Shown piece after piece: positions 1 to 64,000 of a stretch of 64,000 nt of DNA; the stretch's first letter is position 1; the number at the start of each line of letters is the position of its first letter. Source of the stretch: Nostoc sp. NMS2 (GTDB lineage Bacteria; Cyanobacteriota; Cyanobacteriia; Cyanobacteriales; Nostocaceae). Under the pieces are notes generated by a model. The model saw nothing but the letters and a program-made list of their open reading frames with translations. It had not been told where the DNA came from and did not search any database. The position numbers and the translations under genes are program-made. Where the stretch lies: assembly GCF_017115105.1 (NCBI RefSeq), contig NZ_JABXKH010000178.1, positions 62,001 through 126,000 on the forward strand, in the 5' to 3' direction.

Positions 1-103
1 GCTCTTATCTAATTTTGCAATAAAGAAAATATAAGTGTAAATACTAAATATAACGATTACGGATATAAAAATTTTACAGAAATCATTTTTTTAAATACTA
101 ACA

Positions 104-128
104 ATACCCGACTATTTTTATCGGGTAT
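104..128. promoter_or_regulatory. Hairpin in the thrC leader
   Basis: The arms ATACCCGA and TCGGGTAT form an 8-bp perfect stem about 70 bp before the thrC start. No T-run follows, so it is not a typical terminator. It could be the end of an upstream transcript or a leader structure for thrC. Function is inferred only from position. Confidence 0.3.
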
Positions 129-197
129 GTTTGACTGGTATTTTTGCTCGTGTTAGTATCAGGCGACAGCCGACAGACAAACAGGGAAAGCTAGTTT

Positions 198-1508
198 ATG
201 ACTCAGGCAATCAAAACCCAAACCCAAACTCAAACCAGCACTGCCTACTTTCAAGCCTTAAAGTGTAAAGAATGTGGTGCGGAATATGAACTCAAAGCCA
301 CTAATGTTTGTGAGTCATGTTTTGGGCCGTTAGAAGTCAAGTATGACTACAGCGCCCTCCGTCTGACTGTCACTCGTGAAACAATTCAAGCCGGGCCTAA
401 TTCAATTTGGCGCTACCGTCCCTTTTTGCCTGTCGCAACTGACAATGTTATAGATGTGGGAACGGGGATGACTCCCTTGGTTCCTTCTCACCGTCTTGCC
501 CGTCGCCTCGGTCTAAATAAGCTTTATATAAAAAATGATGCCGTTAATATGCCTACCCTTAGTTTTAAGGATCGGGTAGTGTCAGTTGCTCTATCAAGGG
601 CGCGGGAGTTGGGTTTCACTACCGTTTCTTGCGCTAGCACAGGGAACTTGGCAAATTCTACAGCTGCGATCGCAGCCCATGCAGGTTTAGACTGTTGTGT
701 GTTCATCCCCGCAGATTTAGAAGCGGGTAAAATTATCGGTAGTTTGATATATAGCCCAACGCTGATGGCTGTCAAAGGCAACTACGATCAAGTAAATCGT
801 CTTTGTTCAGAAGTTGCCAATACATACGGCTGGGGTTTTGTCAATATTAACTTACGCCCTTATTACTCTGAAGGTTCCAAGACGCTAGGTTTTGAAGTTG
901 CAGAACAACTAGGATGGGAACTACCCGATCATGTAGTTGCTCCTTTAGCTTCTGGTTCACTATTTACAAAAATTTATAAGGGTTTCCAAGAATTTATCGA
1001 AGTTGGTTTGGTAGAAAACAAGAAAGTCCGTTTCAGTGGCGCTCAAGCTGAAGGTTGTTCACCCATCGCCCAAGCCTTTAAAGAAGGACGCGACTTTATT
1101 AAACCAGTGAAACCAAATACAATTGCGAAATCCCTAGCGATCGGCAATCCAGCAGACGGTATTTATGCTGTAGAGTTAGCTCAGAAAACTGGTGGTAACA
1201 TTGAATCAGTCAATGATGCAGAAATTATTGATGGCATCAAGTTGCTGGCAGAAACCGAAGGCATCTTCACAGAAACGGCTGGTGGTACAACCGTGGCCGT
1301 GCTGAAAAAACTGGTAGAAGCTGGCAAAATTGATCCAGATGAAACTACCGTGATTTACATCACCGGCAATGGTCTGAAAACCCAAGAAGCAATCCAAGGC
1401 TATGTTGGTGAACCCTTGACTATTGATGCTAAACTAGATAGTTTTGAACGCGCCCTAGAGCGATCGCGTACTCTTGATCGCTTGGAATGGCAACAAGTTC
1501 TCGTTTAG
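198..1508 (+). CDS. thrC: Threonine synthase
   Basis: This PLP enzyme converts O-phosphohomoserine to threonine and phosphate in the cytoplasm. The 436-residue length fits the long threonine synthase class. The N-terminus carries a zinc-ribbon-like CKECG ... CESCFG pair (about residues 23-42). The PLP lysine lies in LSFKDRVVSVA (about residues 121-131), followed by the STGNLANSTAA phosphate-binding stretch. A C-terminal GNGLKT segment is also typical. The ATG follows an AGGGAAAG ribosome-binding site. A MoaD/ThiS-like gene follows 80 bp downstream on the same strand, suggesting co-transcription. Cyanobacteria may hold more than one threonine synthase; the assignment to this family is firm. 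Confidence 0.95.
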   Translation: MTQAIKTQTQTQTSTAYFQALKCKECGAEYELKATNVCESCFGPLEVKYDYSALRLTVTRETIQAGPNSIWRYRPFLPVATDNVIDVGTGMTPLVPSHRLARRLGLNKLYIKNDAVNMPTLSFKDRVVSVALSRARELGFTTVSCASTGNLANSTAAIAAHAGLDCCVFIPADLEAGKIIGSLIYSPTLMAVKGNYDQVNRLCSEVANTYGWGFVNINLRPYYSEGSKTLGFEVAEQLGWELPDHVVAPLASGSLFTKIYKGFQEFIEVGLVENKKVRFSGAQAEGCSPIAQAFKEGRDFIKPVKPNTIAKSLAIGNPADGIYAVELAQKTGGNIESVNDAEIIDGIKLLAETEGIFTETAGGTTVAVLKKLVEAGKIDPDETTVIYITGNGLKTQEAIQGYVGEPLTIDAKLDSFERALERSRTLDRLEWQQVLV

Positions 1509-1515
1509 TTAGCAG

Positions 1516-1550
1516 TTAGGAGTTATGAGTTTTTTATTCATGACTCCTAA
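1516..1550. terminator. Imperfect hairpin between thrC and the sulfur-carrier gene
   Basis: TTAGGAGTTATG pairs with CATGACTCCTAA around a T-rich loop. No strong T-tract follows on the plus strand, so it may only attenuate read-through. Similar TTAGGAGT hairpins are common dispersed repeats in Nostoc genomes. Confidence 0.35.
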
Positions 1551-1588
1551 GTTTTAACTGTATTCCTAACTCTTCACTTTGTACTTTT

Positions 1589-1864
1589 ATGGCTGTAACA
1601 GTTTTAGTTCCTACGACTCTTCAGAATTTGACTAATAATCAAGCTACTCTAGAATCCAACGGTAGCACCATTGCTGAATTGTTGGATTCTTTAGAACAAA
1701 GCTTTCCTGGTATTAAATCCCGGTTGTGCGATGACGAAGGCAAGCTTCGTCGGTTTGTAAATTTTTACGTCGATAGCGAAGATATCCGCTATTTAGATGG
1801 TATTAACACAGCCCTAAAAGATGGCGATGAAGTAAGTATTGTCCCTGCTGTTGCTGGTGGTTAA
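1589..1864 (+). CDS. MoaD/ThiS-family ubiquitin-like sulfur carrier
   Basis: A 91-residue beta-grasp protein ending in VPAVAGG. The free C-terminal Gly-Gly is the site that E1-like enzymes adenylate and thiocarboxylate in MoaD, ThiS and CysO. The segment SIVPAVAGG and the preceding DGDEVSIVP match the family core. It follows thrC closely on the same strand. In other bacteria such carriers donate sulfur for molybdopterin, thiamin, cysteine (CysO) or homocysteine synthesis. The thrC link favours an amino-acid role here, because O-phosphohomoserine is a branch point toward both threonine and homocysteine; that is inference. No partner E1 or JAMM protease gene is in the window. Confidence 0.88.
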
Positions 1865-1889
1865 TACAGAAAACACCAATTGAAGAAGA

Positions 1890-2270
1890 ATTCAGCTATT
1901 CTGAATGGGCTAAACGCCCCGCTATCGCTAACAGGGGCGGAGCCTTTAATAAAGTAGAAGACTTACTAGACAACCCTTTGAGAGATTACCTCGTTCCCAG
2001 TCTCAGAGGATGCTTGAAAAGTCCTTTTCTCGGTAGCAAAACGTTTTAGATCCCCCTAAATCCATGCCACCTGCTCATGGGGGAAACCACGCCAGATGCT
2101 CCACTACAGCGCTTCGCGCATCCTGCGGCGGGGGAGACCCCTGTTCCCGCAGTGGCTCCCCGATAAATTGGGGGACTTTAATTGCGGTTCCCCCCTTTTT
2201 TAGCAGGACTGTTTCATCCCCTAAAAGGCGCTGACTTAGAAGCGTTTCAAGTACAAAAATCAGGTGACTA
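1890..2270. repeat. Repeat-filled gap downstream of the MoaD-like gene
   Basis: This gap of about 550 bp holds no credible gene. Positions 1908-1942 resemble the GGGCTAAAC...GGAGC repeat found at 16921 and 41659. Positions 2047-2180 match the inner part of the MITE copies at 29432 and 41224, but without their terminal inverted repeats. The two ends carry CTTGAAA near 2012 and TTTCAAG near 2245 in inverted orientation, possibly the ends of another decayed element. Confidence 0.6.
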
Positions 2271-2415
2271 AAAAATCTGATTGGATAATAAAATAGCGAT
2301 CGCACTTAAATTTATTTGTTGAAGTGGTAATTTTTATTTTTCCCACTTCCCCAAATTTCCGCTTAATACTCTTGAGAAAATCACGTTAGAGAAAAGTTTA
2401 ACGCACCCTAATTTA

Positions 2416-3771
2416 TTACAATTTCAACTTCTCACCCCGAATTGAATAATCTAACAACTCCATCGGGTGAATAACTGAAATCTTCTTACCTTGCAACTGC
2501 AAATGTTTAGTAATTTGCAAAGTACACCCCGGATTAGCAGAAGCAATTAACTCAGCCCCAGTATTCAACAAATTCTGCACTTTTTGCTGGCCCAATTCCT
2601 CAGCAACTTCCGGTTGCAGCATATTATAAACCCCAGCGCTGCCACAACATAAAGCCGCATCTACTGGTTCTCTCAACTTCACCCCTGGAATTTGCCGCAA
2701 TACCTGACGCGGTTGCACGCTAATCTTTTGACCATGCAATAAATGACAAGCATCTTGATAAACTAAATTCAAGGGTTTATCAGTCAGTGGCGACAGTTTG
2801 GCTGTTAATCCAACAGTTGCCAAAAACTCTTGAGCATCTTTAACTTTAGCTGCAAAATCCTTTGCCTTTTCTCGATATTCGAGGTCATCTTCTAAAATAT
2901 GACCGTATTCTTTTAAAGTATGACCACAACCAGCAGCATTGATAATTACAAAATCGACATCAGTGTTAGCAAAACTATCAATCATCTGCCTTGCTAAAGC
3001 TTTCGCTTGTTCTGTTTGTCCTTGATGTTTGGGAAGCGCTGCACAACAACCTTGAGATTTGGGAATTACAACTTCACAACCATTTGCTGTTAAAACCCGC
3101 ACCGTTGCTTCATTCACTGGGGAGAAAAACAGCCGTTGCACACAACCCAAAATTACCCCAACTCGATAGCGCTTCTCACCTTTAGCAGGAATGACACTAG
3201 GCAGATTATCTTGAAAAGATTTGAGGGTAATTTCTGGCAGAATTGATTCCATTGCTGCCAATCGGGGCGATATTTTATTGAGTAAACCTGTAGCGCGAAA
3301 GAATTTAGCAAACCCCAACTTTTGATAAACCAACAACGGAACTAATAAAACTCGTAAAAGATTGGGATAAGGAAACAGAGAAAATATCAGTTTACGAAAA
3401 AATTGGTCTGACAAACTGCGGGGATAATTTCGTTCAATTTGGTGACGAGTTGCAGAAATCAATTTGTCATACTGCACACCAGAAGGACAAGTACTCACAC
3501 AAGCAAGGCATCCCAAACAAGAATCAAAATGTTCTACAGTTGCTGTATTTAAAGCAATCTCACCCTCGTTAATTGCATCCATTAAATAGATACGTCCTCT
3601 AGGAGAATCCATTTCCTTGCCAAGCACCCGATAGCTGGGACAAGTCGAGAGACAAAATCCACAATGTACACAACTATCAATTAACTTCGGGTCAGGCGGA
3701 TGACTCTCATCAAACCCCTTTAAGTTCTTTAAACTAGCCGTATTATTAACAGAATTTTCTGAAACTTGCAT
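2416..3771 (-). CDS. glcF: Glycolate dehydrogenase iron-sulfur subunit
   Basis: GlcF-type protein, 451 residues. Two ferredoxin-like clusters lie in the N-terminal part: CVHCGFCLSTCP (about residues 35-46) and CLGCLACVSTCP (about residues 86-97), each expected to bind 4Fe-4S. Two CCG-type cysteine domains follow, with GCCAALPKH and the C-terminal CCGSAGVYN motif. It passes electrons from glycolate oxidation toward the membrane quinone pool. It lies 57 bp downstream of glcE on the same strand, so the two form an operon. The start has a clear GAGGAAAGAAG ribosome-binding site. The pathway is photorespiratory salvage of 2-phosphoglycolate. The catalytic GlcD subunit is not in this window. Confidence 0.92.
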   Translation of the reverse strand: MQVSENSVNNTASLKNLKGFDESHPPDPKLIDSCVHCGFCLSTCPSYRVLGKEMDSPRGRIYLMDAINEGEIALNTATVEHFDSCLGCLACVSTCPSGVQYDKLISATRHQIERNYPRSLSDQFFRKLIFSLFPYPNLLRVLLVPLLVYQKLGFAKFFRATGLLNKISPRLAAMESILPEITLKSFQDNLPSVIPAKGEKRYRVGVILGCVQRLFFSPVNEATVRVLTANGCEVVIPKSQGCCAALPKHQGQTEQAKALARQMIDSFANTDVDFVIINAAGCGHTLKEYGHILEDDLEYREKAKDFAAKVKDAQEFLATVGLTAKLSPLTDKPLNLVYQDACHLLHGQKISVQPRQVLRQIPGVKLREPVDAALCCGSAGVYNMLQPEVAEELGQQKVQNLLNTGAELIASANPGCTLQITKHLQLQGKKISVIHPMELLDYSIRGEKLKL

Positions 3772-3828
3772 AATTAATTCTTCTTTCCTCTTCCTTCGCG
3801 TGCTTCGCGCCTTCGCGGTTCGTTAAAA

Positions 3829-5187
3829 CTAAATCCCACCTACAAACCGACCAGGACTTAAAATATTCTTACTATCAAACTGTTCCTTAATACGGCGCAT
3901 TAGTGGCAAAGCGTTGCCAGTATAACCCCAAACATCTATTTGTTCTTTAACCGCCATTGGTGCTGACAAAATTGTTAAAAAACCTATATTAGCTTGAGTG
4001 CGTAGGCGCAGCCCGCCGTAGGCATCGCTTCCAATAGAGCGTAACTCATCCCGCACTTTCAAAACCTGATTTTTATCCTCTAATTGTAACAAACCTAAAC
4101 CACTACTTATATGAATTAAACCCAATTCCACCTGAGTCAAAATCTCTACAGCAGCAGTAGGTAACACTCCTATCTTGCAGGTAATTACAGATTCTGTGAC
4201 AGTAGTATGTATTCGTTCTTGCAATCTCTGCCATAGACTAGCCTCATCAACATCTGCAAAAATTGCCCCATTTAAACCTAACTTTTGACCTACTTCCAAA
4301 ACTCGGTTTGACTGTTCTTTAACACTCTCACTAATACTTTGAAAGCGGGCAATTAATCCCAGTCCTTGACCCAAACCTAAGCTAGACACCAATTTAGTTG
4401 ATAACAAATCAGCCTGAACTGGTGTTAATGCCGAACCTCGAAGGATATCAGCCGCTTGGGATACAGCCTCGGCACTACCAGTTAGTACCACCGTCCCCGA
4501 TGCCTCTGATAGCGGATACACACGGAAAGTTAGTTGACTAATAAAGCCTAATGTGCCATAAGACCCAGTAAGCAACTTCATCAAGTCATATCCGGCGACA
4601 TTTTTAACTACTCTTCCCCCAGCTTTGGCGATTTCTCCATCAGCACGGACAAAGGTAATGCCCAGTAACTGGTCGCGCACACTACCATAACGTTGCCGCA
4701 GAGAACCTGTATCACCTGTGGCGACAATACCGCCAATGGTTGCTGATCCTGGGGCTGCGGGGTCAAGAGCGAGAAATTGCCGCGATTTTGCCAAAAGTGC
4801 TTGGAGATCCGAGAACTTCATTCCAGCTTCTACTGTGACAGTCAAATCGCCAACAGCGTGTTCAATCAGTTGGTTGATGCGTTTTGTACTAACTACAACA
4901 TCAACGCCCTTAGCTAAACCACCCCAGCTAAGTTTACTGCCACTACCACAGGGTAAGACGCGCCAGTTGTGACTGTGAGCTTTGGCGATGACTGCGGCTA
5001 GTTGTTGTTGAGTGCGGGGATAGACGATACAAGTGGGAGGTTTTCCTGAATCTATAGTCTGTTGGATACGTTTTTGCTGGTCTATTTCGATATTTTCCCA
5101 AAGGCAAACAGCATTTTCTTCGCCGATAATAGATGCAAAATCAGTAGCGCACACGCCTTGCGGCTTGTCGTTAGATATCGCTTTCAT
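3829..5187 (-). CDS. glcE: Glycolate dehydrogenase FAD-binding subunit GlcE
   Basis: A FAD-binding type 4 (PCMH fold) oxidase subunit. CIVYPRTQQQLAAVI opens the domain, followed by the FAD loop PCGSGSKLSWGG and DPAAPGSATIGGIVATGDTG. The end carries the family motif KNILSPGRFVGG. A TTG at 5238 would add 17 residues, but the ATG at 5187 begins a more family-like N-terminus, so I place the start there. It is upstream partner of glcF. An odd stretch DAYGGLRLRTQ near the C-terminus is encoded by a palindromic repeat at 3999-4031 also found elsewhere in the window, so the protein seems to carry an in-frame repeat insertion. Confidence 0.88.
   Translation of the reverse strand: MKAISNDKPQGVCATDFASIIGEENAVCLWENIEIDQQKRIQQTIDSGKPPTCIVYPRTQQQLAAVIAKAHSHNWRVLPCGSGSKLSWGGLAKGVDVVVSTKRINQLIEHAVGDLTVTVEAGMKFSDLQALLAKSRQFLALDPAAPGSATIGGIVATGDTGSLRQRYGSVRDQLLGITFVRADGEIAKAGGRVVKNVAGYDLMKLLTGSYGTLGFISQLTFRVYPLSEASGTVVLTGSAEAVSQAADILRGSALTPVQADLLSTKLVSSLGLGQGLGLIARFQSISESVKEQSNRVLEVGQKLGLNGAIFADVDEASLWQRLQERIHTTVTESVITCKIGVLPTAAVEILTQVELGLIHISSGLGLLQLEDKNQVLKVRDELRSIGSDAYGGLRLRTQANIGFLTILSAPMAVKEQIDVWGYTGNALPLMRRIKEQFDSKNILSPGRFVGGI
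3999..4031. repeat. Palindromic repeat inserted in frame in glcE
   Basis: A GC-rich block containing GGCGCAGCCCGCCG then AGGCATCGC. Nearly the same 24 bp occurs inside the porin gene at 31730-31753, and variants occur at 29125-29160 and 62270-62420. The block keeps the glcE frame open and adds about ten residues. Confidence 0.65.
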
Positions 5188-5239
5188 TGAGTTTATTTCT
5201 TTACGCCCTACATCTAATTTACTGGTTAAACTGACCAAA

Positions 5240-5577
5240 AAAGCGTATTCCTATTTGAAGGAGGCAGAAGGAGTGAAATCAGTAGGGGATTCGACCCCGG
5301 ATGATTTAGAGCTACGGAACGAGAGTTCAGTGTTCTTGTCTTAAACCCAAGACCTGTCTCCTGCCCTCAGCATAGGGATAATGCCAAAAGGTCACTTGAC
5401 GATTTGGGAACCAGCCTTAACTTGACAGGGTGGTTTCATACAACCAGAGAAAAACTAAAACTGGGTTTCAAAGCCTCTTGACCTTTCGGGAGAGGAATGG
5501 AAGCGGGTTTTATAGTATACTTAACGACTTTTTAAATATCCTCTTAAACCCATACTAAATAAGTCCTAGAGCAGCAA
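5240..5577. other. Intergenic repeat region upstream of glcE
   Basis: No supported gene. A stretch with GGGGATTCGACCCC (about 5279-5292) and GAACGAGAGTT (about 5318-5328) recurs in similar order at 26020-26050, and a looser version occurs near 16990. It appears to be a decayed dispersed repeat. The glcE promoter must lie near its left end, but I see no clear promoter boxes. Confidence 0.45.
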
Positions 5578-6129
5578 CTAATTCAAAGATGCAGGGATAC
5601 TCAACACTCTTTGCAAACGCTCTGTAAGAAGGCTCAGTTGGTCATAGGTTTGAATGAGGCGTTCGCCCTCAACCTCAACTTCTGTGGACGGATAATTTTG
5701 AATAATTTCAATCAATGAAACTTTATTGTCTTTGTTTGCTGATAAAACAAGAGATGAGCGCAAAGCTTGTCTGTTTGCTTGATTTGAAGGTGTATGAATT
5801 GACTGACTTATACGGTCTAGTAAAAATTCACCAATCTGGTTATTGAGTGCGCGATCTAACACAACAGGTGTCACATTTACCTCGCGTGTCAAGACATTGC
5901 GGACTTCTTGAGGTTCTTTTTTAGCTTGACTCAAGAAGAAATTGAGCCTTTGTGAAACTTCTCCTGTTTCGGCTAAAGATGTTAGTTCACTTACTGGTAA
6001 GGCTGCACGAAAGATACCATATTTGAAGACAACCTTTTCAGATGCGATCGCACTGTTACTATAAAATAAAACACTGAAAGTTGCGATTAAAAAGAAAGTA
6101 CATTTAAGTATAGAAAGTTGATATTTCAT
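5578..6129 (-). CDS. Secreted DUF1400-type protein
   Basis: A 183-residue protein with a signal peptide (hydrophobic residues about 8-27, cleavage after SAIAS likely). The mature part begins EKVVFKYGIFRAALPVSELTSLAETGEVS, matching DUF1400, a cyanobacterial domain usually found at the N-terminus of secreted alpha/beta hydrolase-like proteins. Here the domain stands alone: the ORF stops at the end of DUF1400 and no GXSXG hydrolase part follows. It is flanked by gaps on both sides, so it is probably monocistronic. Function is unknown. It may be a naturally single-domain form or the remnant of a longer hydrolase. Confidence 0.75.
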   Translation of the reverse strand: MKYQLSILKCTFFLIATFSVLFYSNSAIASEKVVFKYGIFRAALPVSELTSLAETGEVSQRLNFFLSQAKKEPQEVRNVLTREVNVTPVVLDRALNNQIGEFLLDRISQSIHTPSNQANRQALRSSLVLSANKDNKVSLIEIIQNYPSTEVEVEGERLIQTYDQLSLLTERLQRVLSIPASLN

Positions 6130-6536
6130 TATTGATAAACCTTAACAATAAATTTGTCAGCTTAAATAAGTAAAAGAATATGCTTAAGAAGCTTTAAACA
6201 CTTTCTTAAGCAAAATAATTTGTGAGTTATTTTTTTATCTTAAAGTATGTTGTCTCATAAACAATCTCCTGTAAGTTGTATTTAAAATACCACCTTTACT
6301 CCTTACATATATAACTTATGACTGCCGTAAAAAATAGCCAATAGCGGTTTTATCGCAGTAGTTAAGCTGTATTGACATTTAATTTTAAGGGGATTGCCAC
6401 AGTACATTCAAGTAAGTACTCCATTAGATGTAATCGAGGATTTATATCTTAGGGTTAGTAAAAGTGAGAATAAGGTAGAGTACTGTTAAGGTATTCATCA
6501 TTAACTCGTTCAAAATCAACCAAAATAATTTTTACC
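6130..6536. other. AT-rich intergenic region
   Basis: About 400 bp between divergent genes. No ORF, strong hairpin or repeat stands out. It must hold the promoters of both the DUF1400 gene and the small 65-residue gene. Confidence 0.4.
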
Positions 6537-6734
6537 ATGTTTCTTCAAGAAAAGCAGACTGATAAATTAATAGAAATACACGACATAGAGACATTGATTA
6601 GCCCTTTAAAACCTACCGTAATGGGTCAATATCAAGTAGGTGAGGAGGAACAAGATCCTGAATCTTTTGAAAAAGAAAACTTAATTTTTCCTTCTGGTGA
6701 AAACCTGCCACGCTGTTGGGTAAATAAAGATTAG
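6537..6734 (+). CDS. Small acidic protein of unknown function
   Basis: A 65-residue soluble protein, rich in Glu and Asp (VGEEEQDPESFEKENL) and ending GENLPRCWVNKD. It has no signal peptide or membrane segment. The single cysteine sits in a Pro-Arg-Cys-Trp context near the C-terminus. I do not recognise a function. The biased, protein-like composition and clear ATG favour a real gene over chance. A YihY-like gene remnant follows 4 bp after its stop codon. Confidence 0.55.
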   Translation: MFLQEKQTDKLIEIHDIETLISPLKPTVMGQYQVGEEEQDPESFEKENLIFPSGENLPRCWVNKD

Positions 6735-6738
6735 AGAA

Positions 6739-6888
6739 ATGCCTGATTTATTCAACAAAGCAGTAACTAGCAAGAAAGGCTGGTTATTGCCACCTTTGGC
6801 TGCTGGTTTAGCGTATTATACAGTTTTCTCCCTAGCACCCTTGCTTGACAAAAAAACCACAAAAGGAATGGTAGATATCGCCCTTTAA
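6739..6888 (+). pseudogene. Truncated YihY/BrkB-like membrane protein remnant
   Basis: A 49-codon ORF reads MPDLFNKAVTSKKGW then LLPPLAAGLAYYTVFSLAPLL. The AYYTVFSLAPLL part is the N-terminal signature of the YihY/BrkB (UPF0761) membrane family, whose members are about 280 residues with six membrane segments. After the signature the sequence turns into unrelated DKKTTKGMVDIAL and stops. The next 90 bp hold no continuation. It is therefore an N-terminal fragment, probably non-functional, although expression as a single-helix peptide cannot be excluded. Confidence 0.6.
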
Positions 6889-7043
6889 CTTCTCCACGGC
6901 AAGATGCGGCTTCCAGAAAGTAGTCATTTTTCCCAACAAATGGAAGGTACTTTCAGCAATATAATTAATAGTTTGCAAGCTTGAGCTATGTAGAGTTTTT
7001 AAATAATGTAAATTACCTAATTGAGCGGTGTATTTGTAGAGAA

Positions 7044-8531
7044 ATGAAACAGTTAGTAAAAACGTTATACAGTAAACTTATATATCTATTTCAGCAGGTA
7101 CGAATAATTAGCATCTTCCGTACTCATAAGGGAAATAATATTGCTGAAAATGAAGAATTCCTGGAAAAACCGACTGCTCAATTAGCAAAGCAAATTCCTC
7201 TTAAAGACAGAGTTTACAAAGGTGCTAAAAAGTTACTGGCTAATAACCAACAGTATCCGGCGAAACCTCAACAATTTAAAAAAGCTTCCTTATTTCCTGA
7301 CAGTAAAACTAGTGTTGCTGCGTTGTCGCTAGTTTTGCATGGAGTTGCTGAAGTCTTATCTCAAAAAATGAATCTGTCATGGGAAGGTCAAGTAAATAGT
7401 ACTTTCAGCTACCAAAAAGAAGTTGAAAGTGGAAAAGGAAAAATCTTTTACTATGTAACAGATAATCCCGAAACTCCACAACCAGAAACTCTGGCAGAAG
7501 AGGCTGCTCTAGTTGTTATAGACCAATTTGATCCAAGGGCTTGTGCAATTCACCTGATTTATTGTGGCTTAGTAGCCAATTTAGATAAACCTTGGGAAGG
7601 CAACTTTATCATAGATGGTAAGCAATTACTTGAATACACAGGGTTTGTCAAACGCAGGGACTTATGCAAGCATGAAAAATTAAGTACTTTGTACGACTTG
7701 TTACGGCAACCGGCTCAGGTACTAGCCTGTATTGCATGGCCTAAACAAGGCAAAGTAGGAGCTTTTACTGTTGCTGATTTAAAGATTTGGGACATTAGTA
7801 TAATACGAGATTTTGAAACAGATAAAGCTGGTAATAACAAGCTAGTTGGTTTAAAGGTGATAGGTAAACCAGGGGTATGGACAAAATACTTCCTCAATAA
7901 ATCTAAATATCACTACCACACTGGAATTGTTACTAAGAAAACCGTACAAAAACTATTTAGTATTGGTAAACAAAATGCTGGCGCGGCTAGAATGCTAGTT
8001 TGGCTAACCTTCCAAATCCAATCGGAATTCCAGGATTGTGTAATGGGCAAGACTCTAATGGAGATTGCTTACGGCGCAGACAAAGTTTCAACAGCAGAGC
8101 AAGACAGACAGATTAGAAGGCAAATGGCTGATGATTTGGAAACCGATTTGAAAGTTGTCAAAGAAGCCGGATGGCAAGCGGAACTTGAAACTGGCCCAAC
8201 TTGGTTAACAAGCAGCAAAAGCACTAAAAGACCTATAGGTTACTGGAGTGAAATACTGAATTCTAGATGGCGTTTTCATCTACCAGCAGAAGTACAGGAA
8301 CGCTTGACCCCAGACTCGAATCAACTAAGCGCAAACAATATCCAGCCTTTATCAGGTAATGTTATCAGAGAAGCTAGAAAAGCAAAAGGCTGGTCTAGGG
8401 CATTTTTCGCTACAACGATGGGGAAAAGCGTTTCTTGGGTTGATGCAGTCGAGACGGGTACACGCAAGGTTTCTCAGAAGGACTTTCCTAAGTTGCTCAA
8501 CACACTGAAACTAGACCTTAACAGGTGTTAA
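7044..8531 (+). CDS. Unrecognised protein with C-terminal XRE-like HTH
   Basis: About 495 residues from the ATG at 7044. A TTG at 6981 would add 21 residues, but I prefer the ATG. The last 65 residues (GNVIREARKAKGWSRAFFATTMGKSVSWVDAVETGTRKVS) look like an XRE/Cro-type helix-turn-helix. The middle contains a segment with the pattern of a winged helix (IIDGKQLLEYTGFVKRRDLCKHEKLSTLYDLLRQ, about residues 198-230). The combination recalls replication-initiator or transcription factors of cyanobacterial plasmids, but no family can be named with confidence. It is a lone gene, with unknown small genes upstream and aquaporin downstream. No iteron-like repeats were seen nearby. Confidence 0.6.
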   Translation: MKQLVKTLYSKLIYLFQQVRIISIFRTHKGNNIAENEEFLEKPTAQLAKQIPLKDRVYKGAKKLLANNQQYPAKPQQFKKASLFPDSKTSVAALSLVLHGVAEVLSQKMNLSWEGQVNSTFSYQKEVESGKGKIFYYVTDNPETPQPETLAEEAALVVIDQFDPRACAIHLIYCGLVANLDKPWEGNFIIDGKQLLEYTGFVKRRDLCKHEKLSTLYDLLRQPAQVLACIAWPKQGKVGAFTVADLKIWDISIIRDFETDKAGNNKLVGLKVIGKPGVWTKYFLNKSKYHYHTGIVTKKTVQKLFSIGKQNAGAARMLVWLTFQIQSEFQDCVMGKTLMEIAYGADKVSTAEQDRQIRRQMADDLETDLKVVKEAGWQAELETGPTWLTSSKSTKRPIGYWSEILNSRWRFHLPAEVQERLTPDSNQLSANNIQPLSGNVIREARKAKGWSRAFFATTMGKSVSWVDAVETGTRKVSQKDFPKLLNTLKLDLNRC

Positions 8532-8747
8532 TTTTAACTAAACTTTTAGCGTTTGTGTGAGGTAATTTTTATTAGATATTAGTAGGGTGTTTGCCAAGAT
8601 AAAGTTTAATTGATATAGACAAAACAAGCTTTTTCTCTGTTTTTTGGAGTTATAGAACGCTTTTTTAGCAAGGGTTTCAGCCGTCGCGTGGCAGACAATT
8701 ATTTCTTTGCCACTTTTACCATCACCATGCGGTTATGACATTATCTT

Positions 8748-9446
8748 ATGAATCGTTACTCGTTAGCAAAACGATGTTTGGCGGAAGCTCTAGGTACAGC
8801 TTGGTTGGTTCTGATGGGTGTGGGTACTGCGGTTATCTCTGGTGCAGTCCCTTGGGTTGGAGTGACTGGGGTGGCGATCGCTTTTGGCTTAAGTTTGTTG
8901 ACTGCTGCCTATACTTTTGGTTCTATCAGTGGATGTCACATCAACCCCGCAGTTACGATTGGTTTTTGGGTAGCCAAGCGGCTTTCTTCTAAAGACGTTT
9001 TGCCATATATCGGCAGTCAGGTTCTCGGCGGAATTTGGGGGACTACTATCTTGTTTTTGATTTGCCTGGGCAAGCCTGAGTTTACAACAGCCAACTTTGG
9101 TTCTAATGGGGTGGGAATTAACTCCCCTGGTAACTATAGCTGGTGGGCTTGTGCATTAGCCGAATTTACCGTTACCTGTGGCTTTGTGCTGCTGATCTTG
9201 AGCGTAACATCTTCACGCGCTCTCAAGGTGTCTGCACCCATTCCCATAGGTTTTGGGCTTACCTTGGCGCATCTGATCCTCATTCCGGTGACAAATGCCA
9301 GCGTCAATCCTGTGCGATCGCTAGCCACAGCTATCTTTACTCGCGGTTGGGCATTAGCTGACCTTTGGATTTTCATCGTGTTCCCAATTTTAGGTGGAGT
9401 TGTAGCGGGTATGGTCGCCCGATGGCTCCAAGAACCAGACATCTAA
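8748..9446 (+). CDS. aqpZ: Aquaporin Z-type water channel
   Basis: A 232-residue MIP-family channel with six membrane helices. The first half carries SGCHINPAVTIG and the second NASVNPVRSLA, the two pore loops. The second loop is NPV rather than NPA. Selectivity-filter positions match bacterial AqpZ: Phe in VAIAFGLSL, His in GLTLAHLILIPVTN and Arg in NPVRS. It therefore most likely conducts water across the inner membrane. The gene stands alone and ends in a strong terminator at 9476. A 13-bp upstream ATG in another frame is not relevant. Family assignment is firm; the effect of Val in the second NPA is unknown. Confidence 0.93.
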   Translation: MNRYSLAKRCLAEALGTAWLVLMGVGTAVISGAVPWVGVTGVAIAFGLSLLTAAYTFGSISGCHINPAVTIGFWVAKRLSSKDVLPYIGSQVLGGIWGTTILFLICLGKPEFTTANFGSNGVGINSPGNYSWWACALAEFTVTCGFVLLILSVTSSRALKVSAPIPIGFGLTLAHLILIPVTNASVNPVRSLATAIFTRGWALADLWIFIVFPILGGVVAGMVARWLQEPDI

Positions 9447-9475
9447 TCCGAATCACAGGCACATTTTCACTAATT

Positions 9476-9518
9476 AAAAAATAGCGCTAGCCTAATCACA
9501 GGCTGGCGCTATTTTTTG
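9476..9518. terminator. Bidirectional Rho-independent terminator after aquaporin
   Basis: AATAGCGC...GCGCTATT flanks an inner TAGCC/GGCT pairing, with A6 before and T6 after the stem. It can serve the aquaporin gene on the plus strand and the converging GlsB-type gene on the minus strand. Confidence 0.85.
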
Positions 9519-9584
9519 ATGTTAGTTCACAATAGTTAAATGAATTTAGTAAATTCCCTTCACTCATTATCCGGGATTTTGCTT

Positions 9585-9857
9585 TTATACTGCACTGCGA
9601 TTTGTTAATAAATTCCACAGGAAAACCGCAACAATTGCACCAAGAACTGCTACTGCAATACCTGGAATGCTGAGAGTCGGGGCTGCTAAACTTAACGTTC
9701 CTGTACTGAAAAACACTCCTAGACTACCACCAACAAAAGCGCCGATGATTCCTAATAAGATTGTTCCTAAAATACCGCCACCTTGATGACCGGGGTAGAT
9801 AGCTTTTGCGATCGCACCAGCAATTAGACCTAAAACAATCCAAGCAAGAATATTCAT
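9585..9857 (-). CDS. GlsB/YeaQ/YmgE-family small membrane protein
   Basis: A 90-residue, glycine-rich protein with three predicted membrane helices: MNILAWIVLGLIAGAIAKAI, then GGGILGTILLGIIGAFVGGSLG, then IAVAVLGAIVAVFLWNLL. The GLIAGAIAK and GGGILGTILLGIIGA blocks are the signature of the family also named transglycosylase-associated protein. Members are linked to envelope and osmotic stress in other bacteria, but their biochemical role is unsettled. It converges with the aquaporin gene and shares its terminator region; both are plausibly osmotic-stress genes, which is inference from family and position. Confidence 0.88.
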   Translation of the reverse strand: MNILAWIVLGLIAGAIAKAIYPGHQGGGILGTILLGIIGAFVGGSLGVFFSTGTLSLAAPTLSIPGIAVAVLGAIVAVFLWNLLTNRSAV

Positions 9858-10034
9858 TGTTATTAATTCGCTAAACGTTTTTCACTCACGAATACATACT
9901 ATCAATCTGGATATTTTGAATCCATCTACCATCAGAATTAATTATTAATATCCATAAGGAATAGTTTAATTGCAACTAGGCTTTTTTATATATGTCGCGC
10001 CTTCAGAGAGATAATCACTTAAAAAAAGTCAGTT

Positions 10035-10070
10035 AAAAAAAGCTCCTAATAGGTCTTTAATTAGGAGCCG
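10035..10070 (-). terminator. Orphan minus-strand terminator
   Basis: On the minus strand GGCTCCTAAT and ATTAGGAGCT form a 9-10 bp stem followed directly by a T7 run. No annotated minus-strand gene lies between this hairpin and leuC, which is on the plus strand. The hairpin may end an unannotated RNA or be left from a lost gene. Confidence 0.65.
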
Positions 10071-10567
10071 ATCAAACTATTGCTTGGTAATTGCAGTATA
10101 TGGCTTTTTAATTAGCTCTCTCCTCTACTAGAAGAATTAAGCTGAGTTTTTAAAGACTGTCTCTAAAGTAATGCAAAGGACGCAAAATCAGGCAATTTCT
10201 ACTAGGAGCGTAGTTTTAGCAACTTTATTACCAGCATTCCACACTTGGGCATCGCCAGGATACCCGTCACATCGCATTTCTTCGGGATGGAGGATTAATT
10301 ATTAGTTTGGACTTACGATGAGTCACCGAAGACCAAAAGCACAGCGTCGAACAAGTTGGACATTGCCCACCCTAAGAAAACAGGCTGTCTCCCCGTTGTA
10401 GCAACTGGCGCGACACAGTGTAACTAATATGTATAAAGTGATCTGGAAAAACTTAGACTACTTTTTGATACTATTTAATGGTAAGATAATCGGTGTCTTG
10501 ACCATCAATGCCATAAGCGAAAACCAAGCTAATAGGTATATGTTGCAAGAAAAACATTTGGGTCTTG

Positions 10568-10678
10568 GGAACCAGGACTCCTGCCCTTGGAGGGAATGTC
10601 AGACTTTCTAGTACTACGAAGTCCTGGAGGCTATTCCCAATGAATTGGGAAGCCCCGTCTGTCTATAGGTTGGGGTAG
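10568..10678 (+). pseudogene. C-terminal relic of an IS200/IS605 TnpB and element right end
   Basis: One frame reads GTRTPALGGNV and ends EAPSVYRLG before a stop. The EAPS...R ending and the DNA GGTTGGGGTAGTTCAC are typical of the 3' end of cyanobacterial tnpB genes and of the right end of IS200/IS605 elements, which also encodes the TnpB guide RNA. Nothing recognisable of TnpB is found upstream, so only the tail remains. The relic lies 35 bp before leuC. Positions 10240-10560 hold no gene I can support. Confidence 0.5.
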
Positions 10679-10713
10679 TTCACGACCGCACTCTTGAAAT
10701 CATTGATTTAAGT

Positions 10714-12117
10714 ATGAGCAAAGGTACCCTGTTTGATAAAGTTTGGGACTTACACACCGTTGGTACACTTCCCTCTGGGCTGACGCAACTATTTATCGGG
10801 CTTCACCTAATTCATGAAGTCACTAGCCCCCAGGCCTTTGCTATGTTACGCGAGAGGGGTCTAAAAGTACTGTTTCCAGAGCGGACTGTCGCTACGGTAG
10901 ATCATATTGTGCCGACAGAAAATCAGGCACGTCCCTTTGTTGATAGTTTGGCAGAGGAGATGATTCAGGCGCTCGAAAATAACTGTCAAGAAAATAACAT
11001 AACTTTTTACAATATCGGTTCTGGTAGTCAGGGTATAGTTCATGTAATCGCTCCAGAACTGGGACTGACTCAACCAGGAATGACGATCGCTTGTGGAGAT
11101 AGCCACACTTCGAGTCATGGGGCATTTGGTGCGATCGCATTTGGTATCGGTACTAGCCAAGTCCGAGATGTTCTCGCTTCCCAAACCCTGGCCCTTTCAA
11201 AACTGAAAGTCCGCAAAATTGAAGTTAACGGCAGCCTGAACCCAGGAGTTTACGCCAAAGATGTCATCCTGCATATCATCCGCACCCTTGGCGTTAAAGG
11301 TGGTGTGGGCTATGGCTACGAATTTGCAGGTACGACATTTGAGAAAATGAATATGGAAGAGAGGATGACTGTCTGCAATATGGCGATCGAAGGCGGTGCT
11401 AGATGCGGCTATGTCAATCCAGATCGAGTCACCTACGATTACCTCAAAGGCAGAGATTTTGCGCCCATTGGTGCAGATTGGGATAAAGCAGTGGCTTGGT
11501 GGGATTCCATCAAGAGTGATGCTGATGCCCAGTATGATGATGTAGTCGTATTCGATGCTGCGGAAATTTCTCCTACTGTCACCTGGGGGATTACTCCCGG
11601 TCAAGGTATCGGTGTCAACCAGTTAGTGCCTCAACCAGAAGAACTGCTCGAAGAAGACCGATTTATTGCCGAAGAAGCTTACCGCTACATGGATTTATAT
11701 CCTGGTCAACCCATCAAGGGTACCAAAATAGATGTCTGCTTTATTGGTAGTTGCACCAACGGCAGAATTAGTGATTTACGGGAAGCCGCGAAAATCGCCA
11801 AAGGTCGCCATGTTGCAGAGGGAATCAAAGCCTTTGTTGTCCCCGGTTCTGAAAGGGTGAAGCAAGAGGCGGAAACTGAAGGACTGGATAAAATCTTTGA
11901 GGAAGCTGGATTTGAATGGCGTGAACCAGGATGTTCCATGTGCCTAGCCATGAACCCCGATAAGCTACAAGGAAGACAAATCAGTGCCTCCTCCTCCAAC
12001 CGCAACTTTAAAGGAAGGCAGGGTTCCTCATCCGGTCGGACATTGTTGATGAGTCCGGCGATGGTTGCTACTGCTGCAATTAGAGGCGAAGTCTCTGATG
12101 TGCGCGAGTTGCTGTAA
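10714..12117 (+). CDS. leuC: 3-Isopropylmalate dehydratase large subunit
   Basis: A 467-residue aconitase-family protein that isomerises 2-isopropylmalate to 3-isopropylmalate in leucine synthesis. The three cysteines for the 4Fe-4S cluster are present: [11 protein letters not shown] (about residue 347) and [11 protein letters not shown] (about residues 407 and 410). The HTSSHGAFG block (about residues 131-139) and [13 protein letters not shown] near the end are also conserved. Length is normal. The small-subunit gene leuD follows 77 bp downstream on the same strand, so both likely share one transcript. The promoter region is shared with a decayed insertion element. Confidence 0.97.
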
Positions 12118-12194
12118 TTTTTTTGTCATTTGTCATTGGTCATTTGTCATTTGTAGAAATTAACAGGCTGTCATTGAAAAAATAGATAAAGTTT

Positions 12195-12803
12195 ATGGTG
12201 AGTGAAGTTAAAACAGTTTCAGGGCGTGGTATACCCTTGGTGGGCAATGATATAGATACCGATCGCATCATTCCCGCTCGTTATTTGAAAGCCGTTACCT
12301 TTGATGGGTTAGGTGAAGGCGTATTTATTGATGATCGGACAGCACTTAAAGGTGAACATCCCTTTGACCAACCGCAGTACCAAGGCGCAAAGGTTTTAAT
12401 AGTCAACCGTAACTTTGGCTGTGGTTCATCACGAGAACATGCACCCCAAGCGATCGCAAAATGGGGAATCCAAGCTTTAATAGGTGAAAGCTTCGCAGAA
12501 ATATTTTTCGGTAACTGTGTGGCAATGGGTATACCTTGTGTGACAGCCGACGCTGTTACTGTTAAACAACTGCAAGAGTTAGTAGCCGCTAATCCTGAAG
12601 CCACTGTGGCAGTGAATCTGGAAACTTTGCAAGTGCAAATTGACGATTATACTGCCCAAGTTGCGATCGGTGAAGGTACAAGAAGCACATTTATTTCTGG
12701 AACTTGGGATGCTTGCGGTCAGTTGGTGGCGAATGCTAGCCAAGTTCGGACAACATCTGCAAAATTACCCTACATAGGTTGGGGCAATGTAGCCACGAGT
12801 TAG
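12195..12803 (+). CDS. leuD: 3-Isopropylmalate dehydratase small subunit
   Basis: A 202-residue aconitase swivel-domain protein. The signature [16 protein letters not shown] lies near the N-terminus (about residues 17-32), and [17 protein letters not shown] (about residues 72-88) carries the substrate-binding GCGSSREHA loop. It partners LeuC to complete the active site. The gap from leuC contains only a TCATTTGTCAT-type repeat common in this genome. A decayed IS5 fragment starts about 160 bp downstream on the opposite strand. Confidence 0.97.
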
Positions 12804-12961
12804 TAATAAGACATCTCCGAAAACGTTCAAAGCCTTTATCTGGCTAGGCTATAGTCCGTAAATGCAATCATCCTAAATTAGCTAGTTTGTACGACAGAAT
12901 AAGGCTTTGAGATATTTACTGTTGATAATTAGGCAAAAACATCTAGTTATATGCATTAATT

Positions 12962-13513
12962 TTAACCTAATGACGTAGCAGATATTTCTAATGGTAATAT
13001 TAGCGCTCTAATTCGTAATCTGACTAATCCACAACTTGTCAAAATAACTTGTTCATACTTTTTTGGATTTAACCTAAATCTGTCTTGAACAACTCGAAAG
13101 ATTTTCACTGAACGGATTCGATGTTCGACAAATATTCGTTTAGAGGAAAATTCCTTGTTTGATTTTTTCTGGTCAGTTGTTAACTCTTTATTTCTTGGTT
13201 TCTTAATTGGAGTATCAATTAAATCTTCTCCTCTATAACCTAAATCTCCCTTAAAACTTTGTTTTGGGTCAAAATTATCACGATTTTCTCGGAACAAACT
13301 TATATCGCTTTTTGGACCTGGTTCTCCTGCCACAACATCAACGATATCTCTACCATCTGGCATGATGATTATAAGGCTAGTAAATGTATGATTACTTTTC
13401 TTGCCTGAAAAATATTTTTCTTGCTCCTCATTATCTCCAGGTCTTTCCCTGACTTGTTCATAGCTGTCTACAATTAATTCATCCTCTGTAAGTATTTCTT
13501 GAACTACCATCAA
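12962..13513 (-). pseudogene. IS5-family DDE transposase, N-terminally truncated
   Basis: The 183 codons correspond to the C-terminal two thirds of a DDE (IS5/ISL2-like) transposase. The first catalytic Asp is in IVDSYEQV near the start, the second in GDLGYRGEDL, and the Glu in VEHRIRSVKIFRVV. The helix-turn-helix N-terminal domain of about 90-100 residues is absent and no second ORF supplies it. The ATG used is only the first Met after the break. An inverted pair TTCAAAGCCTTTATC (12828-12842) and AATAAGGCTTTGAGA (12899-12913) lies just outside and may mark one end. Non-functional without a helper. Confidence 0.8.
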
Positions 13514-13562
13514 GTCAGACTCTTAAGTAAAGTGTAAGGTGGGCAATGCCCACCCCAAATTG

Positions 13563-15854
13563 TTATCCCATCACCTCAGCAGTCTTCTTCTTATCCAACT
13601 TGAGAATCAACACACCCAAAGGTGGCAAACACAAATCTAGCGAATAAGGACGACTGTGCAAAGACCAATCATCTGTCCACTTACCACCTAAATTGCCCAT
13701 ATTACTGCCGCCATACTTACGTGCATCACTATTGAACAACTCAGTATAAAAGCCCTTTTGCGGTACACCAATGCGGTAGTGAGAATGAGGTTGTGGTGTA
13801 AAATTGCAAACCACGATCGCAAAATCATCAGAATCCTTGTCACGACGCATGAAAGAAACTACACTATGGCGATTATCGCTACAGTCAATCCATTCAAACC
13901 CAGGTTCAGCAAAATCCTGGGTGTACAAAACTGGTTCAGAACGGTAGAGATGGTTCAAATCCTGGAAAAACGTTTTTAACTGTTGGTGTGCTTCATGCTG
14001 CAATAAATGCCACTCCAAATCTGCCCAAGCGTTCCATTCACTCCACTGCCCGAACTCCATGCTCATAAACATGGTTTTCTTGCCTGGGTGAGCAAACATA
14101 TAGCTAAATAAACAACGGATATTAGCTAACTTCTGCCATGTATCCCCCGGCATTTTACCGATGATATTGCTCTTACCATGCACCACTTCATCGTGGGACA
14201 GAGCCAGCATGAAGTTCTCGCTGTGGTTGTACCACATACTAAAGGTGATGTTGTTTTGGTGGAACTGGCGGAACCAAGGGTCCATGCTGAAGTAATCCAG
14301 CATATCGTGCATCCAGCCCATATTCCACTTCAAGTTAAAGCCCAGTCCGCCTGTGTAGGTGGGCCAAGATACCATTGGCCAGGAAGTAGATTCTTCAGCA
14401 ATTGAGAGAATGCCAGGGAAATAGCTAAAGATAGTGTGATTTACCTGACGCAGAAAATCTGCGGCTTCTAAGTTTTCTCTACCGCCGTACTGATTGGGCA
14501 GCCATTCTCCTGGTTCGCGGCAATAGTCGTTATAGAGCATCGAGGCAACAGCATCGACACGAATCCCGTCAATGTGGTACTTGTCAAACCAGAAGAGGGC
14601 ATTGGCTGCTAGGAAATTACTAACTTCATGGCGACCATAGTTAAACACCAAAGTACCCCATTCTTTATGTTCGCCCTTGCGGGGGTCAGAGTGTTCGTAC
14701 AAGTGGCTACCATCAAAGAAAGCTAAACCATGTCCATCTTTGGGGAAGTGACCGGGAACCCAATCTACAATTACCCCTATATCATTTTGGTGACATTTGT
14801 CAATAAAATACATGAAATCTTCGGGGCTGCCAAAACGGGAGGTGGGAGCATAGTATCCAGTTACTTGATAACCCCAAGAACCATCAAAGGGATGCTCCGC
14901 AATGGGCAGTATTTCTAGATGGGTGTATCCCAATTCTTTGATGTATGGAATGAGTCGGTCAGCTAGTTCTCGGTAAGTAAGGAAACGTGCGCCCGGCTTA
15001 AGTTCAGAAACGACAACTATCGGTTCAGTTTCACCATTTGGCAGTCTAGCAGGTTCGGCACTGGAAGCGTGTAACCAAGACCCTAAATGCACTTCATAAA
15101 CTGAGACAGGTTGGGTAAGGGGGTCACTGCGCCGCCGCTTTTCCATCCAGTTTTCGTCATTCCAAGTGTAAGCATCTAAATCAGTGACAATAGATGCCGT
15201 TTTCGGGCGGGGTTCTTGCTGGAAACCATAAGGATCGGATTTTTCGTAAATGTGTCCTTCAAAATTTTTGATTTCATATTTGTAATGCTCTCCCACACCG
15301 ATTTCAGGAATAAACAACTCCCAAACCCCGGTGGGCCCTTTACGCATCTGGTTTTTACGCCCATCCCAAAGATTGAAATCTCCTAGCAATGAGACATTCC
15401 GGGCATTGGGTGCCCAAACTGCAAAATAAACGCCCTTAACGCCGCCTATTTCCGTGGGGTGCGCTCCCAGTTTTTCGTATATTCGGTGATGGTTCCCTTC
15501 ACTAAACAAATGCAAATCAAAGTCTGTCAAATTGGGAGAACGGAAAGCATAAGGATCATAAGTAACACGCTCATGTTCCCCTTCTTTAATCCGTAACTGG
15601 TAGTTTGCCAGTTCTGCGGTTTCAATGGTGCATTCAAAAAAGTGAGGATGATGCACTGTTTGCATTGGGTATTCTTTCCGTTGTTCAGGAAGAACAACCC
15701 ATACTGCACTGGCATTTGGTAGGTAGGCCCGCACAGCCCAGACAGTTTTGCCGTCTTGTTCTATGGGATGAGAACCTAGTATTTCAAAGGGATCGTTATG
15801 CTGATTCCAAACGATGCTGTTAACCTGCTCAGGGGCAATCGTGGTCATGGACAT
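13563..15854 (-). CDS. glgB: 1,4-Alpha-glucan branching enzyme
   Basis: A 763-residue GH13 enzyme that forms alpha-1,6 branches in glycogen. The N-terminal carbohydrate-binding domains include HGVYFAVWAPNARNVSLLGDFNLWDGR-type sequence (about residues 135-165). The catalytic barrel carries DGIRVDAVASMLY with the nucleophile Asp, ILSIAEEST with the acid Glu, and ALSHDEVVHGK with the third carboxylate. Length matches cyanobacterial GlgB. MSMTT at the start has a second ATG two codons later. The gene stands alone between transposon debris and a repeat-rich gap. Known role: granule glycogen synthesis with GlgA, which is not in the window. Confidence 0.97.
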   Translation of the reverse strand: MSMTTIAPEQVNSIVWNQHNDPFEILGSHPIEQDGKTVWAVRAYLPNASAVWVVLPEQRKEYPMQTVHHPHFFECTIETAELANYQLRIKEGEHERVTYDPYAFRSPNLTDFDLHLFSEGNHHRIYEKLGAHPTEIGGVKGVYFAVWAPNARNVSLLGDFNLWDGRKNQMRKGPTGVWELFIPEIGVGEHYKYEIKNFEGHIYEKSDPYGFQQEPRPKTASIVTDLDAYTWNDENWMEKRRRSDPLTQPVSVYEVHLGSWLHASSAEPARLPNGETEPIVVVSELKPGARFLTYRELADRLIPYIKELGYTHLEILPIAEHPFDGSWGYQVTGYYAPTSRFGSPEDFMYFIDKCHQNDIGVIVDWVPGHFPKDGHGLAFFDGSHLYEHSDPRKGEHKEWGTLVFNYGRHEVSNFLAANALFWFDKYHIDGIRVDAVASMLYNDYCREPGEWLPNQYGGRENLEAADFLRQVNHTIFSYFPGILSIAEESTSWPMVSWPTYTGGLGFNLKWNMGWMHDMLDYFSMDPWFRQFHQNNITFSMWYNHSENFMLALSHDEVVHGKSNIIGKMPGDTWQKLANIRCLFSYMFAHPGKKTMFMSMEFGQWSEWNAWADLEWHLLQHEAHQQLKTFFQDLNHLYRSEPVLYTQDFAEPGFEWIDCSDNRHSVVSFMRRDKDSDDFAIVVCNFTPQPHSHYRIGVPQKGFYTELFNSDARKYGGSNMGNLGGKWTDDWSLHSRPYSLDLCLPPLGVLILKLDKKKTAEVMG

Positions 15855-15905
15855 GAAGCTACCTAAGTAAAATAACGTGATTAACTAAATCTACTTTTTT
15901 AAATC

Positions 15906-16013
15906 TATATATAGCTTTTCCTAATCAAATCAGGTACTTCATAGCCCCCTCATCGCTTGCGGGGATGGGGTTGGGGTTTTTGTACCTTACTCAACTGGGA
16001 ACCGCTATATATT
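15906..16013. repeat. Short MITE-like element upstream of glgB
   Basis: ATATATAGC...TTTTCC at the left mirrors GGGAACCGCTATATAT at the right, giving imperfect terminal inverted repeats of about 15 bp around roughly 75 bp. The right half (CTCAACTG.GAACCGCTATA) matches the right end of the element at 41158-41582, so both belong to one family. Confidence 0.6.
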
Positions 16014-16130
16014 CTTTACATTTATTTGCAATTTTGTCGCCACCGTTATCCTACATCAGAATGGGGACTGGGGTATTGGGAATGGGGCATTGGGCGGACA
16101 ACCAATGACCAATGACAAATGACAAATTTA

Positions 16131-16466
16131 TCAAAAATTTAAAAATGGGAAAAACTGAAGTAACGTTTTACGCAGGCGAAGCAAGAAAATCTGTTCCCGA
16201 ATTTTGGGGTCTAGTTTTGGTGGTGGGACTTTTTGAAGCTGCGCTTGTAATTGAATATATTCGGCAGCTGTTAGGAAGCTTCCATCAATTGGCGATCGCG
16301 CTTCTATGATAATCTGTGTCCGTAATATTTCTTCTGGTGTATCCTCTGGTGGCGGCAATGCTATGACTAGTGATGATCCCCAATAGCTACTTAAAATAAC
16401 CAAAGTTACACTAATTACAACTAAGCTCAGTAATTTTATCGCCTTTATCGCTTTAACTTTCCCCAT
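16131..16466 (-). CDS. Conserved exported protein of unknown function
   Basis: I place the start at the ATG at 16466, which has an AAGGAG ribosome-binding site; the longer ORF to 16532 is encoded by a repeat (ATGGGGAATGGGGCATGGG type). The 111-residue product has a hydrophobic N-terminal helix (KLLSLVVISVTLVILSSYW) that serves as signal or anchor. The mature part reads LPPPEDTPEEILRTQIIIEA then RSPIDGSFLTAAEYIQLQAQ and ends in a basic, aromatic tail. The Pro-rich start and the LTAAEY..LQAQL segment resemble a small family seen in cyanobacteria. No function is known to me. Confidence 0.6.
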   Translation of the reverse strand: MGKVKAIKAIKLLSLVVISVTLVILSSYWGSSLVIALPPPEDTPEEILRTQIIIEARSPIDGSFLTAAEYIQLQAQLQKVPPPKLDPKIREQIFLLRLRKTLLQFFPFLNF

Positions 16467-16532
16467 ACCCCAAACTCCTTTCACAACGCCAGATGCAAAT
16501 CTGTTTTCCCATGCCCCATTCCCCATTCCCAA

Positions 16533-16792
16533 TACCCAAATTTATCCAATAAAAATCTGGCAAGATCAAGGGACATCACTAGGTCTTTCCTATTACAGGA
16601 TAGACTACAGGGAACGCTCTTGAGCAATTGCCAGCGATCGCAATGAATTCTTTTGTCCTCTCAAAATTCAGGAGTTTAAGCTATTCCAAACACTAAATCG
16701 TGGAAGTATTTTGCCCACAAGATGGCTTAGATTTACGGAACTAAACTCATTTTTTACTTGGAATAAGGTTCGGTCAGGCGAGAATTTCAGGC
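16533..16792. other. Gene-free region before an orphan terminator
   Basis: No ORF on either strand looks coding. The plus strand runs into a strong hairpin terminator at 16793, so a small RNA encoded here is possible. No promoter boxes are obvious. Confidence 0.3.
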
Positions 16793-16837
16793 GGACACTT
16801 GGTTGACGAGGTAATCCTCATCACCAGTGTCCTTTTA
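16793..16837 (+). terminator. Orphan plus-strand terminator
   Basis: GGACACT pairs with AGTGTCC, then GGT-TGA with TCACC and GAGG with CCTC around a TAAT loop, giving a long stem of about 17 pairs with small bulges. CCTTTTA follows. No plus-strand gene precedes it within 7 kb (the nearest is leuD), so it may end an unannotated RNA. Confidence 0.6.
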
Positions 16838-16904
16838 TTGCTGCCCTACTTAGCTGATATTTGAGCAAACTTTAGGCTCTGAGACACCAACAGAAAGTTG
16901 AAGA

Positions 16905-17150
16905 ATTCAGAAGTCAGAATGGGCTAAACCTTAGCTATCCGCTAACAGGAGCGGAGCCGGAGACGCTCCGCCTCCGGTCAGAATGAATCAGTGGGGGATT
17001 CAGACCCACCACTGTCTTGTTGACCACTAAATAAGCAGATTTAGTGGGGGTCTTAAACCCCTGGATTCATCCACTTTTTCGTTCAAAATTCATTCTGTTC
17101 GCGGAGCGTGCCGGAGGCATTATTCTGGCTCCTGACTCCTGAATTCTGTT
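16905..17150. repeat. Composite palindromic repeat region
   Basis: Outer arms GAATTCAGAAGTCAGAAT (16904-16921) and CTCCTGACTCCTGAATTC (17128-17145) are inverted. Positions 16921-16979 are a 59-bp block present in inverted orientation with two mismatches at 41659-41717. A GGGGATTCAGACCCACC block follows. No gene is supported. Confidence 0.7.
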
Positions 17151-17260
17151 TCGATAAAGGTTTCTAGATGAACCTCATTAATTCAAGCTATGTAGTGACG
17201 GGCGTTGTTGCTAAAGCTGTTTTGGGTATGATTTCAACTAAAGCTTTAGCTTAAGATGCC

Positions 17261-17455
17261 TTATTTAGGAGTAGCAGCAGGTGTCGTAACAGGTGTAGTA
17301 ACAGGTGTAGGTTTAGTAGCGGGAGGTGCATCAGTTGGTTCACCTGTAGCAGCAGGAGTAGCAGTAGTACCACCACCATCACCACCGCCTTCACAGGCTC
17401 CCAGAATTGTAGCTAGACTTAAGATTACAGCCAAACCAAAGATTTTTGTTTTCAT
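17261..17455 (-). CDS. Small Thr/Pro-rich lipoprotein
   Basis: From the ATG at 17455, with a GAAAGAGGAG ribosome-binding site, the product is 64 residues. It has the lipoprotein signal MKTKIFGLAVILSLA then TILGAC, with the lipobox Leu-Gly-Ala-Cys. The mature part starts CEGGGDGGG and is almost only Thr, Pro, Ala and Gly, a flexible tail with no fold expected. It would be anchored to a membrane by its N-terminal cysteine. Function is unknown. An alternative start at 17503 adds 16 residues ahead of the signal and is less likely. Confidence 0.65.
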   Translation of the reverse strand: MKTKIFGLAVILSLATILGACEGGGDGGGTTATPAATGEPTDAPPATKPTPVTTPVTTPAATPK

Positions 17456-17553
17456 AACTCCTCTTTCACCAATTGTGGCTAGAAAAATTTTTCGCCTGTT
17501 CAATACGATACCGTATTTATTGCTTTTTTTTAAATACTGTGAGATTACATACT

Positions 17554-17585
17554 AAAAAAAAGAATCCTTTGGGATATTCTTTTTG
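17554..17585. terminator. A/T-flanked hairpin upstream of the lipoprotein
   Basis: AAAAGAATCC and GGATATTCTTTT form a stem with A8 on one side and T5 on the other, so it could terminate in either direction. It sits upstream of the minus-strand lipoprotein gene and no plus-strand gene ends there. Its transcript is unknown. Confidence 0.5.
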
Positions 17586-17959
17586 ACACTATGTATCATA
17601 CAGCTATCTGATTAGTTTCTCTTAACTCAGAAGCAAAAAGGAAATTACCAAATTTTCTAGCAAACCGAGCTATCATAACAAAAAATTTTATTTTTTTCAC
17701 AGAGTATTGCACCTTGCTGGCCCGTGTTGCCATACTTTAGGTGCTATGTCTAAAGGGTAAGCTGTCCAGTTGCTAATCGCTGATTGCAAACATTGCAATT
17801 CTAGAGGATGCAAACATTGGTACAGCTACCTATCAGAACAGTTAAAAGGGTGTAGTCTGTTATATGTGCTTGTTGCACAGAAGCAAGTTTTAACCCTATC
17901 AAAAACAGACAATCAAGAAAATCAATCTAAAGTACAGTATTTTTCATCTAAAAAAATTT

Positions 17960-18658
17960 ATGGTAGTTGCTCGTAAATCTGCTATTTCTGGAAGGGGTAA
18001 TTGGTTCTGGCGAGATTCTATGCTTTCTTTAGGGAGGCGACGCTCTGCACGTATAGAGTCGGTAGCACAGAGTTCTACAGCAGCGACCCAAGCCACACCC
18101 TTATCTTCTCAAAGACAACAGCGTTCCTCAAAAGATTTAGCGGTTTCTGCCACAAATAAGGCAGTTATGCCCAAATCGGTGAAAGAGTCGGGTAGACAAA
18201 AGTTACCAAATCTCAATGAGCAGTCCAGCGCGACTCAGAAGAGTTCAGGGGTAGATTTTCTTGGACTTCCCGCAATGCCTAATTCTGGAGCCGTACCTTT
18301 ATGGTTGCTGCGCTTGTACACATTTCATCGTTATTCGACAGTTTTGGCGTTCTTGGTAGTAGCATCGACACTTGCTCTTTATGGCTGGACAGTATATTCT
18401 CAAGAGCTTTGGAGTAAGTCATATCGCAGACTGCAAAACCTTCAACGTCATGAGCGGTTGCTAACGACAACCAACGCCACGCTGACAAACAAAATGGCTA
18501 AGGAAGCAGAACAACCAACAGCAGGGCTAGGATCGCCAACCCCCCAAGGAATGATTTTCTTGTCTCCAGCACCTCATACTCCTAAGCCAGCATCGTCTAA
18601 TAACATAACGCCAAGTTCGGAAACGCAACAGCAAACGCCCTCACCACTTGGATATTAA
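17960..18658 (+). CDS. Bitopic membrane protein next to ftsI, FtsL-like candidate
   Basis: A 232-residue protein with one membrane segment (TVLAFLVVASTLALYGWTVY, about residues 131-150). About 125 mostly polar, Ser/Thr/Gln-rich residues precede it on the cytoplasmic side. After it comes a short helical, coiled-coil-prone part (LWSKSYRRLQNLQRHERLLT then TTNATLTNKMAKEAEQ), then a Pro/Ser-rich tail. This arrangement and the position 98 bp before ftsI match FtsL, the small bitopic septal protein that binds FtsI/FtsW/FtsB. FtsL sequences diverge strongly, so this is inference from topology and neighbourhood. The N-terminal cytoplasmic domain is longer than in E. coli FtsL. Confidence 0.6.
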   Translation: MVVARKSAISGRGNWFWRDSMLSLGRRRSARIESVAQSSTAATQATPLSSQRQQRSSKDLAVSATNKAVMPKSVKESGRQKLPNLNEQSSATQKSSGVDFLGLPAMPNSGAVPLWLLRLYTFHRYSTVLAFLVVASTLALYGWTVYSQELWSKSYRRLQNLQRHERLLTTTNATLTNKMAKEAEQPTAGLGSPTPQGMIFLSPAPHTPKPASSNNITPSSETQQQTPSPLGY

Positions 18659-18756
18659 GAGAGACGCGATTCATCGCGTCTGTACGGGAGTTATGGAGTA
18701 ACTAACTTTAAGTTTGGACTTTTGACTCCGAAAAGTAATTTGCTACTGAGTAGGCA

Positions 18757-20595
18757 ATGCAAAAATTACCAAGCAGAACAAGATTAAGAAAGTTTCGGAA
18801 TCCAGCATTCAAAAAGCAGCAGAAGGGTTCTAAACGAGGGTTGTTGGGGACACTTGCCTCTAATATCCAAAACCAAACATCCAATACCAAGTCCCGACTG
18901 TTCATCGTATGGGGCGTATTAATGGCAGCAGGATTGGGGTTAGGTATCAAACTGTATAACTTGCAAATTGTCAAGGGGCAAAAATTAACAGAGCAGGCGC
19001 GAAACCAACAAATGGTGGATTTGCGACCTTTTATGCCCCGTCGCCCGGTGGTAGATCGCAATAGTGAACTGTTGGCGATTGACCGTCCTGTGTATACTTT
19101 GTACGCTCATCCCAAGCTGTTTGATAAGTCTAATGAAGATATGGCAGAGCTACTTGCCCCAATATTGGCAAAAGATACTGCTGAATTGGTGAAAACTTTT
19201 CAAAGCAAAAGAAGCGGAATTATACTTGCCCCAGCCTTACCGGAAGAAATTATCGATCGCGTCACTTCTTTGCGTTTAAATGGCTTAGAGTTAATTCAAA
19301 AATACTCCCGATATTATCCGCCAGACGATTTGGTTTCTGATGTGGTGGGTTATGTGAATATTGACCGTCGTGGTCAAGCAGGTGTGGAATATTCTCAAGA
19401 GAAGTTGTTAGAACGTCCTGTGCAAACGGTGCGGCTCAGTCGCTCTGGGAATGGAGCCGTGATGCCGGATCATGCACCGGAAGGTTTTCTGCATTTTGAT
19501 GATTTGCGGCTGCAACTCACAATCGATAGCCGTCTGCAACGGATTGCTAGCCTTGCACTCAAACAACAAATGGAGAAGTTTGATGCTAAACGTGGGGCGG
19601 TAATTGTAATGGATGCGTTGGATGGTTCCTTACTGGCCCTGGTTTCTCAGCCTACTTATAACCCTAATGAATACGCTAAAGCTAATATCTCGCTATTTAA
19701 AAACTGGACGGTGGCGGATCTTTATGAACCAGGTTCGACTTTTAAGCCTTTGAATGTGGCGATCGCTCTGGAAAATGGTGTCATCAAACCAGATGATATG
19801 TTTAATGACTCCGGTTCTATTAAAGTAGCTAATTACACCATCAAAAATGCGATGAATAATGGTAATGGGCGAATCAGCATCGCTCAGATTTTGCAATATT
19901 CCAGCAACATTGGCATGGTGCAAATTATCCAACGCTTAAAGCCTTCAATTTACTACAACTGGCTAGAACGCTTGGGATTAGGACAAAAAGTTGATACAGA
20001 TTTACCTTTTGAAGTTGGCGGTCGGCTCAAAAGTCAAGAAGAATTTATTGCTTCGCCAATTGAACCAGCTACTACTTCCTTTGGGCAAGGCTTTTCTATG
20101 ACACCGATACAGCTAGTGCAAATGCACGGTGCTTTAGCCAATGGCGGTAAATTAGTTACACCCCATGTAGTTCGAGGGCTGATTGATACCAAAGGGCAGA
20201 TGCATGATTCACCCACTCGCACTATATCACGTCAAATTTTCTCAGCCGCAACAGCCCAAAAAGTTGTGGAAATGATGGAAACTGTTGTTAATGAAGGCAG
20301 TGGTAAGGCGGCACAAATTCCCGGATATCGCATTGCTGGTAAAACTGGTACAGCCCAAAAAGCTAGTCCTAATGGCGGCTACATCAAGGGTGCTAGAATG
20401 ACGAGTTTTGTGGCTATTTTACCAGTAGAATCTCCTCGCTATGTAGTGTTTGCACTGGTGGATGAGCCAAAAGGAGAAAGTGCTTATGGTTCTACTGTTG
20501 CCGCACCAATTGTTAAGTCGGTGATCGAAGCACTGATTCCTCTTGAGGAGATTCCGCCCAGTAAGGCGATTGAGCAACGGACGGGAGTGCCATAG
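18757..20595 (+). CDS. ftsI: Septal peptidoglycan transpeptidase (class B PBP)
   Basis: A 612-residue class B penicillin-binding protein that cross-links septal peptidoglycan. An N-terminal anchor (LFIVWGVLMAAGLGLGIKLYNLQIVKG, about residues 48-74) is followed by the PBP dimerisation domain (RPFMPRRPVVDRNSELLAIDRPVYTLYA). The transpeptidase motifs are PGSTFKPLNVA (Ser nucleophile, SxxK), SSN in YSSNIGMVQ, and KTGTAQKA. The upstream bitopic protein on the same strand supports a division role. The cytoplasmic N-terminus is long and basic. After the stop comes a purine-rich repeat with a GGGGACAAGGGGGA core. Confidence 0.95.
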   Translation: MQKLPSRTRLRKFRNPAFKKQQKGSKRGLLGTLASNIQNQTSNTKSRLFIVWGVLMAAGLGLGIKLYNLQIVKGQKLTEQARNQQMVDLRPFMPRRPVVDRNSELLAIDRPVYTLYAHPKLFDKSNEDMAELLAPILAKDTAELVKTFQSKRSGIILAPALPEEIIDRVTSLRLNGLELIQKYSRYYPPDDLVSDVVGYVNIDRRGQAGVEYSQEKLLERPVQTVRLSRSGNGAVMPDHAPEGFLHFDDLRLQLTIDSRLQRIASLALKQQMEKFDAKRGAVIVMDALDGSLLALVSQPTYNPNEYAKANISLFKNWTVADLYEPGSTFKPLNVAIALENGVIKPDDMFNDSGSIKVANYTIKNAMNNGNGRISIAQILQYSSNIGMVQIIQRLKPSIYYNWLERLGLGQKVDTDLPFEVGGRLKSQEEFIASPIEPATTSFGQGFSMTPIQLVQMHGALANGGKLVTPHVVRGLIDTKGQMHDSPTRTISRQIFSAATAQKVVEMMETVVNEGSGKAAQIPGYRIAGKTGTAQKASPNGGYIKGARMTSFVAILPVESPRYVVFALVDEPKGESAYGSTVAAPIVKSVIEALIPLEEIPPSKAIEQRTGVP

Positions 20596-20735
20596 GGAGT
20601 GGGGAAGAGGCAGGGGGCAGCAGGGGGCAGGAGGCAGGGGGGACAGGGGGGACAAGGGGGAATTATTGAACAAGTCTCTCCCTTGTCTTCCCCCTCTTCC
20701 TTGTCTCCCTTGTCTCTTCTTCATGCCCAATTCCC
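20596..20735. repeat. Purine-rich dispersed repeat
   Basis: A G/A-rich arm, then GGAATTATTGAACAAGTC, then a C/T-rich arm can form a long imperfect hairpin. A close copy with the same centre lies at 27632-27712 after another gene. It may act as a terminator for ftsI. Confidence 0.6.
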
Positions 20736-20830
20736 AATTCCCAATTTCCCTTGCTTTGAAACTTAATCTTTCTTTATAACCAGGGAAAGAGGTACAGAAA
20801 GCTACTGGTGTGGAAACCTAGATATTAGAG

Positions 20831-21979
20831 GTGAAACTAATTTCTCACTTTTCCAAAGCTATCAAAGATTCCATGCAAAGCAATTTAGTGATATTTCCTA
20901 ATGCTGGGACTGCGAAAAAAAGCACCCAAACAGAAGAAAGAACAATTACCAAGTACGACCGTGCTGAGGAGCAATTTATAGAACTGCTAGCAATGGAGGA
21001 TTTGGATCGTAAGCTGGATGTAAAACCTGCAATAGCTAGTGAGTTTGAACAGGCGCTCTCAACAGCAATTCATGCCGCCTATAAAAACGATCGCTCTGAT
21101 GAACAGGCTCACCGTTTTCTGCAACGGATACTTTATCGAATTAATCGGCTCAAACTGTTTTGGTATGACGATTTGCAGAATTATAACAATGAGCGATCGC
21201 TTTATTTATCCTCATGTCGTAATCAAATTGAGGCTGCTTGGCAAAACTGGGAACTGGCACAGATAGATTTACCGGCGCTGCAACAATTAGATGTCAAACA
21301 CGCTTTAATTGAGCGTGCATCTGCCGATTTAATTCCGCCTTTGTCGGAGAGTAGCCGCTATATTCGTGAGGAAATGACTGAAGCTGGGTATCGTCACTTG
21401 CTAGCGATCGGTTCCTTTGATGGCTTGGTTGAAGGTAGTCGTCTTTGCTACGTATTGGGTGGTGCTGCTAATGAAGTGCAGTGTACGCTGGTGCGAGTAC
21501 TACTAGAAGAATACGGCAATGGTCGTTTATCCCGCAAGCACTCGACATTTTTTGCCCAAATGCTGGCTGAATTTGGGATGAACACTGAACCAGAAGGATA
21601 CTTCGATTTAGTGCCTTGGGAAGTTTTAGCTTGTGCTAATCATAACTTTTTGACCACCGATCGCAAACGCTATTTTCTCCGTTACAGTGGCGCGTTGACA
21701 TTTTTTGAGGTGGCTGGCCCTGCGGCTTATAAAAATTATCTGGCGGCGGCGCAACGATTGGGACTGTCAGAGGCGGCGATGGGTTATTGGGAACTGCACA
21801 TCAGGGAAGATGAACGCCACGGTCGTTGGATGTTAGATGATGTTGCTTTGTCTTTAGCAGAACGATATCCCAACAATGCGTGGGAACTGCTGCTTGGGTA
21901 TGACCAGGAGAAACTAATGGGCGATCGCGCCGCTAATGCTGTTGTGCGATCGATACGCGAAGTAAAACAATTCGTCTGA
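20831..21979 (+). CDS. Iron-containing redox enzyme, haem-oxygenase-like fold
   Basis: A 382-residue, mostly helical protein. Its C-terminal two thirds (from about residue 180) match the haem-oxygenase-like diiron family, related to TenA and to oxidases such as UndA. Probable metal ligands lie in GRLSRKHSTFFAQML, CANHNFL and the ELHIREDERHGRWMLDD block, rich in His, Glu and Asp. The start is a GTG at 20831; an ATG at 20873 is the alternative. The protein is soluble. Its substrate is unknown; members of this superfamily cleave fatty acids or amino acids or handle cofactors. It stands alone after ftsI, with a separate leader. Confidence 0.7.
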   Translation: MKLISHFSKAIKDSMQSNLVIFPNAGTAKKSTQTEERTITKYDRAEEQFIELLAMEDLDRKLDVKPAIASEFEQALSTAIHAAYKNDRSDEQAHRFLQRILYRINRLKLFWYDDLQNYNNERSLYLSSCRNQIEAAWQNWELAQIDLPALQQLDVKHALIERASADLIPPLSESSRYIREEMTEAGYRHLLAIGSFDGLVEGSRLCYVLGGAANEVQCTLVRVLLEEYGNGRLSRKHSTFFAQMLAEFGMNTEPEGYFDLVPWEVLACANHNFLTTDRKRYFLRYSGALTFFEVAGPAAYKNYLAAAQRLGLSEAAMGYWELHIREDERHGRWMLDDVALSLAERYPNNAWELLLGYDQEKLMGDRAANAVVRSIREVKQFV

Positions 21980-22185
21980 CTCGTATGTAAAGAGAAATCC
22001 CAAAAATTAGAAATTAAAAATAGCAGGTTATTCTTAGCATTTTAATTTGACATTTTTAAGTCATTTTATATGTAATTTTCTTGCAAAAAGATTTCTTTAG
22101 CAATACCTTGCTAAAGGAATAGTTTCTTATTGCCTTAATACAAGGTAATAAATAATTTCTTTCGTGTTTAATATACATTACCAAA

Positions 22186-22881
22186 ATGAAAGATATCTTT
22201 TTTTGCCCTGAAGAATCTAATTTCTACTCAAACTGTTTAGAAAGCTTTGTAATTAGAAATTGTAAAAACTCCGAATCTATTGTGGAGTTTGGTTCAGGAG
22301 ATGGCAGCCCTGTAATTAATTCTTTATTGAGAAACAAGTTTAATGGCGTAATCCAGGGATTTGAATTAAATACTTCTGCATGGAAAGTTGCCAATTCAAC
22401 CATTGATGAATACAATCTCACAAATAAATATATAATCCATAATTCATCTTTGTTTAATTCTTCTCAACCCGATGCCGAGTATCTTGTAGCCAATCCACCC
22501 TATCTACCCGCACCAGATGACGATATTTATATACCACTTTTATTTGGGGGCGTAGATGGAGCCACAGTTACCAACGATCTTTTGTCGTTAGATTACGAAA
22601 ATGTCTTGCTTTTAATATCTAGCTTTTCTAATCCAATCAATACGTTGAACATAGCAAAACAAAATGGGTATTGTGTTCAAAATTTCATGGTGTTACCTTT
22701 GCAGTTCGGCTACTATAGCTCGGAGCCTAAAGTAAAAAAACACATAGAAGAACTCCGAAAAAACAGAATGGCATTTTATTCTGGCGATTATTATTTTTTA
22801 GCTGGGGTTTTATTTACAAAATTCCAGGATTCTGTAATTGATTTATCTAATCAATTAGCTCAGGTTCTAACTAGTTTGTGA
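22186..22881 (+). CDS. Class I SAM methyltransferase with NPPY motif
   Basis: A 231-residue protein. VEFGSGDGSPV (about residues 33-43) is the SAM-binding motif I, FELN the acidic loop, and VANPPYLPAPDDD (about residues 103-115) the NPPY catalytic motif. NPPY is used by HemK/PrmC-type glutamine and adenine- or guanine-N methyltransferases. The product is small, with no target-recognition domain, so a protein or small-molecule substrate is more likely than DNA. Codon use is more AT-rich than in the neighbours, hinting at transfer. A strong terminator follows directly. Confidence 0.75.
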   Translation: MKDIFFCPEESNFYSNCLESFVIRNCKNSESIVEFGSGDGSPVINSLLRNKFNGVIQGFELNTSAWKVANSTIDEYNLTNKYIIHNSSLFNSSQPDAEYLVANPPYLPAPDDDIYIPLLFGGVDGATVTNDLLSLDYENVLLLISSFSNPINTLNIAKQNGYCVQNFMVLPLQFGYYSSEPKVKKHIEELRKNRMAFYSGDYYFLAGVLFTKFQDSVIDLSNQLAQVLTSL

Positions 22882-22891
22882 AAATTAAGAG

Positions 22892-22935
22892 TTCAGATTT
22901 CCGACTTCTTTGAGAAGTCGGAAATCTGATTTTTC
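22892..22935 (+). terminator. Strong Rho-independent terminator
   Basis: TCAGATTTCCGACTTC and GAAGTCGGAAATCTGA form a perfect 16-bp stem with a TTTGA loop, followed by TTTTTC, right after the methyltransferase stop. Confidence 0.9.
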
Positions 22936-22991
22936 ATGACTAAAACTTTATCTGTATAAGTCTTAGTAAAAGCGATCGCTAATCTCAACTA

Positions 22992-23209
22992 GATCAATCC
23001 TAAATCCCCCTTAAAAAGGGGGACTTTGACTCCGGTTCCCCCTTTTTTAAGGGGGGTTAGGGGGGATCTAAAGGCTGTAAGGCAACTCTCAAAAACTTGT
23101 GTGTACACGGTAGCCTAAAAGGAGAGAGACTTTGAATTTTCCCCCTTCCCGCGTCGGGAAGGGGGTTAGGTTTTTCGTAGGCTTTTCCACATGACGTGAA
23201 AAGTCAGGT
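22992..23209. repeat. Truncated MITE joined to another repeat element
   Basis: Positions 22992-23113 end in CTTGTGTGTACACGGTAG, the right end of the CTACGGTG MITE family, but the left inverted repeat is missing. It is followed by CCTAAAAGGAGAGAG, the same flank seen after the intact copy at 41224-41484. The rest (CCCCCTTCCCG...GGGAAGGGGG, ending ACGTGAAAAGTCAGG) matches the element at 56660-56801 in inverted orientation. Confidence 0.7.
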
Positions 23210-25213
23210 TCAAGACTGGCGATAGCAGGCAAACTCCATTGAAAAATTAGCCATGCCAGAAGTGAGCGATCGCAATTCTGTAGAATACCCGAACATTCGC
23301 GCCAGTGCTACTTCTGCCCGAATCACTGTGTATCCCTGCATTGTCTCGGAACCTAACAACAAACCCCGACGAGAGGATAAGTCACCCTGAACTCTTCCCA
23401 TAAACTCGTTTGGTGTTTCCACCTCTACAAGCATGATCGGTTCGAGGATGTAGGGTTTGGCTTTAGCGATCGCACCCTCAATTGCTTGATGGGACGCTGA
23501 CCGGAAAGCCAATTCTGAAGAGTCAATTGGGTGATAAGAACCACCATCCAAAACAACTTTCACCCCAGTTACCGGATAACCTTCTAGCTTTCCTGATTGC
23601 ATCGCCTCAAGGAAACCCTTTTCGCATGCCGGGATATATTCTTTAGGAATCGCACCCCCAACCACGCGATTTTCAAAGACAAACGGCTCATCTGTGGGTT
23701 CAATCCACCCTGTAATATGGGCGTACTGACCGGGGCCGCCTGACTGTTTCTTGAATCGATAGTCAAATGTAGCTTGTTGTCCAATGGTTTCTCGGTATGC
23801 CACGGCGGGATTACCAACGTAGACCTCGGCATTATATTCCCGTTGGATGCGTTCGAGATAGATTTCCAAATGGAGTTCGCCCATCCCAGAAATCAAAGTT
23901 GCACCTGATTCAGGATCGATACTCAACCGAAAAGTAGGATCTTCCCTTTGAAAGCGATTGAGTGCCTTAGAAAGGCGATCGCTATCTTCCTGCTTTTTAG
24001 GCGTAATTGCCAGTGTAATCACTGGTTCCGGCACAAACATCTTCTCTAAAGATACCAGTGGTTCCCCAGAACAGAATGTATCACCAGAAGCACAATCCAC
24101 GCCCAACAGAGCCACAATATCCCCTGCTATGGCAACTTTTACCTCTTCTCGCTTATTGGCGTGCATTCTCACCAAGCGACCAATTTGCACCCGTTGTTCA
24201 GTCCGTGAGTTGTAGACGCTATCACCTGGTTTCAATGTCCCAGAGTAAATCCGGGTATAGGTCAACTGCCCAAAGGACTCAACGGTGAGTTTAAATGCCA
24301 ATGCCACCAAGGAAGCATCGGGGTTAGGGTAGACACTCACCAACTCTACGGTTTTTACCACTTCTCTATCTATGGGAGATGGTAAATAGAGGACAACTGC
24401 ATCCAATAAGTTTTGCACTCCTTTATTTTTGAATGCCGAACCCAGCAGTACAGGTGTAAATTCTAGACTCAAGGTTGCCTGTCGGATGGTTTCCCAAATT
24501 AATGCTTTGGGAATCTCTTCACCCGCCAGTAGCATCTCAGTCATCGGTTCTGAGAACAATGACAAAGCATCTAGCAACTTCTCCCGTGCCTGTTGCGCCT
24601 CATCCCTAAGAGCTTCGGGAATTGACTTTTTCACGCAGTTTTCACCGTTTTCACCCTCAAAGTAGTCAGCAGTCATTTCTACCAGGTCAATCACTCCCTG
24701 GAATTGGTCTTCACTGCCGATAGGATACTGGAGCAACATTGCATTTAGTTGCAAGCGATCGCGTATTCCCTGTACTACACGAAATGGATCTGCTCCCGTC
24801 CGATCCATTTTATTGATGAATGCCAAACGCGGCACACGATAGCGCTTCATTTGCCGATCCACCGTAATGGACTGGGACTGCACACCCGCTACAGCACACA
24901 GAACCATCACTGCCCCATCCAATACCCGCAGGGCGCGTTCCACTTCAATCGTGAAATCTACGTGTCCTGGTGTATCAATCAGGTTAATTTGGGTATCGTC
25001 CCATTCACAGGTAGTAGCAGCAGAAGTAATGGTAATGCCATGTAGTTTTTCCTCCGGCATAAAGTCCATCGTTGCACCCTTGCCGCCTCCCCGCACTTCC
25101 TCAATAGCGTGGATTCTGCCCGTGTAGAAGAGAATTCGCTCTGATAGCGTAGTTTTACCAGAGTCAATGTGGGCAGAGATACCAATATTTCGGATACGTG
25201 TTCGGGGAATCAT
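23210..25213 (-). CDS. Elongation factor G paralogue
   Basis: A 667-residue EF-G-family translational GTPase. G1 is SAHIDSGKTT, G3 DTPGHVD and G4 NKMDRTG; domains II-V follow, with the LISGMGELHLEIYLERI block and a C-terminal RSASHQAIEGAI region. The usual switch motif QERGITITSAAT reads EKLHGITITSAAT, so the canonical Arg is replaced by His. It stands alone, not in the str operon with rpsL, rpsG and tufA, so it is probably a second EF-G rather than the main translocase. Paralogues in other bacteria act in ribosome recycling or stress translation. The start is supported by an AAAGGAAA ribosome-binding site. Confidence 0.88.
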   Translation of the reverse strand: MIPRTRIRNIGISAHIDSGKTTLSERILFYTGRIHAIEEVRGGGKGATMDFMPEEKLHGITITSAATTCEWDDTQINLIDTPGHVDFTIEVERALRVLDGAVMVLCAVAGVQSQSITVDRQMKRYRVPRLAFINKMDRTGADPFRVVQGIRDRLQLNAMLLQYPIGSEDQFQGVIDLVEMTADYFEGENGENCVKKSIPEALRDEAQQAREKLLDALSLFSEPMTEMLLAGEEIPKALIWETIRQATLSLEFTPVLLGSAFKNKGVQNLLDAVVLYLPSPIDREVVKTVELVSVYPNPDASLVALAFKLTVESFGQLTYTRIYSGTLKPGDSVYNSRTEQRVQIGRLVRMHANKREEVKVAIAGDIVALLGVDCASGDTFCSGEPLVSLEKMFVPEPVITLAITPKKQEDSDRLSKALNRFQREDPTFRLSIDPESGATLISGMGELHLEIYLERIQREYNAEVYVGNPAVAYRETIGQQATFDYRFKKQSGGPGQYAHITGWIEPTDEPFVFENRVVGGAIPKEYIPACEKGFLEAMQSGKLEGYPVTGVKVVLDGGSYHPIDSSELAFRSASHQAIEGAIAKAKPYILEPIMLVEVETPNEFMGRVQGDLSSRRGLLLGSETMQGYTVIRAEVALARMFGYSTELRSLTSGMANFSMEFACYRQS

Positions 25214-25379
25214 AAAATTTCCTTTTGTTTAAGCGACAAACAGTCACTACCTGAGTAGTGATATATCTTGTATTATATATGTAATACAACTAAAAGACAA
25301 GGCTGATAATACAGAAAAACCGTTGATTGTTGCCCTAGCTGACGTTTAAAATAGGTATTCAAGCGGAGAAAATAAAAGC

Positions 25380-25970
25380 TTGAAATTAATATTGGTAGCT
25401 CCCGACTCTTTGTTATGTGCAGCCTTTCAACAGAATTTTAATTACTTACCCAATATAGAAATAGTGAATAACTATTTCGAGTGGTTGCCAGATTTTGATT
25501 GTATAGTCAGCCCTGCTAACTCTTTCGGCATGATGGATGGTGGCATAGACGCAGCAATTATCCGTTTTTTCGGTCGGACTTTAATGGCAAGAGTCCAGCA
25601 GCGTATTCTTGAGGATTATTTGGGTGAACAGCCTGTGGGAACATCAATGATTGTGGAAACAGGTCATCACAAACATCCTTTTTTGGCTCATACACCTACT
25701 ATGCGAGTTCCCATGATTATTGCTGGGACAGATATTCCTTATATTGCGATGTGGGCGATGCTGCTGACAGTTCGCCACCATAATCAACATAGGCAAAAAA
25801 TTAACACAATTGCCTGTCCTGGATTGGGTACAGGAATAGGACGAGTGCCATATACTGAGGCTGCTAGACAGATGGCTTTAGCTTATGACCATTTTCTGTA
25901 TCCACCCAAGCATCTCAATTGCATAGTTGCAGCTGAAAGACAACTTCAGATATGGGAAGGAGGAGATTGA
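25380..25970 (+). CDS. Macro-domain-like protein
   Basis: A 196-residue protein read from a TTG start; the N-terminal beta strand MKLILVAPD is needed for the fold, which supports that start. The macro-domain signature is clear: DFDCIVSPANSFGMMDGGIDAAI (about residues 40-62), with the ADP-ribose-binding Asn, and IACPGLGTGIGRV (about residues 142-154) for the diphosphate loop. Such domains bind or hydrolyse ADP-ribose derivatives. It is divergent from the EF-G paralogue with a 166-bp shared promoter gap. No partner ADP-ribosyltransferase is nearby, so substrate and role are open. Confidence 0.8.
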   Translation: MKLILVAPDSLLCAAFQQNFNYLPNIEIVNNYFEWLPDFDCIVSPANSFGMMDGGIDAAIIRFFGRTLMARVQQRILEDYLGEQPVGTSMIVETGHHKHPFLAHTPTMRVPMIIAGTDIPYIAMWAMLLTVRHHNQHRQKINTIACPGLGTGIGRVPYTEAARQMALAYDHFLYPPKHLNCIVAAERQLQIWEGGD

Positions 25971-26170
25971 AAAGAGGCAGGGGAGCTCTTAGCTGGGAGG
26001 AAGGGGGATAGAACAGAAAGGGGATTCGACCCACCTGAACGAGAGTTACTTAATAACTTAATAGAAGTGGGGCACTCAGACCCATGTTTCGCTCTGCTCC
26101 ACGGCTCTCGATTGGGGCCATTTCCCCTGCTTCTTCGTTGGAGTAAAGCAGGACTTTGGATAATAGTCTG
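25971..26170. repeat. Dispersed repeat after the macro-domain gene
   Basis: Contains GGGGATTCGACCCACC and GAACGAGAGTT, in the order seen at 5279-5328, followed by a GC-rich block CGCTCTGCTCCACGGCTCTCG. No gene is supported up to 26488; the remaining 300 bp is AT-rich upstream DNA of the next gene. Confidence 0.5.
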
Positions 26171-26488
26171 AATTCATTCCGGGGAAAATATGGTGTTCCC
26201 TATGGTGTGAAAAATTTAGATGCAATTTATCAAATATTTTTGGAATGCAAAGAGAAACACTATTAATTAAGGGATCGTTATGTCGTTATTAAACTTCATA
26301 AAAGAATGTTAATTTTTAATACAATAAATTGATTATATAAGTCTCAATTCTACCAATTTAAGCAGCATCAGTGAGTGACAAATCCTTGATTTTTTAGGGT
26401 TTGGAATTTATCGCAGATCGAAATGGAAAAACATGAGTATTTGGTTTTATCATAATTTGATATAACTAAAAATTTAAGGAATACACAC

Positions 26489-27619
26489 ATGACTTCCAGC
26501 ATTCCAGACAATATCCAAAGACATACTCCTTTAGGAGTAGATGTGAATAACAAAAACCGAATTGCTTACCAAGCGAACCGCACAGCGATCGCCGCATTCA
26601 ATGCAATCGTAATGGCAGGAGCAGAAACTTATATCAATGGGCTAAAAATCCCCGATCCTCTGCTCAAATCCCTTTTGAATCTCTCCACGCAAATCAGCTA
26701 CAAATATTTTCCTTCTCTTTTAGTTCCCTATGAATGGCTGTTGCAAGAAAGCGATCGCCTTGCAGAAGGGTCACACGAACTAATGAAGATTCAATACGAC
26801 CTACCCGAAGAAATGTTCAGTCTGATGTTAAAAGAGACAGAACTTTTATATCCCAAATACACAATGGCTTTATGGGAAAAAGGAGCATCCAACCTTGAGC
26901 AAGCTCAAATGCAGATGCTTGATGATTTGATTGCAAAAGCAGGCATCGAAGACGGAGACGAAATCTTAGATTTGGGATGCGGTTGGGGTTCTGCATCACA
27001 TTACATTCTTTCCCGGTTTCCGCATGTAAAAGTAACGGCTCTTAATTTGAGCCACAAGCAATGCGAATATATGCGTAAAAAAATGCAAGACCCCACCAGT
27101 TACCTCCATTCAGATAGATTCACTTTATATGAAGAGGACTTTAATGATATTGATTTTGAGAATAAGTTTGATAAAATTATGGCGATCGGCCTGTTTGAAC
27201 ATGTAGGTAATTTAACGAAATCATTTCAAAAACTGGCTTCTCTCCTCAAAGATGATGGCCAGGTCTTAATTCACATAATTACGACCAGATTGCCTTATAA
27301 TATAACCCATCCTTTTATCAACAAATATGTTTTTCCAAACATGCGGGTGTGGAGTTATGATGCCATCCCAAAGATTAATAAAGACCTGAAAACTATTAAT
27401 CAATGGTATTTAAATGGTGCTAACTACTCAAAGACCCTGATAAATTGGTTGATGAATTTTGACCAAAATCAAGCAAAAGTCAAAGATTTAAATTATGGCA
27501 TGAACTATGGCAAGTTCTGCCGGATGTGGAGACTTTATTTGCTCTTGTGCATTTCGTATTTTGACGGCTGTGATGGTGAAATTCTTGGCAACGGTCAATA
27601 CTTGTTGGTTCATGCGTAA
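26489..27619 (+). CDS. CFA-synthase-like SAM methyltransferase
   Basis: A 376-residue protein of the cyclopropane-fatty-acid-synthase-like family. The SAM motif ILDLGCGWGSASHYI lies at about residues 155-169, followed by VTALNLSHKQCEYM and AIGLFEHVGNLTKSF. The N-terminal helical part (about 1-140) with LMKIQYDLPEEMFSLML resembles plant N-methyltransferases such as coclaurine N-methyltransferase and their bacterial relatives. The CFA bicarbonate-binding features cannot be confirmed by eye, so lipid cyclopropanation should not be assumed; a small-molecule N- or C-methyltransferase is possible. It has a GGAATACACAC leader and is followed by a purine-rich repeat. Probably monocistronic. Confidence 0.78.
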   Translation: MTSSIPDNIQRHTPLGVDVNNKNRIAYQANRTAIAAFNAIVMAGAETYINGLKIPDPLLKSLLNLSTQISYKYFPSLLVPYEWLLQESDRLAEGSHELMKIQYDLPEEMFSLMLKETELLYPKYTMALWEKGASNLEQAQMQMLDDLIAKAGIEDGDEILDLGCGWGSASHYILSRFPHVKVTALNLSHKQCEYMRKKMQDPTSYLHSDRFTLYEEDFNDIDFENKFDKIMAIGLFEHVGNLTKSFQKLASLLKDDGQVLIHIITTRLPYNITHPFINKYVFPNMRVWSYDAIPKINKDLKTINQWYLNGANYSKTLINWLMNFDQNQAKVKDLNYGMNYGKFCRMWRLYLLLCISYFDGCDGEILGNGQYLLVHA

Positions 27620-27631
27620 CCTTTGTAGGCA

Positions 27632-27712
27632 GGGGAGCAGGGGGACAAGGGGGAATTATTGAACAAGTCTCTCCCCTGTTTCTCCCTTTTCCTTGTCTCT
27701 TTTTCATGCCCC
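27632..27712. repeat. Second copy of the purine-rich repeat
   Basis: GGGGGACAAGGGGGAATTATTG with CAAGTCTCTCCC matches the copy at 20636-20720. Both sit directly after a plus-strand gene. Confidence 0.6.
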
Positions 27713-27771
27713 ATGCCTGACTGGGTTTCAGAGCAAGTAAATTTATTTATGCCCAGAAGTAAAAATATTTA

Positions 27772-27808
27772 TTACAGCTATTTTCAGGTAAATAGACCAT
27801 ACAGGTAG
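27772..27808. repeat. Half copy of the TTACAGC element
   Basis: This 37-bp stretch starting TTACAGCTATTTTCAGG matches, with about one mismatch, the inverted right arm of the complete element at 43720-43816. The other arm is absent. Confidence 0.65.
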
Positions 27809-27846
27809 TCGTCTGTCCCATTAATTTTGCGGGGATCTAGGTATAC

Positions 27847-28887
27847 TTATAAAGCTACTAGCAGCGATTCGATTTCTGAAGATTTCAAATCACGTCCGAT
27901 AAAAACTAAGCGCGTTTGCCTAGCCTCTTCCGGTTTCCAGGGGCGATCGTAAAATTTATCAAATCGAGTTCCCACGCCTTGCATCACCAAACGCATGGAT
28001 TTATTTGGCACTGCGACAAAGCCTTTAATTCGGTAAATTTCTTGTTCTTGTGCTAATTTTTCTAACTCCTGTTGCAGCTTTTCTGGATCAAAGGTACGAT
28101 CCAAAACTAAATTAGTAGAAGTAATTTCTTCGTCGTGATTGTGGTCTTCTTCAGTATCGTGATGACTAGGACGAGAATCTAAATTGTCTTCGACTGCGGC
28201 TTGGAATCCTAATAATATAGATGCGTCTAGTTGAGAATTATCGCTCTCGACAATCTTCACCACTCTGGGTAACTCTTGCTTAATCAATTCCTCAACTCTG
28301 GCTTTTGTCTCGGCATCTACCAAGTCAATTTTATTTAACACCACCAAGTCTGCACAAGCAAGTTGGTCTTCAAACAGTTCTTGTAAGGGTGTTTCGTGTT
28401 CTAGATTATCATCTGCTTGTCGTTGGGCTGCGATCGCATCTGGATCGCTAGCAAATGTCCCTGCTGCTACCGCCGCACAATCTACCACCGTAATTACCGC
28501 ATCCACAGTGGCGGCGTTGCGAATTTCTTGCCAGCGAAAAGCCTTCACCAATGGTTTTGGCAACGCTAAACCAGAGGTTTCAATCAAAATGCAGTCGATA
28601 CTATCTCGCCGCTTGATTAACTCTTGCATCGTCGGGTAAAACTCTTCCTGCACGGTGCAGCATAAGCAGCCGTTGGTTAATTCAAAGATATTAGTGTCGC
28701 TACTACCATCTTCTGGGCAAATTTGACAAGATTTTAACAATTCGCCATCAATACCGAGTTCGCCAAATTCATTGACTACAACGGCAATGCGTCGTCCTTG
28801 GTTGTTTTGTAGCAGGTGGCGAATTAGGCTGGTTTTTCCACTACCTAAGAAGCCTGTAATCACTGTGACAGGAATTTTCGTAGCCAT
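27847..28887 (-). CDS. cobW: CobW/COG0523-family metal GTPase
   Basis: A 346-residue G3E-family P-loop GTPase. GFLGSGKTSLIRHLL (about residues 12-26) is the Walker A region; VVNEFGELGIDGELL and the metal motif ELTNGCLCCTVQEEF (CxCC) follow; NKIDLVD is the base-recognition motif. A His/Asp-rich stretch SHHDTEEDHNHDEE (about residues 238-251) precedes the C-terminal CobW_C domain. The insertion around CQICPEDGSSDTN is typical of CobW proteins tied to cobalamin synthesis, while other family members load zinc. No cobalamin riboswitch or zinc box is evident upstream, so the metal remains uncertain. Confidence 0.85.
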   Translation of the reverse strand: MATKIPVTVITGFLGSGKTSLIRHLLQNNQGRRIAVVVNEFGELGIDGELLKSCQICPEDGSSDTNIFELTNGCLCCTVQEEFYPTMQELIKRRDSIDCILIETSGLALPKPLVKAFRWQEIRNAATVDAVITVVDCAAVAAGTFASDPDAIAAQRQADDNLEHETPLQELFEDQLACADLVVLNKIDLVDAETKARVEELIKQELPRVVKIVESDNSQLDASILLGFQAAVEDNLDSRPSHHDTEEDHNHDEEITSTNLVLDRTFDPEKLQQELEKLAQEQEIYRIKGFVAVPNKSMRLVMQGVGTRFDKFYDRPWKPEEARQTRLVFIGRDLKSSEIESLLVAL

Positions 28888-29002
28888 ATTTTTGCCTGAT
28901 TTCCTCAGTATGAGAAGTTTTACGGGTTACAAACTTAAATACTGGGATTAAGCTTGGTTTGAAGATTGACTTAGTTATTTTAAGCTGAAAGTCTATGGTT
29001 AG

Positions 29003-29310
29003 CCTGAAAATATTGCCGTTTTTGAAGCAGTTGCAATTTATCGTCAAGCGAGTAAAAATGATCCCAAAAATGAGGTTTATTATGAAAGGTTAGCTGAACT
29101 CTCACTAAAGCGCGGTTTTGTGAACGAAGCGATGCCTGCGGCAAGCCGCTTCGCGTCTACGCAGCCTACCGCCAACTAATTAAAATTGAGCCTGAGCCTT
29201 CAAGGTATGTAGAACTGGGTGATGTGCTGATGACACAAGAAAAACCAGAAGATGCGATCGCTCTTTACCGCCAAGGCGTTGCCGCAAAACCCACTGATTA
29301 TTATTACTGA
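29003..29310 (+). pseudogene. Broken TPR-repeat gene fragment
   Basis: Two frames carry TPR-like sequence. The first reads IAVFEAVAIYRQASKNDPKN then YYERLAELSLKRGFVNEA; the second reads AYRQLIKIEPEPSRYVELGD and EDAIALYRQGVAAKP before a stop. Between them (about 29123-29160) is a palindromic GC-rich repeat with GCGATGCCTGCGGCAAGCC, of the same kind as in glcE. It shifts the frame, and both ends of the gene are missing. The fragment is non-functional. Confidence 0.7.
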
Positions 29311-29322
29311 ACCGTATTGCGA

Positions 29323-29776
29323 TATAAACCTCATCTAAGTTGAGAACCGTAGTTTTCGCCCTCACCCTAAATCCATCTCCCATATCTAGGAGAGGGACTT
29401 TGAAATTCTAGCTCCCCGAATCCCATATCTGCTACGGTGTACACACATCTTTCTAGAAAACCAAAATCGTAGTAGATCCCTCTAAATCCATGCCACCTGC
29501 TCATGGGGGAAACCACGCCAGATGCTCCACTACAGCGCTTCGCGCATCCTGCGGCGGGGGAGACCCCAAGACCGCAGTGGCTCCCCTTTTTAAGGGGGAC
29601 TTTGAGAGCTTTTTGCCCCCCTTAAAAAGGGGGGTTGGGGGAATCAAAAGCTTATGGGGCAACTCTCAAAGACTTGTGTGTACACCGTAGCCCATATCTG
29701 GGATTCGGGGTTGGGGGATGAGGGCAAATCCTTATTCATTAGAGTTGAACTACAGGTTTCAAGATAGACGTGGTTT
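29323..29776. repeat. Repeat element interrupted by a MITE
   Basis: The two outer parts together match the 184-bp element at 40886-41069 in inverted orientation. Removing the inner MITE (259 bp) and one copy of the 10-bp duplication leaves 185 bp. The ends TATAAACCTCATCTAAG and GACGTGGTTT resemble loose inverted repeats. Confidence 0.75.
29432..29690. mobile_element. MITE with CTACGGTG ends and 10-bp duplication
   Basis: A perfect 16-bp terminal inverted repeat, CTACGGTGTACACACA, frames 259 bp with no transposase. The flanks 29422-29431 and 29691-29700 are both CCCATATCTG, a 10-bp target duplication. The interior holds CATGCCACCTGCTCATGG and a C-run/G-run hairpin also found at 2047-2180 and 41224-41484. 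It needs a transposase encoded elsewhere. Confidence 0.85.
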
Positions 29777-29778
29777 AA

Positions 29779-30963
29779 CTATGAATAAAAGTTGGGTTTT
29801 GGCAGTTCATCATTTAATGCCCACTTTCCTATCTCTTGAATTTTGTAATCTACAGGATCGTGCAGAGTGAATGTACGGAGATTACGCCAATAACGGTCAA
29901 AGCCATATTTTGCATTTGTAGCGCGTGCGCCCATAACTTCAAAAATGCGGTTTGTAATGTCTAAACCGACTTTAGTTGCGAAGACTTTGGCAGTAGCAAC
30001 CAAAAGCGCACATTCTGCTCGTTGTTCGGCGGTAAGTGACCATTCCCGCTCCCAAGCTGCTTGTAGTAATTCTCCTGCCTGCTCAGTAAGATATACGGCT
30101 GCTTGGAGATCAACCCAGATTTTACCATAGTGCTGAAGGATGTAAGGATCTTGGGTTGCACTCTCTACACCTGATGTCAGCCAAGGTTTAGTATTAGTGG
30201 AAGTATATGTTTTAGCAGCTTCAAATGCTCCCTGGGCAATTCCCAGGTAGATATTAGCAAGATTCAATTGAGTTAAGCAGGCGCGAATAGTATTGAAGGG
30301 TTGATTGGGCTTGTCTCTACTACCAAGAATTTCTTCAGGATATACCAACACGTTTTCAAAAGTAACACTACCACTGTCTGTTTGGCGTTGCCCCATATTA
30401 TTCCAATCATGATGAACTGTAACGCCTTGCTGTTGGGTGGGAATTACCAAAATATTCAATTCACCAGTTTCTTGATCAGTAGCAGTAATTGGCAATATAT
30501 CTGAGTCTTGAGAGCCAGAGCAAAAACTTTTAATCCCGTTGAGACGAAAATAATTATTTTCTGGTGTGAGAGTAGTTCTTTTATCTAATGGGTTGAGGGC
30601 ATTACACCAAAACCAATTGTTGTGGATAGTTTCTGAGTAATATCGCTGTTTTTGTTCTGCCGAACCAAAGATATGAGGAATAACGACACCTAGATGGTGG
30701 TAAGAAAAGACGTGAGCAATGGAACTATCAACTTTGGCAAACTCGCGGGTAATTTGCAGAACAGTAATCCAGCTTTGCCCTAAACCACCGTACTCTATAG
30801 GTATAATTAGTTTTAGCAAGTTGCTTTGACGCAAGCGATCGCGTTCATGCTTTGGTGTTCCCCCTTGAGCATCCCGCTCTACAGCAGTTTGGGCAAATTC
30901 CTTTGCTAAAGACTTAGCTAAATCAAGATAATTTTGAGATTTTTCAGTTTCAATTAATTGCAT
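29779..30963 (-). CDS. DszC/SfnB-like flavin-dependent oxidoreductase
   Basis: An acyl-CoA-dehydrogenase-fold protein of about 394 residues from the ATG at 30963, which has a GGGAGAAG ribosome-binding site; a TTG three codons earlier is less likely. The conserved flow is IPIEYGGLGQSWITVLQI near the N-terminus, WNNMGQRQTDSGSVTFENVLV in the middle and GFDRYWRNLRTFTLHDPVDYK at the end. The last block is shared with SfnB and the dibenzothiophene monooxygenase DszC. Such enzymes use reduced flavin and oxygen on organosulfur compounds instead of desaturating acyl-CoA. It opens a cluster with a porin, SfnB, SfnG and a further monooxygenase, so sulfur scavenging is the best inference. Its exact substrate is unknown. 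Confidence 0.8.
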   Translation of the reverse strand: MQLIETEKSQNYLDLAKSLAKEFAQTAVERDAQGGTPKHERDRLRQSNLLKLIIPIEYGGLGQSWITVLQITREFAKVDSSIAHVFSYHHLGVVIPHIFGSAEQKQRYYSETIHNNWFWCNALNPLDKRTTLTPENNYFRLNGIKSFCSGSQDSDILPITATDQETGELNILVIPTQQQGVTVHHDWNNMGQRQTDSGSVTFENVLVYPEEILGSRDKPNQPFNTIRACLTQLNLANIYLGIAQGAFEAAKTYTSTNTKPWLTSGVESATQDPYILQHYGKIWVDLQAAVYLTEQAGELLQAAWEREWSLTAEQRAECALLVATAKVFATKVGLDITNRIFEVMGARATNAKYGFDRYWRNLRTFTLHDPVDYKIQEIGKWALNDELPKPNFYS

Positions 30964-31598
30964 ATATTGCAACTTCTCCCGCTAACCCTCTGTGAGGAGC
31001 GACTATAAATTTGGCTGGAAAATTTTTAATCTACAGTGTGTTGATATAACTACCGTACTAATAGAAATATAATTGCACATTTTAACTAATAATGCAAGTT
31101 TAAATTAAATTAATTTTGATAAATCTATAGGTTAATAGTGCAATATAAAAAAATATTTGGTTGAGAGTCAAAAAGAAAAAAAATATTCTAATCTACTTGT
31201 TTTTCAAGAACATATATGCAATATTAATAAGTTGAATCCACTAATCTACTTTAACTGGATGGGTAAACAGTGGATAAGTGCTAATGGGCAAAAAAGTCTA
31301 ATTTTTGTCTAAAACTAAAATATTTTTACAGATAGATATTTCCTTAGCAAATAGACCAGCTTGTATAAGGATTATATTTTTGTAAAAACAAATCTTTTCT
31401 CCACTGAAATATGCAGATTCAAATGCCAGATATTCACTGATGTATCTGGAATTATAACGATATTAGTGCGAATTTCCGAGTGTTAGAGTAAATCAACTTT
31501 TTTCAGAGCTAGCCATAATTTTCTAGCTTAACAAGTCATTGAAATATCTGATGACTTGGACTAAATTTTTCAAACCAAAAATGTGAGGAGTGATAGAA
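30964..31598. promoter_or_regulatory. Long AT-rich divergent control region
   Basis: About 630 bp between the DszC-like gene and the porin. ACTACCGTACT (31050-31060) contains a TACSGTA core also found upstream of sfnG and of the second monooxygenase. The rest is AT-rich with no repeat or ORF. The porin start is preceded by a GTGAGGAGTG ribosome-binding site. Confidence 0.4.
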
Positions 31599-33203
31599 AT
31601 GTTCAATCGTCCATTTCAGAATTTATTCATGGAATCGATGATTGTGGGGGCTACTTTGCTAGCCAGCACATCAGCTTACGCCCAAGAAAGGAATTTAGCT
31701 ACTGAGACTCAAACAAATATACTATCTTTGGCGCAGCCCGCCGCAGGCATTGCCACTGTCCCACAGCCAAACAGTATGTCTCAGGTAACTTCTGTATCTC
31801 AGTTTTCAGATGTGCAACCAACTGATTGGGCATTTCTTGCACTCCAGTCTTTAGTTGAGCGTTATGGATGTATTGCGGGTTATCCAAATAGTACTTATCG
31901 GGGAAACCGCGCCATCACTCGCTATGAATTTGCAGCAGGTTTAAATGCTTGTTTATCTCGGATCAACGAGCTAATTGCAACAGCTACATCTGACTTAGTT
32001 ACCAAACAAGACTTAACTACTGTACAAAGACTGCAAGAAGAATTTACTGTTGAACTAGCAACTCTACGGGGTCGCGTTGATAGTTTAGAATCTCGCACTG
32101 CGGAACTAGAAGCCAATCAGTTTTCAACAACTACAAAGCTTTCTGCGGAAGCCATCTTTGTGATTACGAATGCTTTTCAAGGCTCAGTTAATGGTGATAA
32201 CACAGTTTTTCAAGATAGAGTTCGCCTCGTTTTCAAAACTAGCTTTACAGGTAAAGACACTCTAAATACTCGTTTAAGTACTGGAAACACTACTACTTTG
32301 CAGCTTCCTGGTGGTTCAGCCGAAGGTTTGCAAACCTTCAATCTTGCTCCTAGTAACAACAACCTATCCGTAGATTGGCTCTCTTACTATTTTCCAGTTG
32401 GTAGCAAAATTGATGCTTACATAGGAGCAATAAACGGAGTATATTTTGATTTTGTTCCGACTCTGAGTCCCTATCTTGATAGTGCCACAGGCGGCGATCG
32501 CGCTTTGACAGAATTTGCTTCCTCTAGTCCTATCTACCGGATTGGTGGTGGTGCAGGTGGGGGATTCAATTATCGATTAAGTGACCAGTTGGTATTGAGC
32601 TTGGCTTACTTAGCAGGAGATCATGCCAGTCCTCAGCCAGACAGTGGTTTTTTTAATGGTCAATATAGCGCATTTGGACAAATAGCATGGAACCCAAACA
32701 ATAACTCTGGCATTGGTTTGACTTATGTAAATGCCTACCAAAATCGGGGAGCAATATTTGACCTGGGTAGTGGTTTTACACTTGTGGGAACACAACAAGC
32801 CAATACTCCATTTGAACGGACGATTACCAACTCTTACGGAGTTGAAGCTTTCTATAAATTTAGTTCTCGATTTGCAGTCAATGGGTTCTTTGGCTACACC
32901 AACGTCAAGAATCTGGCAGGTAGTGGTAGTGCAGATATTTGGTACTACGCTCTGGGATTGGCATTCCCAGATTTAGGTAAACAAGGCAACCTTGGTGGTG
33001 TTCTTGTGGGTGCAGAACCTTATCGGGGTGGTAATCCAGCACCTGCAAACGATTTATCCTTACACATTGAAGGCTTTTATAAGTATCAGCTTACAGATAA
33101 TATTGCCATCACCCCTGGCGTAATTTGGATTACGGCTCCTGCTCAAAATAATGACAATCAAGATGCGGTAATTGGCACTGTCAGGACAACCTTCACCTTT
33201 TAG
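31599..33203 (+). CDS. SLH-domain OprB-type outer-membrane porin
   Basis: A 534-residue outer-membrane protein. A signal peptide ends near ASTSAYAQ. An SLH domain (VSQFSDVQPTDWAFLALQSL ... GCIAGYPNSTYRGNRAITRYEFAAGLNACL) anchors it to the wall. A coiled coil (LQEEFTVELATLRGRVDSLESRTAELEAN) follows, then a beta-barrel with alternating aromatic strands, ending TVRTTFTF. Databases often name this family iron uptake porins. Here its place in an organosulfur cluster suggests a role in solute entry under sulfur limitation; that is inference. LAQPAAGIATV near residue 45 is encoded by a palindromic repeat (31730-31753). The start is the ATG at 31599, not the GTG at 31590. Confidence 0.88.
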   Translation: MFNRPFQNLFMESMIVGATLLASTSAYAQERNLATETQTNILSLAQPAAGIATVPQPNSMSQVTSVSQFSDVQPTDWAFLALQSLVERYGCIAGYPNSTYRGNRAITRYEFAAGLNACLSRINELIATATSDLVTKQDLTTVQRLQEEFTVELATLRGRVDSLESRTAELEANQFSTTTKLSAEAIFVITNAFQGSVNGDNTVFQDRVRLVFKTSFTGKDTLNTRLSTGNTTTLQLPGGSAEGLQTFNLAPSNNNLSVDWLSYYFPVGSKIDAYIGAINGVYFDFVPTLSPYLDSATGGDRALTEFASSSPIYRIGGGAGGGFNYRLSDQLVLSLAYLAGDHASPQPDSGFFNGQYSAFGQIAWNPNNNSGIGLTYVNAYQNRGAIFDLGSGFTLVGTQQANTPFERTITNSYGVEAFYKFSSRFAVNGFFGYTNVKNLAGSGSADIWYYALGLAFPDLGKQGNLGGVLVGAEPYRGGNPAPANDLSLHIEGFYKYQLTDNIAITPGVIWITAPAQNNDNQDAVIGTVRTTFTF

Positions 33204-33340
33204 ATAATCAGCAAAGGTACAAAGAATAATTCATCGAAAGTCGGCGAGTTTTTTATGCTTATAATCAGCAATGCAGATATAAAAGCTAAAAAACTCTCCC
33301 ACTGCTAAGAGGACAAAGGAAGCGAGATAACAGCATTACA

Positions 33341-33400
33341 ACTAATTAATAATTCGTAATTCGTAGTTAAGAATTACGAATTACGAATTACGAATTATTC
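33341..33400. repeat. Inverted AATTCGT heptamer repeats
   Basis: AATTCGTAATTCGTA runs into TTAAGAATTACGAATTACG, so tandem heptamers in both orientations form a hairpin. Similar heptamers lie at 60545 and 62375. It sits between the convergent porin and sfnB genes and might terminate both. Confidence 0.75.
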
Positions 33401-33473
33401 TGAAAAAGTTTCCTAATCCAAAATCTAAAATCCAAAATCTAAAATTGATTGACTCCAATAAAGAATGCCACAA

Positions 33474-34682
33474 TTACAGCCAAGGATGGCGTGGGGGGTA
33501 GACACCATTGAGGAAGTAGTTACCAACAGCGTAGTACTTCCAACGTACAGGATCGTGGAGTGTGTGAGCGCGAGCATTTCGCCAGTGGCGATTGTAGTTG
33601 AATTCCTCCAATGTGGACTTAGTACCTGCTAGTTCAAATAACTTGTTGGTAGCTAGGATTGCTGCTTCAGTGGCTAATGCTTTGACTTCAGCAACTGCGA
33701 TCGATGCTTCAACTACTTTGGGTTCTTCTAAACCTGACTCGTTGGCGGTGTCAAGAAATTCGCCTGCACGACGTAGCAATGCTTCTGAAGCGTGAACCTG
33801 AATTTGGACATTGCCTAAGTTGTACAGTGTCAGGGGATCTTCGTAGCCTTTTTCTAAGTTGCTGTCAACCCAAGGGCGAGTATATTTACGGACAAAGTGA
33901 ATGGTATCACGAACTGCGGCTTTGGCAATTCCCACATCTACGGCGGCTTGGATGATTTGCGCGATCGCACCCATTGGTGTAGCTCGCTCAAAGGCTAAGT
34001 AGTGCGGAATCACGTGTTCTGCCTTAACTTTCACATTTTCAATAATGGTAGTGCCGCTAGCAGTGGTACGCTGTCCGAAGCTCGTCCAATCATCAAGTAG
34101 GGTTAGTCCTTCGGCATCTCTCTCGACAAATGCCACCACTGTTTTACCATCTGGATTGCTGGCAATGACGGGAACCCAATGTGCCAGTAATGCTCCAGCA
34201 GAGTAGTATTTGCGTCCGTTGAGTACGAAGTCAGATCCATCTGATTGTAACTTTGTCTGCACATCATTGACAGACTTAGTGCCTACTTCCGAGAAGGCAT
34301 TACCAAAGCGTTTACCTTGTAGAACCAAATCAAAGAAGAACTTTTTCTGTTCATCAGTGCCATCTAACCGAACTGCTTCCACCATGTAGAGGTGGTTTTG
34401 GGGAATTTGACCGAGGCTAGAATCGGCTTCGGAGATGATTTTAATTACTTCTGCTAGGGTTGCATTGGATACAAAAGCCCCGCCATACTCTTTCGGGACT
34501 GTAATCCCCCACAATCCACTCTGGGAAAACTTTTCCACTTCCTCCGCAGGCAAACGCCGAGTTTGATCGCGTTCTGAGTCTCCCTTGGCAAACTCAGCTG
34601 CTAGTTCGTGAGCGATCGCGATCGCTTCTTTATCATCCCGAATAATATGCGCCTTCTGTTCTGTATTAATTACTGATGTCAT
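33474..34682 (-). CDS. sfnB: SfnB-family sulfur acquisition oxidoreductase
   Basis: A 402-residue acyl-CoA-dehydrogenase-like protein. VPKEYGGAFVSNATLAEVI (about residues 61-79), DWTSFGQRTTASGTTIIENV in the middle and NYNRHWRNARAHTLHDPVRWKYYAVGNY at the end fit SfnB, required for dimethylsulfone use in Pseudomonas. The RHWRNARAHTLHDP block replaces the catalytic Glu region of true acyl-CoA dehydrogenases. The start has an AAGGAATT ribosome-binding site. sfnG lies upstream on the same strand with a 174-bp gap, so they likely act together. It is about one third similar in layout to the gene at 29779 but clearly a separate family member. Confidence 0.87.
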   Translation of the reverse strand: MTSVINTEQKAHIIRDDKEAIAIAHELAAEFAKGDSERDQTRRLPAEEVEKFSQSGLWGITVPKEYGGAFVSNATLAEVIKIISEADSSLGQIPQNHLYMVEAVRLDGTDEQKKFFFDLVLQGKRFGNAFSEVGTKSVNDVQTKLQSDGSDFVLNGRKYYSAGALLAHWVPVIASNPDGKTVVAFVERDAEGLTLLDDWTSFGQRTTASGTTIIENVKVKAEHVIPHYLAFERATPMGAIAQIIQAAVDVGIAKAAVRDTIHFVRKYTRPWVDSNLEKGYEDPLTLYNLGNVQIQVHASEALLRRAGEFLDTANESGLEEPKVVEASIAVAEVKALATEAAILATNKLFELAGTKSTLEEFNYNRHWRNARAHTLHDPVRWKYYAVGNYFLNGVYPPRHPWL

Positions 34683-34856
34683 CGTAAAATTCCTTGATTG
34701 TGATTAAGTGACTCATAATCGCCACTCCTATGAGACAACGCAAAATACTCATTTGAGGGATGGACATCTTGACCTATCAAAAGTTGCTAATGCACAAGAT
34801 GGCCAAAGGGTAAAGGATGTATTCAAAACCTTTCCCCTTTAACCGAACCGTATTGT

Positions 34857-35954
34857 CTACACTCCAACCAACTCATCAGCTGTCCGACGATTAGCTTTCA
34901 GTTCACGCACAATCGGAATTACTGTCTTACCAAATGCAGGTAAATCATCCGAGTAGTGTAAGAAGCCACCGAGAATTAAATCAACTCCCGCTTCATGGAA
35001 CTGGCGAATCTTTTCAGCTACTTGTTCAGCCGTACCAATCAAGCCTGAACGGAATCCATCGTTGTACTGCACCAAGTCTTCAAAATTGGAATTCGCCCAC
35101 ATTCCCTGACGTTCACGAGTAGAAGATCCCGCTTGTTTCACTGCTTCACCAAATCCTTTCACCGCCTCTACATCGGCTTGGGCAATAATATCGCGCAACA
35201 CTTCATGGGCTTCTGCTTCCGTATCTCGCACGATGATAAAGGAATTCAAACCAAACTTAATTTTGCGTCCTTCAAGACTCGCTAATTCAGATACCTCTGC
35301 AATCTGCTCTCGCACCCCTTCTATGGTGTTGCCATTCATGAAATACCAATCAGATACGCGACCAGCCATGCGCCGCGCTGCTTTGGAGTTACCACCTTGA
35401 AATATCTCCGGGTGTGGATTCTGATTAACTGGTTTAGGCTTCACCCAACCGCCGTTAATGCGGTAAAAGTCGCCTTTAAAGTGAAACTCATCTTCAGTCC
35501 ACAAACCTTTGAGAACGCGGATAAATTCTTCTGAACGACGATAGCGTTCGTCATGGTCTAACCAATGTTCACCATATATAGTGAATTCATCTTTAAACCA
35601 GCCACTAACTACATTCAGAGCAAACCGTCCGTTAGAGAGAAAATCAATACTGGCACCGATTTTGGCTACTACTCCCGGATGCCACAATCCAGGGTGAACT
35701 GCTGCAATTAGCTTCAATTTCTTGGTGACTGGAGCCAAGGCTGATACGGTTGTTAATGCCTCTAACTGATACTCAGCGCCATAGCTGGCGATAAATCTGG
35801 CTTGTGCTAGTGCATATTCAAACCCGACTTCTTCAGCCGTCTGAGCTAGTTGAGCATTATATTCATAAGTCCAATCTGTGCGTTGGGGAATTTTACTAAC
35901 AACTAACCCACCGCTAACGTTAGGAATCCAGTATGCGAATTTAATATCTACCAT
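34857..35954 (-). CDS. sfnG: Dimethylsulfone monooxygenase
   Basis: A 365-residue luciferase-fold flavin monooxygenase. Characteristic stretches are FAYWIPNVSGGLVVSKIPQ at the N-terminus, AAVHPGLWHPGVVAKIGAS and NVVSGWFKDEF, and PEIFQGGNSKAARRMAGRV. These match SfnG, which converts dimethylsulfone to methanesulfinate and formaldehyde with FMNH2 and oxygen. It is the first gene of the sfnG-sfnB unit and diverges from a second monooxygenase and its regulator. FMNH2 must come from a reductase not present in the window. Annotation at family level is firm; the native substrate in a cyanobacterium is untested. Confidence 0.9.
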   Translation of the reverse strand: MVDIKFAYWIPNVSGGLVVSKIPQRTDWTYEYNAQLAQTAEEVGFEYALAQARFIASYGAEYQLEALTTVSALAPVTKKLKLIAAVHPGLWHPGVVAKIGASIDFLSNGRFALNVVSGWFKDEFTIYGEHWLDHDERYRRSEEFIRVLKGLWTEDEFHFKGDFYRINGGWVKPKPVNQNPHPEIFQGGNSKAARRMAGRVSDWYFMNGNTIEGVREQIAEVSELASLEGRKIKFGLNSFIIVRDTEAEAHEVLRDIIAQADVEAVKGFGEAVKQAGSSTRERQGMWANSNFEDLVQYNDGFRSGLIGTAEQVAEKIRQFHEAGVDLILGGFLHYSDDLPAFGKTVIPIVRELKANRRTADELVGV

Positions 35955-36519
35955 AATTGTGTGTTTGTAATTGAAACTGCTTGGTTATAAGAGAAGGCAG
36001 GAGGAAATATGATGCAACAAAGCCTAATTTGTCATCATTAACTAATCAACTAAAACTTAGTCAAAATCTAAAGCTTGAGAGCGTCTGGAAACTACTCTGA
36101 GTTTACAAGTAGACAATTTCAGGTTCTTATGGTCGTAATATATCACAAGCCGACCGTGTTACCGTAGTTTTTGATGAATCAGACTTTATCACGAGAATTT
36201 TTCTAATGTCGTGACTCGATATACTTAAATTCCATTTCCATATTCCAAAATGGAATACTGCCCAATTTTGCTGAGTATTTAATTATTATTTTATATTTGC
36301 TGGGTATCATCCTGATTCAGTTAGAACAACCAGAAATCACCACTTAACAAAGTTTCGACACTATTCCAGATCGTGATAAGCAACTGATTTTCATGTGTCA
36401 TCTACAACTATGCACAGCAGAAATAAATGTGGTAGTGTGAACTACTAAACTACGAAAAAAAGATATAGATACCGTAGTTAAATAGATGTCTCGTAAAAAA
36501 AGGCACAGGAAAAAGATTT
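35955..36519. promoter_or_regulatory. Divergent promoter region of sfnG and the second monooxygenase
   Basis: This 565-bp gap carries TTACCGTAGTT (36159-36169) and ATACCGTAGTT (36469-36479), two near-identical sites with a palindromic TACSGTA core. The second lies about 40 bp before the right-hand gene. They are candidate operators for the LysR-type regulator encoded downstream. No ORF is supported. Confidence 0.45.
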
Positions 36520-37569
36520 ATGGCACTTCAGTTTGGAATTTGGTCGCCGATCTGTGGTGGATGGTTGCGGGTTGTCAACCATGAGGCTAATTTATCCACT
36601 CAAGATTTGGTAAAACTGGCAGTTCAGGCAGACGAATTAGGTTATGAATTTTATTACATTCCTGAACATTACTTAAATGCAGTTCATGGGCCTAACTATA
36701 ATGTCGCTGATGCTTGGATTACAGCAGCTTTAACAAGTTTGAACACCAAGAAGATCAAGATTGTTGCGGCTGTACAACCTGGTTTTAAATTGCCTGCGGT
36801 GGTTGCGAAGCTGAGTGCAAACATTCAAAATCAACTTAGTAACGGCAGATTTGCTCTGAGTGGTATTGCAGGTTGGTGGAAGTTAGAAGTAGAAAGCTAT
36901 GGAGATATCTGGCTACCCCACAGCGATCGCTACGTGCGATTAGAAGAGTACATTGATGTAATTAAGGGGCTATGGACAGTCGAAGACTTTAATTATGTTG
37001 GCAAATACTACAATATTACGGGTGGTATTCTCGCAGATAAGCCGACACCAACACCACCCATTTTCATTGCCGGCGAATCAGACAGGGCGATTGACTTAGC
37101 GGCTCGTCAGGGAGATTATCTATTTATCAATGCTGATGAACCTGAAAAAACGGCAGCATTAGTGCAGAAAGTGAAAAGATTGGCTAGCGATCGCTACCAG
37201 CGTCAGATTAAAGTAGCAATGAGTGCGTTTGCGATCGTTGGCGAACATACCGCCGAAGCCGAAGCCAGATTAGAAGCGATTTATCGTTCTGCCAATCAGC
37301 AGCAAATCGAGTACTTTCAAGAACAAATCGATCCTAACGTCGTTGCCCACAACAAACTAGATATTAGTCAAACCATTGAAGCCAACCTCGGTTTATCTGC
37401 TCAACTCGTTGGCGATCGCTATACTATTATTAACCGCCTGAAAGAATACGAAGCTGTTGGCGTTGACTTAATAATACTCAAATTTGAATCTATGTTGGAA
37501 GACACTATTCGCTTCCACAAACTAGTGATTTCTGAATATACACAGCAGAATAGCTTAATTCTGTTGTAA
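36520..37569 (+). CDS. Luciferase-like FMNH2-dependent monooxygenase
   Basis: A 349-residue luciferase-fold enzyme related to SfnG and SsuD. FGIWSPICGGWLRVVNHE opens it, followed by ADELGYEFYYIPEHYL, AAVQPGFKLPAVVAKLSANI, GIAGWWKLEVESYG and PIFIAGESDRAIDLAARQGDY. The order of motifs is that of alkanesulfonate and dimethylsulfone monooxygenases, but sequence divergence from the sfnG product suggests a different substrate, possibly methanesulfinate, methanesulfonate or another sulfonate. It is followed after 23 bp by the fused regulator gene, so both are probably one operon. Substrate is inference only. Confidence 0.85.
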   Translation: MALQFGIWSPICGGWLRVVNHEANLSTQDLVKLAVQADELGYEFYYIPEHYLNAVHGPNYNVADAWITAALTSLNTKKIKIVAAVQPGFKLPAVVAKLSANIQNQLSNGRFALSGIAGWWKLEVESYGDIWLPHSDRYVRLEEYIDVIKGLWTVEDFNYVGKYYNITGGILADKPTPTPPIFIAGESDRAIDLAARQGDYLFINADEPEKTAALVQKVKRLASDRYQRQIKVAMSAFAIVGEHTAEAEARLEAIYRSANQQQIEYFQEQIDPNVVAHNKLDISQTIEANLGLSAQLVGDRYTIINRLKEYEAVGVDLIILKFESMLEDTIRFHKLVISEYTQQNSLILL

Positions 37570-37592
37570 TTAAAAATCCTGCCTAAACTAGC

Positions 37593-39680
37593 ATGAATAA
37601 GATTAAACTCGAAGATATTACCCTAAACCACATCAAAATTTTAAAAGCAGTAGATGACTGTGGTAGCTTCTCTAAAGCAGCACAAAAATTAGGTTATAGT
37701 CAAGCATTAATTAGTAAAAAAGTCAAACAAATAGAGGATTATTTCGGAGTAATTTTATTAAATCGCTCTCCCGGCTCTATATGCTTGACTAATAAAGGCA
37801 AGAAATTGATTTCCCAGACATTTAATGTCGTAGAAACTGTAGAAAATCTGCAAGAAGAATTTCAGGCAACATTTAGCGCTGAAGGTGAAGATTTGATATT
37901 GGGGGCTACTAATTTAATTTTAGAAGTCTGGCTAAAACAATATTTGCAGAGATTTCAGCTTTGTTTTCCAGGCAGAAAGCTCAAAGAAATTGCGGCTAAA
38001 GATAGCAGATTTTTTTCCAATTCTCACCTCATAGAAATCGATCTACTGCTCAACACTTGCTCTGGATATAAGGAAGAACACCACTGCACTAGATTAAAAA
38101 CTCATAAAATGCTGTTGTTTTCCTTTGGAGCAAGTAAATATTTAAATGAGCATCGCTTAGTTCAAATAAATGATATTGATCTGGCTGATATTGTGCTTTT
38201 AGATGAGGTTTATCAAGAACTATCTAAAAATGGATTTTTGAAGAATAAATTAAGCGGGGTACACGTGCTAAACAGTTATCAAGATGTACTAGATTATGCT
38301 TCAAAAAACCAAAATCTAACGATTCTACCTGACTTTTGTCAAGCTGAAATAATAGCTCAATACCAAGTTTCAACTCTGACTATTGAAGATATTAATGAAT
38401 ATGGTATTTATCTGCATGTTCCTCGCTTTAGCGAGTTGTTAATATCCGCAGAGGGTTTGGTGAGAAGCTTTAGACTCGATCAAGACAATTTAGAAAGCTT
38501 GCCTAATATAAACCTAATTTTAGGTAGGTATTCTCCCAAAGAAGAAAATATTCTGAGGATCGGTATTCAGAGGGATTCCATAGGACAATTTATTGCTGGG
38601 TATGGGACTAAGTATATTTCTGATTTACAGAGAGCATCTTCATCATTTGAACAGGCTATTTCCAAAAATATTGAAATTAATCGAAATTTCGAGTTACAAA
38701 TTCTGCCGTTTGACTCTGGGGAAAAAATGAACCGACAGATGAAGCGGGGAGAGCTAGATATTTGTATTTTAGATGATATTTCTCTCTTAAATAATGGTAG
38801 CCAATTCTTTGATGATTTAAGTTTTGGTTCTAAATTAATCGGGATTGCTTCATATAATCTTTTAGGTCAAGATATAAATATTGTTCTGCATAAAGATTCT
38901 TCCATAAATACTGTTCAGGATCTAAAGGGGAAACGAATTTCTACCTTATTTGGTTCCAATGCTCATAGGTTCATCATCACTCTTTTTGACCTCTATAATA
39001 TGGATGTCAGTAAAGATTGTAAATTAGTGAATGAAGATCCTCGTAAAGCAAGTAAGAGTTTGGCAAATAAAACTATAGATGCTTACGTATGCTGTCACAC
39101 TTTCGCCTCAATTCTAGAAGCTTACGCTTTTGTTAGAAAGCTGCCTTTATCTCAAACAAGTAGTTTAAGAATTCCATCAATCAGAGGAATTGTCTGTCGC
39201 TCACAGTTCATTAAAGAAAACCCTAAAATTGTAGTTGCTTATTTACATGATTTAGTAGTTGCTAACTATTGGTTTAATTCATCTCCAATCAAGGCAGCAG
39301 ATTTATTAACTAAAGTGATTGATGTGAGAACAACTCAAGTAAATCAGTTTTTTCATCCTGTATTTGGGAACCGCATCGATCCCACCCTCAAACCTCAATG
39401 GTCTTGGTTACTAAAAACTTTAAATCGCAGGTTAGAAGGAAAATATGGTATTTCACTATTTGATGTAGATTTCTGGATCGATGATTATTTTTTAAGACTT
39501 GTCTACAATTTGCTGAATCTAGATTATCACTTTCACCAGGTTTCTTTTGCAAGTGAATTTTCTAGCAGCTATTTTGTCGAGGAACAGTTTAGCCGACATA
39601 TAAAAGTTCTCTATGATAAATATGATTTACCGCTACAAGATGAAGATAGCAATCACAAAGCAATATCCAGTTTAGGATGA
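37593..39680 (+). CDS. LysR-type regulator fused to an SsuA/NMT1-like binding domain
   Basis: A 695-residue fusion without signal peptide or membrane segment. Residues about 8-68 form a LysR winged HTH (LKAVDDCGSFSKAAQKLGYS then QALISKKVKQIEDYFGVILL). Residues about 98-290 look like a diverged LysR effector domain. From about 319 comes a second periplasmic-binding fold: LRIGIQRDS, then MKRGELDICILDD, IVLHKDSSINTVQDLKGKRI (about 430), ANKTIDAYVCCHTFA and CRSQFIKENPKIVVAYLHDL (about 533). This order is that of SsuA/TauA sulfonate-binding proteins. Residues about 603-695 are unassigned. Lying in an operon with a monooxygenase beside sfnG-sfnB, it probably senses a sulfonate or sulfone in the cytoplasm. 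The architecture is unusual. Confidence 0.85.
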   Translation: MNKIKLEDITLNHIKILKAVDDCGSFSKAAQKLGYSQALISKKVKQIEDYFGVILLNRSPGSICLTNKGKKLISQTFNVVETVENLQEEFQATFSAEGEDLILGATNLILEVWLKQYLQRFQLCFPGRKLKEIAAKDSRFFSNSHLIEIDLLLNTCSGYKEEHHCTRLKTHKMLLFSFGASKYLNEHRLVQINDIDLADIVLLDEVYQELSKNGFLKNKLSGVHVLNSYQDVLDYASKNQNLTILPDFCQAEIIAQYQVSTLTIEDINEYGIYLHVPRFSELLISAEGLVRSFRLDQDNLESLPNINLILGRYSPKEENILRIGIQRDSIGQFIAGYGTKYISDLQRASSSFEQAISKNIEINRNFELQILPFDSGEKMNRQMKRGELDICILDDISLLNNGSQFFDDLSFGSKLIGIASYNLLGQDINIVLHKDSSINTVQDLKGKRISTLFGSNAHRFIITLFDLYNMDVSKDCKLVNEDPRKASKSLANKTIDAYVCCHTFASILEAYAFVRKLPLSQTSSLRIPSIRGIVCRSQFIKENPKIVVAYLHDLVVANYWFNSSPIKAADLLTKVIDVRTTQVNQFFHPVFGNRIDPTLKPQWSWLLKTLNRRLEGKYGISLFDVDFWIDDYFLRLVYNLLNLDYHFHQVSFASEFSSSYFVEEQFSRHIKVLYDKYDLPLQDEDSNHKAISSLG

Positions 39681-39964
39681 AAATCGTGCAGAAACTACCT
39701 AATTTTGAATTGCGGATTGAAAGAAAACCTTAAAATCTAAAATCCTAAATCTAAAATTGAATGACTCCTAACTCTTTTGATCAAAATTGAGGGGCAATTT
39801 CCCCATGCTTGCTTTCACGAATAGAAAACAGTCACAGGGCTATTGCCCCTTAATATTTTGATTTTGAGCTTGCTCGCTCTTTTTTCAGAAACACCTATGA
39901 ATTATCTTTCATCAAGCTATCTAGACTTAGACTCCACACACCATACTCCGCAATGTCAATACCG
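39681..39964. other. Gap between the regulator and haem oxygenase
   Basis: Convergent intergenic DNA. It contains an AAATCTAAAATCC-type repeat also seen at 33415-33445. No terminator hairpin is clear, and no gene is supported. Confidence 0.35.
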
Positions 39965-40681
39965 TTACTCAGCAGTGACGAGTTCAGTGCTGCCGCGTGT
40001 CCGTCGCCGTGTGAGGCTGTTGTACAACATTACGCCGATCGCTTTAATCAAATTGCCTTCCAATTCCTGGAACAGCTTCATGTTCGTCCCAAAGGCGGCG
40101 TTTGCTTCATCAACAATGCGATCGGTTGTCGCATCGTCAAGGGGTAATTCATCCAAAATTTGGCGATATTTCGCTTTAAATCCCTTCTCATCAGTAATTT
40201 CTGGAAACTCATAAAAAGCTGTTCCTTGCCCATCAGACAAATTCATCGCCGTTACAGCAATATTTTTGAGAATTTGTCCCCCAGATAAATCGCCCAAGTA
40301 ACGAGTATATGAATGAGCGATTAACAGTTCTGGTTCTGTGGCAGAGATTTCTCGGATGCGCTTTACATAAGCTTCACCTGCGGGAGATAGTTTGATTTGC
40401 TCTTTCCAGTTAGCACCAAAGTAATAACTTAGGTCTTGCTCTAAGGTATACTTGCGGTTTAGCTGGGGAAAGTTGATTTTAGAAAGAATTGGGTGCTGGC
40501 GGTGCTTTTCCATTTCTTCTTCCATCGCTGAGTAGACGAAGTAGAAGTTAGCAACTAGTTTCCGGTAAGAGTTTTTTTCTACTACTCCTTTTAAAAAGCA
40601 CTTGACAAAACCTACATTTTCTGCCATCGTGTGGGCTTTCTTAGTGCCTACACGTAATTTGGTTGCTAAATTGCTGCTCAT
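39965..40681 (-). CDS. ho1: Haem oxygenase
   Basis: A 238-residue biliverdin-producing haem oxygenase. The proximal haem ligand is His17 in VGTKKAHTMAENV, and the distal helix carries SYTRYLGDLSGGQILKNIA (about residues 123-141). The product feeds phycobilin synthesis for phycobilisomes and frees iron. Length matches cyanobacterial HO1, with a C-terminal extension ending TRRRTRGSTELVTAE. It converges with the sulfur regulator but has no evident link to it. Cyanobacteria often have a second, low-oxygen HO2; this sequence looks like the main type, which I infer from overall similarity only. Confidence 0.93.
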   Translation of the reverse strand: MSSNLATKLRVGTKKAHTMAENVGFVKCFLKGVVEKNSYRKLVANFYFVYSAMEEEMEKHRQHPILSKINFPQLNRKYTLEQDLSYYFGANWKEQIKLSPAGEAYVKRIREISATEPELLIAHSYTRYLGDLSGGQILKNIAVTAMNLSDGQGTAFYEFPEITDEKGFKAKYRQILDELPLDDATTDRIVDEANAAFGTNMKLFQELEGNLIKAIGVMLYNSLTRRRTRGSTELVTAE

Positions 40682-40885
40682 GCTAAATTTCTCAACTTTA
40701 AAAAGTTAACTGCCGGAGTTTTAATTCACTAACGGCTAAAAAAGCCATTAAAACGTTACCTTAAAACTATTTGATGAGAATTTATATTAAAATTTTTTAA
40801 GCTGCGATGATTTTGTAGTTTTTTACACAATAGCAAAACTATAAGAATATAACTTTACATACTGGTGTTTTGATTTTCTGTTGTT

Positions 40886-41069
40886 AAACCACGTTTATCT
40901 TGAAACCTGTAGTTCAACTCTAATGAATAAGGATTTGCCCTTATCCCCCAACCTATCCCCCATATCTGGGATTCGGGGAGCTAGAATTTCAAAGTCCCTC
41001 TCCCAGATATGGGAGAGGGATTTAGGGTGAGGGCGAAAACTACGGTTCTCAACTTAGATGAGGTTTATA
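40886..41069. repeat. Intact 184-bp repeat element
   Basis: The uninterrupted sister of the element at 29323-29776, in opposite orientation. It runs from AAACCACGTTTATCTTG to AGATGAGGTTTATA. Its centre contains CCCATATCTGGGATTCGGGG, the same palindromic area in which the other copy was hit. Confidence 0.75.
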
Positions 41070-41157
41070 AGCTAACTTTCGCTTTCATTCTTGGTTGTCC
41101 TAAAAAATATTCATGATGAAATCTAGGTAATATTTCTTACATTCTATTTTTTGTTAA

Positions 41158-41582
41158 TATAGCGGTTCTCGAATGGAAGCAATACAGTTTGACCTCACTT
41201 CCATTCCTCTCTCCTCTTAGGAGCTACGGTGTATACACAAGTCTTTGAGAGTTGCCCCATAAGCTTTTGATCCCCCCAACCCCCCGATAAATTGGGGGGC
41301 AAAAAGCTCTCAAAGTCCCCCTTTTTAAGGGGAGCCACTGCGGGAACAGGGGTCTCCCCCGCCGCAGGATGCGCGAAGCGCTGTAGTGGAGCATCTGGCG
41401 TGGTTTCCCCCATGAGCAGGTGGCATGGATTTAGGGGGATCTACTACGATTTTGGTTTTATACAAAGATGTGTGTACACCGTAGCCTAAAAGGAGAGAGG
41501 CTTTGAATCTTACTCCCCAACGCTACAAGGGTTGGGGCTGTTCTTGTTAGGTCTGTATTTCACTCAACTGAGAACCGCTATA
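41158..41582. repeat. Outer MITE with TATAGCGGTTCTC ends
   Basis: Perfect 13-bp inverted ends, TATAGCGGTTCTC and GAGAACCGCTATA. About 150 bp remain once the inner MITE at 41224-41484 is removed. The end sequence is shared with the short element at 15906-16013. Confidence 0.75.
41224..41484. mobile_element. Nested MITE with CTACGGTG ends
   Basis: A 261-bp copy of the element at 29432-29690, in inverted orientation. Ends are CTACGGTGTATACACA and TGTGTGTACACCGTAG, one mismatch. Flanks CCTCTTAGGAG and CCTAAAAGGAG agree at 8 of 11 positions, a decayed duplication or part of the original palindrome. The element contains no transposase; short ORFs across it are chance. Confidence 0.82.
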
Positions 41583-41658
41583 GCATTGCAAAATGTGAAC
41601 TAAATACAGTTGAAGAAGAATTCAGAATTCAGAAGTCAGAATTCAGGAAAGGTCTTCT

Positions 41659-41717
41659 GACCGGAGGCGGAGCGTCTCCGGCTCCGCTCCTGTTAGCGGA
41701 TAGCAAGGGTTTAGCCC
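41659..41717. repeat. 59-bp GC-rich repeat
   Basis: Inverted copy of 16921-16979 with two mismatches. It sits between GAATTCAG-type arms, as does the other copy. Confidence 0.75.
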
Positions 41718-41982
41718 GTCCTGAATTCTGTTCGATAAAAATCAAGACTCAAGTTAAGGGCATAAAAGGAATAATTAGCTAAAATGTGGAAACTTTACTA
41801 AGAATGTAAAAACTAATACTGGCTTCATGAAATATTTACAATTAGAAAGTCAGTGATTCAGTATAATTACGTAAAAATGGCTTAATTTAGAATGAATTTC
41901 TAAAGAGAAAAAGCATGTCAAAATTGCTGAATAAAGTCTTAAGTGCTATTTTTCAGTGTGATTGTGTGGAGTGTTTAAATAT
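41718..41982. other. Leader region of glmM
   Basis: AT-rich DNA with no ORF or repeat. It must contain the glmM promoter. A TTG at 41962 could extend glmM, but the ATG at 41983 is preferred. Confidence 0.35.
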
Positions 41983-43455
41983 ATGGTTTCATCTATAACT
42001 CGGATACCAGGCATTCCTGGGGATTCTGCTTCGGAAGTTGAAGGATTGGGCAAAGGGATTGAAAGCAGTTTTGGGCTAAATTTAATCTCACTACCAGCAA
42101 ATCCTTTATTTGGTACAGATGGGATTCGCGGACGAGTGGGAGAATTGCTGAGTGCGCCCTTAGCATTACAAGTTGGTTTTTGGACGGGGATTGTTTTACG
42201 TAACCATGCTACTCAAATAGGCCCAGTCATTCTCGGACAGGACTCTAGAAACTCCAGCGATATGCTAGCAATGGCTTTGAGTGCAGGGTTAACAGCAGCA
42301 GGATTAGAGGTTTGGTATTTGGGATTATGTCCCACTCCTTGCGTTGCCTATCTCACCAGTATCAGTGATGCCATCGGCGGAGTAATGATTTCTGCCAGCC
42401 ACAATCCCCCAGAGGACAATGGAATTAAGATTTTTGGTGCAAATGGTGGAAAGTTACCGCAAATATTGCAGGCAGAAATAGAAGCGGGACTGCGTGGGAA
42501 AATATCACCGATCGCTAAAGTCAGTAATTGCGGACGGCATTACTCACGTTTTGAGTTAGTGGGGCATTATAGCGAGGCGTTGAAAAAACCCTTAAACAGT
42601 GCCCTCAATCTTCAGGGAATGAAAATTGTTTTAGACTTGGCATGGGGTGCAGCAGTCGGGTTAGCACCGTCAGTATTTACAGAAATGGGGGCAGAGGTGA
42701 TCTGCTTGCATAACGAAGCAGATGGCGATCGCATTAATGTTAACTGCGGTTCCACTCATTTAGATATTCTTGCCGCCACAGTCCAAGAACACAACGCCGA
42801 CATCGGCTTTGCCTTCGATGGCGATGCCGATCGCGTCTTAGCAGTAGACAATACTGGCAGGCAAGTTAACGGCGATTACATTCTCTACCTGTGGGGACGG
42901 CATTTACAACAAAACCAACAACTACCAGACAACCTGATTGTATCTACAGTCATGGCCAACTTAGGCTTTGAAAAAGCTTGGCAACAAATTGGTGGTAAAT
43001 TAATTCGTACCGCAGTTGGCGATCAATACGTGCAAGCCGAAATGCAGCGAACTGGGGGAATGTTAGGTGGCGAACAATCAGGCCATATCCTTTGCCGTCA
43101 TTATGCCGTCACTGGAGATGGCTTGTTAACAGCCTTGCATATAGCAGCTTTGGTGAAAGAAGCGGGTGTATCCCTAGCAGAATTAGTAGATCAAAGCTTC
43201 CAGACATATCCGCAAATATTGCGAAACGTGCGAGTTACAAATCGCGATCGCCGTTTGGGATGGCAAGATTGCGAACCGGTGCAACAAGCGATCGCCCTTG
43301 CTGAAGCAGCAATGGGTGATTCTGGTAGAATCTTAGTTCGCGCCTCTGGTACAGAACCAGTAATCAGAGTCATGGTAGAAGCCGCCAATGCCGAACTTAC
43401 CAACTACTGGACAAATGAATTAGTTTTAAAAGTCCAGCAACATCTGATGGACTAA
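41983..43455 (+). CDS. glmM: Phosphoglucosamine mutase
   Basis: About 490 residues from the ATG at 41983. It interconverts glucosamine-6-phosphate and glucosamine-1-phosphate for UDP-GlcNAc and peptidoglycan. [15 protein letters not shown] opens the fold (about residue 43). The phosphoserine loop is [14 protein letters not shown] (about residues 134-147), the metal loop [12 protein letters not shown] (about 275-286), and the phosphate-binding loop [14 protein letters not shown] (about 453-466). An N-terminal extension of about 40 residues precedes the fold, as often in cyanobacteria. The gene is monocistronic. A long hairpin follows its stop. Confidence 0.95.
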
Positions 43456-43494
43456 GTTAGCTATTATCTCAGCTTTTAACAAACGCCAATTTTC

Positions 43495-43544
43495 TGTCAC
43501 AGCTTCTACAAATTAACCATTGGTTATCTGTAGAAGCTGTGACA
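43495..43544. terminator. Long perfect hairpin after glmM
   Basis: TGTCACAGCTTCTACA and its exact complement TGTAGAAGCTGTGACA form a 16-bp stem around an 18-nt loop, itself containing the palindrome AACCATTGGTT. A weak T-rich stretch follows. It could terminate glmM or be a very small inverted-repeat element. Confidence 0.65.
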
Positions 43545-43719
43545 TTTGTATTTGTATTGTTATATAATGTCTGCCTAATTACTTGTCAAAAAGCTCACCA
43601 CGTCATGACATCAGTCTGAACGTGTTATTATTTACCTCAAGATTCTTAGCTATAGGACTCATATTTGATTTTTGAACAAACTCAGCAATACTCAAAAATG
43701 CTTCTTTGCCTATTGCCTC

Positions 43720-43816
43720 TTACAGCACTTTTCATGTATTTGAACCACATTGGTTGTAGGGGCAATTCATGAATTGCCCCTACCTGCATGGTCTATTTAC
43801 CTGAAAATAGCTGTAA
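43720..43816. repeat. 97-bp palindromic MITE-like element
   Basis: Ends TTACAGCACTTTTCA and TGAAAATAGCTGTAA are imperfect inverted repeats. The centre GGGGCAATTCATGAATTGCCCC is a 22-bp perfect palindrome. A half copy lies at 27772-27808. It lies 57 bp before the next gene. Confidence 0.75.
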
Positions 43817-43872
43817 GTCAATTAACTTCAAAACTCAAAGCAGATTCCTATACTTGATCCAATGATAATGTC

Positions 43873-44640
43873 ATGCTTGTTTTTGTTATCCCACTTAAAA
43901 GTGCAAAAGTTTCCAATTCCTGGGAACGTGTTACACAATTATTTGAAAGATGCATTAAATCAGTTTGCAATCAAACCTCACCTAACTTTCATGTTATTGT
44001 TGTTTGTCACGAAAAGCCAAAAATAGAATTTACCCATTCTCATATCACATACGTTACAGTTAATTTTTCTCCTCCCAACGAGACTAACCCTGTAGCTAAA
44101 GGAGATACAGATAAAGGGCGCAAAATATTAAAAGGATTAATTTATGCTCAACAATTTTCTCCTACTCACACTATGGCAATTGATGCTGATGATTGTGTTA
44201 GCAAAAAATTGGCCCAATTTATTCAACAACATCCTGATTCTGATGGATGGGTTATTAACAAAGGTTATAAATATCAAGAAGGCAGTAAATATGTATATAT
44301 TAAAAGAAGGAATTTTTATAAAATGTGCGGCAGTTGTAACATTATTCGTTATGATTTGAACTATTTGCCCGAAAGTGCAGAGTATAATCGGGGCTACGGA
44401 TACTATCGATATTATATAGATCACGGCAAAGTTAGGGATATTTTAGAGAATAAAGGAAAAGATATTAAATCATTACCATTCCCAGGAGCAGTTTATATCC
44501 TGGATACAGGAGAAAACCTTTTTGAGAATTCAAAAAGATTAAGATTTAGCATTTTTAATCGCAAATTATTAAATCAATCAGTTAAAGACGAATTCGGATT
44601 GTACAACTTACAGCAATCCCAAAAGATTTGTCAAGTATAA
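43873..44640 (+). CDS. Family-2-like glycosyltransferase
   Basis: A 255-residue protein with a GT-A-like start (MLVFVIPLKS ... CIKSVCNQTSPNFHVIVVCHEK) and an acidic nucleotide-metal motif THTMAIDADDCVSKKLAQFI (about residues 97-116), where DADD takes the place of the DXD. The C-terminal half is basic and less typical. The substrate is unknown. It lies just upstream of a polysaccharide cluster on the same strand, with the next start 37 bp downstream. It may modify the same polysaccharide, but it is not among the recognised hormogonium polysaccharide genes, so membership is inference. Confidence 0.72.
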   Translation: MLVFVIPLKSAKVSNSWERVTQLFERCIKSVCNQTSPNFHVIVVCHEKPKIEFTHSHITYVTVNFSPPNETNPVAKGDTDKGRKILKGLIYAQQFSPTHTMAIDADDCVSKKLAQFIQQHPDSDGWVINKGYKYQEGSKYVYIKRRNFYKMCGSCNIIRYDLNYLPESAEYNRGYGYYRYYIDHGKVRDILENKGKDIKSLPFPGAVYILDTGENLFENSKRLRFSIFNRKLLNQSVKDEFGLYNLQQSQKICQV

Positions 44641-44677
44641 TGTATTACCACGATTGCTGATAGGCGACAGCCCTACT

Positions 44678-46324
44678 ATGCCGAAAATAAAGTCAAAATC
44701 CAAGACATCTAAAAAGCAGGCTTCTAAGGAAACTTCTACTCTTAGCCTCAAAGAACAGTTAGCCCAAAAACGCAAAGCAGCCCTAGCACGTAAAGAACTC
44801 ACTAGTTTACTCACCACCGCCACTTTTGGCGGTATCTTCATTGGCATTGTGCTTTTTTTCGTAGGTGGAATTAAAGCAGCAGTCCCCGGTGTTTTAGGGA
44901 TAATCATCATCTCCCTTTCTTACAAATACCCGCGCCAAGCGCTATATGCCTTTATCATTTACGTACCTGTTGGGGGTACTATCACCTACTACTTGGGCAG
45001 TAGTCCCATACTCCAATTAGCTAAAGATGCCTTTTATGTTCCAGCGCTAATTGGACTTTGGCAAACTTGTCGAAAGCAGGGATTACCTTTAATCATTCCC
45101 CAAGGCATTAAAATTCCACTTTATATTGTCTTGGGTTGCAGTGTACTAACACTATTATTTGTCAATGGTGGACAGCAGTTTAACCCGCCTAGTGTAGGAC
45201 TATTAGAAAAAGTAGAGAAAGAAATACCTTTAGGTATGGGAATTTTAGGGCTGAAAGTATTTTTAGGCTATGTCCCCCTGATTGGTTGTGCTTACTATCT
45301 AATTCGGGATAAGCGGGATTTTCTCTTTTTATCGCGCCTCCAGATTGTTCTCATACTGTTTTGTTGTGTATTGGGATGTATTCAATACCTCTTACTACTA
45401 ACTGGTATATGTCACGGCACTAGAGGTCTTGAAGGAAATGCCCTATTTGTCACATCACTAGAAGCCCGGTGTTATTTTGGTGGAGCGCTCTTATATAGTC
45501 CCGAAGAAGGAGTAATTCGTCTGCCAGGAACATTTGTAGCCCCTTGGCAATGGGCGTGGTTCTTAATTTCCAGCACCTTTTTTACCTTTGCCACCGGCTT
45601 CACCGACCCGTCTATAATTTGGCGGCTCGTCGGTTTAGGTTCTTTAGTGACAGTCTTTATCAATGCTGTAATTTCTGGACAAAGAATCGCCTTAGCCTTA
45701 GTACCAATTTGCTTCGGGATTTTGCTATTGCTGACTGGTCAAATTGGCAACCTTAAACGATTTATCCCCATAGGTATAGGACTGGCTATAGTTTTAGGAA
45801 TTGTGATGGTAACTAACCCTACCGTCGTCCAAGAGAGAACCGAGAGCTTTACCAGTCGCTGGGACGCTTCACCACCTCAAGATTTTATCGTCCAGCAATT
45901 TGAAGAGAATTGGAAAAACGTAGATGGGCCTTTAGGAAGTGGCTTAGGTCGAGCAACTAACTCTGCTCGTGCAATGGGTAAAACTAAGCTGGTGGAAACC
46001 TACTACCCCAAATTACTTTATGAAGTTGGAATTCTTGGAGTACTAGCTTTTTTGGGTTTGGTAACAACTTTAACAATTATTGCCTTTAAAACCTATCGTT
46101 CCATAAAGAACCGTAATTTCCGCAGTTACGGAGCAGCTTTATGGGTGTTTATATTGTTTATTAGCTACAACACCTACTACTATCCTCTAGATGTTGACCC
46201 GGTTGCTGTCTATTATTGGTTTTTTGCGGGAGTTCTTTTTAAACTACCAGAACTAGAGAAACAAGATATAGAAGATGCCAACCCTGAGCAAAAAAACAAG
46301 AGAAAACGTCTAAAAACAATTTAA
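44678..46324 (+). CDS. hpsL: O-antigen-ligase-like protein HpsL
   Basis: About 548 residues from the ATG at 44678. A basic N-terminus (KIKSKSKTSKKQASKETS then LSLKEQLAQKRKAALARKEL) is followed by roughly 10-12 membrane helices and a large periplasmic loop (about residues 280-300). The sequence SLKEQLAQKRK...FGGIF.GIVLFFVGGIKAAV and the end YNTYYYPLDVDPVAVYYWFF match my recollection of HpsL, an O-antigen ligase/Wzy-like protein linked to hormogonium polysaccharide in Nostoc. It would act at the inner membrane on polysaccharide chain assembly. The GT4 gene follows 12 bp downstream. The name is from sequence recognition and was not tested by alignment. Confidence 0.8.
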   Translation: MPKIKSKSKTSKKQASKETSTLSLKEQLAQKRKAALARKELTSLLTTATFGGIFIGIVLFFVGGIKAAVPGVLGIIIISLSYKYPRQALYAFIIYVPVGGTITYYLGSSPILQLAKDAFYVPALIGLWQTCRKQGLPLIIPQGIKIPLYIVLGCSVLTLLFVNGGQQFNPPSVGLLEKVEKEIPLGMGILGLKVFLGYVPLIGCAYYLIRDKRDFLFLSRLQIVLILFCCVLGCIQYLLLLTGICHGTRGLEGNALFVTSLEARCYFGGALLYSPEEGVIRLPGTFVAPWQWAWFLISSTFFTFATGFTDPSIIWRLVGLGSLVTVFINAVISGQRIALALVPICFGILLLLTGQIGNLKRFIPIGIGLAIVLGIVMVTNPTVVQERTESFTSRWDASPPQDFIVQQFEENWKNVDGPLGSGLGRATNSARAMGKTKLVETYYPKLLYEVGILGVLAFLGLVTTLTIIAFKTYRSIKNRNFRSYGAALWVFILFISYNTYYYPLDVDPVAVYYWFFAGVLFKLPELEKQDIEDANPEQKNKRKRLKTI

Positions 46325-46335
46325 ATGAAATAAAA

Positions 46336-47484
46336 ATGGCAAAAGTTATTATATGTGGTCAAAAACACCTTAGCATTCCAAACCTACCTCGAAATTCTCG
46401 GCATACACTCATCCACCCCAAGTCTTTCCCCACAGGCAGATATCCTATAGAAAAAATTTGGTATCCTTTAGCCAGTTTTATGGCTTGGCAACCTGTATGG
46501 CAAAGATACCAAGCAATTCATTCTTTCAACAGAATTTTATACACAAATAAACCTTGGTTTCTCACCTTTGAGGATCATCGTATTTTATATAGAAATCCTC
46601 ACAATCAAGTTGAAGCGGCAATTTATGAGTTATTAAATAATCGATTAGCACTAGACAATTGTCAAAAAATTATTGCAATTTCTGATTATGCCAAGTTGAG
46701 ATTAATCAAGCGAATAGAAGGTTGGAAAATAGAAGAAAAAGTAAGTAAGAAAGTGGATGTTATTCATCCAAACTTCCCAATAAAAGTTAAGCAATCGAAA
46801 CTTTATCAAGAACAACAAAATCTCCAGCTTGTATTTATCGGAAATCACATTGCCCGTAAAGGTGGAGTTGTTGCTTTAAGACTAGCCAAAAAAGCTGAAA
46901 AACTAGGTTTGCCTATTACTGTACATATAATATCGGGACTGGAACATGGTTCGGGAGTTCCAACTGATTTCCCTGACCGCAGTAGATATGTAGAAGATTT
47001 AAAGTTACTAAAGTTAAATAACGTTGTTTTCCATAGAAATATTCCTAATGACAAAGTTATTGAGCTATTATCGCAAAGCCATTTTCAATTAATGGCGACA
47101 TTACATGATACTTATGGCTATAGTATCATCGAAGGTTTTTCTGTTGCAACTCCTGCAATTACGACAAATGTATGCGCCTTACCAGAGTTTGTTCGTAATG
47201 GTGAAAATGGCTATATTTTAGAGTTACCAATTAATGAAATTAGGCACTGGAGCAATTGGCTACATGGAGATAAAACTAAAACTGATGAATATTGGGAAAT
47301 TGTCGATAGTACTTATGACTATTTAGCAGAACAAGCATTGCAACAAATCATGCAATTTCTTGATAGAAGTGATAAGCGAGAACATTACGAATTTTTAAGT
47401 GCAGGAGCATTAGCTCAGGCGCAACTTGTACATAACTCCGAAAAGCAAAATGAGTTATTTGATAATCTCTATGCAGCAGTGTGA
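46336..47484 (+). CDS. GT4-type glycosyltransferase in the hps-like cluster
   Basis: A 382-residue GT-B glycosyltransferase. QLVFIGNHIARKGGVVALRL (about residues 158-177) is the start of the donor domain, and ATLHDTYGYSIIEGFSVATPAITTNVCALPEFV (about 254-286) is the retaining GT4 signature with the E-x7-E motif. The N-terminal half begins AKVIICGQKHLSIPNLP. It starts 12 bp after hpsL, so the pair is translationally close. Probable role: adding a sugar to the exported polysaccharide; donor and acceptor are not predictable. A 147-bp MITE separates it from the next gene. Confidence 0.82.
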   Translation: MAKVIICGQKHLSIPNLPRNSRHTLIHPKSFPTGRYPIEKIWYPLASFMAWQPVWQRYQAIHSFNRILYTNKPWFLTFEDHRILYRNPHNQVEAAIYELLNNRLALDNCQKIIAISDYAKLRLIKRIEGWKIEEKVSKKVDVIHPNFPIKVKQSKLYQEQQNLQLVFIGNHIARKGGVVALRLAKKAEKLGLPITVHIISGLEHGSGVPTDFPDRSRYVEDLKLLKLNNVVFHRNIPNDKVIELLSQSHFQLMATLHDTYGYSIIEGFSVATPAITTNVCALPEFVRNGENGYILELPINEIRHWSNWLHGDKTKTDEYWEIVDSTYDYLAEQALQQIMQFLDRSDKREHYEFLSAGALAQAQLVHNSEKQNELFDNLYAAV

Positions 47485-47532
47485 ATCTTGAGTTTTCAGA
47501 TGTGCAGAAAAATCAATAAAGACCTAACTCCC

Positions 47533-47679
47533 CTAGTGCGTGTTTTCAAAGTCTTAGATCCCCCTAAATCCCCCTTAAAAAGGGGGACTTTAAGAGACTC
47601 TTTGCCCCCCTTTTTTAGGGGGGTTGAGGGGATCTAAAAAGTTAGGAGGCTAAACGAGCAGTTTGAAAACACGCCCTAG
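47533..47679. mobile_element. MITE within the polysaccharide cluster
   Basis: Inverted ends CTAGTGCGTGTTTTCAAA and TTTGAAAACACGCCCTAG pair over 18 bp with one mismatch. The interior is a C-run/G-run repeat (CCCCCTTAAAAAGGGGG). CTAG at both borders may be the duplicated target. There is no ORF inside. Confidence 0.8.
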
Positions 47680-47794
47680 CCCCTTCCCTAGTAGGGAAGG
47701 GGGAAAATTCAAGGCAATAATAGCTTAGTGAAGTTAATGAAAATTAATTTGTATAAGGCTATTATCAAAGTAGAAAAATTACTTAATAAAAATC

Positions 47795-48775
47795 ATGAAT
47801 AATTGGCCATTAATTACTGTCGTTATCCCGACTTATGGTAGAGAGGAAGCGCTACGAGATAGTATTGTAGATGTCCTGAAACAGGATTATCCAAATTTTG
47901 AAGTTTTAGTTGTAGACCAAACCCCAACGCACCAACCAGAAATTCAAGCCTACCTAGAAGAGATGGCAGGGGTGGGTAAAATTAAATGGTTGCGATTAAA
48001 TTGGGCAAGTTTGCCAGGGGCGCGAAATTATGCTGTGCGGCGGGCTTCTGGTGAAATAATATTATTTATTGATGATGATGTTCAGCTAACCCCAGAATTG
48101 TTATCAGCCCATGCGAAAAATTATTTGCAAAACCCAGAAGTGGGGGCTGTCGCCGGACGGGTGTTTGACAGAATGAAATTAGGTGATTCTGGAGGAGATT
48201 TAGAGATTGAATATCTGCCTCCCGAAGCTATGGACCCAGGAATTGCTTGGTATCATATTGATTTAGTACATACCATCAAACCTCAGCAAGTGCTGACAAC
48301 GAGAGGTTGTAATATGTCATTTCGCCGCGAAATCTTTACTAAGTACGGGCTGAGGTTTGATGAGAGGTTTCGCGGTAGTGCGGTGCGCGAAGAGTCAGAT
48401 TTTTGTTTACGGGTACGAAAGACGGGATATAAGATTTGGTACGATCCAGAAGCTCATTTGGTGCATTTAGGCGAAGAAACAGGGGGTTGTCATGATATTA
48501 GTATGCGATCGCTAAAATATCAACTCACTTTCTACCACAACCATTTCCTACTAGGGCTGAAAAACCTGACTGTGACTCAAGCTTTACGCCTATACGGCCG
48601 TTTATTTGACTGTCACGTTCTGGGACGACCACCTTGCCATAAAAGCGGTTCCCCCATCAAAATTGCCACTCGCGCTATTTTCTACACTTTGGGTTTTTTC
48701 AAAGCCTTGGGTAGTGTCATCCAATCACTATGGAACGATGGTCAAATTTACAGTCGATTGGATGAACAAGTCTAG
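47795..48775 (+). CDS. hpsN: Family-2 glycosyltransferase, HpsN-like
   Basis: A 326-residue GT-A enzyme. ITVVIPTYGREEALRDSIVD opens the fold; ASGEIILFIDDDVQLTPELL (about residues 86-105) carries the metal-binding Asp triad; TTRGCNMSFRREIF and RGSAVREESDFCLRVRKTGY hold the acceptor and catalytic region. No membrane domain is present, so it acts on the cytoplasmic face. Order and sequence agree with hpsN of hormogonium polysaccharide loci. It is the first gene after the MITE, with its own AT-rich leader. The gene name is based on recognition and synteny, so take it as probable. Confidence 0.75.
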   Translation: MNNWPLITVVIPTYGREEALRDSIVDVLKQDYPNFEVLVVDQTPTHQPEIQAYLEEMAGVGKIKWLRLNWASLPGARNYAVRRASGEIILFIDDDVQLTPELLSAHAKNYLQNPEVGAVAGRVFDRMKLGDSGGDLEIEYLPPEAMDPGIAWYHIDLVHTIKPQQVLTTRGCNMSFRREIFTKYGLRFDERFRGSAVREESDFCLRVRKTGYKIWYDPEAHLVHLGEETGGCHDISMRSLKYQLTFYHNHFLLGLKNLTVTQALRLYGRLFDCHVLGRPPCHKSGSPIKIATRAIFYTLGFFKALGSVIQSLWNDGQIYSRLDEQV

Positions 48776-48882
48776 GCATTAGTCATTTGTCATTGGTCAC
48801 TTGTACTGAGCGACTTGTGCCGAGCGAAGTCGAGGTAAGTCGAAGTATTGGTCATTAGTGAATAACAAAGGATAAATGAAAA

Positions 48883-50058
48883 ATGAAAATCTTAGTTGCT
48901 AGCCACACTTATATCGTAGACCTCAACTGTGAGAAATTACGCGCTTTATCTCAACTAGAATCGGGAGTTGAAGTGACAGTTGTAGTCCCAAAACGTTGGA
49001 AACCAGGCGGTGTACAAAACAGAATTATTGAAACTGAATACCGTGATGAAGGTAAATTTAGAATAGTTCCTGTTTCTAACTTTAGTCAAAATCATCAGGG
49101 ACTCCTTACCTTTGGCGCTGATTTGATATCTTTGTTAAAAGAATTTCGTCCCCAAATCATCCAAGTTGAACAAGGGTCTAGGGGACTAGCTTATACTCAG
49201 ATGATTGTCTTAAATCAGCTATTAGGAATCAAGGCAAAAAATGTATTTTTTACCTGGTGGAATTTACCATATAATCTGAAATTACCAGTTGCTTTGTTAG
49301 AAAAATATAACCTCAATCACAGCCACGGCATTATTTCTGGCAATCAAGATGGGGCAGAAGTTTTGCGACAACGAGGATATAAAGGGGCAATTAAAGTCAT
49401 GCCACAACTGGGTGTAGATGAAAGTTTATTTACTCCCAAAGCTCAACCAGAGTTAGCAGCTAAGTTTGGCATTAACAAAGAAGACTTTGTGGTAGGTTTC
49501 GTTGGGCGATTTGTGCAAGAAAAGGGTTTATTAACGCTTTTACAAGCCTTAATTACATTGAAAGATAAACCTTGGAAATTACTGCTATTGGGACGAGGAG
49601 AGTTACAAAGCGAATTAATCAAAATCGCGGCAGAAAATGATATTCAAGAACGGTTAATTTTAATAGAAAGTGTTCCTCATGACGAGGTTGCAAATTATAT
49701 CAATTTAATGAGTACTTTAGTATTGCCTTCAGAAACAACTTATAAGTTCAAAACCTTAACTTCTGCTGGCTGGAAAGAGCAATTTGGTCATGTGCTAATT
49801 GAAGCGATGGCTTGCCAAGTACCTGTGATTGGTTCCGATTCTGGTGAAATTCCCTATGTAATTGGTGATGCTGGTTTAGTATTTCCTGAAGGTGATGTTC
49901 AAGCTCTTGCTAATTGCTTAGTTCAATTAATGGATAAACCAGATTTTGCTCACACTCTGGGTGAAATGGGTTATCAAAAAGCAATGATTAAATATACAAA
50001 TAAAGCTTTGGCTAAACAGCAATTAGAATTTTATCAAGAATTGGTTAATAGTCATTGA
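48883..50058 (+). CDS. hpsO: GT4 glycosyltransferase, HpsO-like
   Basis: A 391-residue GT-B enzyme. MKILVASHTYIVDLNCEKLR starts the acceptor domain; VVGFVGRFVQEKGLLTLLQAL (about residues 203-223) starts the donor domain; EQFGHVLIEAMACQVPVIGSDSGEIPYVIGDAG (about 298-330) is the GT4 signature. The acceptor domain's long GTWN-free linker and position between a GT2 and a second GT4 agree with hpsO. The 107-bp gap before it holds a TACTGAGCGNAGTCGAAGTA-type repeat. The specific sugar is unknown. Confidence 0.75.
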   Translation: MKILVASHTYIVDLNCEKLRALSQLESGVEVTVVVPKRWKPGGVQNRIIETEYRDEGKFRIVPVSNFSQNHQGLLTFGADLISLLKEFRPQIIQVEQGSRGLAYTQMIVLNQLLGIKAKNVFFTWWNLPYNLKLPVALLEKYNLNHSHGIISGNQDGAEVLRQRGYKGAIKVMPQLGVDESLFTPKAQPELAAKFGINKEDFVVGFVGRFVQEKGLLTLLQALITLKDKPWKLLLLGRGELQSELIKIAAENDIQERLILIESVPHDEVANYINLMSTLVLPSETTYKFKTLTSAGWKEQFGHVLIEAMACQVPVIGSDSGEIPYVIGDAGLVFPEGDVQALANCLVQLMDKPDFAHTLGEMGYQKAMIKYTNKALAKQQLEFYQELVNSH

Positions 50059-50167
50059 TAGGATGTTTTAAAAGTCTAATTTATTACTAGCCCTGGCGAC
50101 TAGAAGTCGCGGCTACACAGACAAAACCCACCTCCGTGGGTTAAAATCCCTTGATTAATGACAAAAA

Positions 50168-51340
50168 ATGAAAATATTACAAATTGTCCCCTCAATTTCT
50201 CTAATTTACGGCGGGCCTAGTCAAATGGTACTAGGGTTAGCTCCGGCATTGGTAAAAGAGGGAGTAGAAGTTACAATTCTGACAACTGATAGTAATGGCG
50301 ATAATGGTCAAACACCTTTGGATGTTCCTTTAAATCGCCCAATTAAACAAGATGGTTATGAAATAATTTACTTTCGTTGTGCGCCGTTTCGTCGCTACAA
50401 GTTTTCTCTAGATTTACTAAACTGGCTAAAACTTCATGCTCACGAGTTTGATATAGCACATATTCATGCTCTATTCTCCCCAATAATTAGTGCTGCTGCT
50501 ATTGTGTGTCGTCAGCAAAAGCTACCTTATATTTTCCGTCCTTTGGGTACTCTCGATCCGGCTGATTTACAGAAGAAAAAACAATTAAAACAGCTTTATG
50601 TTGCAATTATAGAACGTCAAAATTTAGCTGGTGCGGCAGCTATTCATTTTACCAGCGCTCAAGAAGCTAAAATATCAGAACGATTTGGAGTATCTACACC
50701 AGATTTGGTGATTCCATTGGGTGTGATTCCCCGTCAATCTTCTATTAAAAATGTATGTAGTCAGTTAGAAATACCAAAGGATGTACCGTTGGTACTATTT
50801 ATGTCACGAATTGACCCAAAAAAGGGGTTAAATTTGTTGATTCCGGCGCTAGAGAAACTGTTAACGGTTGGTTACAAGTTTCATTTTGTCTTAGCTGGGA
50901 CAAATCCTCAAGATCCAGATTACGAACAAAAGATAATATCCCAAATTCAAAATTCACCACTGCGATCGCACACTACAATTACTGGCTTTGTGACTGGTGA
51001 ACTCAAAGTTAGTTTACTACAAGCTGCTGATTTATTTGTCTTACCTTCATACTACGAAAATTTTGGGATTGCTGTAGCTGAAGCGATGGTTGCAGGTGTA
51101 CCTGTAGTCATTTCTGACCAAGTACATATTTGTCAACAAATACGTGATAGTCAGTCGGGTTGGGTAGGCGCAACAGATGTGCAAGCACTGGTAGAGTTAC
51201 TACAAGAAGCTTTGCAAAATCCCGCAGAACGCCAGCGACGGGGATTAAACGCCCAAAAATATGCATTGGAGAATTTTAGCTGGGATGCGATCGCAAAGCA
51301 AACAATCCAAGCGTACCAAAAAATTCTGGCGAAGGAATGA
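50168..51340 (+). CDS. hpsP: GT4 glycosyltransferase, HpsP-like
   Basis: A 390-residue GT-B enzyme. MKILQIVPSISLIYGGPSQM is the typical acceptor-domain start with a Gly-Gly-Pro loop. LVLFMSRIDPKKGLNLLIPA (about residues 210-229) starts the donor domain. YYENFGIAVAEAMVAGVPVVIS (about 295-316) is the GT4 signature. It is the last gene of the cluster, ending 3 bp before a convergent membrane-protein gene. The gene name rests on recognition and gene order. Confidence 0.75.
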   Translation: MKILQIVPSISLIYGGPSQMVLGLAPALVKEGVEVTILTTDSNGDNGQTPLDVPLNRPIKQDGYEIIYFRCAPFRRYKFSLDLLNWLKLHAHEFDIAHIHALFSPIISAAAIVCRQQKLPYIFRPLGTLDPADLQKKKQLKQLYVAIIERQNLAGAAAIHFTSAQEAKISERFGVSTPDLVIPLGVIPRQSSIKNVCSQLEIPKDVPLVLFMSRIDPKKGLNLLIPALEKLLTVGYKFHFVLAGTNPQDPDYEQKIISQIQNSPLRSHTTITGFVTGELKVSLLQAADLFVLPSYYENFGIAVAEAMVAGVPVVISDQVHICQQIRDSQSGWVGATDVQALVELLQEALQNPAERQRRGLNAQKYALENFSWDAIAKQTIQAYQKILAKE

Positions 51341-51342
51341 AT

Positions 51343-52056
51343 TTAACCCAACGCAGACAACAGCAGTTTTTGCCAAATAGGTGCTAGAACTGCTTTGACA
51401 ACGATATCCGCAATCACAAAACCAATCCCAATTAACATATAAGTTTTCGGAAAGGAAGACTTCGGAACTTCGCCTCTGATGCGAGTTATTAAATTTAATC
51501 CTAAAGCAGCTAAAGCTACCCCAGTGGCGATAAATCCGATGATTCGCAGAAGTGACCAAGGATACCATCCTAAAATAGCTGCTAACCAAGGTTTAGCACT
51601 AACTTTTACCAGTTCTGCAACATAAAAATTCATGTAGTTCAGCATCCAAGTGCCGAATATCAATGCCGCACTACTTAAGGTGACAACGCAGAGAATACAA
51701 AAAATTCCGTATTGCAATAAATGGTCTGGTAAAAATAAACGGATTGTTCCTTCCATACCTTCTCCCGTGCGAATCCAGTGGAACATCTCTGTAGTGTATG
51801 ACTGTCCACGGAGAATGACTTTTGCTGCTGTTTGTGGTGCGATTGTTGTTGCTACAATTACAGCAATACTCTGCAAAACTCCCCACAGTAACATCCACCA
51901 AAAAGCACTTTTATATTGTTGACGACGTATTTGTAAAAAGAAAATGGGATAGGGAACAGTAGTACCTAAAATCGGCATTAACCAAGGAACTCCAAAAACA
52001 AAACTTGCAGTTGTGCTGAGGATAACACCAATAACCAAAAAGATTACTATCATCAT
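51343..52056 (-). CDS. Polytopic membrane protein of unknown function
   Basis: About 237 residues from the ATG at 52056; a TTG five codons upstream is possible. It has about six hydrophobic segments, including IVIFLVIGVILSTTASFVFG, FWWMLLWGVLQSIAVIVATT, LLQYGIFCILCVVTLSSAAL, PWSLLRIIGFIATGVALAAL and TYMLIGIGFVIADIVVKAVL. Between helices 2 and 3 an extended loop carries RGQSYTTEMFHWIRTGEGMEG. I recognise no family with confidence; it resembles Yip1-like or YIP/DUF membrane proteins only in layout. It converges with hpsP with almost no gap. Confidence 0.65.
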   Translation of the reverse strand: MMIVIFLVIGVILSTTASFVFGVPWLMPILGTTVPYPIFFLQIRRQQYKSAFWWMLLWGVLQSIAVIVATTIAPQTAAKVILRGQSYTTEMFHWIRTGEGMEGTIRLFLPDHLLQYGIFCILCVVTLSSAALIFGTWMLNYMNFYVAELVKVSAKPWLAAILGWYPWSLLRIIGFIATGVALAALGLNLITRIRGEVPKSSFPKTYMLIGIGFVIADIVVKAVLAPIWQKLLLSALG

Positions 52057-52071
52057 TAATTCAAAATTCAA

Positions 52072-52490
52072 AAATAATAAACATATTTGTAGTCTTTATT
52101 CTCATTACTTGCTTTGTGACAATTAAATTTGTCATAGCTTATAAATTTCTCATAATATTGCATCTATGCGAAGAAAATTTATCGTAATTTTGCAATAATA
52201 TGGAAATATGGCACCTCAATAAGCCTATACGTGCATTAGCTTGTAGTCAGCTATTGCCCTGATGCTTGCAATCCTCTATGTAAAGAAAAACCTGTAGGGA
52301 AAAAATAATAACTTCAAGCATATATTTGTACTTTAGTCAATAGTTCTTACCTCCTTTTTATCCCTTATCTGAGAGTGTTGACAACTTAAAATTTTGTTTC
52401 AAACCGCTAAACTCCGATTGGGAAATCGGGGTTTTATGTCATGATGGCATACTAGAATATATATGCCTTTCTAACTACAGGGAATCTCAC
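52072..52490. promoter_or_regulatory. Leader of the peroxiredoxin gene with hairpin
   Basis: Between divergent genes. AAACTCCGATT and AATCGGGGTTTT (52409-52435) form a stem with T-tail on the plus strand, 55 bp before the peroxiredoxin start. GGCATA...TATGCC (52446-52467) is a second inverted repeat. If transcription starts upstream of the hairpin, attenuation is possible; otherwise the promoter lies after it. Confidence 0.45.
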
Positions 52491-53129
52491 ATGGCTCTCC
52501 GTCTAGGTGACACAGTACCCAACTTTACGCAAGCCTCAACACACGGCGACATCGATTTTTACCAATGGGCAGGTGACAGCTGGGTTGTGCTGTTCTCTCA
52601 CCCTGCTGATTTTACACCTGTTTGTACAACAGAACTTGGCACAGTTGCCAAGCTAAAACCAGAATTTGACAAGCGCAATGTCAAAGCGATCGCACTCAGC
52701 GTTGATGATGTAGAATCTCACAAAGGCTGGGTGGGAGACATTGAAGAAACACAAAGCACCACCCTTAACTACCCAATTTTGGCGGATGCGGATCGGAAGG
52801 TTGCTGACCTTTACGACATGATCCACCCCAATGCTAATGCAGCTGTGACAGTGCGATCGGTTTTCGTGATTGACCCCAATAAGAAACTCCGTCTCTCTTT
52901 CACCTATCCCCCCAGCACGGGACGCAACTTTGATGAACTTTTGCGAGTGATTGATTCTCTGCAATTGACTGATAACTACAGCGTGGCGACACCAGCTGAC
53001 TGGAAAGATGGAGAGGATGTTGTAATTGTCCCCTCACTCAAAGATCCAGAAGTACTTAAACAGAAATTCCCCAAAGGTTACGAGGAAATCAAACCCTATC
53101 TGCGGCTAACTCCTCAGCCTAACAAGTAA
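52491..53129 (+). CDS. 1-Cys peroxiredoxin (Prx6 family)
   Basis: A 212-residue thiol peroxidase that reduces hydrogen peroxide and organic peroxides. The peroxidatic cysteine lies in SHPADFTPVCTTELGTV (about residue 47). The conserved LSVDDVESHKGWV and the C-terminal dimerisation part with GRNFDELLRVIDSLQLTDNY through VPSLKDPEVLKQKFPKGYEE are typical of the Prx6 class. No second (resolving) cysteine is present, which fits the 1-Cys mechanism. It is monocistronic, with a strong terminator directly after. Confidence 0.94.
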   Translation: MALRLGDTVPNFTQASTHGDIDFYQWAGDSWVVLFSHPADFTPVCTTELGTVAKLKPEFDKRNVKAIALSVDDVESHKGWVGDIEETQSTTLNYPILADADRKVADLYDMIHPNANAAVTVRSVFVIDPNKKLRLSFTYPPSTGRNFDELLRVIDSLQLTDNYSVATPADWKDGEDVVIVPSLKDPEVLKQKFPKGYEEIKPYLRLTPQPNK

Positions 53130-53153
53130 ATCTGAAAATGATTTCGGATAAAA

Positions 53154-53191
53154 AAACAAAGACGCAAAGTTATATCTTTGCGTCTTTGTTT
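53154..53191 (+). terminator. Strong terminator after the peroxiredoxin gene
   Basis: AAACAAAGACGCAAAG pairs perfectly with CTTTGCGTCTTTGTTT around a TTATAT loop. Upstream A-run and downstream T-rich tail would allow activity in both directions. Confidence 0.9.
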
Positions 53192-53245
53192 ATTTGGGTG
53201 AGAATATAGTCAGTGGGCTAGCATCCGAACCTGGAGGAAATCCCT

Positions 53246-53830
53246 ATGTTCTCATCCCCTTTGGTTTTGCAAATTCCGTCATCAATGCAAATGACAGACG
53301 AACAATTTTTTGAATTCTGTCAGGTAAATCGTGATTTACGTATTGAACGAAATAAATTTGGAGAATTGGTAATTATGCCTCCTACTGGTTCAGAGACAGG
53401 AAACCGAGAAGGTAATATATTTGGGCCGTTGTGGGTTTGGTCGGAACAAGATGGTACAGGTATAACTTTTAGCTCTAGTACCGGATTTAAGTTATCAACA
53501 GGTGCAGAACGCTCTCCAGATGCCTCCTGGATTAAATTAGAACGGTGGAATACTCTATCTCCAGAACAACAGCGAAAGTTTGCTCCCATTTGTCCAGATT
53601 TTGTAGTCGAACTCAAATCTCCTAGTGACAACCTCCAGACTTTGAAGGAAAAAATGGAGGAATATATGAATGAGCCAGGAATACAGTTAGGCTGGTTAAT
53701 TGACCGTAAGCAGCGTAAAGTTTATATTTATCGTCCTGGATTGCCAGAGGAATGTTTGGATAATCCTACTAACGTTAGCGGCGAGTCGGTATTACCTGGG
53801 TTCATTTTGAATATGAGTAAAGTTTGGTAA
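53246..53830 (+). CDS. Uma2-family (DUF820) endonuclease-like protein
   Basis: A 194-residue PD-(D/E)XK-fold protein of a family greatly expanded in cyanobacteria. Features are MTDEQFFEFCQVNRDLRIE, the LVIMPPTGSETGNREGNI block, the metal-binding SPDASWIK and FVVELKSPSDNL (Asp and Glu-x-Lys), and YMNEPGIQLGWLIDRKQRKVYIY. The GGAGG ribosome-binding site fixes the start. The biological role of Uma2 proteins is not settled; they are named after a proposed nuclease fold. It ends 8 bp before the convergent histidine kinase gene. Confidence 0.9.
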   Translation: MFSSPLVLQIPSSMQMTDEQFFEFCQVNRDLRIERNKFGELVIMPPTGSETGNREGNIFGPLWVWSEQDGTGITFSSSTGFKLSTGAERSPDASWIKLERWNTLSPEQQRKFAPICPDFVVELKSPSDNLQTLKEKMEEYMNEPGIQLGWLIDRKQRKVYIYRPGLPEECLDNPTNVSGESVLPGFILNMSKVW

Positions 53831-53838
53831 GATAAGTT

Positions 53839-55227
53839 TTATTTAAATTTAGGCTGGCGACGATACAGCAATTTAAATTGGTAAATTGGCGTGACATCTA
53901 AGGGTAATTGAATGGTAAAAGTGCTGCCTTTGCCTAATTGACTTTGCACGTTTAAATCACCTTGGTGTGACTGAATAATTGCCTGAGCGATCGCTAATCC
54001 TAATCCAGAACCGCCAGTTTTACGAGAGCGATCGCTATTTACTCGGTAAAAGCGATCAAAAATCCGAGTCAGTTCCTGATGTGGAATACCAATACCTGTA
54101 TCTTGAACCTGAATCACAGCATAATTTTCACTACGATCTAAGACAACAGTCACTTTTCCAGATTGTGGCGTGTATTGAATTGCATTGATAATTAAATTAG
54201 AAACCAGACGATAAAGCTGGTCAGAATCGCCTACGATATTTAGAGGTTGCTCGACTCTGATTGCAGATGTCAGTGTCACTTGAGCAGAAAATGCGATCGC
54301 TGCAAATTCCTCTATTAAGTCGTTGACAATATCATTCAAGCAACATTCATGTCGTAATGGGATATGTTGCCGATCTAGGCGAGTTAAAAGGAGCAAATCT
54401 ACAACTAAAGTAGTGAGTCGATGATTCTGACGCTGTATAGTTCGTAGAATGTCCCGTGCTTCGATTTCATCTAATTTCGGCATTAACAAAGCTGATTCCA
54501 CCGTTGCTTGTGTTGCAGCTAAAGGTGTTCGCAACTCATGGGCTACATCTGCGGTAAACTGTTGAATTTGTCTATAAGATTGATAAATAGGTTGCATTGC
54601 TAATCCTGCTAACCACCAACTAGCAACACTAACTACAACCATCGTTGTAGGCAATCCCACGGCTAAAATTAATTTTACAGCATCCAGATAACTATTGAAA
54701 TCCTCAAGACTTCGTCCAACTTGGATGTATCCCCAATCACGATTATCTTGAGTGTGCAGTCCAAAAGAAATTTGGTGGTATGGCTTGCCTTTGCTGTCTT
54801 TTATCGTTTGCCAAAGTTTTTTGTTAAAGACTAGAGAAAGTTTTTCTGGATGAGAACCTGCGATCGCAATCAAGCGTCCAGAATTATCAAAAAAACGTAC
54901 ATAGTAGTAGCCTTGATGGATGGCACTGAGAATATGCTTTTTAGAACTTGAATGCTGTTGAATACAGCTTTCTCCAAGTACACAAATATTTGGTAAAAGC
55001 TGTTGTACAACTGGTTCAACACGTCCAGGTTGCTTTAGTTTCAGTTCGATACTGTCGTGTATCGTTCCGGCAACAGATTCCAATTCTCGGTCTAATGTTA
55101 CCCAATGGGCATGGGATACGGCTTTGTAGACACCGAATCCGCATAGGCTTAAAATCACAGCCATGACGAGTGCATACCACAGAGCTAAACGAATGCGGGT
55201 TAAGTTAAAGAGTTTATTTTGATTCAT
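53839..55227 (-). CDS. rppB: Sensor histidine kinase RppB-like
   Basis: About 462 residues from the ATG at 55227, which overlaps the end of the response-regulator gene by 14 bp; a longer ORF to 55287 is less likely. Two membrane helices (ALWYALVMAVILSLCGFGVY and LILAVGLPTTMVVVSVASWW) enclose a periplasmic sensor. The cytoplasmic part has the H-box FTADVAHELRTPLAATQATV, N-box NLIINAIQYTP, DTGIGI and GGSGLGLAIAQAI. Order and similarity match RppB/NrsS of Synechocystis, tied to nickel and redox responses. Here it faces a CzcAB metal-efflux locus. The exact signal is unproved. Confidence 0.82.
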   Translation of the reverse strand: MNQNKLFNLTRIRLALWYALVMAVILSLCGFGVYKAVSHAHWVTLDRELESVAGTIHDSIELKLKQPGRVEPVVQQLLPNICVLGESCIQQHSSSKKHILSAIHQGYYYVRFFDNSGRLIAIAGSHPEKLSLVFNKKLWQTIKDSKGKPYHQISFGLHTQDNRDWGYIQVGRSLEDFNSYLDAVKLILAVGLPTTMVVVSVASWWLAGLAMQPIYQSYRQIQQFTADVAHELRTPLAATQATVESALLMPKLDEIEARDILRTIQRQNHRLTTLVVDLLLLTRLDRQHIPLRHECCLNDIVNDLIEEFAAIAFSAQVTLTSAIRVEQPLNIVGDSDQLYRLVSNLIINAIQYTPQSGKVTVVLDRSENYAVIQVQDTGIGIPHQELTRIFDRFYRVNSDRSRKTGGSGLGLAIAQAIIQSHQGDLNVQSQLGKGSTFTIQLPLDVTPIYQFKLLYRRQPKFK

Positions 55228-55918
55228 CGGTGAGATTGAGACGATATCCCACACCATGCATAGTTTCAATCGGGTTTCCGCAGCCACTATTAGCTAATCT
55301 GCGGCGCAGCAAACGTATTTGAGCCGCCACCACATTACTAACGGGTTCTGCGTTCACCTCCCAAAGCTGATTGCGAATCTGTTCAGTTGTGACAATTTGG
55401 TGCGGATGCTTCATAAAATACTCTAGTAGCTGGAATTCTTTATGAGTTAAAGGAATTACCTGTTTATCCCCTTGATGGTTGTGACTAACAACCATACTGT
55501 TGCTGTAATCGAGAGTCAGGTTGCCAACAGTTAACTCCTTGGATTGAAATTGGGGCGATCGCCTCTGCAAAGCACGCAACCGCGCCAACAATTCCGCCAT
55601 ACCAAAGGGCTTCACCAGATAATCATCAGCACCGGCATCCAATCCAGCAACTTTATCTTCCATTCGATCTTTAGCTGTCAGCATCAAAACTGGTAGAGAA
55701 TTACGCCGTGTTCGTAGCCGACTACACAGTTCTAACCCAGACAATCCTGGCAACATCCAATCGATAATAGCTAGGGTGTACTGCGTCCACTGGTTTTCTA
55801 GATAATCCCATGCCTCCTCACCATCTAAAACCCAGTCAACTACATACTTTTCCAGATTCAAGGTGCGCTTAATTGCCGAACCCAAATCTGGCTCATCTTC
55901 GACTAGTAGGACTCTCAT
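55214..55918 (-). CDS. rppA: OmpR-family response regulator RppA-like
   Basis: A 234-residue response regulator. The receiver has the acidic pocket in LLVEDEPDLG, the phosphoacceptor Asp in LAIIDWMLPGLSG (about residue 53), the Thr in MLTAKDR and Lys in YLVKPFG. The OmpR winged helix follows, with LTHKEFQLLEYFMKHP and RLLRRRLANSG. It is upstream of and overlaps rppB. A CTAGGAGGTAA ribosome-binding site precedes the start. In Synechocystis the homologous RppA/NrsR activates nickel efflux or photosystem genes; the neighbouring CzcAB here suggests metal efflux control. Confidence 0.85.
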   Translation of the reverse strand: MRVLLVEDEPDLGSAIKRTLNLEKYVVDWVLDGEEAWDYLENQWTQYTLAIIDWMLPGLSGLELCSRLRTRRNSLPVLMLTAKDRMEDKVAGLDAGADDYLVKPFGMAELLARLRALQRRSPQFQSKELTVGNLTLDYSNSMVVSHNHQGDKQVIPLTHKEFQLLEYFMKHPHQIVTTEQIRNQLWEVNAEPVSNVVAAQIRLLRRRLANSGCGNPIETMHGVGYRLNLTDESK

Positions 55919-55982
55919 ATAATTTACCTCCTAGATTGATATCCTGAGAAGCATCTTTACCTCCTCAAGGTTTAAAAATCTA

Positions 55983-56462
55983 TCAAAAGTAGATCCGAAA
56001 CTGGGCTACACCTACGGGAATTTCTGCATCACTACCAACAAATTTAGCAGAAACTCGGTAGAGCCAAGCATTTGAAGTTCCCCTTCGGTTTACCCTATTC
56101 ATATCAATATTGAGTATATTCGCAGGGGCGACAACTTGGGGGAAAGCGATCGCAATCTTGTTACCGTTAACAGTGGTATTTGCCTGAATTTTTCGACCAG
56201 ATTGATCGGAAATACTGAAATCATTTTTTACAGTTAAACCTGGTGGAACATCGATATTTATCTGGGTAATAGCACTGCTATTTTGAGGAATTTCCAATTT
56301 GAAACTATGCCGAACAGTTCCCCATTTAGTCTGAGGAAATTGCACTGTGCTAAGAATATGAGGAAAACTCTTATTAGCTGGTGTCTGACTTGCATGGACA
56401 GCAGAAAGTGAAGCTGTAAGTGTCAAACTAACCGCAGTTATAAAAATGAATTTTTTCAGCAT
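55983..56462 (-). CDS. Secreted DUF2808 protein
   Basis: A 159-residue protein with an N-terminal signal (FIFITAVSLTLTASLSAVHA). The mature part (FPHILSTVQFPQTKWGTVRH then SFKLEIPQNSSAITQINIDV) and the closing VGVAQFRIYF match DUF2808, a small cyanobacterial beta-rich secreted domain. The function is unknown. It sits between rppA and a metal-type lipoprotein on the same strand, so a link to metal response is possible but unproved. Confidence 0.82.
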   Translation of the reverse strand: MLKKFIFITAVSLTLTASLSAVHASQTPANKSFPHILSTVQFPQTKWGTVRHSFKLEIPQNSSAITQINIDVPPGLTVKNDFSISDQSGRKIQANTTVNGNKIAIAFPQVVAPANILNIDMNRVNRRGTSNAWLYRVSAKFVGSDAEIPVGVAQFRIYF

Positions 56463-56651
56463 TTTAAATCTCTAATAAATCAATCTTGTTAATCTAGTCT
56501 CAGACTCATTATTTTAAATAAATCTGCTATTAACTAGCTTGACAGAGACAGATGAAATCAAGATGAAATTTGGGTATGTCCTAATACGGTTTAGTTCAGG
56601 TTGAAATTCTTTGTTAAAGTGATTTTCTTTTAACGAACTGCGTACCCCTAC

Positions 56652-56805
56652 CTGACAATTCAGGTCATGTGGAAAATACTACGAAAAACCTAACCCCCCA
56701 ACCCCCTTCCCGATGCGGGAAGGGGGAAAATTCAAAGTCTCTCTCCTTCTAGGAGAGAGATTTAGAGAGAGGTTTTCCAGATACTGTGAAAAGTCAGGTA
56801 TCCTT
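56652..56805. repeat. Palindromic repeat element with uninterrupted centre
   Basis: Loosely inverted ends (TCATGTGGAAAA / GTTTTCCAGATACTGTGAAAA) surround two hairpins, CCCCCTTCCCG...CGGGAAGGGGG and CTCTCTCCTTCTAGGAGAGAG. The second palindrome is intact here, whereas its halves flank the MITE copies at 41224 and 22992. Confidence 0.7.
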
Positions 56806-56876
56806 ACAGGGAAGCAAGCTACGTGCAGCGTCTCCTAGAGAAGGACGCAAAGAGAAGAAAGCAAATGCTTACAGAT

Positions 56877-57362
56877 TTACTTATTAAAATTAAAACGACC
56901 ATCTACTTTTTTGCCATCAATATCTACAAGCATCTTCACTTGATATTGACCTGAAGATTTTTCTGGGAGCAAAACAGTATAGTGTTTACCTTCTTTGTCA
57001 TAAGCAAGGTTTAAAGTTTTCTGCTTTCCATCAGGTGTCTGAACTTGAGCCTTCACTTTAGCATTAGATATTGTTTCGTGATTGTCGCCTTTTAGCAAAT
57101 AGAAATCCATGTGAGTTCCATTAGCTTCTTTCTCAGGTACAAATTCTAAATGATAGGCTCCTGTCTCCACAACTTGACCTCCTTTAGATTCACCATGCTG
57201 TTGAGATATTTGAGCAGCAGGCGAAGCTGATGAATTAGCACTTGAAGTAGAATTCGCAGGACTTTTTTCGGTATTAGCTGCTTGATCACTGTTACTACAA
57301 GCTCCCAAAAAAAGCAGCCCTGCACTTCCTATAACAATCAAGCTGGATTTTAGTGAAATCAT
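56877..57362 (-). CDS. Lipoprotein with metal-efflux-associated C-terminal domain
   Basis: About 161 residues from the ATG at 57362, which has GGAG 8 bp upstream; the ATG at 57377 adds five residues. The lipobox is LLFLGAC. A Ser/Ala/Asn-rich linker leads to a beta domain (GGQVVETGAYHLEFVPEKEA then NGTHMDFYLLKGDNHE, about residues 60-100; GQYQVKMLVDIDGKKVDGRF at the end). The pattern GG..VE...Y.LEFV resembles a domain found in metal-efflux adaptors and in FixH/YtkA-like proteins. It lies 47 bp downstream of czcA, so it may assist periplasmic metal handling. Function is inferred. Confidence 0.7.
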   Translation of the reverse strand: MISLKSSLIVIGSAGLLFLGACSNSDQAANTEKSPANSTSSANSSASPAAQISQQHGESKGGQVVETGAYHLEFVPEKEANGTHMDFYLLKGDNHETISNAKVKAQVQTPDGKQKTLNLAYDKEGKHYTVLLPEKSSGQYQVKMLVDIDGKKVDGRFNFNK

Positions 57363-57423
57363 TGATTTACTCCGCATTCAAACAATCAATAACTGAGATG
57401 TAAAAAATAGAAAAGCCCATTCA

Positions 57424-60400
57424 TTATACTGGGTAATTGGCTACATCAATATTTTGTAATAATATAGTATTGTTAGGAACTAAAAACTTCCTAAACTGAG
57501 AATACAAAGCTGGAATAACTAACAGTGTTAATGCTGTAGAGGTAAATAAGCCACCCAATACTACTATCGAAAGGGGTTGCAAAATTTCTTTACCGGGGCC
57601 ACTGCCAACTACTAATGGTGCTAACCCTAAAGCAGAGGTAAAAGCTGTCATTAAAATGGCGTTTAGCCGTTCCATTGAACCTTTAATAAGTACTTCTTTA
57701 AGAGGCATCCCTTCCGCAAATTTGGTATTGTAGTTATCTACTAGTAGCAAACCATTACGAGTGGCAACTCCAAATAGAGTGATAAAGCCAACTAAGGAAG
57801 CAATAGAAATCACACCATCTGTCAAAGCTACTGAAAATATTCCTCCCACTAATGCTAAAGGTAAGTTAATCATAATCATGATGGTAGAAGGAATAGATTT
57901 GACTGAAAGATACATAATTACTGTGATGACGACAAAGGCGATCGCACTGGAAATTAAGATATTTTGAGTGGCTCGTTCTTGCGCCTCAAATTGCCCTGCA
58001 TATTGAATATAGTAACCAGAGGGAGGATGCACTTGTTGGTTGACCTTATCCCGAATTTCGTTGACAATAGAGCGCAAATCTCTACCGCTAGCATTAGCAG
58101 AAACAACAATCAAGCGGGAAACATTTTCCCGGTTAATTGTATTTGGGCCTGTGCCATTATGAATTATGGCAACTTGTGATAAAGGAATTTTTTGACCGTC
58201 AGAAGTATCAACTAATAAATTGCCAATGGTATCTAAACTTTGACGTGCATCTGGTTTTAACCACACAACTAAGTCAAAAGTTTGTTGTTTATCCAATATT
58301 TGGGAAACTACTTTTCCATTGAGAGCAGTTTCAACAATTTTAGAAAGTTTTCCTGCTGTTAAACCATATCTAGAAGCAGCTTCACGGTTGAACTTAATTT
58401 GTATTTGTTCGACTGGTACTTGAGGCTCAAGTTGTAAATCAACAATTCCATTAACGGTTTTCATTACTTCATTTACTTGGCTGCCAATGATGCGGAGTTC
58501 TTCTAATTCTGAACCGAAAATTTTGACTGCGATCGCACTTCTCACTCCAGACAAAACCTCGTCCATTTGGTGAGAGATAAAACCACCAATATTTGGCGCT
58601 ACTCCTGGTAATTTAACAAATTCTTCCCGCAGCTTTTTAATAGTTTTCTCCCTATCTTCCATCGCTGCTTTGCTCAACTCAATATCCAAATGTCCGAAAT
58701 TTACCCCTGCTGCATCTGCATCACCAGGCGCACGCCCAGAACGCAACTGCACGTAAGGAAATCTAGAGTCTCCCTTCAGCGCATCTTGAATTGCTTCTCC
58801 AGCTGCATTGGTAGCTTCCAAAGATACACCAGGATAAAGAGTGAGAGTATTCACTAAAGTTTGCTCTTGAAATTCTGGTAAAAACACTCTTCCAAAAGAA
58901 GGAGCAATCACAGCAGCTGCTACTAAACTGGCAGCAGCTAGGGTTAAAATAATTCCAGAACGCCGCAGAGACAATGCTAATAGGGGATGATAAAGCTTCT
59001 TAAAAAATCTTGCAATCCAAGGCTCTTTTTCTGGCAAGTTACCGTAAGGTAATAAGATTGCACATAATGCCGGAGTTACTGTCAAAGCTGTGATACTAGA
59101 ACCGATAACTGCCGCTATATAGCCTAATCCCATTGGGATAAAAATACTACCTTCTACACCAGCTAATGCAAAAACTGGGGAGAAGACAACTAGGGTGATT
59201 ATAGTGCCTCCAAAAAGTGAATCACGCACTTCTTGGCAACCGTAAAACACCACATCTAAAACTGGACGCGGGTTGGGAGAGTATTTATTTTCTCTGAGGT
59301 TACGATAGACATTTTCGGCATCAACAATGGCATCATCAACGGCTGAACCAATTGATACTGCTAATCCTCCCAAAGTCATGGTGTTTAAACCTTGTCCTAG
59401 CCAATTTAGTAATAGTAATCCTATTAGTAAAGATAAGGGAAGAGTAGTTAGGCAAACAGCTAGATTCCGCCAATTCATCAAAAATGGAATCAAGATAATT
59501 GCAACAATAATACTGCCCTCAATCAAAGCTTCTCTAACATTGTCAATGGAAGAATCAATATAGTTTTCTTGTCGGAAGGTAGGGGTGATATTAATATCTT
59601 CGGGTAAGCCAGATTTTACTTCTGACATCGCCGCTTCTATGGCACGGGTAACAGTAGGAGTATCGGCTTGAGGCTGTTTATTAATCATTACAATAATTGC
59701 CTTTTGACCGTTAAAGCTGCCATCACCTCGTTTGATAGCTGCACCAATTTGGACATCAGCTACATCAGATATTTTTATAGGTGTACCGTTGCGGGCAATA
59801 ATTACTGACTGCTGTAATTCTTCGATAGATTCAATCCGTCCAATACCTCGAATTAATTTTTCGCGATCTGGAGTAATTAAATAACCACCCGGTGCATTAA
59901 CATTGGCAGCAGATGCAGCTTCCTGCACATCTTCTAAAGTGACATTAAAGGCTTGTAATTTGTCCGGGTCAATTAATACTTGATATTGGCGAATATCGCC
60001 GCCATAGGCTACAACCTGACTAACACCTGGAACAGCCAAAAGACGATTTGTTACTTGCCAATCGACAATGCGCCGCACTTCCCTCAAAGGAGTATTTTTA
60101 GAAGTAAAGGCGTATTCCAGTACAGTCCCGATGGGGGAACTGGTGGGAGAAATTTGTGGCGTTTCCACTCCTTCAGGAAGCTTATTAGAACTCTGTTGCA
60201 ATCGCTCTGTTACCAATTGGCGAGCTTGATAAATATCGCTTCCCCAGTTAAAAATTACTTTGACAACGGAGACTCCCGACGCACTAGAAGAACGTACTGC
60301 GGTGATTCCTGGAGTACCGTTAATTGCGCTCTCAATTGGTAAAGTTACTAAAGATTCAACTTCTTCTGGTGCTAGTCCTGGTGCTTCAGTTTGAATTTCA

Positions 60401-60540
60401 ACTTGGGGTGGTGCAAAGGTAGGGAAAACATCTAACGGCATTTGGATGATTGTCCGAAATATCCAAAGCGTTAGGACAATTGTACCCAGAATGATTAACC
60501 AACGGCGGGCGATCGCCCATTTAATAATCGCACTCAGCAT
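57424..60540 (-). CDS. czcA: Heavy-metal RND efflux transporter CzcA-type
   Basis: About 1038 residues from the ATG at 60540. The ORF runs 23 codons further to 60609, but that part is encoded by an AATTCGT heptamer repeat (reads NYELRITNYELQ), so I exclude it. Twelve membrane helices and two large periplasmic loops are evident. N-terminal features are MPLDVFPTFAPPQVEIQTEA and ESAINGTPGITAVRS; GSAVDDAIVDAENVYRNL marks the heavy-metal RND (HME) subfamily in helix 4. With the CzcB-like adaptor it exports divalent cations such as zinc, cobalt, nickel or copper from the periplasm. The metal cannot be fixed from sequence alone. Confidence 0.9.
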   Translation of the reverse strand: MLSAIIKWAIARRWLIILGTIVLTLWIFRTIIQMPLDVFPTFAPPQVEIQTEAPGLAPEEVESLVTLPIESAINGTPGITAVRSSSASGVSVVKVIFNWGSDIYQARQLVTERLQQSSNKLPEGVETPQISPTSSPIGTVLEYAFTSKNTPLREVRRIVDWQVTNRLLAVPGVSQVVAYGGDIRQYQVLIDPDKLQAFNVTLEDVQEAASAANVNAPGGYLITPDREKLIRGIGRIESIEELQQSVIIARNGTPIKISDVADVQIGAAIKRGDGSFNGQKAIIVMINKQPQADTPTVTRAIEAAMSEVKSGLPEDINITPTFRQENYIDSSIDNVREALIEGSIIVAIILIPFLMNWRNLAVCLTTLPLSLLIGLLLLNWLGQGLNTMTLGGLAVSIGSAVDDAIVDAENVYRNLRENKYSPNPRPVLDVVFYGCQEVRDSLFGGTIITLVVFSPVFALAGVEGSIFIPMGLGYIAAVIGSSITALTVTPALCAILLPYGNLPEKEPWIARFFKKLYHPLLALSLRRSGIILTLAAASLVAAAVIAPSFGRVFLPEFQEQTLVNTLTLYPGVSLEATNAAGEAIQDALKGDSRFPYVQLRSGRAPGDADAAGVNFGHLDIELSKAAMEDREKTIKKLREEFVKLPGVAPNIGGFISHQMDEVLSGVRSAIAVKIFGSELEELRIIGSQVNEVMKTVNGIVDLQLEPQVPVEQIQIKFNREAASRYGLTAGKLSKIVETALNGKVVSQILDKQQTFDLVVWLKPDARQSLDTIGNLLVDTSDGQKIPLSQVAIIHNGTGPNTINRENVSRLIVVSANASGRDLRSIVNEIRDKVNQQVHPPSGYYIQYAGQFEAQERATQNILISSAIAFVVITVIMYLSVKSIPSTIMIMINLPLALVGGIFSVALTDGVISIASLVGFITLFGVATRNGLLLVDNYNTKFAEGMPLKEVLIKGSMERLNAILMTAFTSALGLAPLVVGSGPGKEILQPLSIVVLGGLFTSTALTLLVIPALYSQFRKFLVPNNTILLQNIDVANYPV

Positions 60541-60544
60541 TATT

Positions 60545-60580
60545 TGTAATTCGTAATTCGTAATTCGTAATTCGTAATTA
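60545..60580. repeat. Tandem heptamer repeat before czcA
   Basis: Four to five tandem copies of TCGTAAT-type heptamer lie in the 65 bp between czcB and the czcA start. They replace a normal ribosome-binding site region. Confidence 0.8.
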
Positions 60581-60605
60581 AGATGGTGTAAGGGTTTTAG
60601 ACATT

Positions 60606-62171
60606 TCAAATGGGTGGTTTATTTACGTTGTGCTGTGCTAGTTGAAGTTGATTGGTGCGACGACTAGACCAAAAAGCACCTGCGATAAAAGCGATCGCGG
60701 CTAATGCTGCTCCTAATCCCAGTAACCACAGTGGTGCTGGCTCTCTTGTAGCCTGTATAGGGGTTTCTGTGTGTTCGTCTACTTTTGGCTTAGTATCACC
60801 ACGTAAAGACTGAGCATAAAGTTGAGGCGATCGCACTGTCACGATCAAATCCTCCTCAAATAAGCCAGTTTTGACCTCAACCATATCCCCAGAGGTGTAA
60901 CCTAAAGTAACTTCTACAGGCTGATAGGCGTTGCCATTTTGTACATAAACCTGTTGTTTGCCATTAGCTTCAACTACAGCCGCGCTCTTAATTGCTAATA
61001 TGGCTGATGATGTTTGGTTTGTAACAACTTCTAATTCTGCAAACATTCCTGGTTTTAGCACTCCACCAGAATTTTCCAGTTCAGCTTGCACTGGTACAAC
61101 TCGCGTTTCTCCTTCCACCACAGAACCAATGCGGGTAATTCGTCCGACGAAGGTACGGTTAGGTATAGAAGCAACTTTCACCCTTACTTGTTGACCACTT
61201 CTTACTTGATTCAAATCTTTTTCATAAATATTCGCGGTGGCAAAAACGCGACTGTCATTGATAATTGTCATCAACTTCCCACCCGCATCCTCAAATGATT
61301 GACCAAGGGTAACTTCCCTGTCGGCAACTTTGCCGGAAATTGGAGATATTATAGTAACAAGTCCTTGAGCATTGGCGCGGGTTCCCAATTGAGAAAGCCG
61401 AGTTTGATAAATACTATTACTTAGTTGGATACGAGATTTTGCTACCTGAACGGCTGAATCAGCGCGTTTTAGCTGATTTTCTGCCTCAATAACGTCCCGA
61501 CGACTAGCGGCTTTCGCAAGATCGGTTTTGGCTTGAGCTAACTGAGTTTCGGATTCAAGAGCGTTACGACGTGGTAAAGCGCCAGCCTCAGCTAATTGTC
61601 GATCCTTGTTAAACTTTTCTTGAGCATAAGCCACTTGGCTTTGTGCTTGAATTATTTCAGCTGCGGCTATTTGTTGATAGCGATCGCGGTTTTGTTGAGC
61701 TAGTCTTAAATCAGCCTGCGCTTGCTGTAAATCAGCCTGACCTTGAGCAAGTTTTTCCTGAGAATTAACCCGCATTTCCACCAGTTCAGGGCTGGATAAA
61801 ACGGCAACTGGTTGACCTTTTTTCACCATGACACCAGGTTCCACCAATAACTCAACCACTTTTGCTTTAGAAATTGGCGTATTTACTTCCGCTTTTTGGC
61901 TGGGTAGAGTTTCAATCTGTCCGGTAGTTTTAATCCCAACAGATAACTGCTGGCGTTTGACAGGTTCAACTTTAATTCCTAGCCGTTTGGCTGTTTGGGC
62001 ATCAACTTGAATAGAATTAGTAGCACCCGTTGTTTCACTTCCTCCTTGAAACTCATTTCCGTGTCCGGCGTGAGCCAAAACAACTGCGGGACTAGCAAGT
62101 AACAAAACACTGAAAAGTGTCCCAGAAACACAGCGAATAACTGTAAGTGGTTGGGAATAGGAGTTAGACAT
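60606..62171 (-). CDS. czcB: Metal efflux membrane fusion protein CzcB-type
   Basis: About 521 residues from the ATG at 62171; the ORF upstream to 62291 is not convincing. A signal (LFSVLLLASPAVVLA) is followed by a His-containing start AHAGHGNEF. The adaptor has a biotinyl-lipoyl half (ISKAKVVELLVEPGVMVKKG), a long helical hairpin (about residues 130-260, rich in Ala, Gln, Glu) and the closing half (ISPISGKVADREVTLGQSF), then a beta-barrel domain. A C-terminal membrane helix (WLLGLGAALAAIAFIAGAFW) is unusual for this family and may be an added anchor. It precedes czcA on the same strand. No outer-membrane CzcC is in the window. Confidence 0.88.
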   Translation of the reverse strand: MSNSYSQPLTVIRCVSGTLFSVLLLASPAVVLAHAGHGNEFQGGSETTGATNSIQVDAQTAKRLGIKVEPVKRQQLSVGIKTTGQIETLPSQKAEVNTPISKAKVVELLVEPGVMVKKGQPVAVLSSPELVEMRVNSQEKLAQGQADLQQAQADLRLAQQNRDRYQQIAAAEIIQAQSQVAYAQEKFNKDRQLAEAGALPRRNALESETQLAQAKTDLAKAASRRDVIEAENQLKRADSAVQVAKSRIQLSNSIYQTRLSQLGTRANAQGLVTIISPISGKVADREVTLGQSFEDAGGKLMTIINDSRVFATANIYEKDLNQVRSGQQVRVKVASIPNRTFVGRITRIGSVVEGETRVVPVQAELENSGGVLKPGMFAELEVVTNQTSSAILAIKSAAVVEANGKQQVYVQNGNAYQPVEVTLGYTSGDMVEVKTGLFEEDLIVTVRSPQLYAQSLRGDTKPKVDEHTETPIQATREPAPLWLLGLGAALAAIAFIAGAFWSSRRTNQLQLAQHNVNKPPI

Positions 62172-62264
62172 CGCTATCAAAAGTCTTTGGATACAGAGGC
62201 AGAGAAAATACAGTGATTCCGTCTCACTACCCAGTCTTTCATTAAGAAATGAAATTAGGATGAA

Positions 62265-62545
62265 ATTATGCTGCGTAGGCGTAGCCCGCACTTCGGCATG
62301 GTTCGACTCCGCTCACCAGCCGCTCAGTGAGCATCGTAGACATCGCTTTTAAAATAACCAAACACCTATCCCGAATTACGAATTACGTAAAGCCTGCGGC
62401 ATGGCTTCGCTTAGAGCGTAGCGCTAGCAAGTCCGCGTACCCCTGGAAGCAAGCTACGCTTTTAGCGTCTCGTAGAGAGCGTCATTACGAATTACGAACT
62501 TGTACTGAGCGTAGCCGAAGTATTACGAATTACGAATTACTTGTT
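62265..62545. repeat. Mixed short repeats between czcB and the DUF305 gene
   Basis: Contains GCGTAGGCGTAGCCCGC and related palindromes (62270-62290, 62390-62440), a TACTGAGCG..GCCGAAGTA repeat (62503-62521) and GAATTACGAATTACG heptamers at 62375-62390 and 62520-62540. No gene is supported. Confidence 0.75.
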
Positions 62546-63235
62546 GTACCAAGCTTTTCGCCACTGCTGCATTTGTTTAATCTCTATATCTTGGGCTTTA
62601 ACAATTTCTTGGGCTAATTTCTTGATTTCAGGGCGTTTAGACTTACTTAAGGCATCTTGCCCCATTTTTACAGCCCCTTCGTGGTGAGGAATCATCGCAT
62701 TGATAAAGCGCAAATCAAACTCAGCATCAGCCGCACCTAAATCCTGACTCATCATCATGCCTTTCATTTGGTCAGATGACATTTCCATCGTATGACCCAT
62801 TTGGCTGTTGTAAGCCATTGGTTTATCTCCCGCCTTGGGATACCAAGCTTGTCGCCACTGCTTCATCTGAGTGATTTCTTGGTTTTGCGATTTGATGATA
62901 TTGTCTGCTAGTTTTTTGATTTCAGGACGTTTTGATTTCACCTGTGCAACATTCGCCATTTCCACAGCGCCTTGATGGTGCGGTATCATCGCGTCGATAA
63001 ATCGTAAATCAAAATTAGTATCGGCTGGGCCTAAATCCATTCCCATGCTGTGATTCATCATGCCACCACCGTGATTCATCATCTGCTTATCGTTAGCATT
63101 GGTGGTAGTTGCCTTTGGCGCTTGGCTTTGGATCTGGGAAGCAGTACTAGTACAGCCTGTCATTAACCCACTGGCTGAAGCGATCGCACTAAAGGTTAAC
63201 ACCAAAAAGCCATTTCTTAAAGATAGCAGTTGCAT
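62537..63235 (-). CDS. Lipoprotein with two DUF305 domains
   Basis: About 232 residues from the ATG at 63235, which has a GAGGTGAG ribosome-binding site. The lipobox is GLMTGC. Two DUF305 copies follow: FDLRFIDAMIPHHQGAVEMA (about residues 80-99) and FDLRFINAMIPHHEGAVKMG (about 175-194). Each carries the Asp-Met-x-His-His core, and each ends with Gln-Met-(K/Q)-Gln-Trp. A Met/His-rich linker (MMNHGGGMMNHSMGM) looks suited to bind copper or silver. DUF305 proteins occur in copper and metal resistance loci. Its place above czcBA supports a periplasmic metal-binding role. Confidence 0.85.
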   Translation of the reverse strand: MQLLSLRNGFLVLTFSAIASASGLMTGCTSTASQIQSQAPKATTTNANDKQMMNHGGGMMNHSMGMDLGPADTNFDLRFIDAMIPHHQGAVEMANVAQVKSKRPEIKKLADNIIKSQNQEITQMKQWRQAWYPKAGDKPMAYNSQMGHTMEMSSDQMKGMMMSQDLGAADAEFDLRFINAMIPHHEGAVKMGQDALSKSKRPEIKKLAQEIVKAQDIEIKQMQQWRKAWYNK

Positions 63236-63341
63236 AAGTCTCACCTCATAGTTTCCTAATTTTATATTTACTCCTTAGCTTGGCAGCCAGAAATGAAATT
63301 AGGATGAAATCTCAAGATGAGAAGTTGGGTATCTAGTGGTT

Positions 63342-63483
63342 CATATCATTAATTTTGATAGGTGAGGGTGAGCAGATCCCCGACTTACTTAAGAGAACGA
63401 ACCGCGAAGACGCGAAGTACACGAAGGAAGAAGGAAAGAAGATAAATTGAAGAACTTATCTACTCGTCAAAATTAATGATATG
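63342..63483. mobile_element. MITE-like element with 17-bp inverted ends
   Basis: CATATCATTAATTTTGA and its exact complement TCAAAATTAATGATATG bound 142 bp. The interior holds GAACCGCGAAGACGCGAAG, a dispersed sequence also seen in inverted form at 3795-3823. No ORF is present. It lies upstream of the IS110 remnant. Confidence 0.7.
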
Positions 63484-63517
63484 CAGCTATAACAAACACA
63501 ATCCGTGAGAGTGAAAT

Positions 63518-63912
63518 ATGGAAAATATTGCTCAATGGGTAGGTATTGATGTGAGTAAAGCCACATTAGATGTTTATATCCGTCCTCTGGGTAAAGCAAT
63601 GAAAGTGGCAAATACAGAATCAGAAATATCAAATCTAGTGGAGCTACTCTTATCCTATAGTTTAAATCTGATTGTACGATTAATGGCGGTCGCGCTCATG
63701 TTCGTGCCACTCTTTATATGGGTGCTGTTGTTGCTATGCGTCATAATCCGGTTATCAAGGCCTTTTATGAGCGCCTTGTCGAACGTGGTAAATCGAAAAA
63801 ATTAGCTCTTCCTGCTTGCGTTCATAAAATGTTAGTTATTCTAAATGCAATGGTTCGAGATAATTTGCCTTGGCGTGTAACTGACAACTTACAACCCATT
63901 GCCAACGCTTAA
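63518..63912 (+). pseudogene. Internally deleted IS110-family transposase
   Basis: The first frame starts MENIAQWVGIDVSKATLDVYI, the DEDD N-terminus of IS110 transposases with the first Asp in GIDVSK. A second frame gives NGGRAHVRATLYMGAVVAMR then HNPVIKAFYERLVERGKSKK and NAMVRDNLPWR, the C-terminal Transposase_20 end. About 200 residues between the two, including most of the catalytic domain, are missing and the frame is shifted. IS110 elements lack terminal inverted repeats, so ends cannot be set. Non-functional. Confidence 0.85.
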
Positions 63913-64000
63913 TCACAACTCAACGTTTTTATACTTTGGAATAGTCCCCCCGATGATCCCATTGCGGCATTTGGGTCAACTTTTTATGCTCTTTTTTATC

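Follow-up and report, generated by a model that had tools for sequence, protein, structure and literature searches.

In one open frame of 695 residues, Nostoc sp. NMS2 encodes a LysR-type winged helix-turn-helix (HTH), a diverged LysR effector domain and a further domain of the SsuA/TauA binding-protein type. We lean towards reading this protein as a cytoplasmic LysR-type regulator in which a Venus-flytrap domain, captured from an organosulfur ABC importer's binding protein, has extended or perhaps assumed the sensing of ligands. Most likely, the regulator would sense a cytoplasmic organosulfur anion and control two divergent operons. The computed basis comprises domain architecture, homology, a retained anion-pocket glutamine, synteny, co-occurrence and conserved dyads. 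If the reading is correct, a regulator has been caught gaining its second sensor from a transporter receptor while the first is still part of the chain, and cyanobacterial dimethylsulfone and sulfonate use gains a candidate regulator and operator. Features of the window (i.e. the whole 64,000-nucleotide stretch analysed) are listed in Table 1.

Table 1. Positions of the fusion regulator, its domains, neighbouring genes and candidate operators in the window
Feature	Position	Strand	Remarks
Fusion regulator, LysR DNA-binding + LysR effector + SsuA/TauA-type binding-protein domain	37593..39680	+	695 aa
LysR-type winged HTH	37623..37799	+	residues 11–69
Diverged LysR effector domain	37866..38492	+	about residues 92–300
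Captured binding-protein domain	38535..39542	+	about residues 315–650
Gln326 codon	38568..38570	+	place of the sulfonate-binding Gln (SsuA Gln36, TauA Gln30)
SfnG-like flavin monooxygenase	36520..37569	+	23 bp upstream of regulator; Bac_luciferase E 2.9e-52
Operator-like site 1, TATTCC-N5-GGAATA, TATTCCAAAATGGAATA	36241..36257	.	perfect dyad; contains T-N11-A
Operator-like site 2, TATTCCAN3CGTRATA, TATTCCAGATCGTGATA	36362..36378	+	121 bp from site 1
SfnG, dimethylsulfone monooxygenase	34857..35954	-	divergent; TIGR04021 622.7 bits, over cut-off
SfnB-family oxidoreductase	33474..34682	-	downstream of sfnG; TIGR04022 632.5 bits, over cut-off
DszC-like flavin monooxygenase	29779-30972	-	382 bits of 850 needed; near sfn genes

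Domain architecture and ligand pocket

The regulator N-terminus matches HTH_1 over the cut-off in the Pfam scan (E 2.8e-16), and behind the linker helix lies an effector domain of the LysR_substrate type, for which the same scan of the window protein gave no match. LysR-type regulators have about 300 residues and one effector domain; with 695 residues and a further domain, the protein is thus a variant LysR-type regulator and not a plain member. The C-terminal domain has the SsuA/TauA fold: sulfonate-type binding proteins are its top matches in both sequence and structure, with scores under the curated cut-offs of the SsuA_fam (73.5 of 163.5 bits needed) and taurine-binding (38.3 of 304.25 bits needed) models. 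Because it begins at about residue 315, behind the DNA-binding domain, it has, judged from position, no N-terminal export signal. The protein would combine the action of a LysR regulator with that of a binding-protein sensor, the latter judged from fold and pocket; it is a variant of the former class and not a member of the latter.

The original prediction had described one open frame with these three domains and a binding-protein fold after residue 315, and had called for a search for the same fusion in other cyanobacteria. The frame is confirmed, the fold is borne out by the sequence and structural matches, and the fusion is present in Nostoc, Desmonostoc and beyond. Near full-length copies in independent assemblies rule out an assembly error or a frameshift. 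In the full-length structure model (pLDDT 45), the HTH and residues 168–272 are the only parts fit for use. Seven cysteines (residues 124, 165, 249, 476, 500, 501 and 535) are invariant in 18 aligned proteins of the window regulator's family (hereafter type A) and possibly have a thiol or metal role.

According to excerpts of two papers (PMC3839906, PMC6906117), sulfonate is held in Xanthomonas SsuA by Gln36, Gly68, Gly86 and Ser141, and in TauA the contacts are Gln30, Gly61, Gly79 and Thr132. The structural alignments have end points that place residue 25 of 3e4r on model residue 11 and residue 22 of 6ssy on model residue 14, so that both glutamines fall on model residue 22 (Gln326) when the first strand is taken as ungapped. 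Gln326 is kept in all 24 aligned sequences (7/7 type A, 7/7 of the type B family described below and 10/10 long binding proteins). In the HMMER alignments, Ser141 of SsuA corresponds to Asn456 in a G-S-N-A-H loop, as does Thr132 of TauA by reading of the numbering. Both Gln326 and the loop around residues 454–458 are kept, and their SsuA and TauA counterparts contact, in those excerpts, the anion head and not the organic tail. Residue 394, in the place of SsuA Gly86 by motif, is Asp in 7/7 type A proteins, whereas its equivalent is Gly in 7/7 type B and 9/10 long binding proteins. Asp394 would speak against a plain SsuA pocket in type A.

The domains also differ in constraint. Against eight relatives, dN/dS is 0.05–0.11 for the binding-protein domain and 0–0.10 for the HTH, where one pair is saturated; the LysR effector domain, at 0.14–0.47, is under the weakest constraint of the three. 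Some pairs have a dS that exceeds 1 or is unreliable, and the values are compared between domains of the fusion alone. Mean pairwise identities of the HTH, effector and binding-protein domains are 74, 52 and 68% in type A and 71, 50 and 59% in type B, and residues 588–665 are the most conserved of four type A regions compared (83%). The weaker constraint on the effector domain would be explained by the new domain taking over at least as readily as by signal integration, which the original prediction had considered possible.

Distribution, neighbourhood and origin of the fusions

The type A fusion is real and old. The 21 related loci are Nostoc and Desmonostoc copies, most with 78–94% identity, apart from two of other lineages (51% and 53%); four are partial (L025, L026, L028 and L029). 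Full-length type A relatives occur in 5 of 386 cyanobacterial genomes, including one from another family (G237, 64% identity). Within the genus, 23 of 53 genomes contain a match at E 1e-60 or better, 20 of full length and 3 as fragments (G395, G400 and G420). In a search of plasmids, which covered distribution outside cyanobacteria, no record matched type A with 80% cover, and a scan of viral contigs confirmed no relative.

Several copies are reduced or displaced. In Nostoc linckia FACHB-104 (L026:8001-9113), the regulator is reduced to residues 339–691 without HTH and effector domain, and the remnant stands directly 3' of the monooxygenase gene. The usual type A site is before a heme oxygenase gene; Desmonostoc muscorum FACHB-395 keeps a 3' remnant there and has a full copy at another place (L010, L029), and G376 has the same pair. 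The locus seems to have moved in such cases.

The monooxygenase gene upstream of the regulator (SfnG model 207 bits, below the cut-off of 383) likely forms one operon with it, and the divergent sfnG and SfnB genes are its probable targets. These neighbours had been proposed as targets from the outset, which is plausible, and conserved dyads lie between them. No ABC component was found by Pfam among five window neighbours scanned. In the 22 type A loci besides the window, an SfnG-like monooxygenase gene lies directly upstream of the regulator in 17 (two show a partial frame), and SfnG and SfnB are divergent from it in 16. SfnG is missing from six loci: L018 and L022, which are short contigs or contig starts, the fragments L028 and L029, and two with a different arrangement (L024, L027). 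In this last pair, the regulator has a sodium/solute symporter-like gene on its upstream side and genes for SsuE and a DmoA-type monooxygenase on its downstream side; L027 also contains SsuD and an SsuABC-like set, and L064 (of G237) contains sfnG and SsuD, so SsuD stands beside a type A regulator in two loci. Gene names come from BLAST comparison with 18 labelled proteins (the L027 SsuABC-like set was named by eye); NCBIfam cut-offs were reached by SfnG, SfnB, SsuD, SsuE (L027) and the DmoA-type enzyme, and the L027 symporter stays under its family cut-off (114.9 of 184 bits). A symporter-like gene adjoins sfnG or the regulator in 6 of the 22 loci (L019:3495, L021:3231, L026:3482, L064:4510, L024:2761 and L027:5953) and is a candidate uptake route for the inducer. 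As in the window, a DszC-like gene lies near the sfn genes in several other Nostoc loci.

SfnG scores over the cut-off in 7 of the 386 genomes, including all five with full-length type A. Among Nostoc genomes, it is present in 22/23 regulator-positive vs 8/30 regulator-negative ones (Fisher p 2.2e-7, species not being independent), and the sole regulator-positive genome without it (G400) has only a regulator fragment. The eight regulator-free genomes among the 30 with sfnG indicate that sfnG can do without the regulator.

A second family (type B, 652–678 aa) has the same domain order and was found in 5 of the 386 cyanobacterial genomes and on two plasmids (of Pseudanabaena ABRG5-3 and Leptolyngbya BL0902); in the plasmid search, three type B records had 80% cover, all cyanobacterial. 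HTH_1 and LysR_substrate (E 2e-30 to 6e-24) are over the cut-off in all three type B proteins scanned, and NMT1-class models in two, the third matching weakly. By BLAST, the window protein matched 3/7 type B proteins over most of their length and the other four over the C-terminal half. On both annotated plasmids, the type B gene adjoins a binding protein-permease-ATPase set on one side and, on the other, a divergent fumarate reductase/AprA-like flavoprotein gene followed by ferredoxin and HEAT-repeat genes. The five genomes have the same gene order as read from open frames, with no clean permease frame in L059. In two distant families, type A and type B, the fusion stands beside sulfur-related genes. 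The set with the AprA/fumarate reductase-like flavoprotein is repeated in type B loci L065:14414-18500, L066:14821-18723 and L063:13404-17528 (NF006131 over the cut-off for the L065 flavoprotein), and the two annotated plasmids contain small ferredoxin, HEAT-repeat and Mrp/NBP35 genes, their transporter being preceded by an IS1 transposase gene. This gene set is possibly an uncharacterised sulfur pathway.

The binding proteins next to type B (489–515 aa) are, among sampled sequences, the closest to the regulators' C-terminal domains. Mean identity is 33% between type B and the long binding proteins, 28% between type A and the long binding proteins and 24% between types A and B. In the binding-protein domain tree, type A clusters with free long binding proteins (99/94) to the exclusion of type B, which favours two separate captures over one common origin as the better reading of these sequences. 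A tree constrained to join types A and B is 5.3 log units worse and is not rejected (AU p 0.065), and the tree carries a warning of long-branch attraction and of unusual composition in most type A rows. In the LysR-half tree, A and B are separate clades, with B beside four ordinary LysR proteins (87/87). Capture of a transport-protein domain, as originally proposed, agrees with the nearest relatives sampled being ABC transporter binding proteins; the proposed SsuA-like donor holds as to a binding protein, but the domain is nearer to the long clade (about 470–515 aa) than to the short SsuA-like proteins sampled. This long clade occurs in cyanobacteria and proteobacteria (L065-L069, L059-L063), with a weakly NosL-like C-terminal extension in the two members scanned, and in L069 its gene is followed by arylsulfatase genes.

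Candidate operators and proposed regulation

Both operator-like sites lie in the spacer between sfnG and the monooxygenase gene at 36520, and site 1 contains T-N11-A, by rule part of the dyads in promoters that LysR-type regulators target, and may be such a dyad. Site 1 and, with the wider pattern TATTCCAN3YGTRATA, site 2 each have a single match in their own genome (7.57 Mb). Site 1 occurs in 19/22 regulator-positive vs 4/10 regulator-negative sfnG loci, site 2 in 18/22 vs 0/10, and at least one site in 22/22 regulator-positive loci, a set that includes the truncated L025 and L026 and possibly one species twice (L072, L073) and leaves out L018, L028 and L029 (no spacer or a 3' fragment only). 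Since the site patterns derive from the same Nostoc loci that then entered the counts, L024 and L027 are the informative cases: here, in another lineage, a site precedes the symporter-regulator genes, with sfnG absent from view. Neither site occurs in the seven type B loci, whose promoters have another dyad in common, approximately TTTTAT-N6-ATAAAA as judged by eye from an alignment. Site 1 in four regulator-free sfnG loci could be a relic or the site of another factor. The bare 17-bp dyad is not regulator-specific, occurring somewhere in 82 of 386 cyanobacterial genomes, and the own genome contains three one-mismatch copies of site 1, in or beside other genes whose translation starts reveal no sulfur link. 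No copy of the element TTATCACGA/TCGTGATAA turned up in L024, L027 or L064. We infer from these patterns that sites 1 and 2 may be the regulator's operators.

In the proposed mechanism, a LysR oligomer would occupy the two 17-bp dyads in the spacer that separates sfnG-sfnB from the operon of monooxygenase and regulator. The C-terminal flytrap would close on an organosulfur anion, either a sulfonate or a sulfinate, that is taken up or arises inside the cell, and closure would re-set the oligomer, presumably by rearrangement. The re-set oligomer would turn on both divergent operons, its own included, probably through activation rather than repression.

Alternatively, the flytrap could report sulfur status by binding sulfate, sulfite or APS as an anti-inducer, so that scarcity lifts repression. 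Cbl and CysB are tuned by an inorganic or activated sulfur anion acting in this way, and organosulfur operons of this kind are usually sulfur-starvation genes. The retained Gln326 and 454–458 loop, matching the anion-head contacts described in the SsuA/TauA excerpts, would suit such a sensor as well, but sulfonate-type binding proteins match best both by sequence and by structure, and the organosulfur neighbours vary between lineages; we regard this alternative as unlikely. Also unlikely is a true dual input, an AND gate with different ligands for the effector and captured domains: the effector domain is kept, with LysR_substrate over the cut-off in the three type B proteins scanned, yet that of the window protein has no Pfam match and evolves fastest of the three domains.

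The strong conservation of residues 588–665 could point to an oligomerisation or protein-docking module that binds no small ligand and leaves sensing to the LysR effector domain. This seems rather less probable again, with Gln326 kept in both families and the effector domain being the least constrained. A further alternative is an enzymatic role, as the fold has a known enzyme, the sulfinate desulfinase DszB, whose catalytic residue is Cys27 (named in the title of 2de3). The alignment places chain residue 18 on model residue 13 and hence, if the first strand is ungapped, Cys27 on Gln326, where the glutamine is invariant; a DszB-like desulfinase fused to the regulator is disfavoured and highly improbable.

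Within the preferred reading of a cytoplasmic organosulfur sensor, we tentatively entertain a stronger and more doubtful version, in which LysR regulators of cyanobacteria acquired an organosulfur importer's binding protein at least twice, sensing passed mainly to the flytrap and the LysR effector domain is drifting to a coupling scaffold. A binding-protein ancestry has been proposed for LacI-type regulators, and such a succession, if true, would be a natural replay of that origin with the old sensor still present. Type B still adjoins binding-protein transporter genes related to its own domain. With both sensors in one chain and relatives of the donor next door, allosteric takeover would be directly open to study.

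Relation to known systems

CysB/Cbl, BenM and CbnR share with the fusion the HTH, the linker helix and an effector domain of the type II periplasmic-binding-protein fold, but they have about 300 aa and one effector domain, whereas the fusion adds a separately derived binding-protein domain of ~340 aa. SsuA and TauA are exported sulfonate-binding proteins of ABC importers, unlike the fusion's domain, which lies behind a DNA-binding domain without an export signal. Btr (YbbB) of Bacillus functions with iron-siderophore, and its binding-protein class differs from that of the fusion. An excerpt of PMC3896406 presents Btr as an AraC regulator with a FeuA-like domain, encoded next to feuA; it resembles the fusion in joining a transcription factor to a binding-protein domain near a transporter binding-protein gene, and differs in being AraC rather than LysR.

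We found no paper on a natural fusion of a LysR regulator with a binding protein in searches of the open-licence PMC literature, in which absence is weak evidence. The engineered CbnR-ABE44898-OD, as described in part of PMC6079105, joins a LysR DNA-binding domain to a periplasmic binding protein as a benzoate switch of about threefold; it is man-made with an added LacI oligomerisation domain, whereas the fusion is natural and could be a natural template for LysR-based biosensors of this hand-built kind.

The cyanobacterial CmpC and NrtC are ABC ATPases that end in a regulatory domain resembling CmpA/NrtA, as given in an excerpt of PMC11349869. Like the fusion, they have in the cytoplasm a binding-protein-like domain belonging to the same superfamily, but joined to an ATPase instead of a transcription factor; the regulator's Pfam matches include no ABC ATPase domain, and the LysR HTH stands in its place. 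The structure matches of the C-terminal domain include the CmpC/NrtC-related 9u9z, 9uak and 8wm7.
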